Below, piece after piece: positions 1 to 64,000 of a stretch of DNA of 64,000 nucleotides. The DNA comes from Bacillus marasmi (lineage in GTDB: Bacteria > Bacillota > Bacilli > Bacillales > Cytobacillaceae). The stretch covers positions 123,831-187,830 of the forward strand of contig NZ_LR656174.1 in NCBI RefSeq assembly GCF_902168435.1, in the 5' to 3' direction. Position 1 is the first letter of the stretch; every line of letters begins with the position of its first letter. The notes beneath the pieces are model-generated. The model saw nothing but the letters and a program-made list of their open reading frames with translations. It was not told where the DNA came from and searched no databases. Both the position numbers and the translations under genes were made by a program.

Positions 1-322
1 ACGTATGACTGGAGCATCCCGACTGAGATAAAGAAAACACGTTGAACCCTTTAGGGTGAATCGATGTTGACTTATTGTAAGGAGGGATGTGAAGTCCACT
101 AGACGCTAGGCGCTGAAGCTAGACACTCATCTAAATTCTAAAAACTCAACTTTCTTATTAACTAAAAAATCAATATACCCATTTTATCGCAAATCATACA
201 GATTTTATACAGATAAAAATTACAAGTCAGCAACAGGATTAATTTCTACCTTTTATCCTGCATTGTATGTTGTAAAAAATATAAGTTGAAACCCCGTCAA
301 TTTATAAAACGAGTAGGAAATC
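1..322. repeat. Intergenic left edge with a probable dispersed repeat
   Basis: There is no credible gene here. The first ~135 bases carry a GC-richer stretch ending GACGCTAGGCGCTGAAGC then TAGACAC, unlike the AT-rich bases that follow (136-320). A shorter related string (GCGCTAGGC...CTAGACAC) occurs at about 22308-22332 between ribH and dapF. Two related copies in non-coding DNA suggest a dispersed intergenic repeat; this is inference, since only one full copy lies in the window. Confidence 0.35.
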
Positions 323-1498
323 CTAATCACTTTTCTTATTAATTCGATCATAGTCCTCAAGTGCAACTCTAGCTAATAATCCAATTGTCATATCATCCAT
401 TGGTGGATTATGCAGACCTGCTCTAACATCACGATAATAGCGCTGCAATGGACTTTTTAACGAAAGGCTTTGGGCACCGACAATCCGCATAGCTAAATCG
501 ACGACTTTTATTGCATTGTTAGTAACAGAATGTTTAACTGCACTTAATTCCACTTGCATGTTCAATCTGTCCTCTGGAAAGCTTTCATCCCATTTACGAG
601 CAACACTATATAGGAAATGTCGTGATTGAATAAGCAATAGCTCTAATTCACCCAATTTTTGTTGGACATTAGGCAACTCACTAATCGTGCCACTAATGCT
701 CGAAGGTGAATAATGTTTTGCAAAATTAATGGCCTCATTTCGAGCTGCCTGGGCAATACCTAAATAACATGCCGGGATATGGAGCAGCCAACCCCCTGCT
801 TGTTTTTTACCAGGAATCATCCTTTCCACAAGAGCATCATCATCAATATCTACATCCTTTAGAACCAAATCATGACTGGCAGTGCCCTTCATTGCAATAC
901 TATCCCAAGTTTCTTCAATTTCTAACCCTTTGCTATTTCTTGGAATTAGAAAATTCCCTGTAGTGCCATCTTCCAAGGAAGCACTCACTAAAAAATAGTC
1001 AAGAACTGGTGCCATCGTTGTAAAGGTTTTCCGCCCATTAACGACCCACTTCCCATTTTGTTCATGAGCAATTGTTGCCGGTTTACCGCCTCGAGTAGGA
1101 CTTCCCGTTTGTTTTTCAGTTGCTGCGCTATTTATTAAGGCACCAGCCATCACCTGTTCGCATAATTTTCCGAACGTAGTGGGTTGCCAATTATTTTTCT
1201 CTGAAAGATTTTTTATAATGCCGATATGCCATCCAATGCCTAGGGCAGTTGCGCCATCACCCTCTGCGATTATTTCCTGAAGCATGACCATTTCCAATAG
1301 CGAGATTTCCATCCCACCAAAAGCTTTTGGTACGGTTAATGCCGTATAGCCAGTATCCTTAAGCTCTTTTATGTTTTCAAAAGGAAAAAGTCCTTCTTCA
1401 TCAATCTTTGCTGCCCTTAATCGGAACGATTCCTTTAGTTTGTTCATTAATTCAATCCGTTCCTGTCGAGATTGTAACTGTTGAAACATCAGTGACAC
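323..1498 (-). CDS. Acyl-CoA dehydrogenase family flavoprotein (YdbM-like)
   Basis: Probable FAD-dependent acyl-CoA dehydrogenase or oxidoreductase of about 391 residues. The central beta-domain shows the family pattern around NGRKTFTTMAP and the flavin-contacting TEKQTGSP segment. The C-terminal helical domain ends with a region resembling the IVGAQS...RYYRDVRAG signature of the family. The reading frame opens at a TTG (1516), but AGGGGAG lies just inside that extension and is well spaced from the GTG at 1498, which I chose; an ATG three codons later is possible. The substrate cannot be told. It is monocistronic as far as visible. It resembles B. subtilis YdbM in length and opening sequence, from memory only. 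Confidence 0.8.
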   Translation of the reverse strand: MSLMFQQLQSRQERIELMNKLKESFRLRAAKIDEEGLFPFENIKELKDTGYTALTVPKAFGGMEISLLEMVMLQEIIAEGDGATALGIGWHIGIIKNLSEKNNWQPTTFGKLCEQVMAGALINSAATEKQTGSPTRGGKPATIAHEQNGKWVVNGRKTFTTMAPVLDYFLVSASLEDGTTGNFLIPRNSKGLEIEETWDSIAMKGTASHDLVLKDVDIDDDALVERMIPGKKQAGGWLLHIPACYLGIAQAARNEAINFAKHYSPSSISGTISELPNVQQKLGELELLLIQSRHFLYSVARKWDESFPEDRLNMQVELSAVKHSVTNNAIKVVDLAMRIVGAQSLSLKSPLQRYYRDVRAGLHNPPMDDMTIGLLARVALEDYDRINKKSD

Positions 1499-1612
1499 GA
1501 CAACGTCTCCCCTCAAATGAAAGCTTTTATTATATTATTAGGTAAATGGAATATACTTTCAAGAATTATAGCCACTATACTGTTCAGAAGTATACAAAAT
1601 TTCCCACAGCAT

Positions 1613-1640
1613 AAAAAAACAGCTGCTTTTTGACAGCTGT
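1613..1640 (-). terminator. Rho-independent terminator
   Basis: Inverted repeat ACAGCTG/CAGCTGT with an 8-nt loop, followed on the minus strand by seven T residues. It ends the gene at 1640-2221. Confidence 0.8.
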
Positions 1641-2221
1641 TAAAGTAGAGTCATTCCAGTTAATTTCGTTAAACTTTTACAAAATCTTTTCCAATCTTCT
1701 GGATAACATTCCAACCCTTCACTTTCATATACCCTACCTTGAGTAACAAGTTTAACAGACCAATAAACACCGTCAAGCACCATTGCTTCTTTTTGATAAT
1801 CCGCATCCCACTGCCATGGCTTAATTCTATATAGTTCTTTTTTAAACGTTTCAACATCGCCTATTACTTGAGATTGAGTTCGACGTTCGTTCACATTCAC
1901 ATTTTGATCCAAATTCCATTCAAAAAAGACAAAGCGATTTTTTCCAAAGTCTACTTTGATGGTTATTGCTGGTTCAACCACACCACCAATATGGACGTGC
2001 AAATACTGAACATCCTTTTCTGGATCAATATACACTAAGTCGTTTTGTACTTTAAATAATTCCTTTTTTCTAGTAATAGCAGATTTTACTTGTGAAGGCT
2101 GAACAATTTTTTCCTGTTCCTCTAAATGGCTTGTTTGCTGATTCATTTCCTGGCAGATGGAAGGAATCGACGTTGGTCCATTTTTCTTTAAAATGTCCAG
2201 GATCATTTCATATATATACAT
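1640..2221 (-). CDS. Hypothetical protein with a winged-helix-like N-terminus
   Basis: A 193-residue soluble protein that I cannot assign to a named gene. The first ~75 residues (YEMILDILKKNGPTSIP...QVKSAITRKKELF...DLVYID) fit the helix-turn-helix plus wing pattern of HARE-HTH-type domains, such as the N-terminus of RNA polymerase delta. The remainder is rich in aromatic residues and unrecognised. The frame extends upstream to a GTG at 2239, but GGGGGAA sits 10 nt before the ATG at 2221, so that start is preferred. It stands alone between two spacers. A nucleic-acid-binding role is inference from the fold pattern only. Confidence 0.6.
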   Translation of the reverse strand: MYIYEMILDILKKNGPTSIPSICQEMNQQTSHLEEQEKIVQPSQVKSAITRKKELFKVQNDLVYIDPEKDVQYLHVHIGGVVEPAITIKVDFGKNRFVFFEWNLDQNVNVNERRTQSQVIGDVETFKKELYRIKPWQWDADYQKEAMVLDGVYWSVKLVTQGRVYESEGLECYPEDWKRFCKSLTKLTGMTLL

Positions 2222-2239
2222 GATGACCATTTCCCCCAC

Positions 2240-2886
2240 TTTTTATTTTCCAAACTTTATTCTTGTTGTACATTTGTTAATGTTTGCGATTTGGATTGAT
2301 GTTTTATAAAGTCATTATACTGCTAATCAAGCTTTCTATCTGTAACAAAATGCACGAATCTACTTATTATTCGTGCCATTTTATTTGAAAAAAAAGAAAA
2401 TTTTTCAAACGCTGATAGATTCAACAATATTATAAAATAATCTTTACAAAAAGGAAATCTAGATTGTATTCTTTTGTCAATATTACAAACGTTTTGTCTC
2501 ATTATGCGCTTTCCCAAGAAATATTTCTCAGTTGTCAAACCAATCTTTTTCGTTTATTAAAAAAACCGGATGATTTTAATAGAAGACTATTATTGAATTT
2601 CATGTATGTAAGAAATAAGCGGAGAATTTCCCGTTATTGTGCGTAAGGGGAGCTAAATGAGCTGAAATAAGAGGAGAATTTCCGCTTAACTACTCTCACA
2701 AAGACAATATCCAGTGATCTTTATGAAATAAGCGGAAAAACGCCCTTTATTCTTAACGAAATATGGGCATTTCCCAAAATAAGCGGAATTCTTCCGCTTA
2801 TTTTCAAACACAAGGAAATCAACATTCAGGTTAACAGACCCACATGCCAAAAATTTTACACATCAATGTAATCCACGGTTATTCAA
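2240..2886. repeat. Spacer with four degenerate ATAAGCGG palindromes
   Basis: No gene with a ribosome site is seen in this AT-rich spacer. Four copies of a degenerate palindrome built on AATAAGCGGA...TCCGCTTATT lie at about 2614-2638, 2663-2690, 2724-2755 and 2776-2804. The last is nearly perfect (AATAAGCGGAATTC then TTCCGCTTATT). They are not followed by T-runs that would make all of them terminators. This looks like a clustered intergenic repeat family of Bacillaceae type. Confidence 0.6.
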
Positions 2887-2948
2887 AAAAAAAATCGAAC
2901 CATTAGGAAATTCAAAGTTAGAATTTCGCATGATAGTTCGGTTTTTTT
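2887..2948 (-). terminator. trp operon terminator
   Basis: On the minus strand a stem ACCGAAC/GTTCGAT (one G-U pair) encloses an inner perfect repeat GAAATTC/GAATTTC and is followed by nine T residues. It lies just downstream of trpA, the last gene of the operon. Confidence 0.8.
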
Positions 2949-2986
2949 GTTTAGCTGATATACTTATGTCCCAGAGTCCCTTATTT

Positions 2987-3766
2987 CTATGCTTTTACAG
3001 TTTTTGCTGATTGTATTAACGTTTCGATTCCTTTCAAATCATTTTGAGCAAACAAATCAACGATTTTGCTTCCAACAATTACGCCATCGCAATATTGACT
3101 TACTTCCTTCACGTGCTCCGGTGATGAAATCCCAAAACCAGCTAATACAGGAATTGGACTTAACTGTTTTACTGCCTGAAGGTACTGGCCTAATTGCTCA
3201 TCAAAGCCACTTCGTACCCCTGTAATACCTGTTACAGTAACAGCATATAAAAATCCTTTTCCTTTTTCTGCTATTTCCTTTAGTCTCTCGGTTGGACTTG
3301 TTAAGGTTACTAATCTAATTAATTCGATATTAACCTTTTCTAGCAATGGATCAATGATATCTTCTTCCTCAATTGGTAAATCAGGAATAATACAGCCATC
3401 AATACCCGCCTGTTGAGCAAGTCTCACAAACTCTTCCAATCCAAGGGCAATAATCGGGTTCATATATGTCATGAAAACCAATGGGATTCCAACCTGATTT
3501 CGCACAGAAGCAACCTCCGTCAACACATCCTTTAACGATGTTCCACGTTCTAACGCACGAATTCCTGCCTGTTGGATCGTCGGGCCATCAGCAACTGGAT
3601 CTGAGAAGGGTATGCCAATTTCAATGGCAGTGGCCCCACATTTCTCAAGAAATAAGATCCGTTGGGTTAATACGTCTAGTCCTCCATCTCCAGCCATGAT
3701 ATAAGGAACGAAGGCTTTTTCATTTTTATCTTTGAGCTTCTTAAAAGCTTGTTGAATTCGACTCAT
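2987..3766 (-). CDS. trpA: Tryptophan synthase alpha subunit
   Basis: TrpA splits indole-3-glycerol phosphate into indole and glyceraldehyde 3-phosphate and passes indole to TrpB through the alpha2-beta2 tunnel. It is 259 residues, a TIM barrel. The catalytic Glu49 is in [11 protein letters not shown] and Asp60 in VADGP. The glycine-rich phosphate-binding loops ([11 protein letters not shown] and [10 protein letters not shown]) are present. The ATG overlaps the trpB stop by four bases (ATGA), and GGGGGAG lies 7 nt upstream, so translation is coupled to trpB. It is the last gene of the operon and is followed by the terminator. Confidence 0.97.
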
Positions 3767-4965
3767 TGTGTATCTCCCCCTAATCTTGCCCTTACGGTAT
3801 GAACATCTTTATCGCCCCGTCCTGACAGACAAATCACGATCGTTTCTGTAGATTTCATGGTTGGAGCTAGCTTTAAGGCATAAGCCACCGCATGAGAGCT
3901 CTCAAGGGCTGGTATAATCCCTTCATATTTAGATAGAACCTGAAGTGCTGTAAGTGCCTCTTCGTCAGTGATTGAGTTATATTGAACTCTACCAATATCC
4001 TTTAAATAGCTGTGTTCCGGTCCAACCCCTGGATAATCTAATCCAGCTGAAATCGAATGGGCTTCTTGGATTTGACCATTTTGATCCTGCAGTAAATACA
4101 TGAATGCTCCATGCAGCACTCCAGGTGTCCCTTTAGTAAGTGAGGCTGCATGACGATCCGTTTCAATTCCATGTCCCGCTGCTTCTACCCCATACAATTT
4201 TACATCTCCATCATTGATAAACGGATAGAACATGCCCATGGCATTGCTACCTCCACCAATACAAGCGACAACTGCATCAGGTAGTTTTCCTTCTTTCGAT
4301 TGATGTTGCTCTTTTGTTTCAGAGCCGATTACACTTTGGAAATCACGAACAATCATTGGGAAAGGGTGTGGACCTGTAACAGAACCTAAAATATAATGAG
4401 TATCTTCAACATGTGATACCCAGTAGCGGAGTGCCTCATTTACCGCATCTTTAAGTGTAGCACTTCCCGATTCAACACTTACTACCTTTGCCCCTAATAG
4501 CTCCATTCGAAAGACGTTTAATTGCTGGCGTTTAATATCTTCAGCACCCATAAAAACGATACATTCCAAATCTAATAACGCACAAGCAGTTGCGGTTGCC
4601 ACTCCATGCTGTCCAGCACCAGTCTCTGCGACAATTTTTCTTTTTCCCATTCTAACAGCAAGCAGCGCTTGACCAATCGCATTATTAATTTTGTGAGCGC
4701 CAGTATGATTTAGATCTTCTCGCTTTAAATAGATTTTTGCACCGTTGGCATATTTTGTTAAATTCTCCGCATAGTAAAGTGGTGTTTCTCGTCCAACGTA
4801 ATCTTTTAGTAAATATTGGAATTCCTCTTGGAATGATTTATCATTGATTGCTTTTTGATATTCAAGATTTAGCTCATTAATCGCTTTCATGAGTGTTTCA
4901 GGTATATATTTTCCACCATATTTACCATAATGGCCTTTTTCATCCGGTAGTGTATATGTAGCCAT
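3763..4965 (-). CDS. trpB: Tryptophan synthase beta subunit
   Basis: PLP enzyme that condenses indole with serine to give tryptophan. It is 400 residues from the ATG at 4965, which has AAGGAGA 8 nt upstream; the open frame reaches 24 bases further but without a site. Lys92 in HTGAHKINN is the PLP Schiff-base residue. The GGGSNAMGM phosphate loop and the C-terminal CLSGRGDKD segment are intact. It follows trpF after 16 bases and overlaps trpA. Length and motifs match the main TrpB1 type rather than TrpB2. Confidence 0.97.
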
Positions 4966-4981
4966 GACTAGATTCTCCTTT

Positions 4982-5593
4982 TTAATCATTATTTTTCTTT
5001 GCTTTTTGAATAAATGCTTTTATTTTATGGGTGTCTTTTTTTCCGTCTGTTTCGACACCTGAGCTTACATCCACCATTTCAGGTTTGGCGATTTCGATTG
5101 CATTAGCAACATTGTCAATATTTAATCCGCCCGCAAGAATGATGCGCTTATTTGGTAGTGTGTTACTGGATAACAGTTCCCAATTAAATGTGATTCCGTT
5201 CCCCCCTCGGTATTTGCCTGAAGGACTATCAAGTAAAAACCATTGATTAGGATAGTCTTCGATTTGTTCTAGATCTTGTTGACACCCGATGCTAAAAGCT
5301 TTAATAACTGGAACAGAAAAATCTTTGCAAAATTCAGGTGTTTCATCCCCGTGGAGCTGAATCATCGTCAATTTTGCCTCTTCAATAATTTCTTGAATCC
5401 TGTCACTTGTTTCATTTACAAAAACGCCAATTTTCTCCACGTAAGCCGGAAGCTGCTCTGCGATTAATCCTGCTGATGCTGGTGAGATTTTCCGTTTACT
5501 TTCCGCAAAAACAAAACCAATCGCATCGGCGCCAAAAGCAACTGCCTGTAATGCAGTTTCCACATCAGTAATTCCACAAATCTTTACTTTCAT
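4982..5593 (-). CDS. trpF: Phosphoribosylanthranilate isomerase
   Basis: Converts N-(5-phosphoribosyl)anthranilate to the enol carboxyphenylamino ribulose phosphate. It is a 203-residue TIM barrel. The catalytic Cys7 is in the N-terminal KVKICGIT, and the catalytic Asp and phosphate-binding segment are seen in ILAGGLN and VDVSSGVET. It starts four bases after the trpC stop. The ribosome site is weak, consistent with translational coupling to trpC. Confidence 0.95.
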
Positions 5594-5597
5594 CTTT

Positions 5598-6377
5598 TTA
5601 TACCGTCCGAACCGGAAGCTTTAGCTGTTTAAAAGTTTCCTTTAGGTCTTGCGCAGTCATAAACGTTTCTCCAACTAAAATTCCTCTTGCTCCAGCATTT
5701 TGGACCCGAACAACATCTTCTACTGACTTAATACCGCTCTCACTAATTAAGGAAGCACCTGATTGTAGAACAAGTGGTGCTAAACGTTCTGTTGTCGCGA
5801 GGTCCACTTCGAAGGTTTTTAAATTACGATTATTAATCCCAATCAAGCTGGCCTTTGCACTATTAGCCTTCTGAAAATCTTCCTCATCGTGGATTTCTAC
5901 CAGTACTTCTAATTGTTTTTCGCTTGCATACTGATAGAGCTCAATTAACTTTGACTGTTCCATCGCTGCTGCGATTAATAACACTATATCAGCGCCTGCT
6001 TTATGGGCGGTATCAATTTGAATTTGGTCAATAATAAAATCTTTACAAAGGATGGGCAGGTCGACTACTGTACGGACGGCTTGTAAATCAGCAAATGAAC
6101 CTTTAAAAAAACTAGTGTCAGTTAACACTGAGATGGCATCTGCACCAAATTGTTCATACTGCACAGCCTGTTCTTGTGGATTTAAGTCTGGATTAATATC
6201 ACCCTTTGATGGAGATGCACGTTTAAATTCTGCAATAATTTTCATTTCATTTGCTTCTCGAATTTTTTCGATGAAGGAACGCTTTTTGCGAGAAGCTACT
6301 TCAGCAAGCTGTAAATTTGCTAATCCATCTAACTCCGTTTTCTTTACGTCAATAATTTTATCTAAAATCGTTCCCAT
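5598..6377 (-). CDS. trpC: Indole-3-glycerol phosphate synthase
   Basis: Closes the indole ring from carboxyphenylamino deoxyribulose phosphate with loss of CO2. It is 259 residues. The N-terminal IIAEFKRASPSKGDI segment carries a catalytic Lys (residue 52), LCKDFII carries the catalytic acid Lys, and NNRNLKTFEVD plus SESGI complete the family pattern. GAGGTG sits 6 nt before the ATG, and trpD ends one base upstream. Confidence 0.96.
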   Translation of the reverse strand: MGTILDKIIDVKKTELDGLANLQLAEVASRKKRSFIEKIREANEMKIIAEFKRASPSKGDINPDLNPQEQAVQYEQFGADAISVLTDTSFFKGSFADLQAVRTVVDLPILCKDFIIDQIQIDTAHKAGADIVLLIAAAMEQSKLIELYQYASEKQLEVLVEIHDEEDFQKANSAKASLIGINNRNLKTFEVDLATTERLAPLVLQSGASLISESGIKSVEDVVRVQNAGARGILVGETFMTAQDLKETFKQLKLPVRTV

Positions 6378-7403
6378 TTATATCACCTCTTGTTGATACC
6401 GCTTGCTGAGCTCGATTAATTGCTCGAGCTTATTTAATGCTGCACCGGAATCAATACTTTCTTTTGCTAGTTCAATACCTTGTTCTATCGAATCTGCTTT
6501 CATCGCCGTGTAGATACCTAGACCAGCGTTTAATAACACTGTATCACGTCTTGCCCCATGTTCTCCATTTAATATACTTCTGAGTATTTCGGCATTTTCT
6601 TTTGCATCGCCACCAACAATATCTTTATTAGTATAAGTGCCTAATCCTACTTCTTCTGGAAGAAGGATTTTCGTAGTGATTGTACCTTGGTCGACAATAA
6701 CTAAATGGTTTTCACCTTGCAAGGATGCTTCATCCATATGACCAGCACCATTTAATACAATTGCACGCTTACGCCCCAGTCTTAACAACACCTCTGCAAA
6801 CATTTGTAACAAATCACGACGATAGATACCTAATAATTGATAGTCGAGGTTTACCGGATTTGTTAACGGACCAATCAAATTAAAGATCGTAGGAATACGC
6901 AAATCTTTACGAACCTTCATGATTCTTTTCACTTTTGGATGAACGAACGGAGCAAATAAGAAAGTAATTCCTGCTCGCTCTAAAATTTCTTCAGATGCTT
7001 CTTTCGGTAAATTAAAGTTTACACCAAGATTTTCTAGTACATCTGCACTTCCAGTTTTACTTGAAATACTACGATTACCGTGCTTTGCTACGGTTAATCC
7101 TGCTCCAGCCATAACAAAAGCTGAAGTCGTGCTAATGTTAAAGCTCTTCGATCCATCGCCACCTGTACCACAGTTATCAATGACATTTGAAATCTCATCC
7201 GTAAAAGACATCGCAAATCGACGCATTACCTTCACAAGTCCAAGGATTTCATCAACTGTTTCTCCTTTCATCTTTAATCCAATTAAAAAGGCAGCCATTT
7301 CACTATCAGAAATTTCTTCAGAAAATAATTGTGTTACAGCACTCTCCATTTCAGCTTCAGTTAATGAGCGTTGCTCAGATAATTGTTCAAGATAAGATTT
7401 CAT
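6378..7403 (-). CDS. trpD: Anthranilate phosphoribosyltransferase
   Basis: Transfers phosphoribosyl from PRPP to anthranilate. It is 341 residues. The glycine-rich PRPP loop CGTGGDGSKSFNIST begins near residue 78, and the KHGNRSISSKTGSADVLE segment binds PRPP and metal. The ATG has GAGGAG 8 nt upstream and lies inside the end of trpG (17-base overlap). There is no fusion with trpG, unlike the enterobacterial TrpGD protein. Confidence 0.96.
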   Translation of the reverse strand: MKSYLEQLSEQRSLTEAEMESAVTQLFSEEISDSEMAAFLIGLKMKGETVDEILGLVKVMRRFAMSFTDEISNVIDNCGTGGDGSKSFNISTTSAFVMAGAGLTVAKHGNRSISSKTGSADVLENLGVNFNLPKEASEEILERAGITFLFAPFVHPKVKRIMKVRKDLRIPTIFNLIGPLTNPVNLDYQLLGIYRRDLLQMFAEVLLRLGRKRAIVLNGAGHMDEASLQGENHLVIVDQGTITTKILLPEEVGLGTYTNKDIVGGDAKENAEILRSILNGEHGARRDTVLLNAGLGIYTAMKADSIEQGIELAKESIDSGAALNKLEQLIELSKRYQQEVI

Positions 7404-7989
7404 GTGTTTTATTCTCCTCTCTAATTTGCTCCAGGAAGTTTTTCAGCATTTGTTTACCATCTATTGTACCAACAGACTCAGGATGAAATTGCAGTCCGAC
7501 GGTTGGGTATTGATTATGTTTAATGGCCATAATTTCTTGATCACAAGTTGCACTACCTAAAACTGTAAATTCCTCAGGCAATGTACTTGGATTTATGACT
7601 AATGAGTGATATCGCATTACCTCAAGATGCTGAGGTAAATTGACAAAAATATCCGAACAGGTATGCGCTATTTTTGATGTCTTCCCGTGCATGATGTTTT
7701 GGGCTCTCTCAATTTTAGCCCCAAACGCATGACCAATCGCCTGGTGTCCAAGGCAAATGCCTAGTATTGGGGTACTTTTATGGAATTCTTTTATAACTTC
7801 AACACAGATTCCAGCATTTTCTGGACGACCAGGCCCTGGTGATAAAATAATAGCCTCGGGCGTTAACTGGTAAATTTCTTCAATTGAGATTTGATTATTT
7901 CTTCTGACTAGAATCTCTTCGCCAAGCTCTCCAAAATATTGATATAAGTTATAAGTAAACGAATCGTAGTTATCAATTAATAAAATCAT
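7387..7989 (-). CDS. trpG: Anthranilate synthase glutamine amidotransferase subunit
   Basis: Class I glutamine amidotransferase that supplies ammonia to TrpE. It is 200 residues, with nucleophile Cys79 in LGICLGHQAIG and the His/Glu pair in LQFHPES near residue 167. It overlaps the end of trpE by 17 bases and has GGAGG upstream. In B. subtilis the equivalent gene sits in the folate operon and serves both pathways. Here it is inside trp, so a separate pabA may exist elsewhere, or this copy may also serve PabB. Confidence 0.95.
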   Translation of the reverse strand: MILLIDNYDSFTYNLYQYFGELGEEILVRRNNQISIEEIYQLTPEAIILSPGPGRPENAGICVEVIKEFHKSTPILGICLGHQAIGHAFGAKIERAQNIMHGKTSKIAHTCSDIFVNLPQHLEVMRYHSLVINPSTLPEEFTVLGSATCDQEIMAIKHNQYPTVGLQFHPESVGTIDGKQMLKNFLEQIREENKTHEILS

Positions 7990-9379
7990 TTGGATCCTCC
8001 AGGAATGTTTTTAATTTATGGATTGTTTCTTCGTACTCTTTCTCAGGGACTGAATCGTAGACGATCCCCGCACCTGCTTGAATATAAGCAGTGTTGTCCT
8101 TTATCACCATTGTTCGAATAGCAAGAGCGAAATCCATATTACCATTGACGGAAAAATAGCCTATAGCTCCGGAATAAACTCCGCGTTTTTCTGTCTCCAA
8201 TTCATTAATAATTTCCATTGCACGTATTTTTGGTGCTCCAGAAACGGTGCCCGCTGGCAAGCAAGAAATAAGAGCGTCTGCTGCCTTATGGTTTTTTGAT
8301 AATTCACCACTAACCTCAGAAACGATATGCATAACATGCTTAAATTTTTCTAGTGCCATGTATTTATGGACATTTACAGAACCAAATTTGCAAATCTTTC
8401 CAAGATCGTTTCGACCAAGATCGACAAGCATCCGATGCTCTGCCAATTCCTTTTCATCCTGTATTAAACCCTTTGCAAGCAGGTCATCTTCCGCAGCCGT
8501 ATTGCCACGTGGTCTTGTTCCAGCAATTGGGTTCGTAGTAATCACTGATTGCTTTGCCTTTACAAGGCTTTCAGGTGATGAACCAGCAACAACATAGTCC
8601 TCAAAATCCAAGTAATACATATACGGTGATGGATTAGAAATTCTTAGTTTCCGATAAAAGGAAAACGGATCACCCTCAAAGCTTGCATGCATCCTTTGCG
8701 ATAAAACCACTTGAAAAATATCACCACTTGAAATATATTCCTTCGCTTTTTCAACATTCTCGATAAACTTTTCTTTAGTCGTCGTTGACTTAAAGCTAGA
8801 TAAACCTACTTCCTTTGGCTCTTCACTATGAAACTCTGCCAACAGTTCTTTTCGTCGCTTTTCATTATGTGAAACAAGCTTTCCTTTAGTTGTATCCTCT
8901 AAGATAGGTGAAGCTGCTAAATAGACTTTCTGTTCCAAATGATCATAGATAATGACTTGTTCATAAAACATCAGGTGTACATCTGGCATTTCTAAATCTT
9001 TTTCAGGAGTCGCACCTATGTTTTCATATTGCCGAATCGTATCGTAGCCGACGTAGCCTACCGCTCCACCAGCAAAGGGAAAGTTTCCTTCCTGCTCACC
9101 GTAATTTGGGATAAGCTCTTTTACGATATCAAGAGTTCTCCCATTCACAAGCTCTTCGCCTTTTTCCGTTATAAGGTGATTTTGATTCCCGTAGCCCTTT
9201 ACTTCTAAAATCGGATCTGCTCCAATGATTGAATATCTACCAGTATTTTCGTGTTTTAATGAACTTTCTAGAAGAAATTTTTTCCGCCCGCTAATTTTTT
9301 GAAAAATCGAAATCGGTGTCAACATGTCACCTTCCATTTGTTCAATGATGCTATTTATCGGATTTATTAATTTTTCCAT
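7973..9379 (-). CDS. trpE: Anthranilate synthase component I
   Basis: Makes anthranilate from chorismate with ammonia from TrpG, the committed step of tryptophan synthesis. It is 468 residues from the ATG at 9379, which has GGAGG 8 nt upstream; an upstream in-frame extension to 9403 lacks a site. The N-terminal LLES motif (near residue 33) of the tryptophan feedback site is present. The C-terminal chorismate-binding domain shows GDIFQVVLSQR, PIAGTRPRG, DLGRNDLG and PAGTVSGAPKIRAM. First gene of the operon, directly after two T-boxes. Confidence 0.96.
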   Translation of the reverse strand: MEKLINPINSIIEQMEGDMLTPISIFQKISGRKKFLLESSLKHENTGRYSIIGADPILEVKGYGNQNHLITEKGEELVNGRTLDIVKELIPNYGEQEGNFPFAGGAVGYVGYDTIRQYENIGATPEKDLEMPDVHLMFYEQVIIYDHLEQKVYLAASPILEDTTKGKLVSHNEKRRKELLAEFHSEEPKEVGLSSFKSTTTKEKFIENVEKAKEYISSGDIFQVVLSQRMHASFEGDPFSFYRKLRISNPSPYMYYLDFEDYVVAGSSPESLVKAKQSVITTNPIAGTRPRGNTAAEDDLLAKGLIQDEKELAEHRMLVDLGRNDLGKICKFGSVNVHKYMALEKFKHVMHIVSEVSGELSKNHKAADALISCLPAGTVSGAPKIRAMEIINELETEKRGVYSGAIGYFSVNGNMDFALAIRTMVIKDNTAYIQAGAGIVYDSVPEKEYEETIHKLKTFLEDPNDFIN

Positions 9380-9425
9380 TATGAATACCTCCAATTGATA
9401 CATGTTCCTTCAAAATTCCATAAAA

Positions 9426-9691
9426 AAATCCTCTATATACACAAGGATTAATTGTGTATATAGAGGACGATTGTTAACCGCGGTGCCACCTCGATTGGTT
9501 TTTGGAATTACCCATAACCCACTTTCGGCAATAAGCTTTTGGCTGTTTGCCTACATCATATAACGGTGATAACCGGATATCCTTACTACTTTTTCAGGAT
9601 TTCACTCGTAAGTCCATTCCACAAGATTACAGTACCGGCTCCCACCATCCCGGCTCTCTGAAACTGTAGGTTATTGTGTACTACTCTTACT
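9426..9691 (-). promoter_or_regulatory. Trp T-box riboswitch 2 (proximal to trpE)
   Basis: A complete T-box leader reads on the minus strand: AGAGTAGTA start of stem I, AGAGAGCCGG region, specifier loop GAATGGAC with codon UGG (9614-9616), the T-box sequence GGTGGCACCGCGG (about 9479-9491), and a strong terminator TCCTCTATATACACA/TGTGTATATAGAGGA followed by seven T. The UGG specifier marks it as responding to uncharged tRNA-Trp. It is the second of two in tandem, so readthrough into trpE must pass both terminators. Confidence 0.93.
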
Positions 9692-9721
9692 CATCGTATT
9701 AGCAATTATTTATCATAAATA

Positions 9722-9981
9722 CAAAAAGGGTCTCCCTCCTAAAAAAAGGACGAGAAACCCGTGGTGCCACCTTCATTAGCTAAAAAATTTAGCTCACTTA
9801 AAAGTATCAAAGCGTATGCTTGAATACCCGTCTCTTATAACGATGAGACCCTTCGCCAAAGCCTACTTTCCCGTTCGGGTTCAGTTTGGAGGCTCGAAAG
9901 TCCATTCACATAAATTTCCACACTGGTTCGCACCGACCACCAGCTCTCTTAAGTTTCCATTTACGCTACTACTCTTTGTCA
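9722..9981 (-). promoter_or_regulatory. Trp T-box riboswitch 1 (promoter-proximal)
   Basis: First T-box of the leader: AGAGTAGTAGCG start, AGAGAGCTGG and GGTGCGAACCAG elements of stem I, specifier loop GAATGGAC with UGG (9902-9904), the T-box AAGGTGGCACCACGG, then a terminator built on GGGTTTCTCGTCCT/AGGAGGGAGACCC followed by TTTTT. It shares the specifier with the second T-box but differs in stem sequences, so it is a diverged duplicate rather than a recent copy. Confidence 0.93.
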
Positions 9982-10006
9982 ACGCCAATTTATTGTGTTG
10001 TTAATT

Positions 10007-10035
10007 ATATTATTAACTTTTTGGAAAATTGTCAA
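10007..10035 (-). promoter_or_regulatory. Sigma-A promoter of the trp operon
   Basis: Consensus -35 TTGACA (10030-10035) and -10 TAATAT (10007-10012) with a 17-base spacer on the minus strand. Transcription would start near 10000, about 20 bases before the first T-box. Confidence 0.85.
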
Positions 10036-10160
10036 TACTTATGTTCAATTTTGTTATAGTTATTTCCATATAATTTCCATTAAACGACAATATATTTCTT
10101 TGCTAGTTAAAAACAAAATAGTCCATATTAACAGTAGCAAACAATTAAAGGTGGCTTATT

Positions 10161-11405
10161 ATGGAACAGGTCGATAGTCTTTTTGTAAAAGTGTTTAATC
10201 AAAAAGAAAAAAAATCGATGAAAAAACGATGGGCGATCGTATCCCTCGCATCGATTCCACTTGTTATGACGCTTGGGAACTCAATGTTGATTCCTGTTCT
10301 CCCAGCAATTGAAAGGGAGTTGGGCATTTCATCCTTTCAATCAAGTATGATATTGACGGTTTATTCTATCGTTGCAATTTTGCTCATCCCTATTGCAGGT
10401 TTTTTATCTGATTATATTGGCCGAAAACGCGTGATAATTCCTAGCCTTATCATTGCAGGTATTGGAGGAGTTATTTCGGGTTATGTAGGATGGAAGCTTT
10501 CAGATGCCTACTGGCTTATTTTAGTCGGGAGAGCCTTACAAGGAGTCGGAGCTGCTGGTGCTGCTCCAATCGTCCTTCCGCTAGTAGGAGACATGTTTCA
10601 TAGCGATGATGAAGTCAGCAGTGCACTTGGAGTCATCGAGACCTCCAATACGCTTGGTAAAGTATTAAGTCCTATTTTAGGAGCTTTCCTAGCTGGAATC
10701 ATTTGGTTCATACCTTTTTTTGCGTTTCCAGTATTTTGCACCATTTCTGTGTTCATGATTGTTTTTTTAGTGAAAACCCCAAAAAAGAGTAATGAACCAA
10801 TAAACTTCAAACAATTTATCGTACAAACAAAAGAGGTTTTTGCCAATAACGGACGATGGCTAAACGCTGTTTTTATTATTGGTTGCACTCTGATGTTTGT
10901 ATTATTCGGAGTGCTTTTTTATTTATCAGATGTTCTTGAAAAGAATTATCATGTTACCGATGTTAAAAAAGGTTTAATTTTAGCCGTACCGCTGGGGGCT
11001 CTTTGTTTGGCCTCATATATTACTGGAAAAAAAATAAAAGAAGATAAAGTAATGATGAAATGGTTGATTTTCAGCGGAATTATCATGTTAACAGTTGCTT
11101 CTTTTTCTTTGAAATTCACCAATTCGCTTTGGTTTATGATTTCGATTTTTGTTCTGTGCGGAATAGGGATTGGCATTAGTTTACCTTGCCTTGATGCTCT
11201 AATTACTGAAGGAATTGAAAAAGCAGAACGGGGAACGATTACCTCACTTTATAGTTCAATGCGATTTATTGGCGTTGCCGCAGGACCGCCTGTCATTGCA
11301 ATTTTGATGAAATATCCCACTCAATGGATATTTTATTTATTTACTGCTATCAGCCTCTTAACAGCGCTATTTGCTTTATGGGCAATTAAACCTGATGAAA
11401 GCTAA
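10161..11405 (+). CDS. MFS drug/metabolite exporter (DHA1-type)
   Basis: A 414-residue major facilitator with about 12 membrane helices. The cytoplasmic loop motif A after helix 2 is visible as GFLSDYIGRKR, and LVGRALQGVGAAGAAP in helix 4 resembles the antiporter motif region. The ATG has AAAGGTGG 7 nt upstream; an inner ATG at 10218 lacks a good site. It is divergent from the trp promoter. Substrate is not evident; the family includes Bacillus drug and siderophore exporters. There is no regulator gene beside it. Confidence 0.85.
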   Translation: MEQVDSLFVKVFNQKEKKSMKKRWAIVSLASIPLVMTLGNSMLIPVLPAIERELGISSFQSSMILTVYSIVAILLIPIAGFLSDYIGRKRVIIPSLIIAGIGGVISGYVGWKLSDAYWLILVGRALQGVGAAGAAPIVLPLVGDMFHSDDEVSSALGVIETSNTLGKVLSPILGAFLAGIIWFIPFFAFPVFCTISVFMIVFLVKTPKKSNEPINFKQFIVQTKEVFANNGRWLNAVFIIGCTLMFVLFGVLFYLSDVLEKNYHVTDVKKGLILAVPLGALCLASYITGKKIKEDKVMMKWLIFSGIIMLTVASFSLKFTNSLWFMISIFVLCGIGIGISLPCLDALITEGIEKAERGTITSLYSSMRFIGVAAGPPVIAILMKYPTQWIFYLFTAISLLTALFALWAIKPDES

Positions 11406-11505
11406 ACATATATCAACGCAATTACTTTTTTGAACGTTCATTTATGTTTATAATAAAAGGGAGGAATATGAGCATTTAAAAAAACCGTATAAGGGATGAA
11501 ATATT

Positions 11506-11790
11506 ATGAATGTAACAGGTTATGCTATTGAGAAGTTAGAAGATCCATTTGGAATATTAAGCGGAGATCGTTATGAATTTTATTTAGACATTGAAGTCGA
11601 CGAAGAAGATGAACTTTATAACGAAAACGGTTTGTTATTAAAGGTCCTCTATGTAGTAACAGAGCAAGAAGAAAAAATTTCAAATTACAGTCTTCTTGAA
11701 GGTGCAACAGAAAAATATATCGATTTAGCACTTGAGGATGACGAATTGGAAATGGTACTTACATTTTGCAAAGAACATCTTCCAAAATAA
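11506..11790 (+). CDS. Small acidic protein (DUF6509-like)
   Basis: A 94-residue acidic soluble protein (KLEDPFGILSGDRYEFYLD near the start, CKEHLP at the end). From memory it resembles a family of Bacillus proteins of unknown function (DUF6509). The start at 11506 has GGGATGAA upstream, and the gene ends directly before a terminator. No catalytic motif is seen and no function is claimed. Confidence 0.7.
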   Translation: MNVTGYAIEKLEDPFGILSGDRYEFYLDIEVDEEDELYNENGLLLKVLYVVTEQEEKISNYSLLEGATEKYIDLALEDDELEMVLTFCKEHLPK

Positions 11791-11791
11791 G

Positions 11792-11830
11792 AAAAAAACG
11801 AGGCTGATATGGTATTCAGCCTCGTTTTTT
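11792..11830. terminator. Bidirectional terminator
   Basis: Perfect stem AACGAGGCTGA/TCAGCCTCGTT with an A-run before and a T-run after. It serves both the gene ending at 11790 and the converging ydjO-like gene ending at 11839. Confidence 0.88.
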
Positions 11831-11838
11831 CTAACTTA

Positions 11839-12039
11839 TTAGTAACTCTTATTATGATTATCAATGGATTGTAACAATTTGGTTGATTGTACCATATCAC
11901 TGTTACAGATAGGACATTTAGGAACCTCTGATGCTTTAAAATTATCACGAACCCAACAATTGCAGGTTTCTGACTCACATTCCCAAACCTTAGTTTCAAC
12001 TGTAATGATTTCTTCCACAATTCTTCTGCCGAAAGCCAT
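11839..12039 (-). CDS. Cold-inducible YdjO-like zinc-ribbon protein
   Basis: A 66-residue protein starting MAFGRRIVEEI. Four cysteines in CESETCNCW and CPICNSD can form a zinc ribbon. B. subtilis YdjO is a cold-inducible protein of this kind. The frame extends 60 bases further upstream, but GGAGGT 8 nt before the ATG at 12039 fixes the start. It lies next to two cold-shock protein genes and a DEAD-box helicase gene, which supports a cold-stress context. Confidence 0.8.
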   Translation of the reverse strand: MAFGRRIVEEIITVETKVWECESETCNCWVRDNFKASEVPKCPICNSDMVQSTKLLQSIDNHNKSY

Positions 12040-12257
12040 CCTATCTACCTCCAGTTTGCATTTTTTGCCTAAAAATTGAATTGTAGCAATTTCAGACAAA
12101 TGAAAAATCCACTAATTATAAAAAGTGCCAGAAAACAGTTCTTTTTATAACCAGTGAATTTATCCTACATCATAAATAAACATATATATATCATACCGTT
12201 TATTCAGACAAATTACAAATATTCGGATTACAAAACCACATCACAATGGTTAAAATA

Positions 12258-12458
12258 TTATGATTTTACAACGTTTACAGCTTGCGGTCCACGTTGACCT
12301 TGCTCAACCTCAAACGTGACCTGCTGGCCTTCTTCTAACGATTTGTATCCTTCACCTTGAATCGCAGAAAAGTGGACAAATACATCTTCGCCATTGTCGC
12401 GCTCAATAAATCCAAAACCTTTTTCGCTATTAAACCATTTTACCTTACCTGTTTCCAT
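12258..12458 (-). CDS. Cold-shock protein (CspD-like)
   Basis: A 66-residue single OB-fold RNA chaperone. RNP1 (KGFGFIE) and RNP2 (VFVHF) are intact, with C-terminal [14 protein letters not shown] 7 nt before the ATG at 12458 sets the start rather than the longer frame to 12500. A TATAAT box lies about 55 bases upstream. It is about 75% identical to the other Csp at 14454-14654. Which B. subtilis paralogue it matches cannot be decided by eye. Confidence 0.92.
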
Positions 12459-12555
12459 TAAAAATCCTCCTAATTTCAAGAAATCACATATTACTATCAA
12501 ACATTATATAATATGGGACAAACATCCATTTTTAATACAAATTTATTTAAAAAAT

Positions 12556-14007
12556 TTATGGACGAGGTCTTGATGGGCGTTTTGCTTTCTCAGTTCTTGG
12601 TCTTCTATCATTATTTCTAGGACGACCGTTCCCTTTAGGGCGATCGTTTCGTCTATTTCTGTCACGCTCAAATCTTGGTTTTTTTGAACGTAATGGCTCA
12701 ACAGCCGTCAACGTAACAGGTGTTGAATCAGGCTCTTTTGTAAGAAGTTTTAAAGCCGACGCTAAAAGTGTTACAGAGTCTGTATCCTCAAGAAGATTTT
12801 CAGCTGCACGCTTATACTCATTGTAATCCCCTGATTCCACTACACTCAAAATTTTATTGATAGTTGCTTGTTGATTACCAAATAAAACATCCTTAAAACT
12901 AGGAATTGGTTTTTTCTGGATTTTTGATTTCGTAACATTTTCAATCACACGTAAATGATCGATTTCCCTTGGTGTAACGAAGGTAATTGCTAACCCTTTA
13001 TTTCCGGCACGACCCGTTCTACCAATCCGATGAACATAACTTTCTGGGTCTTGTGGAATATCAAAATTGTACACATGAGAAACTCCGCTAATGTCCAATC
13101 CACGAGCAGCAACATCAGTTGCAACCATGATATCAATCGTCGACTCCTTGAATCGGCGAATAACCTGATCACGTTTTGCTTGTGGAATATCTCCATGAAT
13201 TCCTTCTGCTGAATAACCTCGTTTAATTAATCCTTCAACTAGCTCATCGACACGTTTCTTTGTGCGTCCAAAAACAATCGCAAGCTCAGGAGATTGGATA
13301 TCTAATAGGCTACACATTACATCAAATTTTTGCTTTTCTTGAACTTCTAGATAATGCTGCTCAATATTTTTAACAGTCATTTCCTTAGCTTTAACTTGAA
13401 CATGTTCAGGGTTATCCATAAACTTTTCAGCTAACGCTTTAATTCGTTTAGGCATGGTTGCCGAGAATAATAACGTCTGGCGTTCATTTGGGATTCCAGC
13501 AAGAATCTTTTCAATATCCTCAATAAAGCCCATATTTAACATTTCGTCCGCTTCATCCAGAACGACTGTATGGATGTTTTGTAGTCGAATTGTTTTTCTT
13601 TCAATATGATCAATTAATCGCCCAGGTGTTGCAGCGATAATATGTGGCTTATTTTTCAAACTTCTGATTTGGCGGCTAATATCCTGTCCACCATAGATTG
13701 GCAACGTGCGAATCCCTTTTACATTACCAATACGATTTAACTCTTCTGCCACCTGCACAGCTAACTCACGCGTTGGTGCGATTACTAGTCCTTGAATAGC
13801 AGTTTCTTCCACTTTTGCACGTTCAATTAACGGAACACCAAATGCTGTCGTTTTCCCTGTACCTGTTTGTGCTTGTCCAATAATATCTTTACCAGTTAAG
13901 GCAATCGGAATAGCTTGTGCCTGTATTGGACTCGGTTCCTCAAAGCCCATTTGGGATAATGCTCTTTCTACTACTTCGCTTAAATTAAAATCTGAAAATG
14001 TTGTCAA
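12556..14007 (-). CDS. cshA: DEAD-box RNA helicase CshA
   Basis: ATP-dependent RNA helicase of 483 residues, known in Bacilli to act in cold adaptation and the RNA degradosome. Motifs in order: Q-motif (GFEEPSPIQ, 21-29), I AQTGTGKT (46-53), Ia PTRELA, Ib TPGR, II DEAD (151-154), [28 protein letters not shown]. An RNA-binding module and a basic Arg/Pro-rich tail follow ([18 protein letters not shown]), typical of CshA. It is preceded by a long 5' region containing a structured element (14169-14237) and flanked by csp genes. Confidence 0.93.
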
Positions 14008-14168
14008 ATTATATCCTCCTTACATTGTTCCATGTTTACATTATTGTCTAAAACCTAGTACTTTTATCAAAAAAAAAGAATGGTAACCAGCATTAATTCA
14101 AGTATCTACTTTATTACATGTTTTTACTTTATTCCATACAAAATATTCTGTTTTTGTAGGTTTCTTTC

Positions 14169-14237
14169 CTAACACAACGAAAGCCCTGCCTCTCTTTCGT
14201 CCTTACGGCTCCTAAGCCGTTCCAGTGTGAATCAGGT
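14169..14237 (-). promoter_or_regulatory. Structured three-way-junction element upstream of cshA
   Basis: Two perfect hairpins (ACGGCT/AGCCGT with a 4-nt loop; CGAAAG/CTTTCG with a 10-nt loop) sit side by side within an outer pairing CCT..CACA / TGTG..AGG. Read on the minus strand it lies 160-230 bases before the cshA start and could be part of a long 5' UTR. The pairing also works on the plus strand, so orientation is not proven. I do not recognise it as a known riboswitch class. The rest of the 446-base gap holds only the csp terminator. Confidence 0.45.
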
Positions 14238-14409
14238 TCATAAAAAAAGTATTCAATATGCAATCATGTGGAATCCCCACAAATAATAATCAACTTCTGT
14301 TCGGAAAACGTCCTTAGAAGGGGCTTTTGAGCAAAAAGACATACACGTTTGAGGAGACTTAGCAAGAGGAACATGAAGAATTTCGATTATCATACTAAAT
14401 CATAAAAGA

Positions 14410-14436
14410 AGGTGATGCGATTATGCTGCATCACCT
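14410..14436 (-). terminator. Terminator of the csp gene at 14454
   Basis: Perfect 9-bp stem AGGTGATGC/GCATCACCT, followed on the minus strand by TTCTTTTAT. It lies 18 bases after the csp stop codon. Confidence 0.75.
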
Positions 14437-14453
14437 CATAATATCAGTTCAAA

Positions 14454-14654
14454 TTATGCTTTTTGAACGTTAGCTGCTTGTGGTCCACGGTTACCTTCAA
14501 CGATTTCAAACGTTACGTCTTGACCTTCTTCTAACGTTTTGAAACCTTCTGATTGGATTGCAGAGAAGTGAACGAATACATCGTTACCATTAGCTGCTTC
14601 AATAAATCCAAATCCTTTTTCTGCATTAAACCATTTAACTTTACCTGTAGTCAT
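14454..14654 (-). CDS. Cold-shock protein (CspB-like)
   Basis: A 66-residue cold-shock domain protein, [19 protein letters not shown] at the N-terminus with both RNP motifs. GGAGGT 7 nt before the ATG at 14654 defines the start. It is expressed from a consensus promoter about 170 bases upstream, leaving a long structured 5' UTR of the kind used for cold control of csp mRNAs. Confidence 0.93.
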
Positions 14655-14707
14655 GTTGATGACCTCCAAAAATTCATTCACCATTTAGTTTTTCATATAA
14701 TTGGCAA

Positions 14708-14775
14708 CAAAAAAGCGTAGCCTTCAATTAGAAATGTAGGGATAATCCATCGCCTACAGTTCATGTGCAGCTACG
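14708..14775 (-). promoter_or_regulatory. Terminator-like hairpin within the csp 5' UTR
   Basis: Within the leader, CGTAGC pairs with GCTACG (14716-14775) and encloses a second stem TGTAGG/CCTACA. On the minus strand the outer stem is followed by CTTTTTT. This has the form of an intrinsic terminator placed between promoter and coding region, so it could act as an attenuator or RNA thermosensor. No anti-terminator partner is obvious. Confidence 0.5.
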
Positions 14776-14824
14776 ACTACTTATATCCTTATTCATTATA
14801 TTACAACTTAATAGCGTCTATATC

Positions 14825-14853
14825 ATCATATTTCATCCTAAGCAAATTGTCAA
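14825..14853 (-). promoter_or_regulatory. Sigma-A promoter of csp
   Basis: TTGACA (14848-14853), 17-base spacer, TATGAT (14825-14830) on the minus strand. The predicted start near 14818 gives a 5' UTR of about 165 bases. Confidence 0.8.
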
Positions 14854-14891
14854 CTGTTTCCGATTCGCAATGAGTATTGTTCTTTAAAGTA

Positions 14892-16550
14892 CTATTCTGA
14901 AATCACTGTGGAAGTATTAATGACTTGGTTAAGCTCAGTTTCATACTTATTGTATTGATCTTCATTCCAGAATAACACCGTTGCCATATAGCTCAGTACC
15001 GCTTCTTTCCATTTCAACACCTCTCCAATATTAAATAACAGCATGCCAGTCCTCCGGAAAAAGAAATCTACAGGCGTTAATGCCATTTCTTCGTTTATCG
15101 CATAGTCGAGACGCGCTAGTATTGTTAGCGGAAGTTGATGATCCTTGCTTGTTTGTTGATAATGCTCTAAGTTCTTTAATATTTTATTAATATTGGAGCC
15201 ATAACAACATACTAATCTTTTTGCTTCAGCAGAAGATATGCCGTATTGAGACAATTGTCTGCTTTTTCGTTCTACAAAATCATAAAATATCTTTGGCGTT
15301 AATTCCTCTCCACCTGATATTGGCAGATGCTTTGTTTGACACGGCTTCATCCTTTTATTTAGTTTAGTATCGATTTTTTTCACAAGTAAATCGACAACTG
15401 TTTCTGCCATCTTCCGATAACCTGTTAGTTTACCTCCGGCGATTGAGATTAAGCCTGAGTCCGATTGCCAAATCTCGTCCTTACGAGATATTTCTGAAGG
15501 TCCTTTCCCTTCCTGGAAAATTAATGGCCGAATTCCAGCCCAACTCGATTCAATATCGTTTAAAGAAATTTTGGTATTAGGGAAAACATAATCAATTGCT
15601 TCTAATAAGTAACGGCAATCAGCGATGGTTATACATGGGGTAGCAACAGGATGATCACAAAAGGAGTCCGTTGTACCTATATAGGTTTTGTTTTCTCGCG
15701 GTATCGCAAAAACCATTCTTCGATCAGGCGTATCAAAATAAACTGCTTGTGTGATTGGCAATCGAGCATGATCTACTACAATATGAACACCCTTTGTCAG
15801 CTTTAATCCTTCTTTTAGCTCCATTTTATCGTAGCAACGTACTTCATCGACCCATGGTCCGGTTGAATTAATCACGAATTGTGCATGTATCTCAAATCCC
15901 ATCCCGGAAATGCAGTCAATTACCTTGGCACCAATCATTTTCCCATTCCGATATAAGAATGATTCGACCTTTGCATAATTAAGGGCAATCGCGCCATGTT
16001 CATATGCTTTTTTCATAACTTCTAACGTTAAACGAGCATCATCAGTCCGGTATTCCACATAAAGTCCAGCACCTTTTAAACCTTCACGTTTGAGTAAAGG
16101 CTCACTTTGTATCGTTTCTGTAACATCAAGCATTTTTCTTCGCTCTTGCTTGGCCACACTTGCTAAAAAATCATAAAGCTTTAGCCCAAGTGAAGTGGTC
16201 GTCTTTCCAAATGTACCATCGTTATAGATAGGTAGAAGCATTTTTACAGGTCTAGTTACATGTGGTCCATTTCTAAAAACAATAGCTCGTTCCTTGCCCA
16301 CCTCTCTTACAAGCTTCCATTCAAATTGTTTTAAATATCGAAGACCTCCATGCACTAGTTTTGTTGAACGACTTGATGTACCAGCAGCAAAGTCCTGCAT
16401 ATCAATCAAGGCGACCTTCATCCCTCTTGTAGTAGCATCCAGCGCAATTCCAGCTCCTGTAATGCCTCCACCTATGACAAGGATATCAAAATGAATTGTC
16501 TTGAGCTGGTTTACAAACTGTTCCCTGTTTTTGTTTGAAAAGTTAACCAT
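14892..16550 (-). CDS. glpD: Aerobic glycerol-3-phosphate dehydrogenase
   Basis: FAD enzyme that oxidises glycerol 3-phosphate to dihydroxyacetone phosphate and feeds electrons to quinone at the membrane. It is 552 residues. The N-terminal dinucleotide motif is VIGGGITGAGIALDA, the signature GTSSRSTKLVHGG follows, and the C-terminal domain carries the family's CCYGSN segment. The ATG at 16550 follows GGTGG closely; the frame upstream overlaps the leader hairpin and is unlikely to be translated. It lies downstream of glpK on the same strand. Confidence 0.95.
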   Translation of the reverse strand: MVNFSNKNREQFVNQLKTIHFDILVIGGGITGAGIALDATTRGMKVALIDMQDFAAGTSSRSTKLVHGGLRYLKQFEWKLVREVGKERAIVFRNGPHVTRPVKMLLPIYNDGTFGKTTTSLGLKLYDFLASVAKQERRKMLDVTETIQSEPLLKREGLKGAGLYVEYRTDDARLTLEVMKKAYEHGAIALNYAKVESFLYRNGKMIGAKVIDCISGMGFEIHAQFVINSTGPWVDEVRCYDKMELKEGLKLTKGVHIVVDHARLPITQAVYFDTPDRRMVFAIPRENKTYIGTTDSFCDHPVATPCITIADCRYLLEAIDYVFPNTKISLNDIESSWAGIRPLIFQEGKGPSEISRKDEIWQSDSGLISIAGGKLTGYRKMAETVVDLLVKKIDTKLNKRMKPCQTKHLPISGGEELTPKIFYDFVERKSRQLSQYGISSAEAKRLVCCYGSNINKILKNLEHYQQTSKDHQLPLTILARLDYAINEEMALTPVDFFFRRTGMLLFNIGEVLKWKEAVLSYMATVLFWNEDQYNKYETELNQVINTSTVISE

Positions 16551-16563
16551 ACTAACCACCACC

Positions 16564-16599
16564 AAAAATGGCCACAAACAACGATTTGTTGCGTGGCCA
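16564..16599 (-). promoter_or_regulatory. Leader hairpin of glpD (possible GlpP target)
   Basis: Between glpK and glpD, TGGCCAC/GTGGCCA with extra CAACAA/TTGTT pairing forms a stem followed on the minus strand by ATTTTT, directly before the glpD ribosome site. A TTGACA at about 16650 could be the -35 of a separate glpD promoter. In B. subtilis a leader terminator upstream of glpD is overridden by GlpP with glycerol 3-phosphate. The arrangement here fits that model, but glpP itself is not in the window. Confidence 0.6.
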
Positions 16600-16666
16600 T
16601 TTGCTTTTATTAATATAGCTTATAATATAATATTGGAAATGGTATCAATTCATGTCAAAAATACAT

Positions 16667-18190
<1,524 letters not shown>

Positions 18191-18214
18191 TCATTCAATT
18201 ATAAAGTGAAACTT

Positions 18215-18365
18215 CCATCAGTGGGGGTTTTCTTCATTCCCCACTAATGGTTAGTTGGACTTATCGGACCTTTATGGGCAGTTTATCCCCCACCTATCTT
18301 CTTTTTATACTCATAATCTTGAGGTTAGGGTATTACTGCCCGTTAAGGCGGGATAGATTTATTTT
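18215..18365. repeat. Structured intergenic element between ku and glpK
   Basis: About 150 bases with several pairings on the minus strand: CCCG/CGGG, a long-range GGGCAGT/ACTGCCC, CTCA/TGAG, and a strong hairpin CCATTAGTGGGG/CCCCACTGATGG (one G-U). The final hairpin has no T-run and ends before the glpK ribosome site. The mosaic of conserved-looking stems in non-coding DNA suggests a dispersed structured repeat of Bacillus or a non-coding RNA; which strand is functional is unclear. Confidence 0.45.
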
Positions 18366-18367
18366 AT

Positions 18368-18429
18368 TAAAAAAGGAGGAGATTTACGACAGATTCCAAG
18401 TTAAATGCTTGGTTCTGTGTAAATCTCCC
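18368..18429 (-). terminator. Terminator of ku
   Basis: On the minus strand GGAGATTTAC pairs with GTAAATCTCC, with an inner CCAAG/CTTGG stem, followed by TTTTTT. It lies 20 bases after the ku stop. Confidence 0.85.
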
Positions 18430-18450
18430 AAAGTGCACAGTATCAACTGC

Positions 18451-19287
18451 CTATGCTTCTTTTTTCATTTTTGTAAGTACACGTTTTTTCTTTTCTCCTG
18501 TCTTTTGTTGAGGCTTAGTTTTGTCGATAGAAGCCTGAAGTGCGGCCATTAAATCCGTCACATTCGATGGTGTTTCCTTAGCAGAAGCGGCCGTTACCGT
18601 TTCTTGTCCATTTTGTTTCGATTCAATTAACTCCATTAAAGCGGTTCGATATTCATCTGTATATTTTTCCGGCTCAAATTCACTTGTAAGCTGGTCAATT
18701 AACAACATCGCTGTTTCAAGCTCTTTTTCAGACAAGTCACTTTCAGCAGGAACATTCGGAACATCACTTGCTTTTCTCACTTCATCAGGATAATGAATCG
18801 TTTCCATCAAAAGAGTATTTTCAAAAACTCTAATTACAGCCATTTGTTCCTTTGAACGAATCACGATTCTTGCCAATCCAACTTTTGCCGTTTCTTCCAA
18901 CGCCTTTCTTAATAATGAATAGGCCTTTACTCCGCCTTCACTTGGCGACATAAAATAGGTACGATCAAAATATATAGGATCTATTTGCTCCATTTTAACA
19001 AAATCAACTATTTCCACTGCTCTATCTTCATTTTCCTTCTTTAATTTTTCTAATTCCTCATCTTCAAGAACGACATATTTGCCCTTGGTATATTCATACG
19101 CTTTTACAATCTCCTCAGGCTTAACTTCCACATCGCAAACCGGACAAACCTTTTCATATTTAATTGGTGAATGACATTGTTTGTGAAGCGTTCGCAGTTT
19201 TATATCTTTATCCTCTGTAGCCGTATGCAGCTTGATCGGAATATTTACTAAACCAAAGCTGATGCTACCTTTCCAAATTGTGTGCAT
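18451..19287 (-). CDS. ku: Non-homologous end-joining protein Ku
   Basis: Ring-forming homodimer that binds DNA double-strand ends and recruits LigD. It is 278 residues, starting MHTIWKGSISFGLVNIPIKL, the classic bacterial Ku N-terminus. CHSPIKYEKVCPVCDVEV carries the zinc-like cysteine set, and the C-terminal tail is Lys-rich. The open frame reaches 19404, but AGGAGC 7 nt before the ATG at 19287 sets the start. It is divergent from ligD with about 134 bases between. In B. subtilis ykoV and ykoU are sporulation-controlled; I could not identify a convincing sigma-G promoter here. Confidence 0.95.
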   Translation of the reverse strand: MHTIWKGSISFGLVNIPIKLHTATEDKDIKLRTLHKQCHSPIKYEKVCPVCDVEVKPEEIVKAYEYTKGKYVVLEDEELEKLKKENEDRAVEIVDFVKMEQIDPIYFDRTYFMSPSEGGVKAYSLLRKALEETAKVGLARIVIRSKEQMAVIRVFENTLLMETIHYPDEVRKASDVPNVPAESDLSEKELETAMLLIDQLTSEFEPEKYTDEYRTALMELIESKQNGQETVTAASAKETPSNVTDLMAALQASIDKTKPQQKTGEKKKRVLTKMKKEA

Positions 19288-19421
19288 AAGTTTAGCTCCT
19301 ATCTTTTTTCTTACTGTTTGTGAAAAAGCGTACTTCCATGCAACCAAACAATTGGAAATGGATATGAATAGCGAATCGTGGCAAAATACGAAATGAATTC
19401 GCAAATTAAAAGGATGACTAA

Positions 19422-21260
19422 ATGATGAAACCGATGCTACCCACCCTATCCTTTAACATCCCGAAAGGAAAAGAATGGTATTACGAAATAAAATTTGATG
19501 GTTTTCGGGCCATTTTAAACTGGGATGACAACTTGTCGTTAATAAGTCGTAACGGCAACTCATTATTAGAGCAATTTCCAGAAATAGAAGAATACTTATT
19601 TGCAAACAAACAATGTTTTGAACCTTATCTACCTCTGGTTTTAGACGGAGAACTAGTCTCGCTGGAAAATCCCTACAAAGCTGACTTTAGTGCCATCCAA
19701 GTCCGCGGACGGATGCGTTCACCCGCAAAAATTAGAGAAAAAGCAGAAAAACAGCCATGTCGTTTATTGATTTTTGATTTACTAATTTTACAGGGGAAGT
19801 CTTTTACCCACCAACCATATATTAAACGAAAGCAAGAACTGCACCGTTTGTTTTCGAAGCTATCACTGCCGCTACACCCAGAAGAAAATACCTCAAAGCT
19901 TTTACAAATGGTGCCAGAAAACGAGGTTTTTTCTGATATTTGGGAACAAATAGTCCTTCATGATGGTGAAGGTATTGTCGCAAAAAAAGCACAACATTAT
20001 TGGGAGGCGGGAAAACGTTCTGAAAACTGGATCAAGTTCAAGAATTGGAAATACGTTTCCTGCTTCATTACAGCAATGGATAAACAAAATGGATACTTTC
20101 ATATCGCAGTTTTTGAAAATCAAACAGTTAAGCCAATTGGTCATTTCCTGTTCGGTTTAACACCTGAGGAAAAGCGCGCACTGACAGCAATTATCAAGGA
20201 AAACAAAATTCGCGAGAATGAGCAATTTATCTACGTCCAGCCAGCACTTTGTGTTGAAATAAAGTACTTGGAACTTTATGAAGATCAATTACGCGAGCCT
20301 CATTTTCATCGATTTCGCTTTGACTTAAAGGTAGATGAGTGTAGCTATGATTCATTTATAAAAAAACAAAAGAACCTGCCAATTGAAATTGATATAACTC
20401 ACCCAGACAAACCCATTTGGGAGAAGCCTGCCGTTTCAAAGCTCGATTATATTCATTATTTACATGACATTGCACCATACTTCCTACCTTTTTTATCTAA
20501 ACGCAACTTAACAGTCATTCGTTATCCGCATGGTATGTTCGGCGAGGCTTTTTACCAAAAAAACCGACCAGATTATGCTCCGGCCTTTGTGGACACGTAT
20601 ACAAGCGAGGATATTGATTATATTGTTTGTAACAACCTGAAAACGTTGCTTTGGTTAGGGAATCAACTCGCGATTGAATACCACATTCCGTTTCAAATGA
20701 TTGGAAGCACAACACCGTGCGAAATCGTATTTGATCTTGATCCACCTTCAAAAAATGATTTTAGACTTGCAGTGAAAGCAGCCTTGCTCATCAAAGAGGT
20801 GCTCGATCAACTGAATTTAATCGGATTTATTAAAACCTCTGGAAATAAAGGACTACAAATTTACTTACCTTTACCTGATGGAAAAATTACCTTTGAAGAA
20901 AGTCGATTATTCACAACATTTATAGCTGAGTATTTAATTTCAAAAGCTCCAGATTCATTTACAATTGAGCGGCTGAAAAAAAACCGAGGTAATCGACTTT
21001 ACGTTGACTACGTTCAACATGGTGAAGGAAAAACGATTATCGCACCTTATTCACCTCGTGGAACCAAAAATGCAACGATTGCAACCCCTCTTTATTGGGA
21101 TGAAATCAAGGACTCTCTAACACCAGACGATTTTAACATAACCAATGTCCTTAGTCGGATACGGAGTAATGGTGATCCTTTTCAAGCTTATTTTCAGGCA
21201 AAAGATAAACAAAATCTTACACCAATTTTAGAATTTCTAGCCAAAAATAAAAAGAGATAA
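19422..21260 (+). CDS. ligD: ATP-dependent DNA ligase/polymerase LigD
   Basis: Bacterial NHEJ ligase of 612 residues, the length of B. subtilis LigD. The N-terminal ligase domain has the nucleotidyl Lys24 in EIKFDGFRAIL and the DGELV motif. The C-terminal primase-like polymerase domain (from about residue 330) carries the catalytic DLDP and the SGNKGLQIYLPL segment. There is no phosphoesterase domain, as usual in Bacillus. ATG 19422 or 19425 could start, after AAAAGGATG. Acts with the divergent ku, probably in spore DNA repair. Confidence 0.95.
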   Translation: MMKPMLPTLSFNIPKGKEWYYEIKFDGFRAILNWDDNLSLISRNGNSLLEQFPEIEEYLFANKQCFEPYLPLVLDGELVSLENPYKADFSAIQVRGRMRSPAKIREKAEKQPCRLLIFDLLILQGKSFTHQPYIKRKQELHRLFSKLSLPLHPEENTSKLLQMVPENEVFSDIWEQIVLHDGEGIVAKKAQHYWEAGKRSENWIKFKNWKYVSCFITAMDKQNGYFHIAVFENQTVKPIGHFLFGLTPEEKRALTAIIKENKIRENEQFIYVQPALCVEIKYLELYEDQLREPHFHRFRFDLKVDECSYDSFIKKQKNLPIEIDITHPDKPIWEKPAVSKLDYIHYLHDIAPYFLPFLSKRNLTVIRYPHGMFGEAFYQKNRPDYAPAFVDTYTSEDIDYIVCNNLKTLLWLGNQLAIEYHIPFQMIGSTTPCEIVFDLDPPSKNDFRLAVKAALLIKEVLDQLNLIGFIKTSGNKGLQIYLPLPDGKITFEESRLFTTFIAEYLISKAPDSFTIERLKKNRGNRLYVDYVQHGEGKTIIAPYSPRGTKNATIATPLYWDEIKDSLTPDDFNITNVLSRIRSNGDPFQAYFQAKDKQNLTPILEFLAKNKKR

Positions 21261-21294
21261 TCGAAAGCCCACTTTCTAGGCTCCGATTATCTCT
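21253..21294. terminator. Bidirectional terminator between ligD and dapF
   Basis: AGAGATAATCG pairs with CGATTATCTCT, with an inner AGCC/GGCT stem. The minus-strand side is followed by TTTTTATTTTT, serving dapF; the plus-strand side overlaps the ligD stop. Confidence 0.8.
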
Positions 21295-21303
21295 TAAATT
21301 TGT

Positions 21304-22287
21304 TTAATTGGTTTGTTGGATAAACTTTGTCGCGTGCTCTTGAAGCTTTTCGTATTGCTGGGCTTCATTTTGATAAAAAAGTGTTTTCTCAACCGTAGTT
21401 GGTGAAAAGTCTGATAAAGTAGTATGCACTACTGCTCGATAAACATAAGTACCGTTTCCAATTAAATCAATCTTGTATACTCCGTCGTTTTCATGGACCG
21501 CACAACGAACTTTCCCGCCTGGATTGTACACCTCTATCGTTTCTTCAATATCGTTTAAACCTACTAAACAAGTCACTAATGACGAAGCGGACATAGCTGT
21601 CCCGCAAGCATTTGTAAAACCAACACCTCTCTCAAAGGTGCGAACAAAAATATGCCCTTTTCGTAATGGTCTAACAAAGCTAACATTGACTCCATCTGGG
21701 AATAATGGGTTTGGGCCATTCACATATTCGCTTAATTTTAATTGAATATCTGATTCAAGCTGCTCTTGATTTACAATTGCAACAATGTGTGGATTTGGTA
21801 CAGCTAATGCTGTAAAAACTAAATCGTCTGATAAACCAGGGATTTTTTCATTTATTACCGTTTCTTGTTGAAGATTTAACGGTAAATCCTTTACTTGAAA
21901 CGTCACCGGTGAAATCTCGACTTTGTAAGTTGGAATTTCCGGAAATAAATCTGCTTCCTTTTCCACTTGAAGATTAGCCTTCATCGTTTCAATTACCGCT
22001 TTTGTGATTTGTAATTTTTCACACACATAACGCGCTACGCAACGTAAACCGTTCCCACACATCGAAGCCTCAGAGCCATCTGCATTGAACACTCGCATTC
22101 TTGCATCAGCAGTTTTACTGTTTAACACAAATAGAATCCCATCGGCACCTAGTTCTGACTCGCGATTACAAAACGAAATCGCAAGCTTAGCCCGTTCCTC
22201 TTCAGTAAATGTATAGGTATCAGACATTTCATCAATTAATAGAAAGTCATTACCAGATCCATGTACCTTTAAAACTTCTATATTCAC
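21304..22287 (-). CDS. dapF: Diaminopimelate epimerase
   Basis: Interconverts LL- and meso-diaminopimelate for lysine and peptidoglycan. It is 327 residues, longer than the usual ~275-285 because of a C-terminal extension after about residue 285 rich in Gln and charged residues. Catalytic Cys77 (MCGNGLRC) and Cys228 (NACGTAMSAS) are both present. The start is GTG at 22287, with GGGGGAA upstream. It lies 68 bases after ribH and may be transcribed with the rib operon, although a repeat-like string occupies the gap. Confidence 0.93.
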   Translation of the reverse strand: MNIEVLKVHGSGNDFLLIDEMSDTYTFTEEERAKLAISFCNRESELGADGILFVLNSKTADARMRVFNADGSEASMCGNGLRCVARYVCEKLQITKAVIETMKANLQVEKEADLFPEIPTYKVEISPVTFQVKDLPLNLQQETVINEKIPGLSDDLVFTALAVPNPHIVAIVNQEQLESDIQLKLSEYVNGPNPLFPDGVNVSFVRPLRKGHIFVRTFERGVGFTNACGTAMSASSLVTCLVGLNDIEETIEVYNPGGKVRCAVHENDGVYKIDLIGNGTYVYRAVVHTTLSDFSPTTVEKTLFYQNEAQQYEKLQEHATKFIQQTN

Positions 22288-22355
22288 GATGATTCCCCCG
22301 AAAAAGAAAAGCGCTAGGCACTTGTACTAGACACCCTTCATATTTAATAAACGAT

Positions 22356-22823
22356 CTATTCGAATTGTTTATATAAGTTTGCCATTTCAATTGCGCTAGT
22401 TGCGGCATCCCAGCCTTTGTTTCCAGCTTTCGTACCAGCGCGCTCAATCGCTTGTTCAATAGTATCTGTTGTTAGCACACCGAAAATGACCGGTACACCG
22501 CTTTGCAACGCTGTATTAGCTACACCTTTAGCAACCTCACTGTTTACATAGTCAAAGTGAGGGGTTGCCCCTCTAATAACTGTTCCTAAAGCAATGACAG
22601 CATCATAGCGACCAGATTCAGCTAGTTTTTTAGCTGCAAGCGGAATCTCAAAAGCTCCTGGGACCCAAGCCACTGTTACATCTGCCTCATCAATCCCATG
22701 ACGCTTTAATGCATCCTCTGCTCCACCTAACAAACGACTTGTAATAAATTCGTTAAAACGTGATACGACAATAGCCACCCGCAGTCCAGTCCCAATTAAA
22801 TTTCCTTCAATAATTCTTTTCAT
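22356..22823 (-). CDS. ribH: 6,7-dimethyl-8-ribityllumazine synthase
   Basis: Condenses the ribityl-aminouracil with dihydroxybutanone phosphate; the penultimate step of riboflavin synthesis. It is 155 residues. Signatures: [16 protein letters not shown], and the catalytic His89 in [18 protein letters not shown] lies 8 nt before the ATG. Last rib gene, 18 bases after ribBA. Confidence 0.96.
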
Positions 22824-22841
22824 AGTATATTCGCCCCTTTG

Positions 22842-24035
22842 TTATAGTTTTAATAAATGTCCTAGCTTTTGTTGTTTCGTTTCTAAATAATGCTTGTTTT
22901 CTTCCTTTGTCGGCATTTGAATTGGAACTCTTTCAAGAATCTCAAGGCCATACCCTTTTAAGCCGGCAATTTTGCGTGGATTATTAGTTAATAAATGCAT
23001 TTTTCTTACGCCTAAATCACGAAGGATTTGGGCACCAACCCCATAATCACGTAAATCATCCTTAAAGCCAAGCTTTTGATTAGCTTCTACGGTATCATAG
23101 CCTTCCTCTTGCAACTTATAGGCCTTTAATTTATTGATAAGGCCAATTCCGCGCCCCTCCTGTCGCATATAAAGGAGGATTCCATTACCATTTGCTTCAA
23201 TATGCTCAAGAGCTGCATGTAATTGCGGACCGCAATCGCAACGGCAAGAACCAAACACATCGCCCGTTAAGCATTCTGAATGAACACGAACTAATGTTGG
23301 TGTATCTTCAGAAATGTCCCCCTTAACTAACGCAATATGCTCTTGTCCGTCCGTAACGCTTGTGTAACCGACTGCGACGAACTGTCCAAATTCAGTCGGT
23401 AGCTGAATGACCGCTTCCCGTTTTACGAGAGAATCATGCACAAGACGATATTCAATTAATGCTTGAATCGTAATGAGCTTTAAATCGAACTTATTTGCAA
23501 TCTCAATTAACTGCGGTACTCTGGCCATCGTACCGTCCTCATTCATAATTTCACAAATAACTCCAGCTTGTTTTCCTCCCGCTAGACGAGCCAAGTCAAT
23601 TGCTGCTTCAGTATGCCCTGCTCTTCTTAATACTCCACCATCTTTAGCAATAAGTGGAAAAATATGACCTGGGCGTTTAAAATCAGAAGGCTTTGCTGCA
23701 TCGTCTAAAAGGCTAACGATGGTGTCAGAGCGTTCAAATGCGCTAATTCCAGTAGTAGTGCTGATATGGTCAATACTAACAGTAAAAGCCGTTCCATTTG
23801 TATCGGTGTTAACTTCAGTCATCGGGTTTAATTCTAACTTTTTAGCTAGCTCATTGGTTATTGGTGCACAAATGAGCCCTCTGCCTTCCTTCGCCATAAA
23901 ATTAATGGCTTCCGGAGTGGCAAATTCGGCAAGCATGATAAAGTCGCCTTCATTTTCTCTATCTTCATCGTCACAAACAATAACCATTTTACCGTTTTTT
24001 AAATCTTCTAAGGCTTCTTCAATAGAATGAAACAT
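22842..24035 (-). CDS. ribBA: Bifunctional DHBP synthase / GTP cyclohydrolase II
   Basis: A 397-residue fusion feeding both precursor branches of riboflavin synthesis. The N-terminal half makes 3,4-dihydroxy-2-butanone 4-phosphate ([19 protein letters not shown]). The C-terminal half opens GTP and has the zinc cysteines in [18 protein letters not shown] and the RQEGRGIGL loop. AAGGAGG 8 nt upstream fixes the ATG at 24035, although the frame extends into ribE to 24131. B. subtilis calls the gene ribA. Confidence 0.96.
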
Positions 24036-24054
24036 CCTCTTCTCCTCCTTCAAA

Positions 24055-24708
24055 TTACATAAAACCAGTTTGTTTAAGGAAATCAGCCGTAATTCCAGTA
24101 CTTTGCTTTTCATCTTCTGATTTTTGTTCAATCATTGAAAAAACATACTTTCCTAACAAATCAAATTCTATGTTCACCATGTCGCCGACTCGTTTATTAC
24201 CTAGTATTGTTTCCCCTCTTGTATGAGGTATCAACGAAACAGTTATCGTTGAATCCTTTACATAAAAAATCGTTAGGGATGTACCATCAAGAGCGACAGA
24301 GCCTTTATGGAGGCAATAACGAATTCCATCTTTAGGTACAGAAATTGTGTAATAAACAGCGTTTTCTTCAGGTTTTATCGCTTTGATCGTCCCCGTCCCA
24401 TCAACATGACCTGAAACGAAATGGCCGCCAAATCTCCCACCTGCAGCCATGGCCCGTTCTAGATTCACCTTAGAACCTGGCTTTAACATCGCTAGAGATG
24501 TTGAGTTAAAGGTTTCCGGCATCACATCAACTGAGAAGCTTGTCCCTGAAAATTCAGTTACTGTTAGGCATACACCATTTACAGCAATACTATCGCCTAG
24601 GTGTACATCCGATAATATTTTACTCGCTTGAATGTTAAGTACCAACGTCGAGCCCTGCTTATGTATTTTTTGCATAGTGCCTATTTCTTCAATAATTCCT
24701 GTGAACAT
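24055..24708 (-). CDS. ribE: Riboflavin synthase
   Basis: Dismutates two lumazine molecules to riboflavin. It is 217 residues with the internal duplication of two lumazine-binding barrels: [10 protein letters not shown] and AVNGVCLTV in the first, GHVDGTG and ALDGTSLT in the second. GGGGGGAT precedes the ATG. It is the first gene after the FMN riboswitch; ribD, normally first in this operon in Bacillus, is missing. Confidence 0.96.
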
Positions 24709-24794
24709 TTTATCCCCCCTATTCGAAAATGATAGGTATTGTTTTGGGATGGCATTCGCGTATGCTTATTATTCGCATAATCAATAAAATAAAC

Positions 24795-24824
24795 AAACCC
24801 CGCACATTTAAATGTACGGGGTTT
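24795..24824 (-). terminator. Expression-platform terminator of the FMN riboswitch
   Basis: Stem AAACCCCGTACATTT/AAATGTGCGGGGTTT (one mismatch) followed on the minus strand by a T-rich GTTTATTTTATT. It lies between the aptamer and ribE and would stop transcription when FMN is bound. Confidence 0.85.
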
Positions 24825-24872
24825 AAATACATGCTTAAATAAGCGTAAAAAAAGTCATTTTTTTCGCTTTTA

Positions 24873-25038
24873 TGCCTTCTCCCATCCAGACTTTACTGTC
24901 GGCTTTGGAATTACACCAAATCAACCGGATTTTAAATAATTCACAAATGTTTTTGCAAATTATGATAAAAAACCGGGTCACGGGCTTAGAGAACTTACTC
25001 ATCACCGCCGGTTGGGAATTTCACCCGACCCCGAAGGC
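24873..25038 (-). promoter_or_regulatory. FMN riboswitch aptamer (RFN element)
   Basis: On the minus strand the conserved RFN pieces appear in order: GCCTTCGGGGTCGGGTG, AAATTCCCAACCGGCGGT, AAGCCCGTGACCCG, GGTTGATTTGGTG and AGCCGACAGTAAAGTCTGG, ending GGGAGAAGGC. This matches the class well. It controls ribE-ribBA-ribH by FMN-dependent termination. The variable arm is longer than usual (about 40 bases of AT-rich sequence). Confidence 0.96.
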
Positions 25039-25092
25039 GAGATTGCCTCAATCATGAAAACGGATTGAAAAACAACCTCAACATCATCATTT

Positions 25093-25121
25093 ATTTATTG
25101 ACATATTACCTTAAATGTCTA
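25093..25121 (-). promoter_or_regulatory. Probable promoter of the rib operon
   Basis: TAGACA (25116-25121), 17-base spacer and ATAAAT (25093-25098) on the minus strand, about 50 bases before the aptamer. Confidence 0.55.
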
Positions 25122-25283
25122 CTTCCTGCAATCGATTTCCTGAAAAAATGTCAGATTCTTTAATAAAAATACAAATATGTCGATAAAAATTTATCAAAAA
25201 GTGGTATTTATCACAGCGCTTTTATCCAGTTACATGATAAATTGGCAAATAGAGTATATTTAAGGGAGTAGATTCTAATTTTA

Positions 25284-25481
25284 ATGCTAAAAATTGACAG
25301 TCGCTTAGAACTTTTAGGTTTGATTGAGAATCTCCGTCGGGAAATGATTTGTGTTGGGTTAAAAGAAGGCTTAACAAGTGAAAAGACTATTGAGATAAGC
25401 CAAAAGCTGGATCGATATATTGCAAACTATCAGGCAAACAGTCATAAGATTGACTCAAGGGTATTACACCGTCCATCATAG
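25284..25481 (+). CDS. Spo0E-like aspartyl-phosphate phosphatase
   Basis: A 65-residue helical protein with the family signature SQKLDRYIANYQ near residue 39. Spo0E-family proteins dephosphorylate Spo0A-P and delay sporulation. Two helices are predicted (residues 5-28 and 30-50). The nearest ribosome site, AAGGGAG, is about 15 bases before the ATG, so an upstream non-ATG start in frame cannot be ruled out. A terminator follows directly. Confidence 0.85.
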   Translation: MLKIDSRLELLGLIENLRREMICVGLKEGLTSEKTIEISQKLDRYIANYQANSHKIDSRVLHRPS

Positions 25482-25500
25482 AATAGTATTCACTGCAAGT

Positions 25501-25527
25501 AAAAAAGCCTGATTACAGGCTTTTTTA
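25501..25527. terminator. Bidirectional terminator
   Basis: AAAAAAGCCTG/CAGGCTTTTTT with a 4-base loop, between converging genes ending at 25481 and 25538. Confidence 0.9.
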
Positions 25528-25537
25528 CTTATCAACC

Positions 25538-26338
25538 TCAGTGACTTGTATAGCGAAAATATTCCACAAGCATTCCGAGGATGAGAAACTTTTCAACTTC
25601 GCTCAAATCTTCTGAAAAGCTCATATACGGAGTATTTGCATCTTGAAACCGATTTCCCCATTCTAATGGCATCCATCCTTTTATCAACTTTCCAATAATA
25701 GCCCCCTGTTCATTTCGTAACAACAACCTCGGAAAAAGCACAGACCCTTCTACGTATATTTTGTTGTCAGTGTCCACTGAATGAATAATACCTCTCCGAA
25801 CAAGTGAACTGGTCTTTTTCGCTTGTTGACGATAAATGCCTACTTCCTGTCGATCAACATTAAGTATCCTTAAGGTCCTTTTTCTGTCATCTATTTGATA
25901 ATAACCAATAAGTTGATTTTTCCTATCATAAAAAGCATAGGACCTCGGAAACAATCGATCAATGAAATATGGAAGGAACCATCTCCACCACCAAAAACGC
26001 TTGTCCCTTACTTCTCCGACCAACACACCGCTCTCATCAAACAAAAGCATCCTTAAGGATGGTGCAGGTAAAAACGTAATCAGAAGATTATTTGCATCAG
26101 TAAGAGTCCTGCCATGTAGTGATATGCCACTCACTTCATTACTACGATTTTGCTGAATTAAATAGCTTTGATAACAAATCAAGCTATACACAATAAATGG
26201 CACAACCATCAATAAGAAAGGAAGTTTAATTGAGAAATAGATACCCCAAAAAAGAATCAGAACCACTGGTACGAACGCGGCCAAGCTTCCATTCAAAGCA
26301 ACGTTTGCCGCAAAGCGATAGTATTGTTGGATATTCAT
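25538..26338 (-). CDS. Membrane-anchored protein with a tubby-like C-terminal region
   Basis: A 266-residue protein. Two membrane segments lie in the first 65 residues (GSLAAFVPVVLILFWGIYF and FLLMVVPFIVYSLICY). The rest is beta-rich and ends SFSEDLSEVEKFLILGMLVEYFR, a pattern that recalls tubby/LURP-one-like domains; this is a weak resemblance. AAGGAGA precedes the ATG. No function can be given. It is downstream of the broken patatin gene but separated by a strong terminator. Confidence 0.65.
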   Translation of the reverse strand: MNIQQYYRFAANVALNGSLAAFVPVVLILFWGIYFSIKLPFLLMVVPFIVYSLICYQSYLIQQNRSNEVSGISLHGRTLTDANNLLITFLPAPSLRMLLFDESGVLVGEVRDKRFWWWRWFLPYFIDRLFPRSYAFYDRKNQLIGYYQIDDRKRTLRILNVDRQEVGIYRQQAKKTSSLVRRGIIHSVDTDNKIYVEGSVLFPRLLLRNEQGAIIGKLIKGWMPLEWGNRFQDANTPYMSFSEDLSEVEKFLILGMLVEYFRYTSH

Positions 26339-26422
26339 TTTCTATCTCCTTGTCCATTTCTATACCTTTGTACCATTCTATTACTACTGGGGCGTTTTCA
26401 TGTGCATTTTTCACCACAAACA

Positions 26423-26473
26423 AAAAACTGCTCCGTATATTGTAAGAAAGTCTAGCAATATGCGGAGCAGTTT
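26423..26473 (-). terminator. Terminator of the patatin-like gene
   Basis: Long stem AAACTGCTCCGCATATTG/CAATATACGGAGCAGTTT, followed on the minus strand by TTTTG; it ends the gene at 26491. Confidence 0.9.
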
Positions 26474-26490
26474 ATTAAGTTTGGTCATCG

Positions 26491-27338
26491 TTATGAAAAA
26501 TACTTTATTTTTTCAATATACTGTTTTCCATCTGAATAGCCTGCTTGATAAAGATTAGAAAGCTTTACAGGATCCCGTTCCATCCGGCCAACTAGAATCG
26601 GTTCAGTTGGACGAATAAGGATTACGTTCTCCTGCTTTTCTTGTTCTTCTAAATAATGAATGGTGTCATTATATTTTTTATAACGCTTCTGTATCGCCGT
26701 TTGAAGCCCTGTGTAATAGGGATATTTCCGCTTCACCAAAAACTGAAAACGCGAAGGTTTTTTCAAATATCCAGCATTCCTTGTTAACACAACGACATTC
26801 TTCTTAAAGCCATCATGTTGTGCTTTTTTTACAGGAATAGGATCACTTATTCCCCCATCTAGCAGCACTCTATCCTTAAAAGAGATTTCTGAAGCGATAA
26901 ACGGGAGCGAGCTGGAAGCCTTAATGACGGTAAGCATTTCCTTTCCATAATCATCCTTTGAAAAATAAATAGATTTACCGGTATAGCAATCCGTAGTCCC
27001 GACTACAAACTCACTCTGGCTTTGATAAAAAGTATCATAATCATATGGGACAAGCTTGTTCGGTATTTCACCAAAAATAAAATCCATCCCGAAAAACTCA
27101 CGACGTTTCATAAAATTACGCCAAGAAAGATAGCGAGGGTCAGTTACATAATCTATGTTGACTATATGATTCCGACCTTTTTGTTTTGATAAATATGATG
27201 CTGCATTAGCAGCTCCAGCACTAACACCAATTACATACGGAAAAAAATATCATTTTCTAAAAAACTTTCAAGAACACCCGCAGTATATACCGCGCGCATG
27301 CCTCCCCCTTCCAATACAAGGCCTACATTCTCTATCAC
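26491..27338 (-). pseudogene. Patatin-like phospholipase, frameshifted
   Basis: A serine-esterase gene of the RssA/YjjU-like patatin family, broken into two frames. The first frame starts at a GTG (27338) with AAAGGAAG upstream and gives the oxyanion-hole motif LEGGGMRAVYTAGVLE. It then runs into a stop just after a run of seven T at about 27241-27247. In the next frame the sequence continues with GVSAGAANAA (nucleophile elbow GxSxG) and then the DGGISDP catalytic Asp motif. Eight T instead of seven would restore one 283-residue protein. It may be a true mutation, a phase-variable tract or a sequencing error. Confidence 0.82.
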
Positions 27339-27420
27339 GACGCTACTTCCTTTCAAACTAATAACTTTAGCCAATTTCTAGAATAAGCCATTTTATCGTT
27401 ATTTCAAATTACCTTCATCA

Positions 27421-28197
27421 TTAAGCCAACTCTTTCTTCCTAAAAACAACTATTGAAACAGCCAAGAGAACTAAAATACTGCAAACTGATAAAATAATCG
27501 CTCCCCAAGTTCCATCAGGTAGTTCTCCACTTACTAGTAATTCCCCAGTATAGCTTGAAAGCTGAACAGGACTCCACTGTAACCAATGTGATAATGCGCC
27601 AGTGATTATCGACAACACTATTACTGTTGCCAATGAGATGAACCCAACTACTCCAGGCGATTTAAAAAATGCATTAAAAAAGATTGTTATCGTTAATACA
27701 AAGGTTAGCCATAAGCCATAAACTACAAAAGCTCTAAACAAATCATCTAAAGGTATCTTGTCAAACAGAATCAGTACATAGTACCAGCTAGCAATTAATC
27801 CAATAAAGAATGAGACCCAAACTAATAATAAGGCGCTAGCCCATTTCGCTGTAATATAAGCTAAATAGGAAACTGGCTTGACTAGAATCAATTCAGCCAC
27901 ACCGCTTTTGCGCTCTCCGGAAATGAGTCCCATCGATGCTAATACAATAATCAATAGCCCGATTGTATTAAACTGACTTATACTTTGAAACAAAATCTCT
28001 GGAGCGGAGGGAGTCGGTATTTCAATGACTGTTCCTTCTGGCATTCCCCCTAAAGAGTCAATAATTTGCGGCATATAATAGACTGACAATGGTTCTGATA
28101 CCCCTAGTAGCATAAATGATATCGGAAACCAGATCCATTTAAAATTTCTCCACATTTCCAGGTTCTCTTTTTGGAAAATGGTCGCCCATTGCATCAT
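27421..28197 (-). CDS. ABC transporter permease (YxlG-like)
   Basis: A 258-residue ABC-2 type permease with six hydrophobic segments and the conserved GLISGERKSGVAELILVKPVS loop after the second. It overlaps the ATPase gene by four bases (ATGA) and has GGAGGTGG upstream. The gene order PLDc_N protein-ATPase-permease matches B. subtilis yxlE-yxlF-yxlG, which there follows sigY; sigY, yxlC and yxlD are absent here. Substrate unknown. Confidence 0.85.
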   Translation of the reverse strand: MMQWATIFQKENLEMWRNFKWIWFPISFMLLGVSEPLSVYYMPQIIDSLGGMPEGTVIEIPTPSAPEILFQSISQFNTIGLLIIVLASMGLISGERKSGVAELILVKPVSYLAYITAKWASALLLVWVSFFIGLIASWYYVLILFDKIPLDDLFRAFVVYGLWLTFVLTITIFFNAFFKSPGVVGFISLATVIVLSIITGALSHWLQWSPVQLSSYTGELLVSGELPDGTWGAIILSVCSILVLLAVSIVVFRKKELA

Positions 28198-29102
28198 TTT
28201 TTTACCACCTCCAAAAAGACGTCCTCTAACGTTAAACGACCAACCTCAAACCGAAGTAACGGCCAATTTTGCTCGGCAATTTCACGGAGCATCTCAGCTT
28301 TTGCAGCCTCCAATTCCTTTACGTACAACGTCACCTCATTGCCCTCATACTGAACATTCTCAATCAGCTCCTGCTTTGTAAATGCGCGAATATATTGAGC
28401 TGCATTTACATTAAACTCGAGGACTAGCTTCGACTGCTGATATTTCAACTGCAGTTCAGACATTGAACCCGATTCAACTAGAACTCCATTATGCAAGAAT
28501 AAGATTTGATCACAGACTTCTTCTGCATCATTTAAGATGTGAGTGGAAAATAAAATCGTTGTTTCCTGCTTTAATTTTTCAAGGAGTTCCAGAACCTCTC
28601 TCCTTCCAAATGGATCAAGCGCAGAAACAGGTTCATCTAGCATAACTAGCTTTGGTCTATGAATAATTGCTTGAGCAATGCCCAGTCGCTGCTTCATCCC
28701 ACCAGAATATTTGCCAATTTTTCGGTTTTTTGCATCTTTAAGTCCAACTAACTCTAATAATTCCTTTGCTCTATCTGATGCAACCAACTTCGATAACCCT
28801 GCCAAACGTCCAACATACTTAAGAAATTCAAAACCTGTCATCCACTCATAAAACACAGGGAACTGTGGCAAATAGCCAATATATTGGCGAATATCTCCAT
28901 TGGTTTGATTACCATGAAATTGGATTGTTCCTTCGGTTGGCTGAATCAATCCGGATAGCATCCGAAGGATAGTCGTTTTACCAGCTCCATTCGGACCGAT
29001 TAAAGCCGTACATTTTCCATTTTGCAAAATAAAATCCAAACCCTTGATGACTTCTTTGCCTTGGAAGCTTTTTTTCAAACCGTTCACACTAAAGACAGGC
29101 AT
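28194..29102 (-). CDS. ABC transporter ATPase (YxlF-like)
   Basis: A 302-residue ATP-binding subunit. Walker A is GPNGAGKT, the signature is YSGGMKQRLGIAQAI, Walker B is LVMLDEP and the switch His is in STHIL. The C-terminal ~80 residues are the extension typical of ABC-2 ATPases. Its ATG shares bases with the stop of the preceding small gene (TAATG), and it overlaps the permease, so the three genes form one translationally coupled unit. Confidence 0.92.
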   Translation of the reverse strand: MPVFSVNGLKKSFQGKEVIKGLDFILQNGKCTALIGPNGAGKTTILRMLSGLIQPTEGTIQFHGNQTNGDIRQYIGYLPQFPVFYEWMTGFEFLKYVGRLAGLSKLVASDRAKELLELVGLKDAKNRKIGKYSGGMKQRLGIAQAIIHRPKLVMLDEPVSALDPFGRREVLELLEKLKQETTILFSTHILNDAEEVCDQILFLHNGVLVESGSMSELQLKYQQSKLVLEFNVNAAQYIRAFTKQELIENVQYEGNEVTLYVKELEAAKAEMLREIAEQNWPLLRFEVGRLTLEDVFLEVVKK

Positions 29103-29302
29103 TAATCATTTCTCCTTCCAAAAACAAAATAAACAATCGGACCAATTATGTTAATGAAGAGGATTACTAAAATCCAAACCCATTTAGGACCGTTAGTTTT
29201 TTCCGCACGGATTACATCTACAAGCGCGATGATTAACAAGATTAATTGAACGATCAAAATCGGGATAAGCAAACCAAAATTTACATTCTCCAACAATTCC
29301 AT
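29102..29302 (-). CDS. Small membrane protein with PLDc_N domain (YxlE-like)
   Basis: A 66-residue protein with two membrane helices (IPILIVQLILLIIALVDV and WVWILVILFINIIGPIVYF) around the WVWILVILFINIIGPIVYF-FGR signature of the phospholipase D-nuclease N-terminal family. AGGAGGTG places the start at the ATG at 29302 rather than the GTG two codons upstream. It precedes and overlaps the ABC ATPase gene and is probably an accessory subunit of that transporter, or an anti-sigma-type helper as proposed for YxlE. Confidence 0.85.
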   Translation of the reverse strand: MELLENVNFGLLIPILIVQLILLIIALVDVIRAEKTNGPKWVWILVILFINIIGPIVYFVFGRRND

Positions 29303-29483
29303 TTTCACACCTCCTAATTGGATAGGATGAATATATGCTCGTATTTATACTTCTATTTTATAGTATTTCTTAGCTTTGGTCGTAAAAAACACTTCATGAA
29401 ATCGAACTTTTTCATTGTTCTTGTTTAGGACAAAGTGAATACATTTGTATTAATCGATTAAGCAAGTACTTTAATAAGGACTG

Positions 29484-30272
29484 ATGAAAAATATGTCAAT
29501 TATTGAAGCGTTTATACTTGGGCTCATTCAAGGCTTAACTGAATTTTTACCAATTTCAAGCACAGGACATCTTTATTTAGGGCGACACTTATTTCAGCTT
29601 GATGAAGCAGGGTTGTTCTTGGATACGATGCTGCATATTGGAACCTTAATTGCTGTTGTCGTCGTCTATAAACAAGAGCTCATTGACATGATAAAAGTTC
29701 CATTTGGAAAACAGTCAATGTTGCTCATCATCGGAACTATACCGGCTGTTATAGTAGGTTTTGCCTTCAATGATTTATTTGAGTCCATATCAAAATCAGG
29801 AACAACGATTGGTTGGGAATTTCTTATCACGGGCGCCATTCTTTGGATGGCTGACCGAGTCAAAGCAGGAGCTAAAAAGGCCAAGGATATCAGCTATGGT
29901 GATGCGCTATTTATTGGTGCCTTTCAAGCTGCAGCGATTTTTCCAGCGATTTCACGTTCTGGCCTAACCATTGCTGCAGGTCTGTTTCGAAAGTTGGATC
30001 GCGAAACAGCTGCCTATTTCTCTTTTCTCTTATCTATACCAGCAATTGCTGGTGGTATCGTTTTACAGTTCGGTAAGCTAGCGACAGGAAGTCATGAAGC
30101 CATCACATTTGGCAGTTTGTTTATTGCAACATTATCATCTGCATTTTTTGGTTATTTAGCTGTCGTTGGGATGATTTCATTTTTGAAAAAGCAATCGTTA
30201 AAAATATTTGCCATATATGTCTGGATTTTAGGCGCAGCGATTATCATTTTACAAAATACTGGAATATTTTAA
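29484..30272 (+). CDS. uppP: Undecaprenyl-diphosphatase UppP (BacA)
   Basis: Integral membrane phosphatase that recycles undecaprenyl pyrophosphate to the lipid carrier for peptidoglycan synthesis; also gives bacitracin tolerance. It is 262 residues with about eight helices. The two active-site segments are GLIQGLTEFLPISSTGHL near the N-terminus and FPAISRSGLTIA near residue 155, where the usual PG-SRS has Ala for Gly. AAGGAC lies close to the first ATG; the ATG three codons later (29493) has better spacing. Confidence 0.95.
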   Translation: MKNMSIIEAFILGLIQGLTEFLPISSTGHLYLGRHLFQLDEAGLFLDTMLHIGTLIAVVVVYKQELIDMIKVPFGKQSMLLIIGTIPAVIVGFAFNDLFESISKSGTTIGWEFLITGAILWMADRVKAGAKKAKDISYGDALFIGAFQAAAIFPAISRSGLTIAAGLFRKLDRETAAYFSFLLSIPAIAGGIVLQFGKLATGSHEAITFGSLFIATLSSAFFGYLAVVGMISFLKKQSLKIFAIYVWILGAAIIILQNTGIF

Positions 30273-30374
30273 ACAAAGCATATTATTTTTAAAAAATAGT
30301 AATTAAAATATTTTGTTGTCATAATAACCAATATGCGAGACTTAAACTATTATTCACATAGGGACCGATACAAC

Positions 30375-31499
30375 ATGAAAACACTATTGAAAAACGCCAA
30401 AATTTATCCGATTACTAGCCCACCCATTTTTAACGGGGATATCATGGTTGAGAACGGTAAAATCCAATCGATTGGAGTTCATCTCCCCACTGATTCAAAT
30501 ACGAAAATTATTGATTGCGATAGCCGTTTTTTATTGCCTGGCTTTATCGATGTCCATACTCATCTCGGTTTATATGACGAAGGAACTGGTTGGGCCGGCA
30601 ACGATGCCAACGAGACGATAGAACCGTTGACTCCGCATATCCGTGCACTAGACGGAGTTTATCCGTTCGATCATGCGTTTTCCGATGCGGTAAAATATGG
30701 GGTAACGACAGTGCACGTCATGCCTGGCAGCTCTAACGTCATCGGAGGTACAACCTCTGTGATTAAAACGAGTGGTTGTAATATTGCTAAAATGATGGTA
30801 AAGGAAACTGCTGGACTGAAAATCGCCTTTGGTGAAAATCCAAAAAGAATTCATAGCAACGGAAATGAAGATTCATTAACAAGGATGGGAATCATGGGTA
30901 TGCTAAGGGAAGCATTTTATAATGCAAGGCGTGAGGAAAACTATGATTCATTTAGAATGAATCCATTAATCCAGGCGTTAAATAGGGAAATCCCTGTGCG
31001 TATTCATGCCCACCGTGCTGATGACATTTTATCCGCTGTACGTCTTGCTAAGGAATTTGACCTAGATCTCAGAATCGAGCATTGCACTGAAGGCCATCTA
31101 ATTGCCTCCGAGTTATCTTCTCTGAATCTAAAGGTATCAGTCGGTCCTACTTTAACGAGGCGTTCGAAGGTTGAGTTGGTGAACAAGACCTGGAAAACCT
31201 ATCAGGTCTTAACCGAGCATGGAATTGAAGTCTCTATAACAACCGATCACCCCTATACACCGATTCAATATTTAAATTTATGTGCAGCTCTTGCAGTGCG
31301 AGAAGGTTTATCCGAGCAAAAAGCGCTAGAGGGAATTACAATCCTTGCAGCAAAAAATCTAAATATCGAGAATCGATTAGGTAGCATAGAGGTTGGCAAG
31401 GATGCCGATTTAGTTCTGTGGAATCACCATCCTTTCCACTTTCTCGCCAAGCCAAATTGGACGATGATTAATGGAAAAATTGTCTATACAAAAGTGTGA
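30375..31499 (+). CDS. Amidohydrolase family metalloenzyme
   Basis: A 374-residue protein of the imidazolonepropionase/dihydroorotase superfamily. The metal ligands are visible in sequence: GFIDVHTHLG, RIHAHRADD, IEHCTEGH and TTDHPYTP, followed by the C-terminal GSIEVGKDADLVLW. The true start is probably the ATG at 30375 (AGGGAC upstream); the frame extends 42 bases further. Substrate is unknown; enzymes of this subgroup hydrolyse cyclic amides or act on dipeptides. No partner gene is adjacent. Confidence 0.88.
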   Translation: MKTLLKNAKIYPITSPPIFNGDIMVENGKIQSIGVHLPTDSNTKIIDCDSRFLLPGFIDVHTHLGLYDEGTGWAGNDANETIEPLTPHIRALDGVYPFDHAFSDAVKYGVTTVHVMPGSSNVIGGTTSVIKTSGCNIAKMMVKETAGLKIAFGENPKRIHSNGNEDSLTRMGIMGMLREAFYNARREENYDSFRMNPLIQALNREIPVRIHAHRADDILSAVRLAKEFDLDLRIEHCTEGHLIASELSSLNLKVSVGPTLTRRSKVELVNKTWKTYQVLTEHGIEVSITTDHPYTPIQYLNLCAALAVREGLSEQKALEGITILAAKNLNIENRLGSIEVGKDADLVLWNHHPFHFLAKPNWTMINGKIVYTKV

Positions 31500-31629
31500 A
31501 AAAACTGTGACAAATTAACATATTCTTTAATAAAATTTCATAAAAATACCTATACCATTTAATAAAAAAATCTTGTATGATACGAAATGAGGAGTAAGTT
31601 TATTTCTTAAAAATTTAATATGTAAGAGT

Positions 31630-31728
31630 TTTAGGGAAGGCAAATGGTGCGCCACCAGTTTTCTGGTCCTAGTGGGTTCGATTCCCACCCCGAAATTTTT
31701 TATCAACACAAAAAATTTCGAGGGTGGG
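31630..31728 (+). ncRNA. tRNA-like leader element with alternative hairpin (possible attenuator)
   Basis: The 66 bases 31630-31695 fold as a near-complete cloverleaf: acceptor TTTAGGG/CCCGAAA (one A-G mismatch), two linking bases, D-like arm GGC/GCC with a GG in the loop, a 5-bp stem ACCAG/CTGGT with only a UUUU loop where the anticodon would be, four variable bases, and a canonical T-arm GTGGG-TTCGATT-CCCAC. It runs into TTTTTT, so the T-arm could act as a terminator. The same CCCACCCCGAAATTTTTT can instead pair with AAAAAATTTCG(A)GGGTGGG at 31710-31728. No CCA and no anticodon. It precedes a GNAT gene by about 65 bases. The remainder of the 295-base gap shows nothing else firm. Confidence 0.55.
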
Positions 31729-31794
31729 ACGGAACCGACGCGATTTCTATGCATGGGTTCAGTTTCGAACTGCCCTTATTTTGGAGGGGTTAAC

Positions 31795-32349
31795 ATGCTC
31801 AAGAAGCGGGATCTTCACGATTGTCATACTTTGTATGACTTAATGACGCACCCAGAAGTCTTCCCTTTTGTGCGCCATAAAGCGGAATGCTATGATGAAT
31901 TTGTGTTTATCACGAAGCAGACAATCGAAGCAGAAGAACGCGGTGAATTAATTTCACGTACAATTCTTGATGAATGGGGCACTCCAATTGGGACGATTAA
32001 TTTATTTGACATCCAAGACAATGCTGGTTTTTTAGGTACATGGCTAGGCAAGCCTTTTCACGGTAAAGGGTACAACAAACCCGCAAAAGACGCTTTCTTT
32101 GATGAACTCTTTTACGAGTTGAACATTGAAAGAATATTCATGCGGATAAGAAAAACCAATATTCGTTCTTTAAAGGCAGCCGAAAAACTTCCATATATAT
32201 TAAAAGCTAATGAAATTAGAAAATCCTTGTATGATCAAATAAATGCGAACGGTGAAATTTATGATCTTTATGAAATTTCAAAAGATCAATACATGTTCCA
32301 CATGTTACGAAGTAATGAACAACATCAAGAATCGTCACAATTGGCATAA
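31795..32349 (+). CDS. GNAT-family N-acetyltransferase (RimJ/RimL-like)
   Basis: A 184-residue acetyltransferase. The acetyl-CoA site is seen in GTWLGKPFHGKGYNKPAKDA (a Q/RxxGxG/A variant), followed by ERIFMRIRKTNIRSLKAAEKL, the typical beta5-alpha4 Asn-x-x-Ser region of RimJ/RimL-type enzymes. GGAGGGG 5 nt before the ATG at 31795 fixes the start; the frame runs further up through the structured leader but should not be translated. The acceptor (protein, antibiotic or other amine) is unknown. Confidence 0.85.
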   Translation: MLKKRDLHDCHTLYDLMTHPEVFPFVRHKAECYDEFVFITKQTIEAEERGELISRTILDEWGTPIGTINLFDIQDNAGFLGTWLGKPFHGKGYNKPAKDAFFDELFYELNIERIFMRIRKTNIRSLKAAEKLPYILKANEIRKSLYDQINANGEIYDLYEISKDQYMFHMLRSNEQHQESSQLA

Positions 32350-32352
32350 TTG

Positions 32353-32390
32353 AGAAACGCTCTGAAAATTTTTCGGAGCGTTTCTTGTTT
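32353..32390 (+). terminator. Terminator of the GNAT gene
   Basis: Perfect 9-bp stem GAAACGCTC/GAGCGTTTC followed by TTGTTT. Confidence 0.85.
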
Positions 32391-32392
32391 AT

Positions 32393-32548
32393 CTATTCCT
32401 CAAGACTTAAATCAGCTGATACTATTTCCTCTTCCCCCATCTCAGCTAAAAAATCATCTAGTTCTTCATTCGTTAAAGTTTCAAACCGCCCATCATGGAA
32501 AAATACTTGAGTCTGATTCGGATTAATCCGTTTTAATTGATAGGTCAA
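32393..32548 (-). CDS. Small acidic protein with TTG start
   Basis: A 51-residue frame, MTYQLKRINPNQTQVFFHD at the start and an acidic tail ending LSLEE. The start is TTG at 32548, with AAGGAG 8 nt upstream; an out-of-frame ATG lies in between, which may explain why such a gene is easily missed. The sequence looks coding (acidic C-terminal helix, no low-complexity), but no family is recognised. Confidence 0.6.
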   Translation of the reverse strand: MTYQLKRINPNQTQVFFHDGRFETLTNEELDDFLAEMGEEEIVSADLSLEE

Positions 32549-32757
32549 TAAACATACTCCTTCCATTTCATTTTTATATTCATATAATTAACAAAATATT
32601 GGACTTTCATTCTTTCTTATCCAGGAACTCCAACAATAATCATTCAACTAATATCAAGAAAAACAGCCTCTCCACAAATTCTTCTGGTATAATATCTTAA
32701 ATTGAAAAAGTTCATTTAAAAACTACGGACTAATAATACAGAAAATGAGGCACTACG

Positions 32758-34125
32758 ATGCAAAGAACTAGTAATACGTATGAGAAACTGAAACAATTAT
32801 TAATTATCCTACTTCCTATACTTGTCACTCAACTTGGATTATTTATGATGAATTTTTTTGATACAACGATGTCTGGACAATATAGTTCAGTAGATTTAGC
32901 AGGTGTAGCAATTGGATCTTCCATATGGGTTTCTGTATTCAGCGGTTTAAGCGGAATCATGCTTGCCGTAACACCGATTATTGCCCAATTGGTCGGCGCG
33001 AAACAACAAAATAAAGTGGCATTTTCAGTTATTCAAGGGTGCTATCTTTCCGCTATTCTTGCATTTTCCGTTATCCTAATTGGATCTTTTACATTAACAC
33101 CATTATTAGGTGCAATGAATTTAGAAGCAAATGTTCATACAGTGGCAAAAGAATATTTACTAGCGTTGAGCTACGGAATGATTCCATTGTTTTTGTTTAA
33201 TGTCCTTCGAGCCTATATAGATGCACTCGGAAAAACACGAGTCTCAATGATTATTACCATAATCTCATTGCCTATCAATATTTTTTTAAATTACCTTTTT
33301 ATTTTTGGGAAATTTGGATTACCTGCTTTAGGTGGAGTTGGTGCCGGTTATGCAACTTCAATCACCTATTGGATTATTACAGGTATTACCGTCACCATTA
33401 TTCATACACAGAAACCGTTTAGAACCTTTCGGATTTTTCATCAACTTTACCCTGTTTCTTTATCACTGTGGAAGGAAATACTTGTAATTGGGGTTCCAAT
33501 GGGGTTAGCAATGTTTTTTGAAACTAGTATCTTTTCAGCAGTTACCCTGCTAATGAGCCAGTTTGATACTGCTACAATTGCCTCTCACCAAGCTGCCATT
33601 AACTTTGCTTCATTGCTTTACATGATCCCGTTAAGTATTTCAATGGCATTAACGATTGTCGTAGGTTTTGAAGTAGGAGCACGAAGGTTTCATGATGCCA
33701 AACAATACAGTCAGCTTGGCATATCAATTGCTATAGGTATGGCATGTTTCTCGGGACTAATCTTATTCTTTTTTAGAAGCGATATCGCTGCTTTATATTC
33801 TGAAGACACTGCTGTTATTAAATTGACTTCTCAGTTTCTTATGTATGCACTCTTCTTTCAACTTTCTGATGCCATTCAAGCGCCAATACAAGGAGCATTG
33901 AGAGGCTATAAGGATGTTAATATTACGTTTTTGATGGCGCTTATTTCTTATTGGGTAATTGGTTTACCCTTAGGATATTTCTTGGTTCAATCCACTAATT
34001 TAGGACCATTTGGCTATTGGATTGGTCTAATTATCGGACTAGCTACTGGAGCAATTTGTTTATTAATACGTTTGTATTTTGTGCAAAATCAGCAAGCAAT
34101 CGTACTCAAAAAGGAGCATCCATGA
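32758..34125 (+). CDS. MATE family multidrug/Na+ antiporter
   Basis: A 455-residue protein with 12 predicted membrane helices in two matching halves. The N-terminal half shows PILVTQLGLFMMNFFDTTMSG and the second half GVPMGLAMFFETSIFSAVTL, the repeated features of the NorM/DinF group. It ends directly before a terminator. Expected to export cationic drugs in exchange for Na+ or H+. No regulator is adjacent. Confidence 0.9.
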   Translation: MQRTSNTYEKLKQLLIILLPILVTQLGLFMMNFFDTTMSGQYSSVDLAGVAIGSSIWVSVFSGLSGIMLAVTPIIAQLVGAKQQNKVAFSVIQGCYLSAILAFSVILIGSFTLTPLLGAMNLEANVHTVAKEYLLALSYGMIPLFLFNVLRAYIDALGKTRVSMIITIISLPINIFLNYLFIFGKFGLPALGGVGAGYATSITYWIITGITVTIIHTQKPFRTFRIFHQLYPVSLSLWKEILVIGVPMGLAMFFETSIFSAVTLLMSQFDTATIASHQAAINFASLLYMIPLSISMALTIVVGFEVGARRFHDAKQYSQLGISIAIGMACFSGLILFFFRSDIAALYSEDTAVIKLTSQFLMYALFFQLSDAIQAPIQGALRGYKDVNITFLMALISYWVIGLPLGYFLVQSTNLGPFGYWIGLIIGLATGAICLLIRLYFVQNQQAIVLKKEHP

Positions 34126-34140
34126 TTTGGAATGCTCCTT
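34111..34140 (+). terminator. Terminator of the MATE gene
   Basis: AAGGAGCATCC/GGAATGCTCCTT stem overlapping the stop codon, followed by CTCTTTCT. The T-run is interrupted. Confidence 0.65.
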
Positions 34141-34257
34141 CTCTTTCTATTGATTTTACTTGATTATGGTTCCCGACTTAAATAACCATTAGGCATTTAC
34201 ATGCATACTATGAACTACAGTAACTTGGTATTAATTGCAGTGAAAGGAAGAAACACT

Positions 34258-34734
34258 ATGTTCCCATTTAATATCTTTCCGTTCAATTCAAAATCAAAGA
34301 ATATGATGAACGGGATGAATCCAGAACAGATGCAACAATTCACCCAAGACCTTATGGGAAAGATGTTGGAAAAGCAAATGAAGGGAATTTCAAATCCATT
34401 CGATTTGTTGAAGAACGGCTTTCCAAATAGTAATTTTCAAAATCCGTCATCCTCGCAATTAAAATATTCCATTTTTGATACACATGAGTATGTATTTGTT
34501 CGTATCACCATTTCCAGTGAAGATTGGTTAAATACAATGAAAATTTATCATACAGCCAATCTACTCACAGTAGAGCATGTTCCAAATCGGGATGATAAGC
34601 ATAGACTGGCCTTGCCTGCTATTGTCAGGAAAAAAGGTGCTACAGCCAACTACCGGGATGGCATTCTTGAAATAAAGATACCTAAAAGTGTAGAGCAGCA
34701 ATATTCAGAAATAGACGTCACAGAATTATTCTAG
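34258..34734 (+). CDS. Hsp20-type spore coat/germination-like protein (GerT/CotP-like)
   Basis: A 158-residue protein. The N-terminal ~70 residues are Met/Asn/Phe-rich and disordered-looking (NGMNPEQMQQF). The C-terminal ~90 residues form a divergent alpha-crystallin domain (DTHEYVFVRITI ... LPAIVRKKGATANYRDGILEIKIPK). B. subtilis GerT and CotP share this layout and are spore proteins. AAAGGAAG 8 nt upstream supports the ATG at 34258 over the longer frame. A spore role is inference. Confidence 0.7.
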   Translation: MFPFNIFPFNSKSKNMMNGMNPEQMQQFTQDLMGKMLEKQMKGISNPFDLLKNGFPNSNFQNPSSSQLKYSIFDTHEYVFVRITISSEDWLNTMKIYHTANLLTVEHVPNRDDKHRLALPAIVRKKGATANYRDGILEIKIPKSVEQQYSEIDVTELF

Positions 34735-34746
34735 GCGTCTTTTTTG
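34713..34746 (+). terminator. Terminator of the Hsp20-like gene
   Basis: AGACGTC/GGCGTCT stem (one G-U) spanning the stop codon, followed by TTTTTTG. Confidence 0.75.
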
Positions 34747-34749
34747 TAA

Positions 34750-35223
34750 TTAGTTTTCATTCTCCATTTCAGGCATATCTGAGTTGTTCTCCATAAACTG
34801 ACTTTTAGAATTTTTGTCTTCCGGTTCACTAGGAGTGCCTATCACAAACTCTTTTCTTGGCATATTGTGCATGCTCTCAGCGGTAACGTGTGCAATAACA
34901 TAATATGTCCCTTCTCTGTCAAATGTCTTTTCAAGTTGATATGCTCCATCAGTCGCTTTTTCCACTTCATATTCCTCATGTTTTTCATCCTGTGAACGCC
35001 AAATTTCAAAAGTCATATCGCGAGCATCTGTTACAACTTCATCACCATATGTGACAACCGCTTTGAATGTAACAGGCTCATTTGGCATTGGCTTTTCAGG
35101 CTCAATTTCCACATCTACTTCAACCCACTTTAACTCATCCTCTGGTTGCTCATCTTCACCCGCACAGGCAGTTAAGGTCACTGCAAATAACATCATGGCA
35201 ATCAGCAATAAAAGTTTTTTCAT
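34750..35223 (-). CDS. YtkA-like lipoprotein
   Basis: A 157-residue secreted lipoprotein. The signal peptide MKKLLLLIAMMLFAV ends in lipobox LTAC (Cys about residue 20). One beta-sandwich domain follows (VDVEIEPEKPMPNEPVTFKAVV ... AHVTAESMHNMP), with a His/Met pair reminiscent of the YtkA/FixH copper-associated family. The tail is acidic. AGGGGAGA places the start at 35223. It may act as an extracytoplasmic adhesion or metal-handling protein; not proven. Confidence 0.78.
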   Translation of the reverse strand: MKKLLLLIAMMLFAVTLTACAGEDEQPEDELKWVEVDVEIEPEKPMPNEPVTFKAVVTYGDEVVTDARDMTFEIWRSQDEKHEEYEVEKATDGAYQLEKTFDREGTYYVIAHVTAESMHNMPRKEFVIGTPSEPEDKNSKSQFMENNSDMPEMENEN

Positions 35224-35333
35224 TTTAATTCTCCCCTTTATCCAATAAAACATCGTTACTCTTCAGACGTATTGTGACATAAACAGACAGGATATTGCAA
35301 AGATATTAAACTTCTTAATTTTTTCACAAAAAT

Positions 35334-35356
35334 AGCTCAGGTTCTCCACCTAAGCC
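35334..35356 (-). terminator. Terminator of the gene at 35368
   Basis: GCTTAGGT/ACCTGAGC stem with a 4-base loop (one mismatch), then ATTTTTG on the minus strand. Confidence 0.75.
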
Positions 35357-35367
35357 ATTACAATTTA

Positions 35368-36210
35368 TTATGATGACGTAAGCCCATTTTTATTAAGAAA
35401 TTCAGTGCAATCTACTTTCCATGCATCAAATTGCGAGAAGCGTACTACTTCGATATTGCCTCGGAATTGCTTCAAGCCTTGATCTTTTATGTACAATTCG
35501 ACATGAATGGGAATCGATAAATTTATTTCGGAACTTAGGTCTTCTAAAGGAAGGACGGTCATGTTGCTGATACGAACCGCCTCAATCTTGCCTAACAAAT
35601 CCAGCCAATTCATTTTTTGCAGCGCGACAAGTGACACAAGCGTTTCATCTTGCTCCTTCAAGCCTGCGATAAATGCATTTACAACCTCGTATGGATTTGG
35701 CTTAGCTAAATGCTCCTCTAATCTTCCAGCTGCTTTTAATATCATTAATTTATGTGATAAATCCATATGATTAGTTCGATGTGTCGTACTTCCGTAAAAA
35801 TGTATACAAAAATGCCCCGGAAAATTATTTTGGAGCGCTCCAGCACCATGCGGCATCCCATGCATAGATGCAGGGATTTTCTTTTTACCATCCACAACTA
35901 AAATTGCTCGTCTTCTCCAACTCCATTTTCCGTGATAAATTTTCTTCATAATTTTTGTATCACCACTCGTTAAAGGCTGTACATCTGCATGTCGACTTCC
36001 CGCGCGCCGCTGAACTCGAAACTTTTGACCTGTTTCCAAGTCAATTACGGTAAACTTACTATACTTAGGAAGAAGTTGATTTACTTTTTCCCAGGTTTGC
36101 AATCTGTATCCGGTAGCAGCGTAACTCTTCTCTGGGGAAAAAAAACCCATTAGGACAATCGTTAAACTCACAGTTATGCAAACACTAATGATCCATCTTT
36201 TTATGTTCAT
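35368..36210 (-). CDS. Exported protein with HFCIHF motif (putative cell-wall enzyme)
   Basis: A 280-residue protein with a Sec signal peptide (RWIISVCITVSLTIVLMGFF, cleavage near SYAA). The body holds HGMPHGAG and then GHFCIHFYGSTTHRT, a His/Cys motif also seen in exported Bacilli and Clostridia proteins and distantly like the HxxC site of L,D-transpeptidases. The ATG at 36210 follows GTGGGG; the longer frame would read through the ctpA terminator. It sits next to CtpA and an L,D/D,D-carboxypeptidase gene, so a wall role is plausible. I cannot name it. Confidence 0.6.
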   Translation of the reverse strand: MNIKRWIISVCITVSLTIVLMGFFSPEKSYAATGYRLQTWEKVNQLLPKYSKFTVIDLETGQKFRVQRRAGSRHADVQPLTSGDTKIMKKIYHGKWSWRRRAILVVDGKKKIPASMHGMPHGAGALQNNFPGHFCIHFYGSTTHRTNHMDLSHKLMILKAAGRLEEHLAKPNPYEVVNAFIAGLKEQDETLVSLVALQKMNWLDLLGKIEAVRISNMTVLPLEDLSSEINLSIPIHVELYIKDQGLKQFRGNIEVVRFSQFDAWKVDCTEFLNKNGLTSS

Positions 36211-36316
36211 TTTTCCCCACTCTGTTTCATAAATTTTGACGATATTTAAGTTTTTCCGTTGGGTAAAAAAAACATGCACAGGAAACGCATAAGCCTTTGC
36301 TACGTTTAGAGCAAAA

Positions 36317-36342
36317 AAACCTCTCCACATGTAGAGAGGTTT
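36317..36342 (-). terminator. Terminator of ctpA
   Basis: AAACCTCTC/GAGAGGTTT stem with an 8-base loop, then TTTTG on the minus strand. Confidence 0.85.
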
Positions 36343-36348
36343 CTGATA

Positions 36349-37884
36349 TTACATTTTAGTTTTTAAGATTTCTATTGCTTTTTGAACCTGTGGGTCATTA
36401 TTTTTGATTGTATCGCTTAATCGCGTCATTAATGTCATTGAAGTTGCTCCGGTAAGAACACCGTTCGTCTCTAGCCCAGCATCTTTCTGCAATGCTTGAA
36501 TAGCAGCTTCAGTTTTTTCATCAAAATAACCGTCCTCGCGTCCTGGGTCATAACCGATTGCCTTCAACATTTTTTGGGCGTTTTTCACATCGCTTGAGGC
36601 TGAAGAAAGCTTCCATTCCTTTTCAGGATCCAGAAATTGAAGTGATGCATGTTCCGGGAGAGCCACCTCATAATTAGGCTTAACCCCTTTTTTATGAATC
36701 CAATTCCCTTTAGGTGTTAACCATTTTTCAGTTGTAAATTTAATATTAGAGCCATCTGGAAGATCCTGCGCTCTTTGGACTGTTCCTTTACCAAATGAGG
36801 TTTGTCCAATTAATGGTACCCCCGCAGATTCACTAACAGCTGCCGCAAAAATTTCCGATGCACTCGCACTACCTTTATCGATTAAGACGACAAGCGGCGT
36901 TGTAGAAGCATCCCCTTGATTGTTTGATTTATATTCTTCAATTTCACCTTTGCGATTTTCCACTTTAAAAATTGGTTTTCCTTTAGGAACAAACATGCTG
37001 GATATATTAATAGCCTGATCCAGCAAACCACCTGGGTTTTGTCTTAGGTCAAGAATTAGACCTTTCATACCTTGTCCCTTTAGGTCCTGTAAAACTTGAG
37101 TTAATTCCTCAGTCGTATTCGTTGAGAATGAGGAAATATGAACCTTTGCAATTCCTGCTTCACCTTCCACCATTTCACCATACACCGTTTGCAACGGAAT
37201 CGTATCACGAATAATCGATACGTTAAAAGGTTCATCAACACCTGGACGTAGAATTGCTAACTCCACCTTTGTTCCCTTTTCTCCACGTATAAGTGATACC
37301 GCTTCAGTTGTATTCATTCCTTGTAGACTTTTTCCATCAACCGTGATGACTTTATCATTTGGTTTTAATCCAGCTTTTTCAGCAGGAGACCCCTTAATTG
37401 GTGTAACGATGACAATATGACCGTCTTGTTCAGATATTTCAGCGCCAATCCCTTCAAAGGTTGACGAGATGCTTTTGTGAAATTTATTGGTTTCATCGAT
37501 ATCCATATAATCAGAATATGGGTCATCTAGCGCATTCATCATTCCATCAATAGCACCATTAATTAATTTCGAATCCTTAACATCCTTAAAATAATCCCTT
37601 TTGATTGTATCAAATACGGAATAAAGCTTATCAAATTCCTGGCGTTCGTTCATAACAGGCGATACCACTTTTTCATCACCAAAGGCTAAAGCAAATGTTG
37701 TAATACCCGCCGTTAAAAACACAAGAATTAATAATAACATTGCAAAATGGAATTTTTTCATTCGAATAAAACCTGCAGGATGTTCACTTTTTTGTTGTTG
37801 TTCTTGTTGTTGCTCATGTTGATTTGGTTCTAATTTTTGTTGGTCTAATTCTTTTTGTTCCAAGCCTCTCACCACTTTCATCAT
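36349..37884 (-). CDS. ctpA: C-terminal processing serine peptidase (S41A)
   Basis: A 511-residue membrane-anchored protease. It has a Gln-rich cytoplasmic N-terminus (30-34), one membrane helix (46-69), a PDZ domain (about 140-225), the S41 catalytic core with Ser in GSASASEIF (near 341) and Lys366 in FGKGTVQ, and a C-terminal peptidoglycan-binding domain (DVKNAQKMLKAIGYDPGREDGYFD). B. subtilis has CtpA and CtpB of this type. The adjacent yodJ and deoD point to ctpA. The exact start is uncertain; no strong ribosome site precedes the first ATG. Confidence 0.88.
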   Translation of the reverse strand: MMKVVRGLEQKELDQQKLEPNQHEQQQEQQQKSEHPAGFIRMKKFHFAMLLLILVFLTAGITTFALAFGDEKVVSPVMNERQEFDKLYSVFDTIKRDYFKDVKDSKLINGAIDGMMNALDDPYSDYMDIDETNKFHKSISSTFEGIGAEISEQDGHIVIVTPIKGSPAEKAGLKPNDKVITVDGKSLQGMNTTEAVSLIRGEKGTKVELAILRPGVDEPFNVSIIRDTIPLQTVYGEMVEGEAGIAKVHISSFSTNTTEELTQVLQDLKGQGMKGLILDLRQNPGGLLDQAINISSMFVPKGKPIFKVENRKGEIEEYKSNNQGDASTTPLVVLIDKGSASASEIFAAAVSESAGVPLIGQTSFGKGTVQRAQDLPDGSNIKFTTEKWLTPKGNWIHKKGVKPNYEVALPEHASLQFLDPEKEWKLSSASSDVKNAQKMLKAIGYDPGREDGYFDEKTEAAIQALQKDAGLETNGVLTGATSMTLMTRLSDTIKNNDPQVQKAIEILKTKM

Positions 37885-37998
37885 TCCAATAATGATCTAA
37901 TTGCTAATTCTCTTTCTAACCATACCATTTCTGAAACGTATAAGACAAAGAAATCCTGTGTACACAATAATATCTGCTGCCTCAATCACACGGTTAAT

Positions 37999-38808
37999 TT
38001 AGATTTTTTTTACGACATGGAAATACTCTTCTAGGGTCAAATTGTTATCAAAGATTAATGTTGCTGCTTTTTTTCCAACATAACGATAATGCCAAGGCTC
38101 AAATTTGTAGCCTGTGATTTCATCTTTCCCTTTAGGGTAGCGAAGAATATATCCGAAACGATGTGCATTTTCTGTCAACCACTTGCCCTCTTTCGTTTCA
38201 TTAAACTTCTCAGTTAAAGAGTTATTAATACTTTCGCATGAAATATCCATCGATAATCCAGTTTGATGCTCGCTATTACCTGGAACAGCCACAACCTGAA
38301 CTGCTAGAGCTTTCCCAACCTTGTTTACCTCGGCAGAATATATTTCTTTTTGGCGATCAAATGACCGATAACCAGATACCGCAATTAACTCAATTCCTGA
38401 TTTTTTTGCCTGCAAAAACATGTTTTCAAGTTCATGCGCAGCCTCTTTACGCAAATAACTTTTCTCGAGATGTTTATTACCAAAAGAAAAACGGACTTTT
38501 GGTCTGATTAAATCTTTTGGTTCATAATGAGCTGGTAATGCAAACTGTTTGTTTACCAAAACTAGGATGTTCATTGGATTTTGAATTACGCTTTTTCCAT
38601 CTACCTTTTCAATCTGATTAAAGTAATTATCTTCGAGGGTTAGCTGAAAATTAGAAACTCCAGATATACGATCCTCTTTATTTGATTGGGTTGATCCATT
38701 TTGATCTGAATGATTTATAAACGGAACCTTTTTAATGAAAGTATCAATTTGACTGCATCCAGTTAATAGAATCAAACAAACACCAATCTGAAAATGCAAT
38801 CTTTTCAT
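37999..38808 (-). CDS. yodJ: L,D-/D,D-carboxypeptidase lipoprotein (YodJ/LdcB, M15B)
   Basis: A 269-residue secreted lipoprotein (lipobox LLTGC, Cys at about 18). The M15 zinc peptidase domain shows SGYRSFDRQKEIY, the zinc motif SEHQTGLSMDIS and EPWHYRYVG. It trims peptidoglycan stem peptides. It lies between ctpA and deoD, the same order as B. subtilis ctpA-...-yodJ-deoD. Confidence 0.9.
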   Translation of the reverse strand: MKRLHFQIGVCLILLTGCSQIDTFIKKVPFINHSDQNGSTQSNKEDRISGVSNFQLTLEDNYFNQIEKVDGKSVIQNPMNILVLVNKQFALPAHYEPKDLIRPKVRFSFGNKHLEKSYLRKEAAHELENMFLQAKKSGIELIAVSGYRSFDRQKEIYSAEVNKVGKALAVQVVAVPGNSEHQTGLSMDISCESINNSLTEKFNETKEGKWLTENAHRFGYILRYPKGKDEITGYKFEPWHYRYVGKKAATLIFDNNLTLEEYFHVVKKI

Positions 38809-38912
38809 ATGTCCACCAATCCTATAATGATAATTTTCATTACAATATTAAATATTTTACCACGAAACAACCATTAGTAACGGAAAATCAGCAAAATACT
38901 ACAAAAAAGAAC

Positions 38913-38942
38913 AAAGGTACCTGAACAGGTTCAAGTACCTTT
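38913..38942 (-). terminator. Terminator of deoD
   Basis: AAAGGTAC(T)TGAAC/GTTCA(G)GTACCTTT stem followed on the minus strand by GTTCTTTTTTG. Confidence 0.85.
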
Positions 38943-38960
38943 GTAAAAAGTAATTATTTA

Positions 38961-39665
38961 TCATTCGTGAATGGTTGCTTCAAGTGCAACTTCAATCATT
39001 TCGTTGAAGGTCGTTTGCCGTTCTTCAGCAGTTGTTTCTTCACCTGTTAAAATATGATCACTTACAGTTAGAACTGAAAGTGCTTTACGAGAAAACTTCG
39101 CAGCAAGTGTATAAAGCGCTGCCGTCTCCATTTCGATTGCCAAAATTTTGTACTTTGCCCATTTTTCATGTTCTGCATTTTCATTGTAAAATATGTCAGC
39201 TGTAAAAACATTCCCTACCTTTAGATTTAATCCTTTTTGAACCCCTGCATCATAAGCATTTTTTAGAAGTCCAAAATCTGCTGTTGGAGCATAATCTACT
39301 GCCCCGAAGGTAAGACGGTTCATTTGTGAATCAGTGGATGCACTCATAGCTAAGATAACATCCCTGACCTTAACATCCTGTTGAATAGCACCACATGTAC
39401 CAACTCGGATTAAATTTTGTACGTTATAGCTTTGCATCAATTCTGTAATGTAAATGGATATGGATGGCACCCCCATGCCAGTACCTTGAACTGAAATCCT
39501 TTTACCTTTATATGTACCTGTGTATCCAAACATATTTCGAACTTCATTATAGCATTTAGCATTTTCAAGAAAGGTTTCCGCAATATATTTTGCCCGAAGC
39601 GGATCGCCAGGTAAAAGAACAGTTTCAGCAATTTCATTTTCTTTTGCAGCAATATGAATACTCAT
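38961..39665 (-). CDS. deoD: Purine nucleoside phosphorylase (DeoD type)
   Basis: Phosphorolysis of purine (deoxy)nucleosides; trimer-of-dimers PNP-1 family. It is 234 residues. Motifs: [40 protein letters not shown], and [19 protein letters not shown] 6 nt before the ATG at 39665 sets the start, and the frame upstream has none. Confidence 0.95.
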
Positions 39666-39809
39666 TAAAGTTCCTCCATTTCTTTTCCTAGTAACAATCA
39701 AACTATAACACATTCTATTTACAATAGAAAAATCGTCAAATTGTTCATGATAATTAAATCTTGAGGAAAAACTAAAAAAGCGTTAGAAAGAAATTAAGGA
39801 GGTACTTTC

Positions 39810-39941
39810 GTGGGTAAAAAACATCGAAGTCGAATCAATTCACCTAAAAAGAATAATCACATTCCGCCTGAAGCCATCATTGCAGAGCAAGAGGCGCATA
39901 GTAAAGAGTTTAGCGCTGGGAATCGGAAAAACAAAACATAA
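39810..39941 (+). CDS. Small basic protein, GTG start
   Basis: A 43-residue Lys/Asn/His-rich frame (MGKKHRSRINSPKKNNHIPP at the start) with a perfect AAGGAGG 7 nt before a GTG. Its size and composition recall the small, sporulation-associated basic proteins of Bacillus, but no family is recognised. It converges on yodL with a shared hairpin between. Confidence 0.65.
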   Translation: MGKKHRSRINSPKKNNHIPPEAIIAEQEAHSKEFSAGNRKNKT

Positions 39942-39988
39942 TTACGATTCAGTGTTTATCTTGTTTATGTACGAGAGATTCCAACATA

Positions 39989-40020
39989 AAGAAGAGGGGG
40001 TACACGACCTTCCTCTTCTT
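39989..40020. terminator. Shared hairpin between convergent small genes
   Basis: AAGAAGAGG/CCTCTTCTT stem overlapping the yodL stop; no strong T-run on either side, so efficiency is doubtful. Confidence 0.55.
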
Positions 40021-40327
40021 AACGTAAGCGTATACGGTTAATTTTCATCCAGCCACCTGATTGCAATTGGTAAAAAGATTGCCCATTTCGTCCTTCTTCG
40101 ATTGAGATTATATCACCAGTACCAACATATCTGCCATTATAATCATTCGGAATTAAATCAGGCACATTAAAAATTTTAAAAATACTATCTAAACATTCCA
40201 TATGGTTTACTTCTTCAACAAATAGTCGGTACACTTCCTCATACCCTTTTTTCTGTCTGAATACTGGAGTTTGGTAGAGGGTTACATCAAATTTTTTCTT
40301 GCGCTTCCCTACTAATACCATAATCAT
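40019..40327 (-). CDS. yodL: YodL-like protein
   Basis: A 102-residue protein matching the YodL family: KFDVTLYQTPVFRQKKGYEE, FKIFNVPDLIPNDYN and FYQLQSGGWMKINR. In B. subtilis YodL interferes with the actin-like MreB proteins when overproduced. It is placed after deoD, as in B. subtilis. Confidence 0.85.
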   Translation of the reverse strand: MIMVLVGKRKKKFDVTLYQTPVFRQKKGYEEVYRLFVEEVNHMECLDSIFKIFNVPDLIPNDYNGRYVGTGDIISIEEGRNGQSFYQLQSGGWMKINRIRLR

Positions 40328-40516
40328 TTCGACTCCCCCTAAACAATAGATTTCCCAATAACTGACATCGGGATGGAAATATCTCGGAATTCAATCAAAT
40401 GATTAATAACTTATTAAGCATTTTGCTTGTCGAATCCTTCATCGGAAATCTTGTTATTTTGTCGGTTACACCAAGAGTTTTCGACAGCACTAATAATTTC
40501 TGCTCAAATGCAACAA

Positions 40517-40540
40517 AAAAAGAGTGGTTACCCACTCTTT
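40517..40540 (-). terminator. Terminator of spo0M
   Basis: AAAGAGTGG/CCACTCTTT stem followed on the minus strand by TTTTG. Confidence 0.9.
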
Positions 40541-40544
40541 AACA

Positions 40545-41315
40545 CTATGCAAATTTTTGAATGACTGAATTAATTTTTTCGCGCAAGGTAGGTAAGTCTC
40601 CTGAACTGACCGTAAAATGGACATGACTTTCGTCCATTTCTAGTGCTTCAGATAAGAATCCGCCTAAACCGCGTGCTTTGCGATCTACTTGCATGTAAAT
40701 ATCCGTAATAGTACTTGAACTCGGGAAGAAAACAATTTCTAACTCATCTAGTTTTCCTCGATAGTTACCTGTAATCGGAACAAATTCAAACTCCTGAACA
40801 AACGGAAGACGCTTGCGAATCCGATATGGAGCTTCTTCGCATTCCACTTCTCGGAGACGGAACCCTAAATCATTAACTGCTTTCAATACCGCATCTGTTA
40901 ATTGATTAGGGATTACCTTAATAAAATCCTTATCCGTTGGATCGACTGCATTTTTAATATCTAAGCCTGTCGCTACCCATATTTTTGTTCTACCTAACGT
41001 AATTGGTGTATCAAGTGGCAATTGAAATGAAAAAGGTATTTGCTTTGTTTCCTGCGGTTTAATAACAAATGGTTCATTTAATCGAACTTGATCAATCATT
41101 GCATTAACTGTGTACTTACGTTCATCTGATTCCTTTAAGTAAGTAGTGTAAACTGACAGATAAATGGCATCAATTTGCTGCTCTACACTGCCACCGCGGA
41201 CATCAACAATACCTTTTACTGCTTCACCAGGAATGAGAGTGTCTCGCTCTAATTTTGTATCAACTGTTGCGGAACCAATTCCGATACTGGCGAATACTTT
41301 GTTAAATAATGACAT
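40545..41315 (-). CDS. spo0M: Sporulation-control protein Spo0M (arrestin-like)
   Basis: A 256-residue arrestin-fold protein. MSLFNKVFASIGIGSATVDT and LIPGEAVKGIVDVRGGSVEQ are the family's opening segments, and the C-terminal part holds LGGFLSEALEMDESHVHF. B. subtilis Spo0M affects sporulation onset and septum-related localisation. AAAGGATGG precedes the ATG at 41315. It follows a kinase gene by 18 bases, which suggests co-transcription. In B. subtilis spo0M is elsewhere on the chromosome. Confidence 0.93.
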   Translation of the reverse strand: MSLFNKVFASIGIGSATVDTKLERDTLIPGEAVKGIVDVRGGSVEQQIDAIYLSVYTTYLKESDERKYTVNAMIDQVRLNEPFVIKPQETKQIPFSFQLPLDTPITLGRTKIWVATGLDIKNAVDPTDKDFIKVIPNQLTDAVLKAVNDLGFRLREVECEEAPYRIRKRLPFVQEFEFVPITGNYRGKLDELEIVFFPSSSTITDIYMQVDRKARGLGGFLSEALEMDESHVHFTVSSGDLPTLREKINSVIQKFA

Positions 41316-41333
41316 TTTCTTCCATCCTTTCAA

Positions 41334-42131
41334 TTATGAATCGATCATTTTTTTCAAGTCAAGTTGTATTTGTTCAATAGTGTCATACGGCGGTGCAGAT
41401 TGAAGTAGCTTCTTAATGACCATTTTAGCTTCAGGAGATAAACTTAATTCCTCTTCCCAACTTTTTTCTTGGCCATTCTCGGGTGGTGTATAACCAGAAT
41501 ACAAAAGAAATAATAAAAAGTGCCCTAGTCCGTAGTAATCACTTTTATAATCAATTTGCTTACGTGGGTGCCTTGATTTCTCTTTTTTTTCTGTCTGATT
41601 TATGTTTACCTTTTCAGCAAGTCCTAAATCGATTACTTTAATTTGTTTCCCATCCCACATAATATTAGGAATACGTATGTCACGGTGAACAATACTTATC
41701 TCTTGTAAGAATGCAATAATTTCAAGTAATTCATTTCCTAAAACAAATGATTCTCTTTCGTCAAACACTATTCCTTCTTCAAAAATAAGCTGTTCAAAGT
41801 TTTTTCCTTGTATGAACTCCATTATAAAATATGGCGTGCTTTTAACCGTTCCGCTGTCGTATAATTTAGGGAAAAACGGAGAGTTAATTTCCTTTAAAAA
41901 CAAGATTTCTTTGAAAAATCCATTTCTCCCATTTTGGGTCAAACGTTTGTGCCATCTTAACGTTTTAAGAACGACTTTTTCTTGTCGGATAGAATCAAAG
42001 ACAAGATAACTATGTCCGTAGCTGCCACTTCCTAGGTGAGCAATAATCTTATATCGCTCATCAATAACAATACCGTTTGAAAATGGTTTTTCGATTAAAT
42101 TTGAAATGGTAAGTACAAATGCCTTCCACAT
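41334..42131 (-). CDS. Serine/threonine protein kinase (YbdM-like)
   Basis: A 265-residue Hanks-type kinase without a membrane anchor. It has the glycine loop GSGSYGHSY, Lys in VVLKTLRW, catalytic loop HRDIRIPNIMWDG (Arg replaces the usual Lys two residues after Asp) and DLG in place of DFG. The activation segment is short. B. subtilis YbdM and YrzF are small cytosolic kinases of this type. It overlaps none but is 18 bases before spo0M; the pair probably forms an operon, making Spo0M a candidate substrate (inference). Confidence 0.85.
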   Translation of the reverse strand: MWKAFVLTISNLIEKPFSNGIVIDERYKIIAHLGSGSYGHSYLVFDSIRQEKVVLKTLRWHKRLTQNGRNGFFKEILFLKEINSPFFPKLYDSGTVKSTPYFIMEFIQGKNFEQLIFEEGIVFDERESFVLGNELLEIIAFLQEISIVHRDIRIPNIMWDGKQIKVIDLGLAEKVNINQTEKKEKSRHPRKQIDYKSDYYGLGHFLLFLLYSGYTPPENGQEKSWEEELSLSPEAKMVIKKLLQSAPPYDTIEQIQLDLKKMIDS

Positions 42132-42157
42132 ATTATCCGTCCAGCTTTCTTAACATA

Positions 42158-42352
42158 TTAGCTGCTAAAAAAGCTACCAAAACTAGAAAAACTCTTATGT
42201 TTTTTCTTATAATGATGGTGACCATAATGAGAATGATTTTGATATTTATAGCCCTTTTTCCATGCGTCACTACTGCTATAGTGTTTGTAATGTTGATGAT
42301 GTTTCTTATTCAACGCACTACCTAAAATAGATTTCAAAAGTTTTTTTAACAT
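42158..42352 (-). CDS. Small His/Tyr/Ser-rich protein
   Basis: A 64-residue low-complexity protein: MLKKLLKSILGSALNKK, then repeats of HH and KYQNHSHYGHHHYKKKH, ending SFSSFGSFFSS. About 13 His in 64 residues could bind metal. AGGAGGAAGG before the ATG at 42352 is a strong site. It lies immediately upstream of the kinase gene on the same strand. No family is recognised. Confidence 0.65.
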   Translation of the reverse strand: MLKKLLKSILGSALNKKHHQHYKHYSSSDAWKKGYKYQNHSHYGHHHYKKKHKSFSSFGSFFSS

Positions 42353-42451
42353 TTTCCTTCCTCCTCTAGCCTTCCTAACTTGATTATACGATAACCATTT
42401 TAAAAAAGTTTCAATTTTCCGTATTAAGTTAACGATTATTTTCGCACGCAA

Positions 42452-42482
42452 AAATGACGAGTTTCACGTCACTCGTCATTTT
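42452..42482 (-). terminator. Terminator of yozD
   Basis: AAATGACGAGT/ACTCGTCATTT stem, then TTGCG on the minus strand; short T-run. Confidence 0.75.
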
Positions 42483-42492
42483 GTCATCTATG

Positions 42493-42666
42493 TCAATCTT
42501 CTGATACTTCCTCATCAATGATACTCTTTTCAACTAAGTACTCAAAGGTAATATCCGCTAATTCCTCCAGTTCTTCTTCTGCGGGAACGTATCCCCGTTT
42601 CAAAAGCTCATGAAAGAAAAATTCTGCAATTTCTTCCGTGTCAATGAATACTTCAATTTCTCTCAC
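42493..42666 (-). CDS. yozD: YozD-like small protein
   Basis: A 57-residue acidic protein: REIEVFIDTEEIAEFFFHEL and GYVPAEEELEELADITFEYL. The start is GTG at 42666, with GGGGGC 6 nt upstream; the longer frame has no site. Function unknown. It keeps its B. subtilis place between yodL and yodN. Confidence 0.82.
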   Translation of the reverse strand: MREIEVFIDTEEIAEFFFHELLKRGYVPAEEELEELADITFEYLVEKSIIDEEVSED

Positions 42667-42846
42667 AGTATCGCCCCCTTTATAGGAATGTATGAGCGGC
42701 CTTAGCATTTCATAACCTTTTTATTGGGTTGTTCCACTTATATATGTTTAAAACTTTAATATCGATCGGTCTATTTCTTTTTCATGAAATTGTTAAATGT
42801 TCGGGGGATCAAAGAAGGTGGGAAAAAATTTAGAAAGAGTATTTAT

Positions 42847-43542
42847 TCATGAGTGATTAATTTCATCGCCATTGACGGCTGATGACAGCTTCTTCAAGAC
42901 AACTTTCATTACCTGTTTGTATTCCTCATCATGGAATAAATCGTATAGGAGACGATAATCATTATATACATCTAATAAAAAATCAATATATTCCTTCTTA
43001 TCCATTTTTCTATTCAACTCTTCCCGCTCTCGATTTCGAATCGGGCTTTTTGGTTCCGGAAGATTGAGGAGCGCTTGTGGTTTGTTAGCTAAGAACAGCA
43101 GCCCGAGTTTCTGAAGAAACAAATCTGCCGTTTCTGCATCTGCCACTAGTATTAGCTCTTCTTCGCCTGCCTCTAACCATTCCCCGTCCTTAATTCGCGC
43201 AAGCTCATAGATAACATCTTCCCATGCATTTTCCTTATAACGCCAAATTTCTGTTCGAAATCCAACTACTTTAAATAATTCTGCTCCATAGCCCTTCACT
43301 TGAACTAGGTCACCAAAAAAGAAGCGATATTCAATGTCGATATGTTCTTTTTCTACCAATTCTCCTTCGTACTCGGAGAGCAATTCCAGCTTATTTTCAA
43401 AATATAGACCTTCGCTATTATCAATCTCATACACATACATTCCATCAAGCCATTTGACATCTGTGACTTTACCAGTAGTACCATATATTGTGATCACGAC
43501 TATATCACCGATTTTGTACTTCGGTTTTTTCCGTTTATTCAT
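42847..43542 (-). CDS. yodN: YodN-like protein
   Basis: A 231-residue soluble protein. Two SH3-like stretches are visible (YKIGDIVVITIYGTTGKVTDV and FFFGDLVQVKGYGAELFKVVGF), and the C-terminal third is helical. It is placed as B. subtilis yodN between yozD and yozE. The start is either the ATG at 43542 (AGAGGA 8 nt upstream) or three codons earlier. No function is known. Confidence 0.75.
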   Translation of the reverse strand: MNKRKKPKYKIGDIVVITIYGTTGKVTDVKWLDGMYVYEIDNSEGLYFENKLELLSEYEGELVEKEHIDIEYRFFFGDLVQVKGYGAELFKVVGFRTEIWRYKENAWEDVIYELARIKDGEWLEAGEEELILVADAETADLFLQKLGLLFLANKPQALLNLPEPKSPIRNREREELNRKMDKKEYIDFLLDVYNDYRLLYDLFHDEEYKQVMKVVLKKLSSAVNGDEINHS

Positions 43543-43646
43543 TTCCTCCATCCTCTCAATGATGAGCCGTGAAATATTTACGATATTATATGCACTTGCA
43601 ATTGAAAAGGCACCGCGAAAAGTAAATTGGACAAAATAAAAAAAGA

Positions 43647-43670
43647 AAGAGACAGGTTGTCCCTATCTCT
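43647..43670 (-). terminator. Terminator of yozE
   Basis: GAGATAGG/CCTGTCTC stem (one mismatch), followed on the minus strand by TTTCTTTTTTT; it overlaps the yozE stop. Confidence 0.75.
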
Positions 43671-43884
43671 CAGTGTCATCATATAAATCCCACGCTTCAT
43701 CAAAGGTGGATAAACTTTTCAAATAATGTCCGTTTAACTCTAAATATACGCTTATTTCATGATAATCTGATGAGGTTTTCGGAAAACTATGATCCTGATA
43801 AGCATCATTAGCAAAGTGACCAATGGGGTCTTTTGGTTTTGGATGCCTGAACTTCATCAAAAAATGATAAAACGATTTTGCCAT
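43663..43884 (-). CDS. yozE: YozE (UPF0346, SAM-like fold)
   Basis: A 73-residue protein MAKSFYHFLMKFRHPKPKDP... with the family's FANDAYQDHSFPK and HEISVYLELNGHYL segments. AAGGAGAAGGT immediately precedes the ATG at 43884. It is the last recognisable gene of the yod synteny block before unrelated genes intervene; in B. subtilis yokU and kamA follow. Confidence 0.9.
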   Translation of the reverse strand: MAKSFYHFLMKFRHPKPKDPIGHFANDAYQDHSFPKTSSDYHEISVYLELNGHYLKSLSTFDEAWDLYDDTER

Positions 43885-43951
43885 ACCTTCTCCTTTTTCG
43901 TCCATTGTTATTTATTTTTATTATGATTACTCATTATAACGTTTTGTTTTC

Positions 43952-44797
43952 CTATTTTAAGGTGAATTTTTCAACCAAAATAAACAATGTAATAAATGCT
44001 TCATACATAAACAAGGTGTAAACAAATTCCCAACCATCTTTCAGTACTAAAATATCCATTTTCAAAAAAATGTACTGAACCGAAATGGAAATAATGACCG
44101 GGAATATCCATAAAAATCGCTTTTTCAAAACACAAATGAATAATACCAAAATTAAAGCTTCAATCAAATGATAGAAGAAAATGATAATAATACTTGTTAA
44201 ATAGCGATCACCAACTAAATCACTAAGCCAATTTAGTTGATAAAATTGCTTTCCCATTAGCAGTAAGATGGGGGCTGGCGTATGAATAATCAACAGTGCT
44301 ACAAAGAAGAACGTTATCGACCTTGTAGCTCCACTTAATCCATGTTCCATTTTGTTAAACCATTTTCTTGTTAGTGACAAAAAGATAAAAACGACCAAGG
44401 GCGTCATGTAATACTTCCACCAATGCTGCTCGTATAAATTCAGTTTGACAAAAACAAACTCTGTAAGGCTAAAACTTGCAGCCACAAACGAAATCCATCC
44501 GTAACGGAGTGAAAACGCCACCATCACAACTGCAGTTGCAGGATAAAGAGTAGTATTGAGAATTAAGTGGCCTAGCAAGTTCTGAGCCCAAATATTATCG
44601 AATATTCCAGTTTTATATGCATATGCATCGAAGAGACCAAGCACAACAAATTCACCAATCCATGTGTAGCTTGCTGTGAACATGAAAAACACCAATAGTG
44701 TAGAAACTTTGTACACATCTCTTTTTATATAAATTGCACAAGCAGTGGTTACTATTCCAATCACAGCCAAACATATGAACCACAATAAATTCGGCAT
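43952..44797 (-). CDS. Multi-pass membrane protein (CBO0543-like)
   Basis: A 281-residue protein with eight or nine hydrophobic segments. ASYTWIGEFVVLGLFDAYAYK and HWWKYYMTPLVVFIF are notable conserved-looking stretches. It resembles a family of Bacilli membrane proteins named after Clostridium CBO0543, from memory. CGAGGTG supports the ATG at 44797. Function unknown. Confidence 0.65.
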   Translation of the reverse strand: MPNLLWFICLAVIGIVTTACAIYIKRDVYKVSTLLVFFMFTASYTWIGEFVVLGLFDAYAYKTGIFDNIWAQNLLGHLILNTTLYPATAVVMVAFSLRYGWISFVAASFSLTEFVFVKLNLYEQHWWKYYMTPLVVFIFLSLTRKWFNKMEHGLSGATRSITFFFVALLIIHTPAPILLLMGKQFYQLNWLSDLVGDRYLTSIIIIFFYHLIEALILVLFICVLKKRFLWIFPVIISISVQYIFLKMDILVLKDGWEFVYTLFMYEAFITLFILVEKFTLK

Positions 44798-45014
44798 GAT
44801 GCACCTCGAATCATTTTGTCCCACTACAACCGGGCTTTCTAGATAATATTAAAAATAAAATTCTTTCTCATCCATCTCCCCTTCATTATTTCCACTATGA
44901 TGGCTCCCTACCCACGTATATCTTTTTAATACTAGTTGCAACTTTTTAGGAACCTTGACTTATCCTACTTTACTTATAGCTTGATATTGGCCACATCCAC
45001 AGTCCTCCATGCTA

Positions 45015-45980
45015 CTAAAACATTTTTGAAGGAAAGTTATCGAGCAATTCACGCACTTCATCGGTTGACTCAGTGCTCATCAGGTGGTTTCTTAATTCAC
45101 TCGCTCCTCGAAAACCTTTGACATATATCTTAAAAAAGCGGTGAAGAGCCTTAAAGGAACGCAGTTCTAAATTTGAGTAATGATCATGAAGATCTAGATG
45201 CAATCTTAATAAATCGAGTAATTCCTTACTGCTATGATCTTTTGGCTCCTTTTCAAAGGCAAATGGATTATTGAAAATACCACGTCCAATCATAATTCCA
45301 TCAACCCCATACTGACTGGCGAGCTTCAAGCCAGTTTGGCGGTCAGGAATATCCCCATTGATGGTCAAAAGTGTATCAGGTGCTACTTCGTCTCGAAGTT
45401 TTTTAATCTCTGGGATAAGGTCCCAGTGAGCTGATACTTTGCTCATTTCTTCCCTGGTACGGAGGTGAACGGATAAATTTGCGATGTCTTGTTTCAAAAT
45501 GTGTGAAAGCCAATCGCGCCATTCGTCTATTTCTGCGTATCCGAGTCTTGTTTTCACACTGACAGGTAAACCTCCTGCTTTTGCTGCCTGTATTAACTCG
45601 CTTGCAACGTCCGGACGGCGAATCAATCCGCTTCCCTTCCCATGGTCTGCAACATTAGGTACAGGACAACCCATATTGATATCCACACCCTTGAATCCTA
45701 GTTCTGCCATACCAACGCTCATTTTTTGAAAGTTTTCTGGCTTGTCCCCCCAGATATGAGCGACAATGGGCTGCTCATCCTCAGTAAATGCTAAACGGCC
45801 ACGCACACTTTTAATCCCATCTGGATGACAATAACTTTCGCTATTTGTAAATTCCGTAAAAAACACATCAGGTCTGGCAGCTCTACTCACCACATGACGA
45901 AATACAACATCCGTCACATCTTCCATTGGTGCCAGTATAAAGAATGGTCGTGGTAAATCACGCCAAAAATTTTCGTTCAT
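45015..45980 (-). CDS. tRNA-dihydrouridine synthase
   Basis: FMN enzyme that reduces uridine in tRNA D-loops. It is about 321 residues. [15 protein letters not shown] opens the TIM barrel, the catalytic Cys105 is in [16 protein letters not shown] and TINGDI bind FMN and substrate, and [11 protein letters not shown] follows. The start could be this ATG or a TTG two codons upstream that is better spaced from AGAGGA. Compact sequence (no long insertion) as in the Firmicute Dus with degenerate C-terminal domain. Confidence 0.92.
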
Positions 45981-46265
45981 TTTCAATTTCAAATCCTCTC
46001 AATACGGGTTTATTGCCAACCACTTACCCTAAAATAAAAACGAAAAATGGTTCCTACTTCTTTTACACTTATACCATTTTTGAGCACTTTTTATCAATCT
46101 AATCGGAAATGTTTACCTCGATTGCGGGTCTCACTGGTGACATTATAAATTTTAGTAAAAATTCAACCATTTCTTACATTTTTCACAAGAAATAACTTCA
46201 AGTAGAAAATCTAGTCTAAATCTAGTAAGATATCATCATGTGACATTAGATAAGGGGTTAAAAAA

Positions 46266-47819
46266 ATGAGTGTATTAAACGTACAAAATTTAAGTCACGG
46301 TTTCGGTGATCGTGCGATTTTTAATAATGTGTCTTTTCGCCTTTTAAAAGGAGAACACGTTGGCCTAGTTGGGGCAAACGGTGAAGGTAAGTCTACTTTC
46401 ATGAATATTGTTACTGGGAAGCTCCAACCCGACGAGGGAAAAATTGAATGGTCAAGAAAGGTACGTGTCGGTTATTTAGATCAGCACGCTGTACTTCAAA
46501 AAGGTACAACTATGCGCGAGGCTTTAAGTACTGCTTTTCAATATCTATTTGATGCTGAGTCAGAAATCAACGAACTTTATGCAAAAATGGGTGATGAGGG
46601 CGCTGATATCGATGCACTGCTTGCAGAAGTTGGCGAGCTACAAGAAACTTTAGATCATAATGATTTCTATCAAATTAATTCAAAAGTTGAGGAAGTAGCT
46701 CGTGGTCTAGGATTAGACGAAGTTGGTCTCGATCGAGATGTTGCTGACCTAAGCGGTGGGCAACGTACGAAAGTTTTGCTAGCTAAGCTTTTGCTAGAAA
46801 AGCCAGAAATCCTTTTACTAGACGAGCCTACGAACTATTTGGATGAACAACATATCGAATGGTTGAAGCGCTACCTGCAGGAATATGAGAATGCATTTAT
46901 CCTGATTTCGCATGATATTCCATTCTTGAACAGTGTTGTTAACTTGATCTATCACATGGAAAACCAAGAGTTGAATCGCTATGCTGGTGATTATGATAAC
47001 TTCTTAAAAATATATGAAATGAAAAAGCAGCAGCTAGAGTCTGCCTACAAGCGTCAACAACAAGAAATTGCTGATTTGAAAGATTTCGTTGCTCGTAACA
47101 AAGCTAGTGTTGCGACTCGTAATATGGCGATGTCTCGTCAAAAGAAGCTCGACAAAATGGAAGTTATTGAATTAGGGAAAGAGCGGCCGAAACCAGAGTT
47201 TAACTTCAAAGAAGCTCGTTCATCTAGTCGTTGGATTTTTGAGACTGAAGATCTTGTTATTGGTTACAATGAACCACTTTCACGCCCACTAAATTTGAAA
47301 ATGGAGCGCGGACAAAAAATAGCATTCGTCGGTGCAAACGGTATTGGTAAGTCTACTCTTTTAAAAAGTATTCTTGGGTTGATTAATCCTATTTCCGGTA
47401 AAGTGGAACGTGGTGACTATCAATATATCGGTTACTTCGAGCAGGAAGTGAAGCAATCCAACTACAACACTTGCATTGAAGAGATTTGGAGCGAGTTCCC
47501 TAGTATGAATCAGGCTGAAGTTCGTGCAGCTCTTGCAAAATGTGGATTAACAACGAAACATATTGAAAGTAAAATTGAAGTCCTTTCTGGTGGCGAAAAA
47601 GCCAAAGTTCGATTGTGTAAAATTTTAAACACAGAAACAAATATATTAATTTTAGACGAACCTACCAACCACTTGGATGTGGACGCAAAAGAAGAATTGA
47701 AGCGTGCCTTAAAAGCCTATCGCGGAAGTATCTTGATGGTATCCCACGAACCTGATTTCTATCGTGAAATTGCCACTGATATTTGGAATTGTGAGGATTG
47801 GACTACGAAAGTGTATTAA
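46266..47819 (+). CDS. yfmM: ABC-F family ATPase (YfmM-like)
   Basis: A 517-residue protein with two ABC domains and no membrane part; ABC-F proteins act on the ribosome. First domain: Walker A GANGEGKST, signature LSGGQRTK, Walker B LLLDEPTN. Second: GANGIGKST, LSGGEKAK and ILDEPTNHLD. The linker between them (about 240-310) is Lys/Gln-rich and helical, as in factors that reach the peptidyl-transferase centre. Length and N-terminus fit B. subtilis YfmM. AAGGGG precedes the ATG. A 270-base AT-rich gap upstream shows no clear attenuator. Confidence 0.88.
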   Translation: MSVLNVQNLSHGFGDRAIFNNVSFRLLKGEHVGLVGANGEGKSTFMNIVTGKLQPDEGKIEWSRKVRVGYLDQHAVLQKGTTMREALSTAFQYLFDAESEINELYAKMGDEGADIDALLAEVGELQETLDHNDFYQINSKVEEVARGLGLDEVGLDRDVADLSGGQRTKVLLAKLLLEKPEILLLDEPTNYLDEQHIEWLKRYLQEYENAFILISHDIPFLNSVVNLIYHMENQELNRYAGDYDNFLKIYEMKKQQLESAYKRQQQEIADLKDFVARNKASVATRNMAMSRQKKLDKMEVIELGKERPKPEFNFKEARSSSRWIFETEDLVIGYNEPLSRPLNLKMERGQKIAFVGANGIGKSTLLKSILGLINPISGKVERGDYQYIGYFEQEVKQSNYNTCIEEIWSEFPSMNQAEVRAALAKCGLTTKHIESKIEVLSGGEKAKVRLCKILNTETNILILDEPTNHLDVDAKEELKRALKAYRGSILMVSHEPDFYREIATDIWNCEDWTTKVY

Positions 47820-47829
47820 TTAAGATGAA

Positions 47830-47869
47830 GGGGCTCAATGAATTTATTTTCACTTGGGTCCCCATTTTT
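47830..47869 (+). terminator. Terminator of yfmM
   Basis: GGGGCTCAA/TTGGGTCCCC stem with imperfect pairing, then ATTTTTATCTTTT. Confidence 0.7.
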
Positions 47870-47935
47870 ATCTTTTCTTTAAAAATAAGGATCAATCAAT
47901 CTTTACCCGTATTTGCAATCTCAAACACTTTATTA

Positions 47936-48346
47936 TTACCTAATTTCAATTTCAGCTTGTTTGAATGGTTCTAGCACTATAGGGAAGCACATTGAAATAT
48001 TATCCACTGTTTTTAGATTTTTTAAATTCTGAAAACCCTCAACAGATGTTACATCAAATAAACTATCCTCACCATCCCAATCTGGCTTTATGATATGATA
48101 AATTTCATTACCACCATCAAAACAAAGGTTCTCAATCTTTTCCAAATCACTTTTTTCTATAGTTAACTCTTCCAAATATTCCTTTATTTCAACTATTGGT
48201 TCACTTCCCGAATACCAGTCGAAACTATTTGTATTCTTATTTTTTAAGTCTGTTAAATCATCCAGAAATAGCGGTTCTTTATCTAATAAAGCTTCAATAA
48301 CCACCAATTTAAAATTAAAATCTTTAAACATTCCACTCTTGACCAT
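47936..48346 (-). CDS. Orphan immunity-like protein (DUF6892-like)
   Basis: A 136-residue acidic protein (FKLVVIEALLDKEP, CFDGGNEIYHIIKPDWDGED, ISMCFP). From memory it resembles a family found next to polymorphic toxins. It is the left-most gene of the LXG island, with no toxin directly upstream, so it may be an orphan immunity gene. The start at 48346 has GGGGGAAG nearby. Function is inference from context. Confidence 0.55.
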   Translation of the reverse strand: MVKSGMFKDFNFKLVVIEALLDKEPLFLDDLTDLKNKNTNSFDWYSGSEPIVEIKEYLEELTIEKSDLEKIENLCFDGGNEIYHIIKPDWDGEDSLFDVTSVEGFQNLKNLKTVDNISMCFPIVLEPFKQAEIEIR

Positions 48347-48448
48347 TACACTTCCCCCAATTTATGATTTTTCAACGAATAGAATATTGTTTTAGTTCTA
48401 TATAATTCCATTATCCCAGCAACTACTAAACTGAGATCAGTAAAATTT

Positions 48449-48715
48449 TTATGGTAAATCCACCATTTTTTTTGCTTTAAATGCCTGAATTCCCTGTCTG
48501 AATAGAGTTATTGCAAGATAAATGAATATGGTCGACAAAGCAAGAAAAATAACTAATCCAACAGTTTGATTCTTTTCATAGGCAGTAAAGATTTTTAGAA
48601 TTGATTTATGTCCGAAATATGCCGTAACTACACACCCGAAAAAACGCGAAAAAATCTCAAAAAATCTAAAAGTTTTAAAATCCTGTTCATTATTCCTTTG
48701 CCTTTTCTTGCTCAT
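48449..48715 (-). CDS. Small two-helix membrane protein of the LXG island
   Basis: An 88-residue protein with two membrane segments (FGCVVTAYFGHKSILKI and VGLVIFLALSTIFIYLAITLF) and a basic N-terminus. A damaged second copy lies at 59155-59415. In both places it follows an LXG toxin and its immunity gene. GGAGGA precedes the ATG. It may be a membrane immunity or accessory protein; no family is recognised. Confidence 0.62.
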   Translation of the reverse strand: MSKKRQRNNEQDFKTFRFFEIFSRFFGCVVTAYFGHKSILKIFTAYEKNQTVGLVIFLALSTIFIYLAITLFRQGIQAFKAKKMVDLP

Positions 48716-48764
48716 TAATACTTTCCTCCATTTGCCTTTTCACACTTCATCAGTGTATCGACTT

Positions 48765-48980
48765 TTAGTTCGAGAGGAATTCCACAAATTGTTTTTCTTC
48801 CTCATCGATAAAACCAATAAATAGAATTTCTTTGATATCCACGTGGTTAATAACAAAAGAATAATCTTTGTTGATATAGCCTTGTGAAAAATAATTTTTT
48901 TTAAAATTAATAACTCTATTTCCCTGCTTCAATATAACATCTGAGCCATATCCTAAAAGTTGGGTAATGGGTAAATCCAC
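48765..48980 (-). pseudogene. Probable gene remnant in the LXG island
   Basis: A 71-codon frame (GYGSDVILKQGNRVINFKK, FIDEEEKQFVEFL) opening at a GTG with no ribosome site. It reads like the C-terminal end of a larger protein. It lies between an immunity gene and the two-helix membrane gene; probably a truncated immunity gene. No family is recognised. The ~220 bases to 49200 hold nothing else clear. Confidence 0.4.
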
Positions 48981-49200
48981 AAATAAAAATCTTGAAAGGC
49001 ATTAAGCCTATCAAGATCACTCATTAAAATATTTATTTTGTTTTTCTGCTTATATTTGGTCTACTGAAGCAGTTCTTTTAAAAAAATAATCTCATTGTTT
49101 TCAATTACTCTAATCATGTTTAAAACCCAATTCTTTAGGGGTACAACCATCGTGAACCTTTATTTCTTTATCTTTATTCATCTACATATATCGCTCTTTT

Positions 49201-49530
49201 TTAATCATCACCTATAATTCTATCATCTAGCTTTTCTCTGTCTTCGGCAATTTGATCATACGAACTAATAAGGTTACTAATATAATCAATCTGAACCTCT
49301 CTATCATCTTGAAACAAATGTATTATAGCCCCCTTACTTATTAAAGCCTCGATTGTTTTCTTAAAATCTTTTAATTCATCCGTATCAAAGTAATCACATT
49401 CTAGTACTACTTTATTATCTTCTATATTTTTTTTAATATCTTGAATACTTGCTCCATTATTCTGTCTTATAATAGATACATACTTTAATTTATTGGAATC
49501 ATTATCAATTTTCAATTTCATCTTTACCAT
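49201..49530 (-). CDS. Putative immunity protein for toxin 1
   Basis: A 109-residue acidic protein starting 16 bases after the stop of the first LXG toxin, with AGGGAGGC 9 nt before its ATG. That position is where cognate immunity genes sit. Sequence (VSIIRQNNGASIQDIKKNI, ALISKGAIIHLFQDD) is not one I recognise. Immunity is inferred from context only. Confidence 0.6.
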   Translation of the reverse strand: MVKMKLKIDNDSNKLKYVSIIRQNNGASIQDIKKNIEDNKVVLECDYFDTDELKDFKKTIEALISKGAIIHLFQDDREVQIDYISNLISSYDQIAEDREKLDDRIIGDD

Positions 49531-49545
49531 AAAATTTTAGCCTCC

Positions 49546-51225
49546 CTAAAAGTTTTTAATTGGTATTATAGGCTCACCTGGAATACTATTCCTCCAATTC
49601 CCACCATGCCATCCTTTTAAATGCTCATTAAAAGTTGCTGGGTAGATTATTTCTCCTCTATCAGCAAGATGTGGATATTTTGAAGCACTATAAGTATGAT
49701 GACCTGCAATTGGTTTACCATCATATTTAGGAGTTTTACCAGCAAGAATATCTTTTAACTGTTCTTGAGACCAATCTCGAGTAAGTGGTTCATTATTTAA
49801 TAATCGTTGTTGTTCTTGATACCAAAATTCTTTAACTCCTTTATCCCTTCTTTTAGCAAATTTTTTATTCCAAATGTAGTCTGCATACTCTTGTTTTGTA
49901 ATAGTCCTATTATCAATTTTATCTTTTAACTCTTTCATTTTCTTAGAACTCATTTGTTGTGTCGTAGTTGGATGCTCTTTTAAATCTAGTCCTTTTGTTC
50001 TCTCTGCTATAATATCTTTTGCTTCTTTTACATGAGGGAGCTCAGAAATTCCCTTACTATCTTCACCCGTACTCTTAGTAACATCTCTTACATCATCCAC
50101 AACTTTATTCACTACAGGGCTACTTACGTCCACAGATTTCTTAATATGTAGAAAATTTTCACCATAACCACTATGTGCCCATGCAGTGGATAGTTCTGGT
50201 TTTTCCAATTTGATAGTCAGGCTTTCTCCAATGTCATTCAGGCCTTTACCAAATAACCTTTTTCCACCCTTAATTGCTAACGATTTGGGATTGACCACGT
50301 ATTCTAATGGTTCAAGTGGAGTTCCCTCATATGAAGAACCTAACTCTTTTACCCCACCAGTTCGATCATTTTTTGGGATTTTCTCAACTATTTCAAAACG
50401 AGTAACGAACTTCCCTTTAACCCTAGCAGTATATTTCCTGACAATCTGCCCATTGTCAAAAACATAAAAATCTCCACCATATTCCCCATACTCATCGATG
50501 ATTTGAACTTGGTAGGCTAATTTATGCTGGATGTTTTCAAACTCTTCTTTACTAATTGACCGAGGTTTTTTTGCCCGATAAATTTCACTGCTGTGATAGG
50601 CTTTCGAATTAAAATGAATCGGTGATATAGCACCGTTTTTCGTTGATGATTGTAATAACTGCTGAAACAGTAGTTTCGCATAGGATTCGGCTGGTAGGGA
50701 CTTTTGGTATTGATTGACAAGATCATAGTCCAGTTCATGAACCTTCTCAAGTGTATCTTTTCGCTCTTTTTCAGCTAGGTACATTTGCTGGTCAAATTCA
50801 GCACTCGAGAATACATCTAAAGAAATAATATCATCAATATTACGAAAAATCCTTTTTAGTTCACTTTCCTTTTCGGAAACAATCTCGTTAGATTTCTGCG
50901 CTGCTTTCTTTAAAGTTTCTTCTAAGAATGGTACATGAACCAGTGTGTTTCCAGATAAATTACGTTCTGAGACGGCACCTTCAACACTTTTTAAAAATGA
51001 AAGATGTTGATCAATAAAATCTTCCCAGGCATTGACGACATCTATTTGGGCAAGATAAAAGCCTTTGATTGCATCGGCAGTCTTCCCTTTAAAATCAGAC
51101 AACTGGACGATTTCTTGAAAGGTTCCCTTTAAATCTTCCAATTGTTCCTGTAAGTTTTTATAATCTTTAATTCTTTCACTTATAGACGAAAGCAATGTGC
51201 TTGATTCATAGATTTTCAGATATGA
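49546..51225 (-). CDS. LXG polymorphic toxin 1, GHH-type nuclease C-terminus
   Basis: A 559-residue type VII-secreted toxin. Residues 1-215 are the LXG domain (MSYLKIYESSTLLSSI at the start), nearly identical to the other toxins here. It then departs: no hydrophobic pre-toxin region, but a beta-rich middle and a linker STAWAHSGYGENFLHIKKS shared with toxin 4. The C-terminus holds AGHHTYSASKYPHLADRGEI and HLKGWHGGNWRNSIPGEP, the GHH form of the HNH/EndoVII nuclease fold. AAGGAA before the ATG at 51225 sets the start. The likely target is DNA of competing cells. No T7SS core genes are in the window. Confidence 0.85.
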   Translation of the reverse strand, partial: SYLKIYESSTLLSSISERIKDYKNLQEQLEDLKGTFQEIVQLSDFKGKTADAIKGFYLAQIDVVNAWEDFIDQHLSFLKSVEGAVSERNLSGNTLVHVPFLEETLKKAAQKSNEIVSEKESELKRIFRNIDDIISLDVFSSAEFDQQMYLAEKERKDTLEKVHELDYDLVNQYQKSLPAESYAKLLFQQLLQSSTKNGAISPIHFNSKAYHSSEIYRAKKPRSISKEEFENIQHKLAYQVQIIDEYGEYGGDFYVFDNGQIVRKYTARVKGKFVTRFEIVEKIPKNDRTGGVKELGSSYEGTPLEPLEYVVNPKSLAIKGGKRLFGKGLNDIGESLTIKLEKPELSTAWAHSGYGENFLHIKKSVDVSSPVVNKVVDDVRDVTKSTGEDSKGISELPHVKEAKDIIAERTKGLDLKEHPTTTQQMSSKKMKELKDKIDNRTITKQEYADYIWNKKFAKRRDKGVKEFWYQEQQRLLNNEPLTRDWSQEQLKDILAGKTPKYDGKPIAGHHTYSASKYPHLADRGEIIYPATFNEHLKGWHGGNWRNSIPGEPIIPIKNF

Positions 51226-51244
51226 CATTCTTCTAATTCCTTCT

Positions 51245-51520
51245 TTATTTTGGTGTACCGTTTGCAATTGCTTCGTCTTGTTGTTTTATAGAATTTACAT
51301 TTGATTGGGTATCAACAATATTTTTCACGACAATTTCTATGTATGAAGCAATGTCAGAAGAAATAGTTTTCTCCCTTGTTTTCCACTGGTCTGTAAAATC
51401 AAGCTTATTATTACCAAGTACTTGTTCGTTGGAATTGGGAAGGACCAAAGCAGCTAAAGCTTCTTTGACCTTTGTTAATCGTTTCATGACTTCATCATGT
51501 TTTACTTGGATCGTACTCAT
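51245..51520 (-). CDS. DUF5344 (YwqI-like) LXG helper, copy 1
   Basis: A 91-residue helical protein, MSTIQVKHDEVMKRLTKVKE at the start. In B. subtilis ywqH-ywqI-ywqJ, YwqI is the equivalent and is thought to aid export of the LXG toxin as a WXG100-like partner. It ends 20 bases before the toxin. Copies at 57290 and 62155 are about 85% identical. Confidence 0.85.
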   Translation of the reverse strand: MSTIQVKHDEVMKRLTKVKEALAALVLPNSNEQVLGNNKLDFTDQWKTREKTISSDIASYIEIVVKNIVDTQSNVNSIKQQDEAIANGTPK

Positions 51521-51822
51521 TAAGACAATTGCCTCCTGATTTGCTTGATTTTACGTTGCAAGTCTTCTGTTGCATCTTCACCTTTTTTCAAAAGTCGTTC
51601 TGCTTCGCGGGTTAAGCCACTGGCAAAGGATAATCCTGATTTTTCCTGTTCCAAAACATTCACCCTTGAATCTATCTTTTCAATATATCTATCGTACTCA
51701 GAATGAAAAATATTCTGCATTTCATTATGTGCACGAGAACGGGATTCATTGAATGTCATAGCTCGATTTCCTTCCCAATATGCTTGAAGATTTGGCGTTA
51801 GATTGGTATTCCACTCTGCCAA
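51520..51822 (-). pseudogene. DUF5082 (YwqH-like) helper, N-terminally truncated, copy 1
   Basis: Encodes only the last 100 residues of a 142-residue DUF5082 protein (compare 57565-57993). The frame now opens at a TTG with no ribosome site. Compared with copy 2, about 220 bases covering the promoter, ribosome site and first ~42 codons are missing between the base before 51836 and the yokU terminator. The last codon overlaps the DUF5344 start. Probably inactive, which could also reduce expression of toxin 1. Confidence 0.8.
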
Positions 51823-51851
51823 AGCATTGTTTTATTCCCTTTCAAAAATAA

Positions 51852-51876
51852 ATAGCACCCATTTTTGGGGGTGCCA
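51852..51876 (-). terminator. Terminator of yokU copy A
   Basis: GGCACCCCC/GGGTGCT stem followed on the minus strand by ATTTATTTTTG. The same structure follows yokU copy C (58114-58138). Confidence 0.75.
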
Positions 51877-51890
51877 TTAAGAAGTGCAAC

Positions 51891-52172
51891 CTATGAAGAA
51901 AAATCAAAGTAATTTCTTTTCAATAACCTTGGTAATTCCATAAGTTCCTTAAAGGTTATCGAACTATCAATTTTTTTTGTATCAACTAAAAATAATTGGT
52001 CTTCAATTTCTTTTATAATGTTATCCGTCTGATACACCATGCCACATTCCTGGCAGATAACCGCTGGTGTCCCCGTAATTTCGATAGCCCTTGACCCATC
52101 AGGCAGCTCCCAATATACCGTGCTCTCACCACTCCTGGCGTTTCCGTCACACCATTCACATTTAATCTCCAT
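51891..52172 (-). CDS. yokU: YokU-like zinc-finger protein, copy A
   Basis: A 93-residue protein with paired CxxC motifs (KCEWC and CQECGMVYQTD), a YgiT/MqsA-type zinc finger, and the conserved end LLKRNYFDFSS. YokU is a Bacillus family annotated as a putative antitoxin-like protein and lies beside kamA in B. subtilis. AGGTGA lies before the ATG at 52172. It follows the kamA fragment by about 10 bases. Three copies occur in the island (A, B scrambled, C). Confidence 0.85.
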   Translation of the reverse strand: MEIKCEWCDGNARSGESTVYWELPDGSRAIEITGTPAVICQECGMVYQTDNIIKEIEDQLFLVDTKKIDSSITFKELMELPRLLKRNYFDFSS

Positions 52173-52182
52173 CATCAATCAC

Positions 52183-52637
52183 CTACTCCTGAACCGATGA
52201 ATCAATTTTTTGACCATCAATATTGCTCGATTTTTGCTGCGCTTTAAATTTCTTTTCTTTTAATTCGTCCCGCTTTTCACGTTTATCCTTTAGAGAAGAA
52301 TGGCTAGGGTCTTGCTGGTACTTTTGCCTTCTGTCTAAACGTTGAAGATCTTCTGGTATCAGGTTGAATTTACTGTCATTCATGACAGCGGATATACCAA
52401 CATTAGATTTATATTTTTCATAATCTGGATACACACCCTTGAAGTATGCTTCGGCAGTTCCTGGCACGTAGTTTTGCGGCTCCGGATATGAGGTAATAAC
52501 CCCTTCAAAGTTACGTAACACCACTTTTTCAGCACTTTGTGAAATCAAATAATTCGGCTGTAAGGCAATCTTCCCACCACCACCAGGACTATCACAAACA
52601 AAGGTAGGGACTGCGTTTTTTATTGTAAGTATAAATA
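52183..52637 (-). pseudogene. kamA 3' fragment (lysine 2,3-aminomutase), copy A
   Basis: About 145 codons matching the C-terminal end of Kam[60 protein letters not shown]. The radical-SAM core with CxxxCxxC is absent. Homology begins abruptly at the AVP codons, and the 24 bases before (ending AAAAAACGCAG) are the same in copy C. The open frame continues to 52710 through an unrelated hairpin with no ribosome site. Truncated and probably not an enzyme. Confidence 0.85.
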
Positions 52638-52644
52638 AATAACT

Positions 52645-52689
52645 AAAAGCTGCAAACCAAATTAAAAACATCTTGGTTTGCAGCTTTTC
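52645..52689 (-). terminator. Hairpin upstream of kamA fragment A
   Basis: AAAAGCTGCAAACCAA/TTGGTTTGCAGCTTTT stem, followed by AGTTATTTATTT on the minus strand. A related hairpin (CTGCAAACT core) precedes kamA fragment C at 58938-58984. Confidence 0.65.
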
Positions 52690-52828
52690 TTTATAACATT
52701 TATTTGCCATTCTTTCGATTAAGTTAGTTAAAAAATGTTGGTCGCAGACATATTGTTGTAGTGATGTTTACCTTTTTAATTTTCTACAACAAACGCGCCC
52801 GATTATGAAAGAAGTCTTTATTCTGAGC

Positions 52829-53335
52829 TTAATCAAACCATTTGTCACCATCAGAAATCCATTTGTTATTCTGTAAATCAAAGCAATTATCATAATCATG
52901 GAAGCTAAAATAAGAATGTAAATTGACGCTTTTTCCACCTGCTTGATTCCAACAATCTTTGAACCAATCTACAATAATTGGTGTTTCAGTTTTAGAGATT
53001 ACTTCATCATTTTGTTCATAAAACTCCCAAAATTTTTCCTCTCGATCATCAGGTACATTGTAAAAGCAAACATCTTCAATAATGTCGTAACTGCCCGCAA
53101 AAATATTGCTTTCATTTCCCTGATAAAAGACTTCATTTGCTTTCCTGTCCATAGAGTACATCATGATTGAAATTTCGTGTGGCTGAATAAATGCTGTGTA
53201 ATCCAATAAATCGACCTTATTATAATAATTAAAATTAATCGTTTTTCTTATTTGTTGAATTAATTGTTCTGAGTTTCTATGTAAATTTTCCCTTACTGTA
53301 TGAATATATTCTTGAGTCGTAAACAATGGAAACAC
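52829..53335 (-). CDS. Orphan immunity-like protein
   Basis: A 168-residue acidic, aromatic-rich soluble protein (TVRENLHRNSEQLIQQIRKT; VDWFKDCWNQAGG; LHSYFSFHDYDNCFDL). It has no toxin next to it. Such proteins are common as orphan immunity genes in LXG islands. No family is recognised, and function is inference from position. Confidence 0.55.
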   Translation of the reverse strand: MFPLFTTQEYIHTVRENLHRNSEQLIQQIRKTINFNYYNKVDLLDYTAFIQPHEISIMMYSMDRKANEVFYQGNESNIFAGSYDIIEDVCFYNVPDDREEKFWEFYEQNDEVISKTETPIIVDWFKDCWNQAGGKSVNLHSYFSFHDYDNCFDLQNNKWISDGDKWFD

Positions 53336-53496
53336 CTCATAATTCTATAAAATATTGGATATGTACTTGAAAAAACAGATACAATTTTACTATAAAAATC
53401 GCATCTCCAGAAAATTCATTCTATTTTAAATTACCCTGTCTTACTAATTTGCCACGCACGTTAGAATGTGTATTGAAGTTCTTTCAGTAACGAGTC

Positions 53497-53970
53497 CTAC
53501 ATCCAATTCATATATTCTTCAAAAGTAAATTCCCCAATTACTTCTATAATAGTATCTGGTTTACTTCCGTCATAATAAGATATGTCAGTGGTTACCCCAC
53601 ACCAATATATATCAAAAATCCCATTTCCTTTGTATTTCAATTTCAAACTATTATTGTTAACTTCTTGGTGTTCGAAATAATAAACTCTAGCAAGTAAATC
53701 ATTTCTTGTCTCATCGCAACCTTTAGAAATAAAGAATTCTCTTTCTCTAAATTTATTGAGATTTAAGTTATCTAAAAAGACAGTTATTTCACCACTTGGA
53801 TTCATTTTAAGATCAGCAGTATCTGGTACCGACTGAATTGGTTCCTCATCTGTTTCTACTTCTAGCCATAGCATTATTTTGTTTTCAGAATTCTTTACTG
53901 CATAAATTTTTGCTTCAGAGATATTAAACTTTTCTCTACCATTAAAGCGATTAAGAATAAATATTCCCAT
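53497..53970 (-). CDS. Orphan immunity-like beta-rich protein
   Basis: A 157-residue protein MGIFILNRFNGREKF..., predicted mostly beta (SEAKIYAVKNSENKIMLWLEV; GIFDIYWCGVTTDISYY). AGGTGA 4 nt before the ATG at 53970 is preferred over the longer frame. It lies alone between the two cassettes; no toxin is adjacent. Unrecognised family. Confidence 0.55.
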   Translation of the reverse strand: MGIFILNRFNGREKFNISEAKIYAVKNSENKIMLWLEVETDEEPIQSVPDTADLKMNPSGEITVFLDNLNLNKFREREFFISKGCDETRNDLLARVYYFEHQEVNNNSLKLKYKGNGIFDIYWCGVTTDISYYDGSKPDTIIEVIGEFTFEEYMNWM

Positions 53971-54183
53971 TAAATCACCTAGCCTCATTTTTATTTACAA
54001 TACTAACCTGTGCGATTGTTTAAGCATATTACTGAAGAATTTTAACTAAATTTTAACAACTATTTCCTATTTTCTTATTAAGAGTTATTCAGGAAAATCC
54101 CCCCAAAACAAAGATCACAATTCATGTTGAATCACGCCCTACCGTATTATGAGGTGTTTAAAACTTCTATAATAGGAAGTTGT

Positions 54184-54471
54184 TTAATCATTGATAACAA
54201 TCTCTTTTTGTCCTTTTCTTTGGAAAATAGGCTTTTCAATTAATATTTCTGTAATTTTCAACTTGAATAAAATGTAATGAGTAAATAATGCAACCATCAA
54301 TCCATTTAATATTCCAGCAGCTACATCAAATGGATAATGAACACCTACCCATATTCTTGAAAATACTATTCCAAATGCAAGCCAAACCAATAAATGCTTA
54401 TATCGAAGTGAAGATAACCACAGTGTAAAAGCTATCACAATTATTGCTGCTAAATACAAAATAGAACCCAT
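54184..54471 (-). pseudogene. PAP2/BcrC-type phosphatase, C-terminal remnant
   Basis: Encodes the last ~95 residues of a PAP2-family membrane phosphatase. Motif 3 is intact (SRIWVGVHYPFDVAAG, the SRxxxxxHxxxD pattern), but motifs 1 and 2 are missing. The truncation point is at about 54472, exactly where an inverted yokU fragment begins. It is therefore a rearrangement scar rather than a functional gene. Confidence 0.75.
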
Positions 54472-54474
54472 TAT

Positions 54475-54778
54475 GAATTGTTTTTAGTTGATACGAAAAA
54501 AATTGATAGTTCGATAACCTTTAAGGAACTATTGGAATTCCCAAGATTATTGAAGAGAAATTATTTTGATTTTTCTTCTTAGGTTTTGTGTCTAAAAGAT
54601 CTTCAATATCTTTAATCGTGATGTCGGTCTGGTACTCCATGCCACATTCCTGGCAGATAATGGCTGGTGTCATTGTAATCTCGATTGCTCTTGATCCATC
54701 AGGCAGCTCCCAATAAACCGTGTTCTCACCGTTATTTGCAGTCCCTCCACACCATTCACATTTCATCTCCATCACCAA
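54475..54778. pseudogene. yokU copy B, split by an inversion
   Basis: The N-terminal part (KCEWCGGTANNGENTVYWEL to DIEDLLDTK) reads on the minus strand from 54778 to about 54585. The missing C-terminal part (QLFLVDTKKIDSSITFKEL to NYFDFSS and stop) lies head-to-head on the plus strand at about 54475-54582. The two halves overlap by the DTK codons at the junction. The homology upstream stops at the end of the kamA stop region (CACCTACTC), so kamA fragment B is lost. Confidence 0.85.
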
Positions 54779-54856
54779 TCACCTACTCAAAACATTGAAA
54801 GGTATATTACCATCAGGATTTTAAGTATCTATGAATTATCTTTTATTGAACAATAA

Positions 54857-55285
54857 TTAACAATTAAAATATGCCTTCAAGAAATCAAAAAACGATGACC
54901 AAGTTTCCTTTAACTCTCCTTTAAAAAGTAGTTCATCTCCACCCTCAAAATTAACTATATAAACTTTATCTGTTACAGTATCCAGCACTAATACAGCATT
55001 TGCTGACATTTCGCTTAAAACCAGATATTGCTTCGGAAAACCATGTTCTTTTCTAGAAATGAGTGTGTATGATTCAATATTATTTTCTTCATCTGCTATA
55101 TCCAGTAATTCAAAGGGTACATGCTCTTCCCAAAAAGGTCCTGCATACTGGATAAAAAATTCTTGGAAAGTATCTGATGCGTTTACACCAAGCCTTATTA
55201 AAGCATCCTGTACTAGCTTGCTATCTTCACGTTTATATATTTCTTCTCCTAGAACTTCATCTAGTCTCTCAGGCAAAATACTCAT
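54857..55285 (-). CDS. SMI1/KNR4 (SUKH)-family immunity protein for toxin 2
   Basis: A 142-residue acidic protein. YAGPFWEEHVPFELLDIADE and the C-terminal VYIVNFEGGDELLFKGELKETWSSFFDFLKAYF fit the SUKH immunity superfamily. Its ATG sits next to the toxin 2 stop (TAATATG), with GGAGG inside the toxin end, so the two are coupled. It would neutralise the LHH nuclease of toxin 2. Confidence 0.75.
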   Translation of the reverse strand: MSILPERLDEVLGEEIYKREDSKLVQDALIRLGVNASDTFQEFFIQYAGPFWEEHVPFELLDIADEENNIESYTLISRKEHGFPKQYLVLSEMSANAVLVLDTVTDKVYIVNFEGGDELLFKGELKETWSSFFDFLKAYFNC

Positions 55286-55286
55286 A

Positions 55287-57273
55287 TTATTTTCCTCCTA
55301 AAACTTCTTCTCCTCGTATTTTCCAATAATTAATAGAATCTACTTTTTGAAATGCTCCTCTAGTTGTCTCTTCCATTGGATAAAATGGGTTTAACTTTCC
55401 TTTATAAGGATGTAGTGGAGGTCTTTTAGCATTACTGATATTATGGTACCTAGTTGAAGCTTCATATAATGGTCCAACACCTTTTTGTTGTGAATGATGC
55501 AATGTTGCAACACTACCTGCATCATCAAGAATAGGAGCAAGTCCATATTTTGCAGATGCTTCAGCATTTGTTAACCCGCGACCTTTTTTAGCACCTTTTG
55601 TTCGGACCATATCCCAATTAATATCTCCTCTTTGATATACTTTATAAGTAAATCCTGTGCCATCTTTACTTGCATTATACTCTACACTCCGAGTAAAATA
55701 TTTATTATTCTTATAGTCCTTAAGATGTTGATAAGTTTCTTTGCCAGTACCCTTAGTTCCAATAAAATTATTATCTTTATTTTCCTGCTCTACCCTAAAC
55801 TTCTGAAAAATATTCTTAAGCGGGGCACTTTCTGTAGAAACATTTATAAAATTGAATCCTCCTGAAATCTCAACTTGATTTACCTTGAAACTTGTTGGAA
55901 CCTTGACTTCACCAATTTTCTTAATTCTTCTATCAATAGACCAATCAATCGCTGACTTTGTTTTTGCAAGTGGACTTCTGATAATATCACGATATGTATT
56001 TTCAAAGCCTTTCTTTAATTTGATTGGGTTTAATACATTTTTGATATTGCTCAATGTCTTTGCATTTTGAACCGCTCGAACAGCTTGATTTAAGGTGATT
56101 TGGACTGGCTTATTTTTTAAAAATTGAACAATCTTTTCTTTTTCGTTGCTGAAATTTGTTTTTACTTTATTATAGATGAAACCCTTCAGTTTCTCTGTGT
56201 TAAGAACATTATATGGAAGTGTGGGTTTGGCTTTGGAAACCTTGTCCAGTTTGCCTAGCTTGCCAACTTTATCGAATCCCTTTAAGCCAATTATCGAAAC
56301 AGCTGCATAGGAGAAAAACTCACTTCGGCTCCGGGCATTACCATTTACCACATCACGTTTCCAAGCCGTTTCAATTCCGTTCCACATATACTTGGCAGTG
56401 TTAATCGGATGAGTTACTGCATTCATAATTCCTTTGAAAAAGTTTACCGGGTCAGTGACTAAAGAAATGGCAAGATCAATTAGACCTTTAAAAATATCAA
56501 CAACCGCTTTCCACGCACCCTCGACGATACCAAGTGAAATATCTCCAACCATTTTGTACCAGGATGAACTTGGCTCTTTTTTGGCTTTCGACCCTTTCTC
56601 TAATTCAGCTTTTTTCGTCCGATAAATTTCACTGTTATGATAGGCTTTTGTATTAAAATGAATCGGTGAAATGGCACCGTTTTTCTTTGATGACTCTAAT
56701 AACTGCTGAAAAAGTAGTTTCGCGTAGGTCTCAGCTGGTTGGGACTTTTGGTATCGATTTAATAGATCATAGTCCAGTTCATGAACCTTCTCAAGAGTAT
56801 CCTTTCTCTCTTTTTCAGCTAGGTACATTTGATAGTCAAATTCGGCACTCGAGAATACATCTAAAAAAATAATATCATCAATGTTACGGAAAATCCTATT
56901 TAGTTCACTTTTCTTCTCGGAAACTATCTCGTTAGATTTTTGCGCCGCTTTCTTTAAAGTTTCCTCTAAAAATGGTACATGAACCATGTGTATTTCCGGA
57001 TAAATTACGTTCTGAGACGGTACTTTCAACACTTTTTATAAATGAAAGATGTTGATTAATAAAATCTTCCCAGCCATGGACGACATCTATTTGAGCACGA
57101 TAAAAGCCTTTGATTGCCTCAGCAGCCTTCCCTTTAAAATCAGACAGCTGGACGATTTCTTGAAAAGCTCCCTTTAAATCTTCCAATTGTTTCTGTAAGT
57201 TTTGATAGTCTTTAGTCCGTTCTGTTATAGACGAAAGCAATGTGCTTGCTTCATAGATTTTTAAATATGACAT
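55287..57273 (-). pseudogene. LXG polymorphic toxin 2, LHH-type nuclease, frameshifted
   Basis: LXG domain in the first frame (57273 down to about 57000), then a one-base gain near 56990-57000 (compare GAACCAGTGTGTTTCC in copy 1 with GAACCATGTGTATTTCC here). The rest continues in the next frame from VHVPFLEETLKKAAQ. It has the hydrophobic pre-toxin region shared with toxin 3 (SLVTDPVNFFKGIMNAVTHP), then a C-terminus with ATLHHSQQKGVGPLYEAS, the LHH form of HNH/EndoVII nucleases. If corrected it would be about 662 residues. The immunity gene and helpers remain intact. Real mutation or assembly error cannot be told apart here. Confidence 0.82.
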
Positions 57274-57889
57274 TCATTTAATTCCTTCTTTATTTTGGTG
57301 TACAGTTTGCGATTGCTTCGTCTTGTTGTTTTATAGAATCTACATTTGAGCGGGTATCTTCAATATTTTTCGCGACAATTTCTATGTATGCGGCAATGTC
57401 AGACGCAATAGCGGTCTCCCTTGAAGTCCACAAGTCAGTAAAATCAAGCTTATTATTGCCCAATACCTGTTCGTTAGGATTGGGCAGGTTCAGAGCAGCT
57501 AAAGCTTCTTTGACCTTTGTTAATCGTTTCATAACTTCATTATGTTTTACTTGGATCGTACTCATTAGGACAATTGCCTCCTGATTTGCTTGATTTTACG
57601 CTGCATGTCTTCTGTTGCCTCTTCATCTTTTTTCAAAAGTCGTTCTGCTTCGCAGGTTAAGCCTTTGGCAAAGGATAATCCTGATTTTTCCTGTTCCAAA
57701 ATATTCAGCTTTGAATCTATCTTTTCAATATATCGATCGTACTCAGAATGAAAAATATTTTGCATTTCACTATGTGCACGAGAACGGGATTCATCGAATG
57801 TCTTTGCACGACTTCCTTCCCAATATGCTTGAAGATTTGGGGTTAGATTGGTATTCCACTCTGCCAAGGCATTGTTTTGTTCTCTTTTA
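56612..57889 (-). repeat. LXG cassette repeat block, copy 2
   Basis: Second copy of the DUF5082-DUF5344-LXG coding block, with the only complete upstream region. Similarity to copy 3 continues further downstream through the pre-toxin region (about 55780-56610 with 60660-61480). Confidence 0.85.
57290..57565 (-). CDS. DUF5344 (YwqI-like) LXG helper, copy 2
   Basis: A 91-residue helical protein, closely related to the copies at 51245 and 62155 (MSTIQVKHNEVMKRLTKVKE; QQDEAIAN at the end). The start codon overlaps the DUF5082 stop, so the two are translated together. Confidence 0.85.
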   Translation of the reverse strand: MSTIQVKHNEVMKRLTKVKEALAALNLPNPNEQVLGNNKLDFTDLWTSRETAIASDIAAYIEIVAKNIEDTRSNVDSIKQQDEAIANCTPK

Positions 57890-57993
57890 ATTTCTCGTTT
57901 TGCTTGTTCTAGCCTGTTTATTTGATCTGCTAGATTAGCAGATTGATGGTTTATGTATGAGGAAAGTTGTGTCAATATAGTTGAAAATCCCAT
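57565..57993 (-). CDS. DUF5082 (YwqH-like) LXG helper, complete copy
   Basis: A 142-residue helical protein and the only full-length DUF5082 gene in the window: SSYINHQSANLADQINRLEQ near the start, then AYWEGSRAKTFDESRSRAH, a WxG-type turn between two helices as in WXG100 proteins. AAGGAGG 9 nt before the ATG at 57993. A TATAAT box lies about 45 bases upstream. It probably forms a complex with DUF5344 and the LXG toxin for T7SS export; it might also serve the cassettes with truncated copies. Confidence 0.85.
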   Translation of the reverse strand: MGFSTILTQLSSYINHQSANLADQINRLEQAKREIKREQNNALAEWNTNLTPNLQAYWEGSRAKTFDESRSRAHSEMQNIFHSEYDRYIEKIDSKLNILEQEKSGLSFAKGLTCEAERLLKKDEEATEDMQRKIKQIRRQLS

Positions 57994-58113
57994 CCTTTTT
58001 TTCCTCCTTACACGCAATAATTTCCATATTATTTATTATATGTCGAATTGTGGTAGCTCCTAAATAAGAAAATATACCTATTTTACTTATGGGGATATTT
58101 TCTTCAAAAATAA

Positions 58114-58138
58114 ATAGCACCCATTTTTGGGGTGCCAT
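58114..58138 (-). terminator. Terminator of yokU copy C
   Basis: GGCACCCC/GGGTGCT stem then ATTTATTTTTG on the minus strand; same as at copy A. Confidence 0.75.
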
Positions 58139-58151
58139 TATGAAGTGCAAC

Positions 58152-58433
58152 CTATGAAGAAAAGTCAAAATAATTTCTCTTCAACATTCTTGGTAATTCC
58201 ATAAGCTCCTTAAAGGTTATCGAACTATCGATTTTTTTATTATCAACCAAAAACAATTGATCTTCAATTTCTTTAATTGTGTTGTCGGTCTGGTACACCA
58301 TGTCACAATCCAAACAGATAACCGCTGGTGTCATTGTAATTTCGATCGCCCTTGACCCATCTGGCAGCTCCCAATAAACTGTGTTCTCACCGCTATTTGC
58401 ATTTCCGCCACACCACTCACATTTAATCTCCAT
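58152..58433 (-). CDS. yokU: YokU-like zinc-finger protein, copy C
   Basis: A 93-residue intact copy (KCEWC, CLDCDMVYQTD, LKRNYFDFSS). The four cysteines are kept, but the second knuckle reads CLDCD instead of CQECG. It follows the kamA fragment C by about 10 bases and precedes the complete DUF5082 gene. About 87% identical to copy A by eye. Confidence 0.85.
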   Translation of the reverse strand: MEIKCEWCGGNANSGENTVYWELPDGSRAIEITMTPAVICLDCDMVYQTDNTIKEIEDQLFLVDNKKIDSSITFKELMELPRMLKRNYFDFSS

Positions 58434-58443
58434 CACGAATCAC

Positions 58444-58893
58444 CTACTCCTGAACTGATGAATCATTTTTTTGATTATCAATATTGTTTGATTTCTGCTG
58501 CGCCTTAAATTTCTTTTCTTTTAATTCGTCTCGTTTTTCACGTTTATCCTTTAGAGAAGAATGGGTAGGGTCTTGCTGGTACTTTTGCCTTCTATCTAAA
58601 CGCTGAAGGTCTTCAGGAATGAGATTGAATTTACTGTCATTCATGACAGCCGATATTCCAACATTGGATTTATAAATTTCATAGTCAGGGTAGACACCTT
58701 TAAAGTAATCTTCCGCTGTACCTGGCACATAGTTTTGCGGCTCCGGATAAGAAGTGATAACACCTTCAAAGTTACGTAACACCACTTTTTCCGCACTTTG
58801 TGAAATCAAATAATTCGGTTGCAATGAAATTTTTCCTCCCCCACCAGGAGCGTCGCAGACAAAAGTTGGGACTGCGTTTTTTATTGTAAGTAT
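58444..58893 (-). pseudogene. kamA 3' fragment, copy C
   Basis: The same KamA C-terminal piece as at 52183-52637, truncated at the same AVP codons with the same 24-base upstream string. The protein differs from copy A at about nine positions, while many third codon positions differ (for example CCT/CCA, ACC/ACT, TGT/TGC in the first ten codons). No ribosome site is seen before the open frame at 58908. Confidence 0.85.
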
Positions 58894-58937
58894 CCAAAAG
58901 ATAATCATGGTTTTTATGTTGTTATTTTTCGAATAAC

Positions 58938-58984
58938 AAAAACTGCAAACTATGATGAATTAAATCATCTAAGTTTGCAGTTTT
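58938..58984 (-). terminator. Hairpin upstream of kamA fragment C
   Basis: AAAACTGCAAACT/AGTTTGCAGTTTT stem with a 20-base loop containing a second short stem; followed by TGTTATTC on the minus strand. Confidence 0.6.
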
Positions 58985-59154
58985 CAAAGGGATTCTTATA
59001 AACCTAATTATAATGATTATTAAAGCCATTCAACCCGTTATCAAGAAACAGTTTTTGAGTTTCTTATTATTTTTCCCGGCATCGAACTGCACTGAGTACA
59101 GTTATAATATGTACTAAAAATTTGAGAATGACAAATAAAGCATCACAAAAATTA

Positions 59155-59415
59155 TTATGGTAAATCTGCCATTTTTTTGCTTTAACTACCTGAATTCCCT
59201 GGCTGAAAAGAGCTCCTGCAAGATAATGAATGAATATGGTCGAAAAAGCAAAGAAAATAATCAATCCACTCTTTGATTCTTTTCATAGGCAGTAAGATTT
59301 TTAGAATTGATTTACATCCGAAATACACGATAACTACACACCCAAAAAAACGCAAAAAAATCTCAAGAAATCTAAAAGTTTTAAAATCCCGTTCATTATT
59401 CCTTTTCTTGCTCAT
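59155..59415 (-). pseudogene. Damaged copy of the two-helix membrane protein
   Basis: Paralogue of 48449-48715. The start (MSKKRNNERDFKTFRFLEIF) is kept, but at least two small indels, one in the middle and one in the final A-run, shift the frame. The C-terminal piece (FSTIFIHYLAGALFSQGIQVVKAKK) is in another frame. It follows the toxin 3 immunity gene. Confidence 0.75.
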
Positions 59416-59568
59416 TAATATAATTAACATTTAAAAATCCCATTTTTATGCCAATGAGTTTTTGGCTCTTTACTCCGATAATACTTCTATTCATGTAAAT
59501 GTCATCACAATAAATTATCTTAATAATTTCAAAGTTAAACATTCAAATAGTATGACAAGTATTGGTTT

Positions 59569-60036
59569 TTATATTGCAACGTCTTGGTAACCTACTTCGG
59601 TTACTTTTTCATTTAATAGACGTAGTCCCAGTCCATTTTCGGTATCCCAAGTACAGTTAAATGTAATTCCGATATGTCTAGCTTCAAAAATATCTGCATA
59701 TGGAACAACAATTCCATCCAAGCTTATCATTTCAAGTATTTGATCAGTTGTTTCAACTGCTGGATAATTTACATTTAATTCAATGTCATAGCCTAATTCT
59801 TGTCGCTTTTTATTGTAATAAGTTAGAATGGAATTTAATATACTTAGTTGTAAATCGCTCCAATTTTTTATTAATGATTGGTATGCCGTATATTGTCCTT
59901 CATCAAACTGACCATCCTCATCTCCATCTATTATTAAATCTATTCCAGTTATTTTTCCAAAGAAATCTATAGTGATAACTCTTGACCAACCATAATCATA
60001 CTCAAGATTACCAAAAATTGCATCATTTATAGTCAT
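59569..60036 (-). CDS. Immunity protein for toxin 3 (DUF6985-like)
   Basis: A 155-residue acidic protein: MTINDAIFGNLEYDYGWSRV, DGDEDGQFDEGQYTAY, GIVVPYADIFEARHIGITF. From memory this is a family found with HNH toxins (DUF6985). The ATG overlaps the toxin 3 stop (ATGA), so it is coupled to the toxin and is the cognate immunity candidate. Confidence 0.75.
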   Translation of the reverse strand: MTINDAIFGNLEYDYGWSRVITIDFFGKITGIDLIIDGDEDGQFDEGQYTAYQSLIKNWSDLQLSILNSILTYYNKKRQELGYDIELNVNYPAVETTDQILEMISLDGIVVPYADIFEARHIGITFNCTWDTENGLGLRLLNEKVTEVGYQDVAI

Positions 60037-62138
60037 TTAAGTATCTCTCCTCTTTTTTCATTTGCAAAACCTCCAGGTCCAAAAGCTCCAGCATTTATCT
60101 CACCTACACCACCCAGATGTCCGAATTCACTATTTATTTTTGTTGGCACAAGTTGCATTGTTTTAACATCATTTAACTCATGCCATGTTAAATTGTTTAT
60201 TTCTCGGTATTTCTTTATATCTCTTGCACTGATTGTACCTGAATCCATTCCAAATTGCCTTGCTAATTCAGGCGAATTATTAATTTGGTCAGCTAATTTT
60301 TGATCTGATTGAATAAAATTAGCCCGTCTTGCTTTTCCTCCATATACACTCTTTCCACCTAGCATATAATTTATTTCCACTTGAGCTTTTGCGACCGATG
60401 AAAAATCAGGAACTCCATTTTTATATTGAATACCTTCAATACTTGCCTCATCCAATATTCGCTTTAAATCGGGATCTGGTGGTGGTTTAAGCATACATAA
60501 TGATTCTCCTCTTTTTCCATCAAATTCTATCTTTGTGTTAATCATTGAAGGTGTTTGATTAAGTCTTGCTTCATACGAACTAGCAAATTCAGTTTGTCTA
60601 AAAGCAGGTGGAACTTCAACATCTAAATTATCCGTCCCCTTAGTTTCATTTATATTTAAATCTTTACTTTCCTGCTCTACCCTAAACTTCTGAAAAATAT
60701 CCTTAAGCGGGGCACTTTCTGTAGAAACATTTATAAAATTGAATCCACCCGGAATCTCAACTTGATTTATCTTGAAACTCGTTGGAACCTTGACTTCACC
60801 AATTTTCTGATTAATGGCTGCCTTTGTTTTTTTCAGTGGGCTTTTAATAACATCTCGATATGTATTTTCAAAAACGTTCTTGAGTTTGTTTGGATTTACT
60901 ACATTTTTGATAGTGCTCAATGTCTTTCCATTTTGAACTGCTCGAACAGCTTGATTTAAGGTGATTTGGACTGGTTTGTTTTTAAAAAATTGAACAATCT
61001 TTGCTTTTTCATTGCTGAAATTTGTTTTTACTTTATTATAGATGAAACCCTTCAGTTTCTCTGTATTAAAAACATTATATGGTAGAGCGGCTTTCGCTTT
61101 TGAAACCTTGTCCAGTTTACCAAGCTTCCCGACTTTATCGAATCCCTTTAGGCCAATAAGTGAAACAGCTGCATAGGAGAAAAACTCACTTCGGCTCCGG
61201 GCATTACCATTTACCACATCACGTTTCCAAGCCGTTTCAATTCCGTTCCACATATACTTGGCAGTATCAATCGGATGAGTTACTGCATTCATAATTCCTT
61301 TGAAAAAGTTTACCGGGTCAGTGACTAAAGAAATGGCAAGATCGATTAGCCCTTTGAAAATATCAACAACTGCTTTCCATGCACCATCGCCTATTCCTAG
61401 TAAAACATCTCCAACTTTCTTATACCATGGCAAACTTTTCTCTACTTCCTCATTTGACCATTTCTCTAATTCTGCTTTTTTCGCCCGATAAATTTCGCTA
61501 CTGTGATAGGCACTCGTATTAAAATGAATCGGTGATATTGCACCGTTTTTCATTGATGACTGTAATAACTGTTGAAAAAGCAATTTCGCATAGGATTCGG
61601 CTGGCTGAGACATTTTGTATCGATTGACTAGATCAAAGTCCAGTTCATGAACCCTCTCAAGTGTATCCTTTCGCTCTTTTTCAGCTAGGTACATTTGCTG
61701 GTCAAATTCGGCACTCGAGAATACATCTAAAGCAATAATATCATCAACATTACGAAAAATCCTATTCAGTTCACTTTTCTTCTCGTAAACTATCTCGTTA
61801 GATTTTTGTGCTGCTTTCGTTAATGTTTCATCTAAAAATGGTACATGAACCAGTGTGTTTCCAGATAAATTACGTTCTGAGACGGCACCTTCAACACTAG
61901 TTAAAAATGAAAGATGTTGCTCAATAAAATCTTCCCAGGCATGGACGACATCTATTTGAGCACGATAAAAACCTTTGATTGCTTCAGCTGCCTTACCTTT
62001 AAAATCAGTCAGCTGGACGATTTCTTGAAAAGCTCCCTTTAAATCTTCCAATTGTTCCTGTAAGTTTTGATAATCTTTAATTCTTTCAGTTATAGACGAA
62101 AGCAATGTGCTTGCTTCATAGATTTTCAGATATGACAT
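60033..62138 (-). CDS. LXG polymorphic toxin 3, WHE-type HNH nuclease
   Basis: A 701-residue intact toxin. LXG domain 1-215; amphipathic/hydrophobic pre-toxin region about 245-300 (WKAVVDIFKGLIDLAISL; FFKGIMNAVTHPIDTAKYMW); linker; then a C-terminal nuclease with NNLTWHELNDVKTMQLVPTK and FGHLGGVGEI, the WHH/WHE form of the HNH/EndoVII fold (second His replaced by Glu). AAGGAA precedes the ATG. Exported by a T7SS encoded elsewhere; immunity gene overlaps. Confidence 0.88.
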   Translation of the reverse strand: MSYLKIYEASTLLSSITERIKDYQNLQEQLEDLKGAFQEIVQLTDFKGKAAEAIKGFYRAQIDVVHAWEDFIEQHLSFLTSVEGAVSERNLSGNTLVHVPFLDETLTKAAQKSNEIVYEKKSELNRIFRNVDDIIALDVFSSAEFDQQMYLAEKERKDTLERVHELDFDLVNRYKMSQPAESYAKLLFQQLLQSSMKNGAISPIHFNTSAYHSSEIYRAKKAELEKWSNEEVEKSLPWYKKVGDVLLGIGDGAWKAVVDIFKGLIDLAISLVTDPVNFFKGIMNAVTHPIDTAKYMWNGIETAWKRDVVNGNARSRSEFFSYAAVSLIGLKGFDKVGKLGKLDKVSKAKAALPYNVFNTEKLKGFIYNKVKTNFSNEKAKIVQFFKNKPVQITLNQAVRAVQNGKTLSTIKNVVNPNKLKNVFENTYRDVIKSPLKKTKAAINQKIGEVKVPTSFKINQVEIPGGFNFINVSTESAPLKDIFQKFRVEQESKDLNINETKGTDNLDVEVPPAFRQTEFASSYEARLNQTPSMINTKIEFDGKRGESLCMLKPPPDPDLKRILDEASIEGIQYKNGVPDFSSVAKAQVEINYMLGGKSVYGGKARRANFIQSDQKLADQINNSPELARQFGMDSGTISARDIKKYREINNLTWHELNDVKTMQLVPTKINSEFGHLGGVGEINAGAFGPGGFANEKRGEILK

Positions 62139-62154
62139 TCTTCTAATTCCTTCT

Positions 62155-62430
62155 TTATTTTGGTGTACCGTTTGCGATTGCTTCGTCTTGTTGTTTTATA
62201 GAACTTACATTTGAGCGGGTATCTTCAATATTTTTTGAGACAATTTCTATGTATGAGGCAAAGTTAGACGCAATAGCGGTCTCCCTTGATGTCCACTGGT
62301 CTGCAAAATCAAGCTTATTATTACCAAGTACTTGTTCGTTGGGATTGGGAAGGGCCAAAGCAGCTAAAGCTTCTTTGACCTTTGTTAATCGTTTCATAAC
62401 TTCATCATGTTTTAACTGAATCGTATTCAT
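62155..62430 (-). CDS. DUF5344 (YwqI-like) LXG helper, copy 3
   Basis: A 91-residue helical protein (MNTIQLKHDEVMKRLTKVKE), third copy. It ends 16 bases before toxin 3. Confidence 0.85.
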   Translation of the reverse strand: MNTIQLKHDEVMKRLTKVKEALAALALPNPNEQVLGNNKLDFADQWTSRETAIASNFASYIEIVSKNIEDTRSNVSSIKQQDEAIANGTPK

Positions 62431-62435
62431 TAGGA

Positions 62436-62693
62436 CTATTGCCTCCTGATTTGCTTGATTTTACGTTGCAAGTCATCAGTTGCCTCTTCACCCTTTGTCA
62501 AAAGTCGTTCTGCTTCGCGGGTTAAGCCACTGGCAAAGGATAATCCTGATTTTTCCTGTTCCAAAATATAAAGTTTTGAATCTATCTTTTCAATATATCT
62601 ATCGTACTCAGTATGAAAAATATTCTGCATTTCACGATGTGCACAAGAACGGGATTCATCAAATGTATTAGCACGATTACTTTCCCAATAATA
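62436..62693 (-). pseudogene. DUF5082 remnant, copy 3
   Basis: Only the last ~86 codons remain, beginning at YYWESNRANTFDESRSCAH (compare AYWEGSRAKTFDESRSRAH in the complete copy). The upstream bases are replaced by the end of a different toxin gene in another frame. No start codon with a ribosome site. Confidence 0.8.
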
Positions 62694-63009
62694 TCCCTAA
62701 TAATAATTCTGTTTTTTGTTGCTTCATCAAGAATTATTTGCGGAATTAGTTTATCTTGAACAGGTACTTCTAATACTAATTCACCTTTAAGTCGTCCTCC
62801 TTTGAGTGCGTTTGGATTAAAAGTTCCATTTGATATTGTAGAACCTGACGGATATTTTTTTGTAATTTCATTTAAGTAACTCGTTGCTGTCCTTTCCTGC
62901 ACTTCACTAAGTTGGGTGAATTTTCTCGATACTATTTCTTTATTAGGTACATATGAGTCAACCACATACTTTTTGCCGCCTACCTTTTTTGCTTCCAATT
63001 TTACGTAAA
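62694..63009 (-). pseudogene. Orphan toxin C-terminal fragment
   Basis: Encodes about 105 residues (KKYVVDSYVPNKEIVSRKF, ERTATSYLNEITKKYPSG, KGELVLEVPVQDKLIP, ATKNRIIIRDI) resembling the extreme C-terminus of LXG-type toxins, from memory. It has no start or LXG domain and is joined to the DUF5082 remnant at 62693/62694. Probably a displaced toxin tip left by recombination. Confidence 0.5.
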
Positions 63010-63010
63010 A

Positions 63011-63035
63011 AACCATGGGATAGCGTCCCATGGTT
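63011..63035 (-). terminator. Terminator after the Imm70-like gene
   Basis: AACCATGGGA/TCCCATGGTT stem followed by TTTTAC on the minus strand. Confidence 0.8.
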
Positions 63036-63043
63036 AAGAAAAA

Positions 63044-63460
63044 TTATAGTTTGTGAATTTCCAAATAACATTTATCTTCTTCTGCTACATCAATTGCTGT
63101 ACGTAGTACCTCAAAAAATGTTTTCCCATCATTTGTTGCAAAATAATTCGCTAGACTAGTTACTTTTGGACTAATTTTATCCCCCCACGGTGGATTTTTT
63201 GATAAATCATCGATATCCCAAATAACTTGTTCCGGCAAGTATTTAGATAATTCCTGTTCAATTTCGATTAAATTAGCTTTTACAACAGAAACTTCATTCC
63301 AGTTTAGTTTGTCATTATACAACTCATTCATCAATAAAGGATATTTTGTACCCCATCCTTCTTTTTCTAAATGATAGGAGATTGTTGAAAAAAATGAATG
63401 TACAAAATCGCTATGACCTAATTCGTAATAAAAACAATCTACTAATATTCCTACTGCCAT
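63044..63460 (-). CDS. Imm70-family immunity protein for toxin 4
   Basis: A 138-residue protein: MAVGILVDCFYYELGHSDFV, FFSTISYHLEKEGWGTKYPL, QVIWDIDDLSKNPPWGDKI. This matches my memory of the Imm70 family. AGAGGTG lies before the ATG, 13 bases after the toxin 4 stop. It is the cognate immunity candidate for the partial toxin at the right edge. Confidence 0.75.
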   Translation of the reverse strand: MAVGILVDCFYYELGHSDFVHSFFSTISYHLEKEGWGTKYPLLMNELYNDKLNWNEVSVVKANLIEIEQELSKYLPEQVIWDIDDLSKNPPWGDKISPKVTSLANYFATNDGKTFFEVLRTAIDVAEEDKCYLEIHKL

Positions 63461-63473
63461 TTAACTTTCACCT

Positions 63474-64000
63474 CTAATCCATTTTAAAAATTATTTTTGC
63501 TACATCATTTGTTCTTTCATTTATTTTCTGTTTAATGTCTCTTAAAACATCCCTTGTGACATTTTGACCCCTAACATCAATAATAACAGATTGCTTTGTT
63601 TGTTCAGGTAAATCACTTATTCGTTTATTTATTTGCTTTGAAACATTTCTTATTAGGTTACTTCTACCAGAAGATGTAGTCACCTTATAATTCTTAACTT
63701 CTATGCTATGACCATCGCTATAAAAATCTGGTCTTGAACTATTTTTAGTGCCATGGCTTACTTCGTTACCTTCCTTGTATGATACTTGCTCACGATATCC
63801 AGGATATTCTTTTCCTACATCAATTTCAGATTGTCTCCATGATGGTCTGGTTTTATCTATCCCTTTAGCAACATCTCTAACATCATCCACACCTTTTTTC
63901 ACTACAGGGCTACTTACTTCCGCAGATTTTTTTATATGTACAAAGTTTTCACCATAACCACTATGTGCCCATGCATTGGATAATTCCTGTTTTTCTAATT
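63474..64000 (-). CDS. LXG-type toxin 4, partial, PD-(D/E)XK-like nuclease tip
   Basis: C-terminal ~175 residues of a gene whose 5' end lies beyond the right edge; the frame is open to base 63998. The linker LSNAWAHSGYGENFVHIKKS is shared with toxin 1, so an LXG N-terminus is expected. The tip contains SSRPDFYSDGHSIEVKNYKV, with an Asp and then E-x-K spacing typical of restriction-endonuclease-fold toxins, and SVIIDVRGQNV after it. Followed by an Imm70-type gene. Confidence 0.75.
   Translation of the reverse strand, partial: LEKQELSNAWAHSGYGENFVHIKKSAEVSSPVVKKGVDDVRDVAKGIDKTRPSWRQSEIDVGKEYPGYREQVSYKEGNEVSHGTKNSSRPDFYSDGHSIEVKNYKVTTSSGRSNLIRNVSKQINKRISDLPEQTKQSVIIDVRGQNVTRDVLRDIKQKINERTNDVAKIIFKMD

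Follow-up and report, generated by a model that had tools for sequence, protein, structure and literature searches.

A conserved leader RNA with a tRNA-like domain upstream of a GNAT acetyltransferase gene in Bacillus marasmi and its relatives

The window, by which the whole 64,000-nucleotide stretch of Bacillus marasmi DNA is meant, contains a conserved leader RNA at positions 31634–31727, upstream of an acetyltransferase gene. This gene (31795–32349, + strand) encodes a GNAT acetyltransferase of 184 aa with an Acetyltransf_3 domain (Pfam PF13302, 1.1e-14), and its Shine-Dalgarno sequence (SD), GGAGGGG, is read by eye at 31783–31789 (+). An amidohydrolase-like gene lies upstream of the element (30333–31499, +); a gene of the same amidohydrolase cluster is present near the element in 86 of 161 loci, and the gene neighbours give no clue to function. 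The intervening sequence includes a promoter-like region (31549–31582, +) composed of a CCTATAC box and the extended -10-like box TTGTATGATA, spaced 24 nt start to start. Among 188 upstream stretches, T(n)GTATnATA is found in 74 (5.2 in shuffles) and the box [AC]CTATTT, of which the window's CCTATAC is a variant as read by eye, in 79 (10.2 in shuffles). The two occur together in 46 of the 188 leaders, in all cases 24–25 nt apart start to start, which may mean a promoter of unusual type or, overlapping the -35 region, a binding site for a regulator. Judging from the -10-like box, transcription in the window would begin near 31590.

Inspection of the sequence reveals that the parts of a tRNA are present at 31634–31691 (+) in tRNA order and spacing, and the anatomy described in an earlier sequence-only reading of this DNA, a tRNA-like fold without an anticodon loop in the leader of a GNAT gene, is indeed there. 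The cloverleaf, as defined from alignments of 38 and of 100 homologues, begins with a 3-bp acceptor (GGG 31634–31636 with CCC 31689–31691), which is followed by a two-base linker (AA, 31637–31638) and by the D-like arm GGC-AAATGGTGC-GCC (31639–31653; stem 31639–31641/31651–31653), the loop of which contains GG. The anticodon-like arm (31654–31667) consists of 5 bp (31654–31658/31663–31667) closed by the 4-nt loop TTTT and has no anticodon; a 4-nt variable region connects it to the T-arm GTGGG-TTCGATT-CCCAC (31672–31688), whose loop TTCGATT is canonical. The acceptor had been read as 7 bp long, of which the inner 3 bp stand. The four outer pairs lack conservation: three or all four of them can form in 24 of 190 elements, versus 35 of 190 when random upstream bases are substituted.

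The 3′ half of the cloverleaf can pair alternatively with a complementary segment at 31710–31727. In the resulting long hairpin (31684–31727, +; CCCACCCC-GAAATTTTTT / AAAAAATTTCGA-GGGTGG), CCCACCCC GAAATTTTTT is predicted to pair with AAAAAATTTC GA GGGTGG. The upper ten pairs, which form the upper hairpin GAAATTTTTT/AAAAAATTTC at 31692–31719 (+), are compatible with both states, and the lower part captures the 3′ strand of the T-arm and the acceptor. The switching strand GAGGGTGG (31720–31727, +) would carry out this invasion, and its alternative partner would be CTGCCCT(C) or CCACCCTC ahead of the SD, the CCCT(C) of which can in turn pair with the SD. In this window the candidate anti-SD is CTGCCCTT (31770–31777, +), a possible partner of GAGGGTGG or of the SD.

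The element is widespread among relatives of the organism. A blastn search with the leader finds matches in 51 of 61 genomes, its own genome counted. A covariance model (R1) of the kind that the sequence-only reading had called for was built from 38 homologues, and it matches 304 of the 397 genomes in the order sample at E <= 0.001, the weakest best E value among the matching genomes listed being 7.7e-9. In the class sample 22 of 299 genomes match, four of the 22 in one family outside the order, and in the phylum sample 4 of 348, own genome counted, all from the same class. A pattern scan of the collection gives at least 120 matches, which come from Bacillaceae sensu lato, from Planococcaceae-like genera (Psychrobacillus and Jeotgalibacillus among them) and, in a few cases, from uncultured or oddly named sources. 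In total, 190 distinct elements were collected, 109 of them via the sequence pattern, so that invariance in this set is partly selected; because of this bias, 100 elements obtained by blastn or the model were used as well for invariance and pair counts.

A GNAT gene follows within 900 nt on the same strand after 189 of the 190 elements, and its product is 47–100% identical to that of the window. The exception (L099, in genome G108, contig G108:C23) is one of three model matches in that genome and has no GNAT gene downstream; another copy there, L098, has one. The gene that follows L099 resembles one found 3′ of the GNAT gene of L098. Among 30 genomes without a detected leader (two of which, G003 and G017, were screened by blastn alone), 28 are also without a close GNAT, with no match in 12 and only distant GNATs (35.3 bits at most) in 16, and the remaining two retain the GNAT (212 and 214 bits) with a leader not detectable by the model. 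Some three in four of the order's sampled genomes carry the RNA, which is tied almost one-to-one to the enzyme. One element with its GNAT gene (L250) is located on a 690-kb plasmid of Cytobacillus spongiae (NZ_CP089998), 3′ of an amidohydrolase gene; the plasmid annotation names the gene only as "GNAT family N-acetyltransferase" and has no RNA feature, the PLSDB table being one without RNA genes. A mobile element was considered and rejected, as this is the one plasmid record with the element and no phage record carries it.

The region 31630–31735 folds better than 200 of 200 dinucleotide shuffles (z -4.4). The cloverleaf by itself is not unusually stable (z -0.97, with 36 of 200 shuffles as good), and in the sequence comparison conservation is the stronger evidence for the element than folding energy. 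In the alignment of 100 elements (89 distinct rows), which was fitted to the structure and thereby favours the pairing score, 99.0% of the cells of the cloverleaf and upper hairpin pair, 13 of 26 pairs are changed on both sides, and 0 of 500 shuffles and 0 of 6 slid versions reach the observed covariation. The same test with a MAFFT alignment of 38 homologues gives 98.1% pairing, both-side changes at 9 of 26 pairs and 0 of 500 shuffles. Double changes in the 100 elements are distributed over the upper hairpin (8 of 10 pairs), the anticodon-like arm (3 of 5) and the T-arm (2 of 5). The acceptor and the D-stem do not covary because they hardly vary, two of the three pairs being invariant in each, so that the case for these helices comes from conservation and the tRNA register. 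The T-loop is letter-perfect in the 100 elements, and the D-like arm is nearly invariant in both stem and loop. The sequence-only reading had held that its proposal would fall if homologues lacked compensatory changes or kept an anticodon loop and a CCA end; compensatory changes were found, and no CCA end is present in the homologue sequences displayed.

Across the 190 elements the T-arm occurs as GTGGG with CCCA(C/T) in 180 and as GTAGG with CCTAC in 10, three of which came from outside the pattern search; uncompensated mixed forms are found in none of the 190, although the search pattern admitted them. One GTAGG/CCTAC carrier is a Salirhabdus (L211), and the other nine include Planococcaceae-like organisms. 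L262 has the T-arm ATGGG/CCCAT. The helix P1 (GGGAA/TTCCC) returned by RNAalifold is a less likely alternative to the T-arm, since in the species with GTAGG/CCTAC a double change preserves the T-arm and turns P1 into G-U; P1 may still be part of the OFF state. Across the D-arm lies a rival hairpin, GGTG/CACC, as well conserved as the arm itself (190 of 190). It turns up in the OFF fold predicted for the window and may, like P1, belong to that state. The anticodon-like arm varies in length and loop among homologues. An extension of about 60 nt is accommodated in this arm in L028 (1074–1225) and a long insertion in the upper hairpin in L030 (924–1081), with the tRNA-like core almost untouched in both.

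Despite its tRNA-like register, the element does not qualify as a tRNA gene: ARAGORN calls no tRNA in the window, none of the 81 matches that the Rfam tRNA model RF00005 gives genome-wide (E up to 10) is on the window's contig, and the outer acceptor pairs are not conserved. Additionally, no Rfam 15 family attains its cut-off at the element, which agrees with the earlier statement that no described class looks like this. Two matches below cut-off were dismissed as local resemblances, one to the Bacteroides sRNA BTnc231 (23.9 bits versus a gathering score of 80.4, E 0.0074, mostly over the long hairpin) and one to the T-arm of tmRNA (12.8 bits versus 47, E 0.0032 and 0.00062). The element's description was not found in the literature searched, for which some terms were narrow and subscription papers were mostly beyond coverage. 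In a word search of the main text of two motif surveys (PMC8632094, PMC2864571), "tRNA-like", "GNAT" and "acetyltransferase" are absent. The element is a real and widespread leader RNA with a tRNA-mimic domain, undescribed within the literature searched, and its architecture is well supported.

The tRNA to which the element is likely nearest is tRNA-Gly. For the best 42 of 86 off-target matches of model R1 the target is a tRNA gene every time (35 tRNA-Gly, 5 tRNA-Trp, 1 tRNA-His and 1 tRNA-SeC); with a match from the class sample (L097) added, all 43 checked matches are tRNA genes and 36 are tRNA-Gly. At seven tRNA-bearing loci, four of which were chosen through a T-arm match, the seven best model scores belong to tRNA-Gly, followed by tRNA-His. 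Pairwise alignment with the tRNAs of five loci of the own genome, for which the scores are rough, places tRNA-His first and tRNA-Gly next, and the 16-mer of the T-arm is identical in the own-genome tRNA-Gly(UCC) and tRNA-His genes. The element may descend from tRNA-Gly.

The proposal of two mutually exclusive folds in the sequence-only reading is backed by sequence comparison for both the helices and their mutual exclusion. Its further suggestion that one state is terminator-like is not supported in this window, in which the long hairpin is followed by GACGG and not by U, and no GC hairpin with a direct U-tract exists in either state that would make the element an intrinsic terminator or attenuator. 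A T-run of at least four within the 18 nt after the GGG of the long hairpin is present in 14 of 183 leaders. The run of six T after the cloverleaf was rejected as a terminator tract, as it belongs to a covarying helix and is replaced in relatives by other paired letters, e.g. GAATAATAATTC in L031; the run keeps a length of six or more in 141 of 190 elements, so that the argument from replacement depends on the remaining ones. In 33 of 183 leaders, the window's not among them, the final 12 nt ahead of the start codon contain a T-run of at least five, and a terminator could be located there, judging from their sequences. The observation of the element as such is confirmed as real and extends further than first described, and the interpretation attached to it is partly supported.

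The switching strand matches the anti-SD of its own leader more closely than those of other leaders. For 145 unique leaders, the helix score with the own anti-SD is 18.6, compared with 17.3 +/- 0.17 for permuted partners, and 0 of 5000 permutations are as high, in a test that ignores relatedness and for which 13 of the 190 elements were dropped beforehand. The own partner exceeds the mean of swapped partners in 99 of the 145 leaders and does not in 46. For the 35 non-consensus switching strands the values are 16.7 and 15.2, with 2 of 5000 permutations as high, and matched pairs of strand and anti-SD include GAGGGTAG/CTACCCTC in L164 and TGGGGCAG/CTGCCCCA in L197. In forced folding of 171 leaders, the predicted energies, which cover secondary structure and leave out tertiary contacts and ligand, place the long hairpin below the cloverleaf in 170, with a median difference of 6.9 kcal/mol. 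At least three of five SD positions are predicted to be paired in 162 of the 171 leaders in the hairpin state versus 91 in the cloverleaf state; the SD is free with the cloverleaf and masked with the hairpin in 73, the reverse applies to 2, and it is masked in both states in 89. When growing transcripts of 62 leaders, drawn from every third element, are folded, the mean probability of the T-arm stays at 0.97 as long as the switching strand has not emerged; it drops to 0.32 directly behind the GGG of this strand and to 0.08 within a few more bases, and for the complete leader it is 0.12.

Some leaders have a reduced long hairpin or none, so the output stage is not shared by all. In L094–L096, which are Planococcaceae-like, the competition is reduced to the CCC/GGG part, and in L268–L270 the cloverleaf is intact with no long hairpin evident by eye. 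Judged by eye, the 5′ strand of the T-arm could instead pair with the SD region in these three leaders, where the logic may differ. The retention of the cloverleaf sequence in L268 and L269 without the long hairpin suggests that it is constrained by more than the competition, and across the leaders compared, conservation reaches further in the cloverleaf than in the output stage.

The GNAT product reaches no cut-off in NCBIfam and has no match in PADLOC-DB. The best solved relative of its profile is MccE (E 4.8e-7), followed by RimJ/RimL-type and polyamine acetyltransferases. The protein is acidic (median pI 5.4, charge -6.9, n=175), which weighs against direct RNA binding and autoregulation. 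A distant GNAT homologue is encoded by Bacillus phage G (JN638751, 469298–469705, gp657; 34.6% identity, E 1e-14).

T-boxes are leader RNAs of Bacillota that centre on recognizing tRNA and have mutually exclusive expression platforms, in which they resemble the element; they bind a tRNA, whereas the element imitates one. The T-box model (RF00230, with Stem I and T-box sequence) has no match at the element, and its only matches in the window are at 9460–9703 and 9743–9991. These are two tandem T-box leaders on the - strand (134.7 and 136.4 bits), and Rfam matches in the window also comprise an FMN riboswitch at 24870–25042 (-) and the BsrC sRNA at 14164–14250 (+). The yjdF riboswitch (Rfam RF01764), which binds azaaromatic ligands, is a leader RNA of another kind; its model gives no listed match in 31500–31900 or 31625–31700 (E up to 10), and 10 homologous loci likewise yield none with an E limit of 1. 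As described in PMC9142559, the ON state of yjdF is a tRNA-like fold with a D-loop/T-loop elbow; when it is off, the T-loop region is paired to the SD, and acetyltransferases are named among the genes that it controls. The element resembles yjdF in being a leader RNA with a tRNA-shaped fold as its proposed ON state. It differs in that yjdF blocks the SD with the T-loop region itself and has its ligand site in a purine-rich J1/2, whereas the element has a separate switching strand and an anti-SD, and its acceptor and D-stem are joined by 2 nt that read AA in 100 of 100 elements and leave no extended purine-rich J1/2. The yjdF riboswitch is the clearest precedent, and the element works like it and is not a member of its class, given the missing model match and J1/2.

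In the thrS operator, ThrRS represses its own synthesis via anticodon-like hairpins; both RNAs are mRNA leaders with tRNA-like parts, and the element lacks an anticodon and retains the elbow. The thrS operator is named in PMC8394870 as a translational operator with tRNA-like features, and the same paper describes YrlA, in which a tRNA-like domain resembling the D, T and acceptor arms lies within another RNA. YrlA is, in that account, a separate RNA that binds Rsr, whereas the element is an mRNA leader, and the Rfam YrlA match at the element is below cut-off (13.1 bits versus a gathering score of 69, E 1.8) and covers the T-arm and a few bases after it. The tRNAOther of Bacillus cereus, a tRNA-like element in a longer RNA with a proposed regulatory role, was also compared and set aside, as PMC3399842 gives it a Trp anticodon, a position flanking a pathogenicity island and a proposed effect on many genes.

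Taken together, the predicted energies and the sequence comparison suggest that the element is probably a cis-acting, riboswitch-like RNA in which the cloverleaf is the ON state, the long hairpin is the OFF state and an effector stabilizes the former. A conserved aptamer-like domain and an expression platform, the features by which a riboswitch is recognized, are identifiable here only from such comparison and energies. We infer the folding order, the direction of the switch, the translational output and the need for an effector as follows. The tRNA-like cloverleaf would form first during transcription, and the emerging GAGGGTGG would then displace the acceptor and T-arm by strand exchange to give the long hairpin, upon which CCCT(C) would pair with the SD and the GNAT would be off. 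In some relatives the OFF state may include a terminator; the output would mostly be masking of the SD. A ligand or factor recognizing the tRNA-like elbow or fold would stabilize the cloverleaf, and GAGGGTGG would remain free to pair with the anti-SD, which would leave the SD open and allow translation of the GNAT. A small molecule and a tRNA-binding macromolecule, such as the ribosome, RNase P or a T-loop modification enzyme, are about equally likely as the effector. The sequence-only reading had put forward a tRNA-binding factor, an RNase P or Z activity or an elongation factor as candidates for what is sensed; of these, RNase P or Z in the simple form appears less likely because just three acceptor pairs are retained.

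Other explanations can be weighed against this switch. Under autogenous control the GNAT would recognize tRNA, perhaps glycyl-tRNA in the manner of AtaT, and attach to the mimic in the leader of its own mRNA. This would be consistent with the nearly one-to-one linkage (189 of 190), with the 28 of 30 genomes without a detected leader that also have no close GNAT and with the predominance of tRNA-Gly in the off-target matches (36 of 43 checked). It seems unlikely, however, as the GNAT is acidic whereas AtaT binds tRNA through a positively charged interface; the mimic moreover has no CCA end, the GNAT has no match in PADLOC-DB, and two genomes keep the GNAT with no detectable leader. The cloverleaf may instead act as a constitutive translation enhancer or ribosome standby element, with the long hairpin as a kinetic by-product or level tuner, and PMC9142559 reports a 2- to 6.3-fold increase of in vitro translation from tRNA elements positioned ahead of an SD. 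A by-product would need neither the covariation of the upper hairpin nor the fit of the switching strand to its own anti-SD, and the chance of this reading is small.

An intrinsic RNA thermometer, or a sensor of Mg2+ or transcription speed with no dedicated ligand, would exploit the difference in predicted stability between the two states, the AU-rich upper hairpin and a cloverleaf predicted to form first. Such a device would presumably not require near-invariant D- and T-loop sequences, and it is considered quite improbable. The identity of the T-arm 16-mer with the own tRNA-Gly(UCC) and tRNA-His genes could also be expected of a decayed or captured tRNA, i.e. a functionless pseudogene or integration scar. 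That origin is very improbable in view of conservation across the order at a fixed site ahead of one gene, the compensatory changes, the invariant T-loop and nearly invariant D-loop of the 100 elements, and the lack of a match to the Rfam tRNA model.

Returning to the effector-stabilized switch, a more specific form of it can be advanced tentatively and with a rather low probability: the element would be a new orphan leader class, a decoy of the tRNA elbow nearest to tRNA-Gly, that reports a free elbow-binding factor or a drug disturbing tRNA contacts and switches on a GNAT answering a disturbance of tRNA or aminoacyl-tRNA, possibly by acetylating aminoacyl-tRNA or an aminoacyl-nucleotide, given that MccE is the best solved relative of its profile. 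If this were true, the mRNA would monitor the condition of the translation machinery through competition with tRNA and not by binding it. After yjdF, the element would be another tRNA-shaped cis-regulator, one with a strand-exchange design, and it allows reporter constructs to address directly what in the cell recognizes a tRNA elbow carried by an mRNA.
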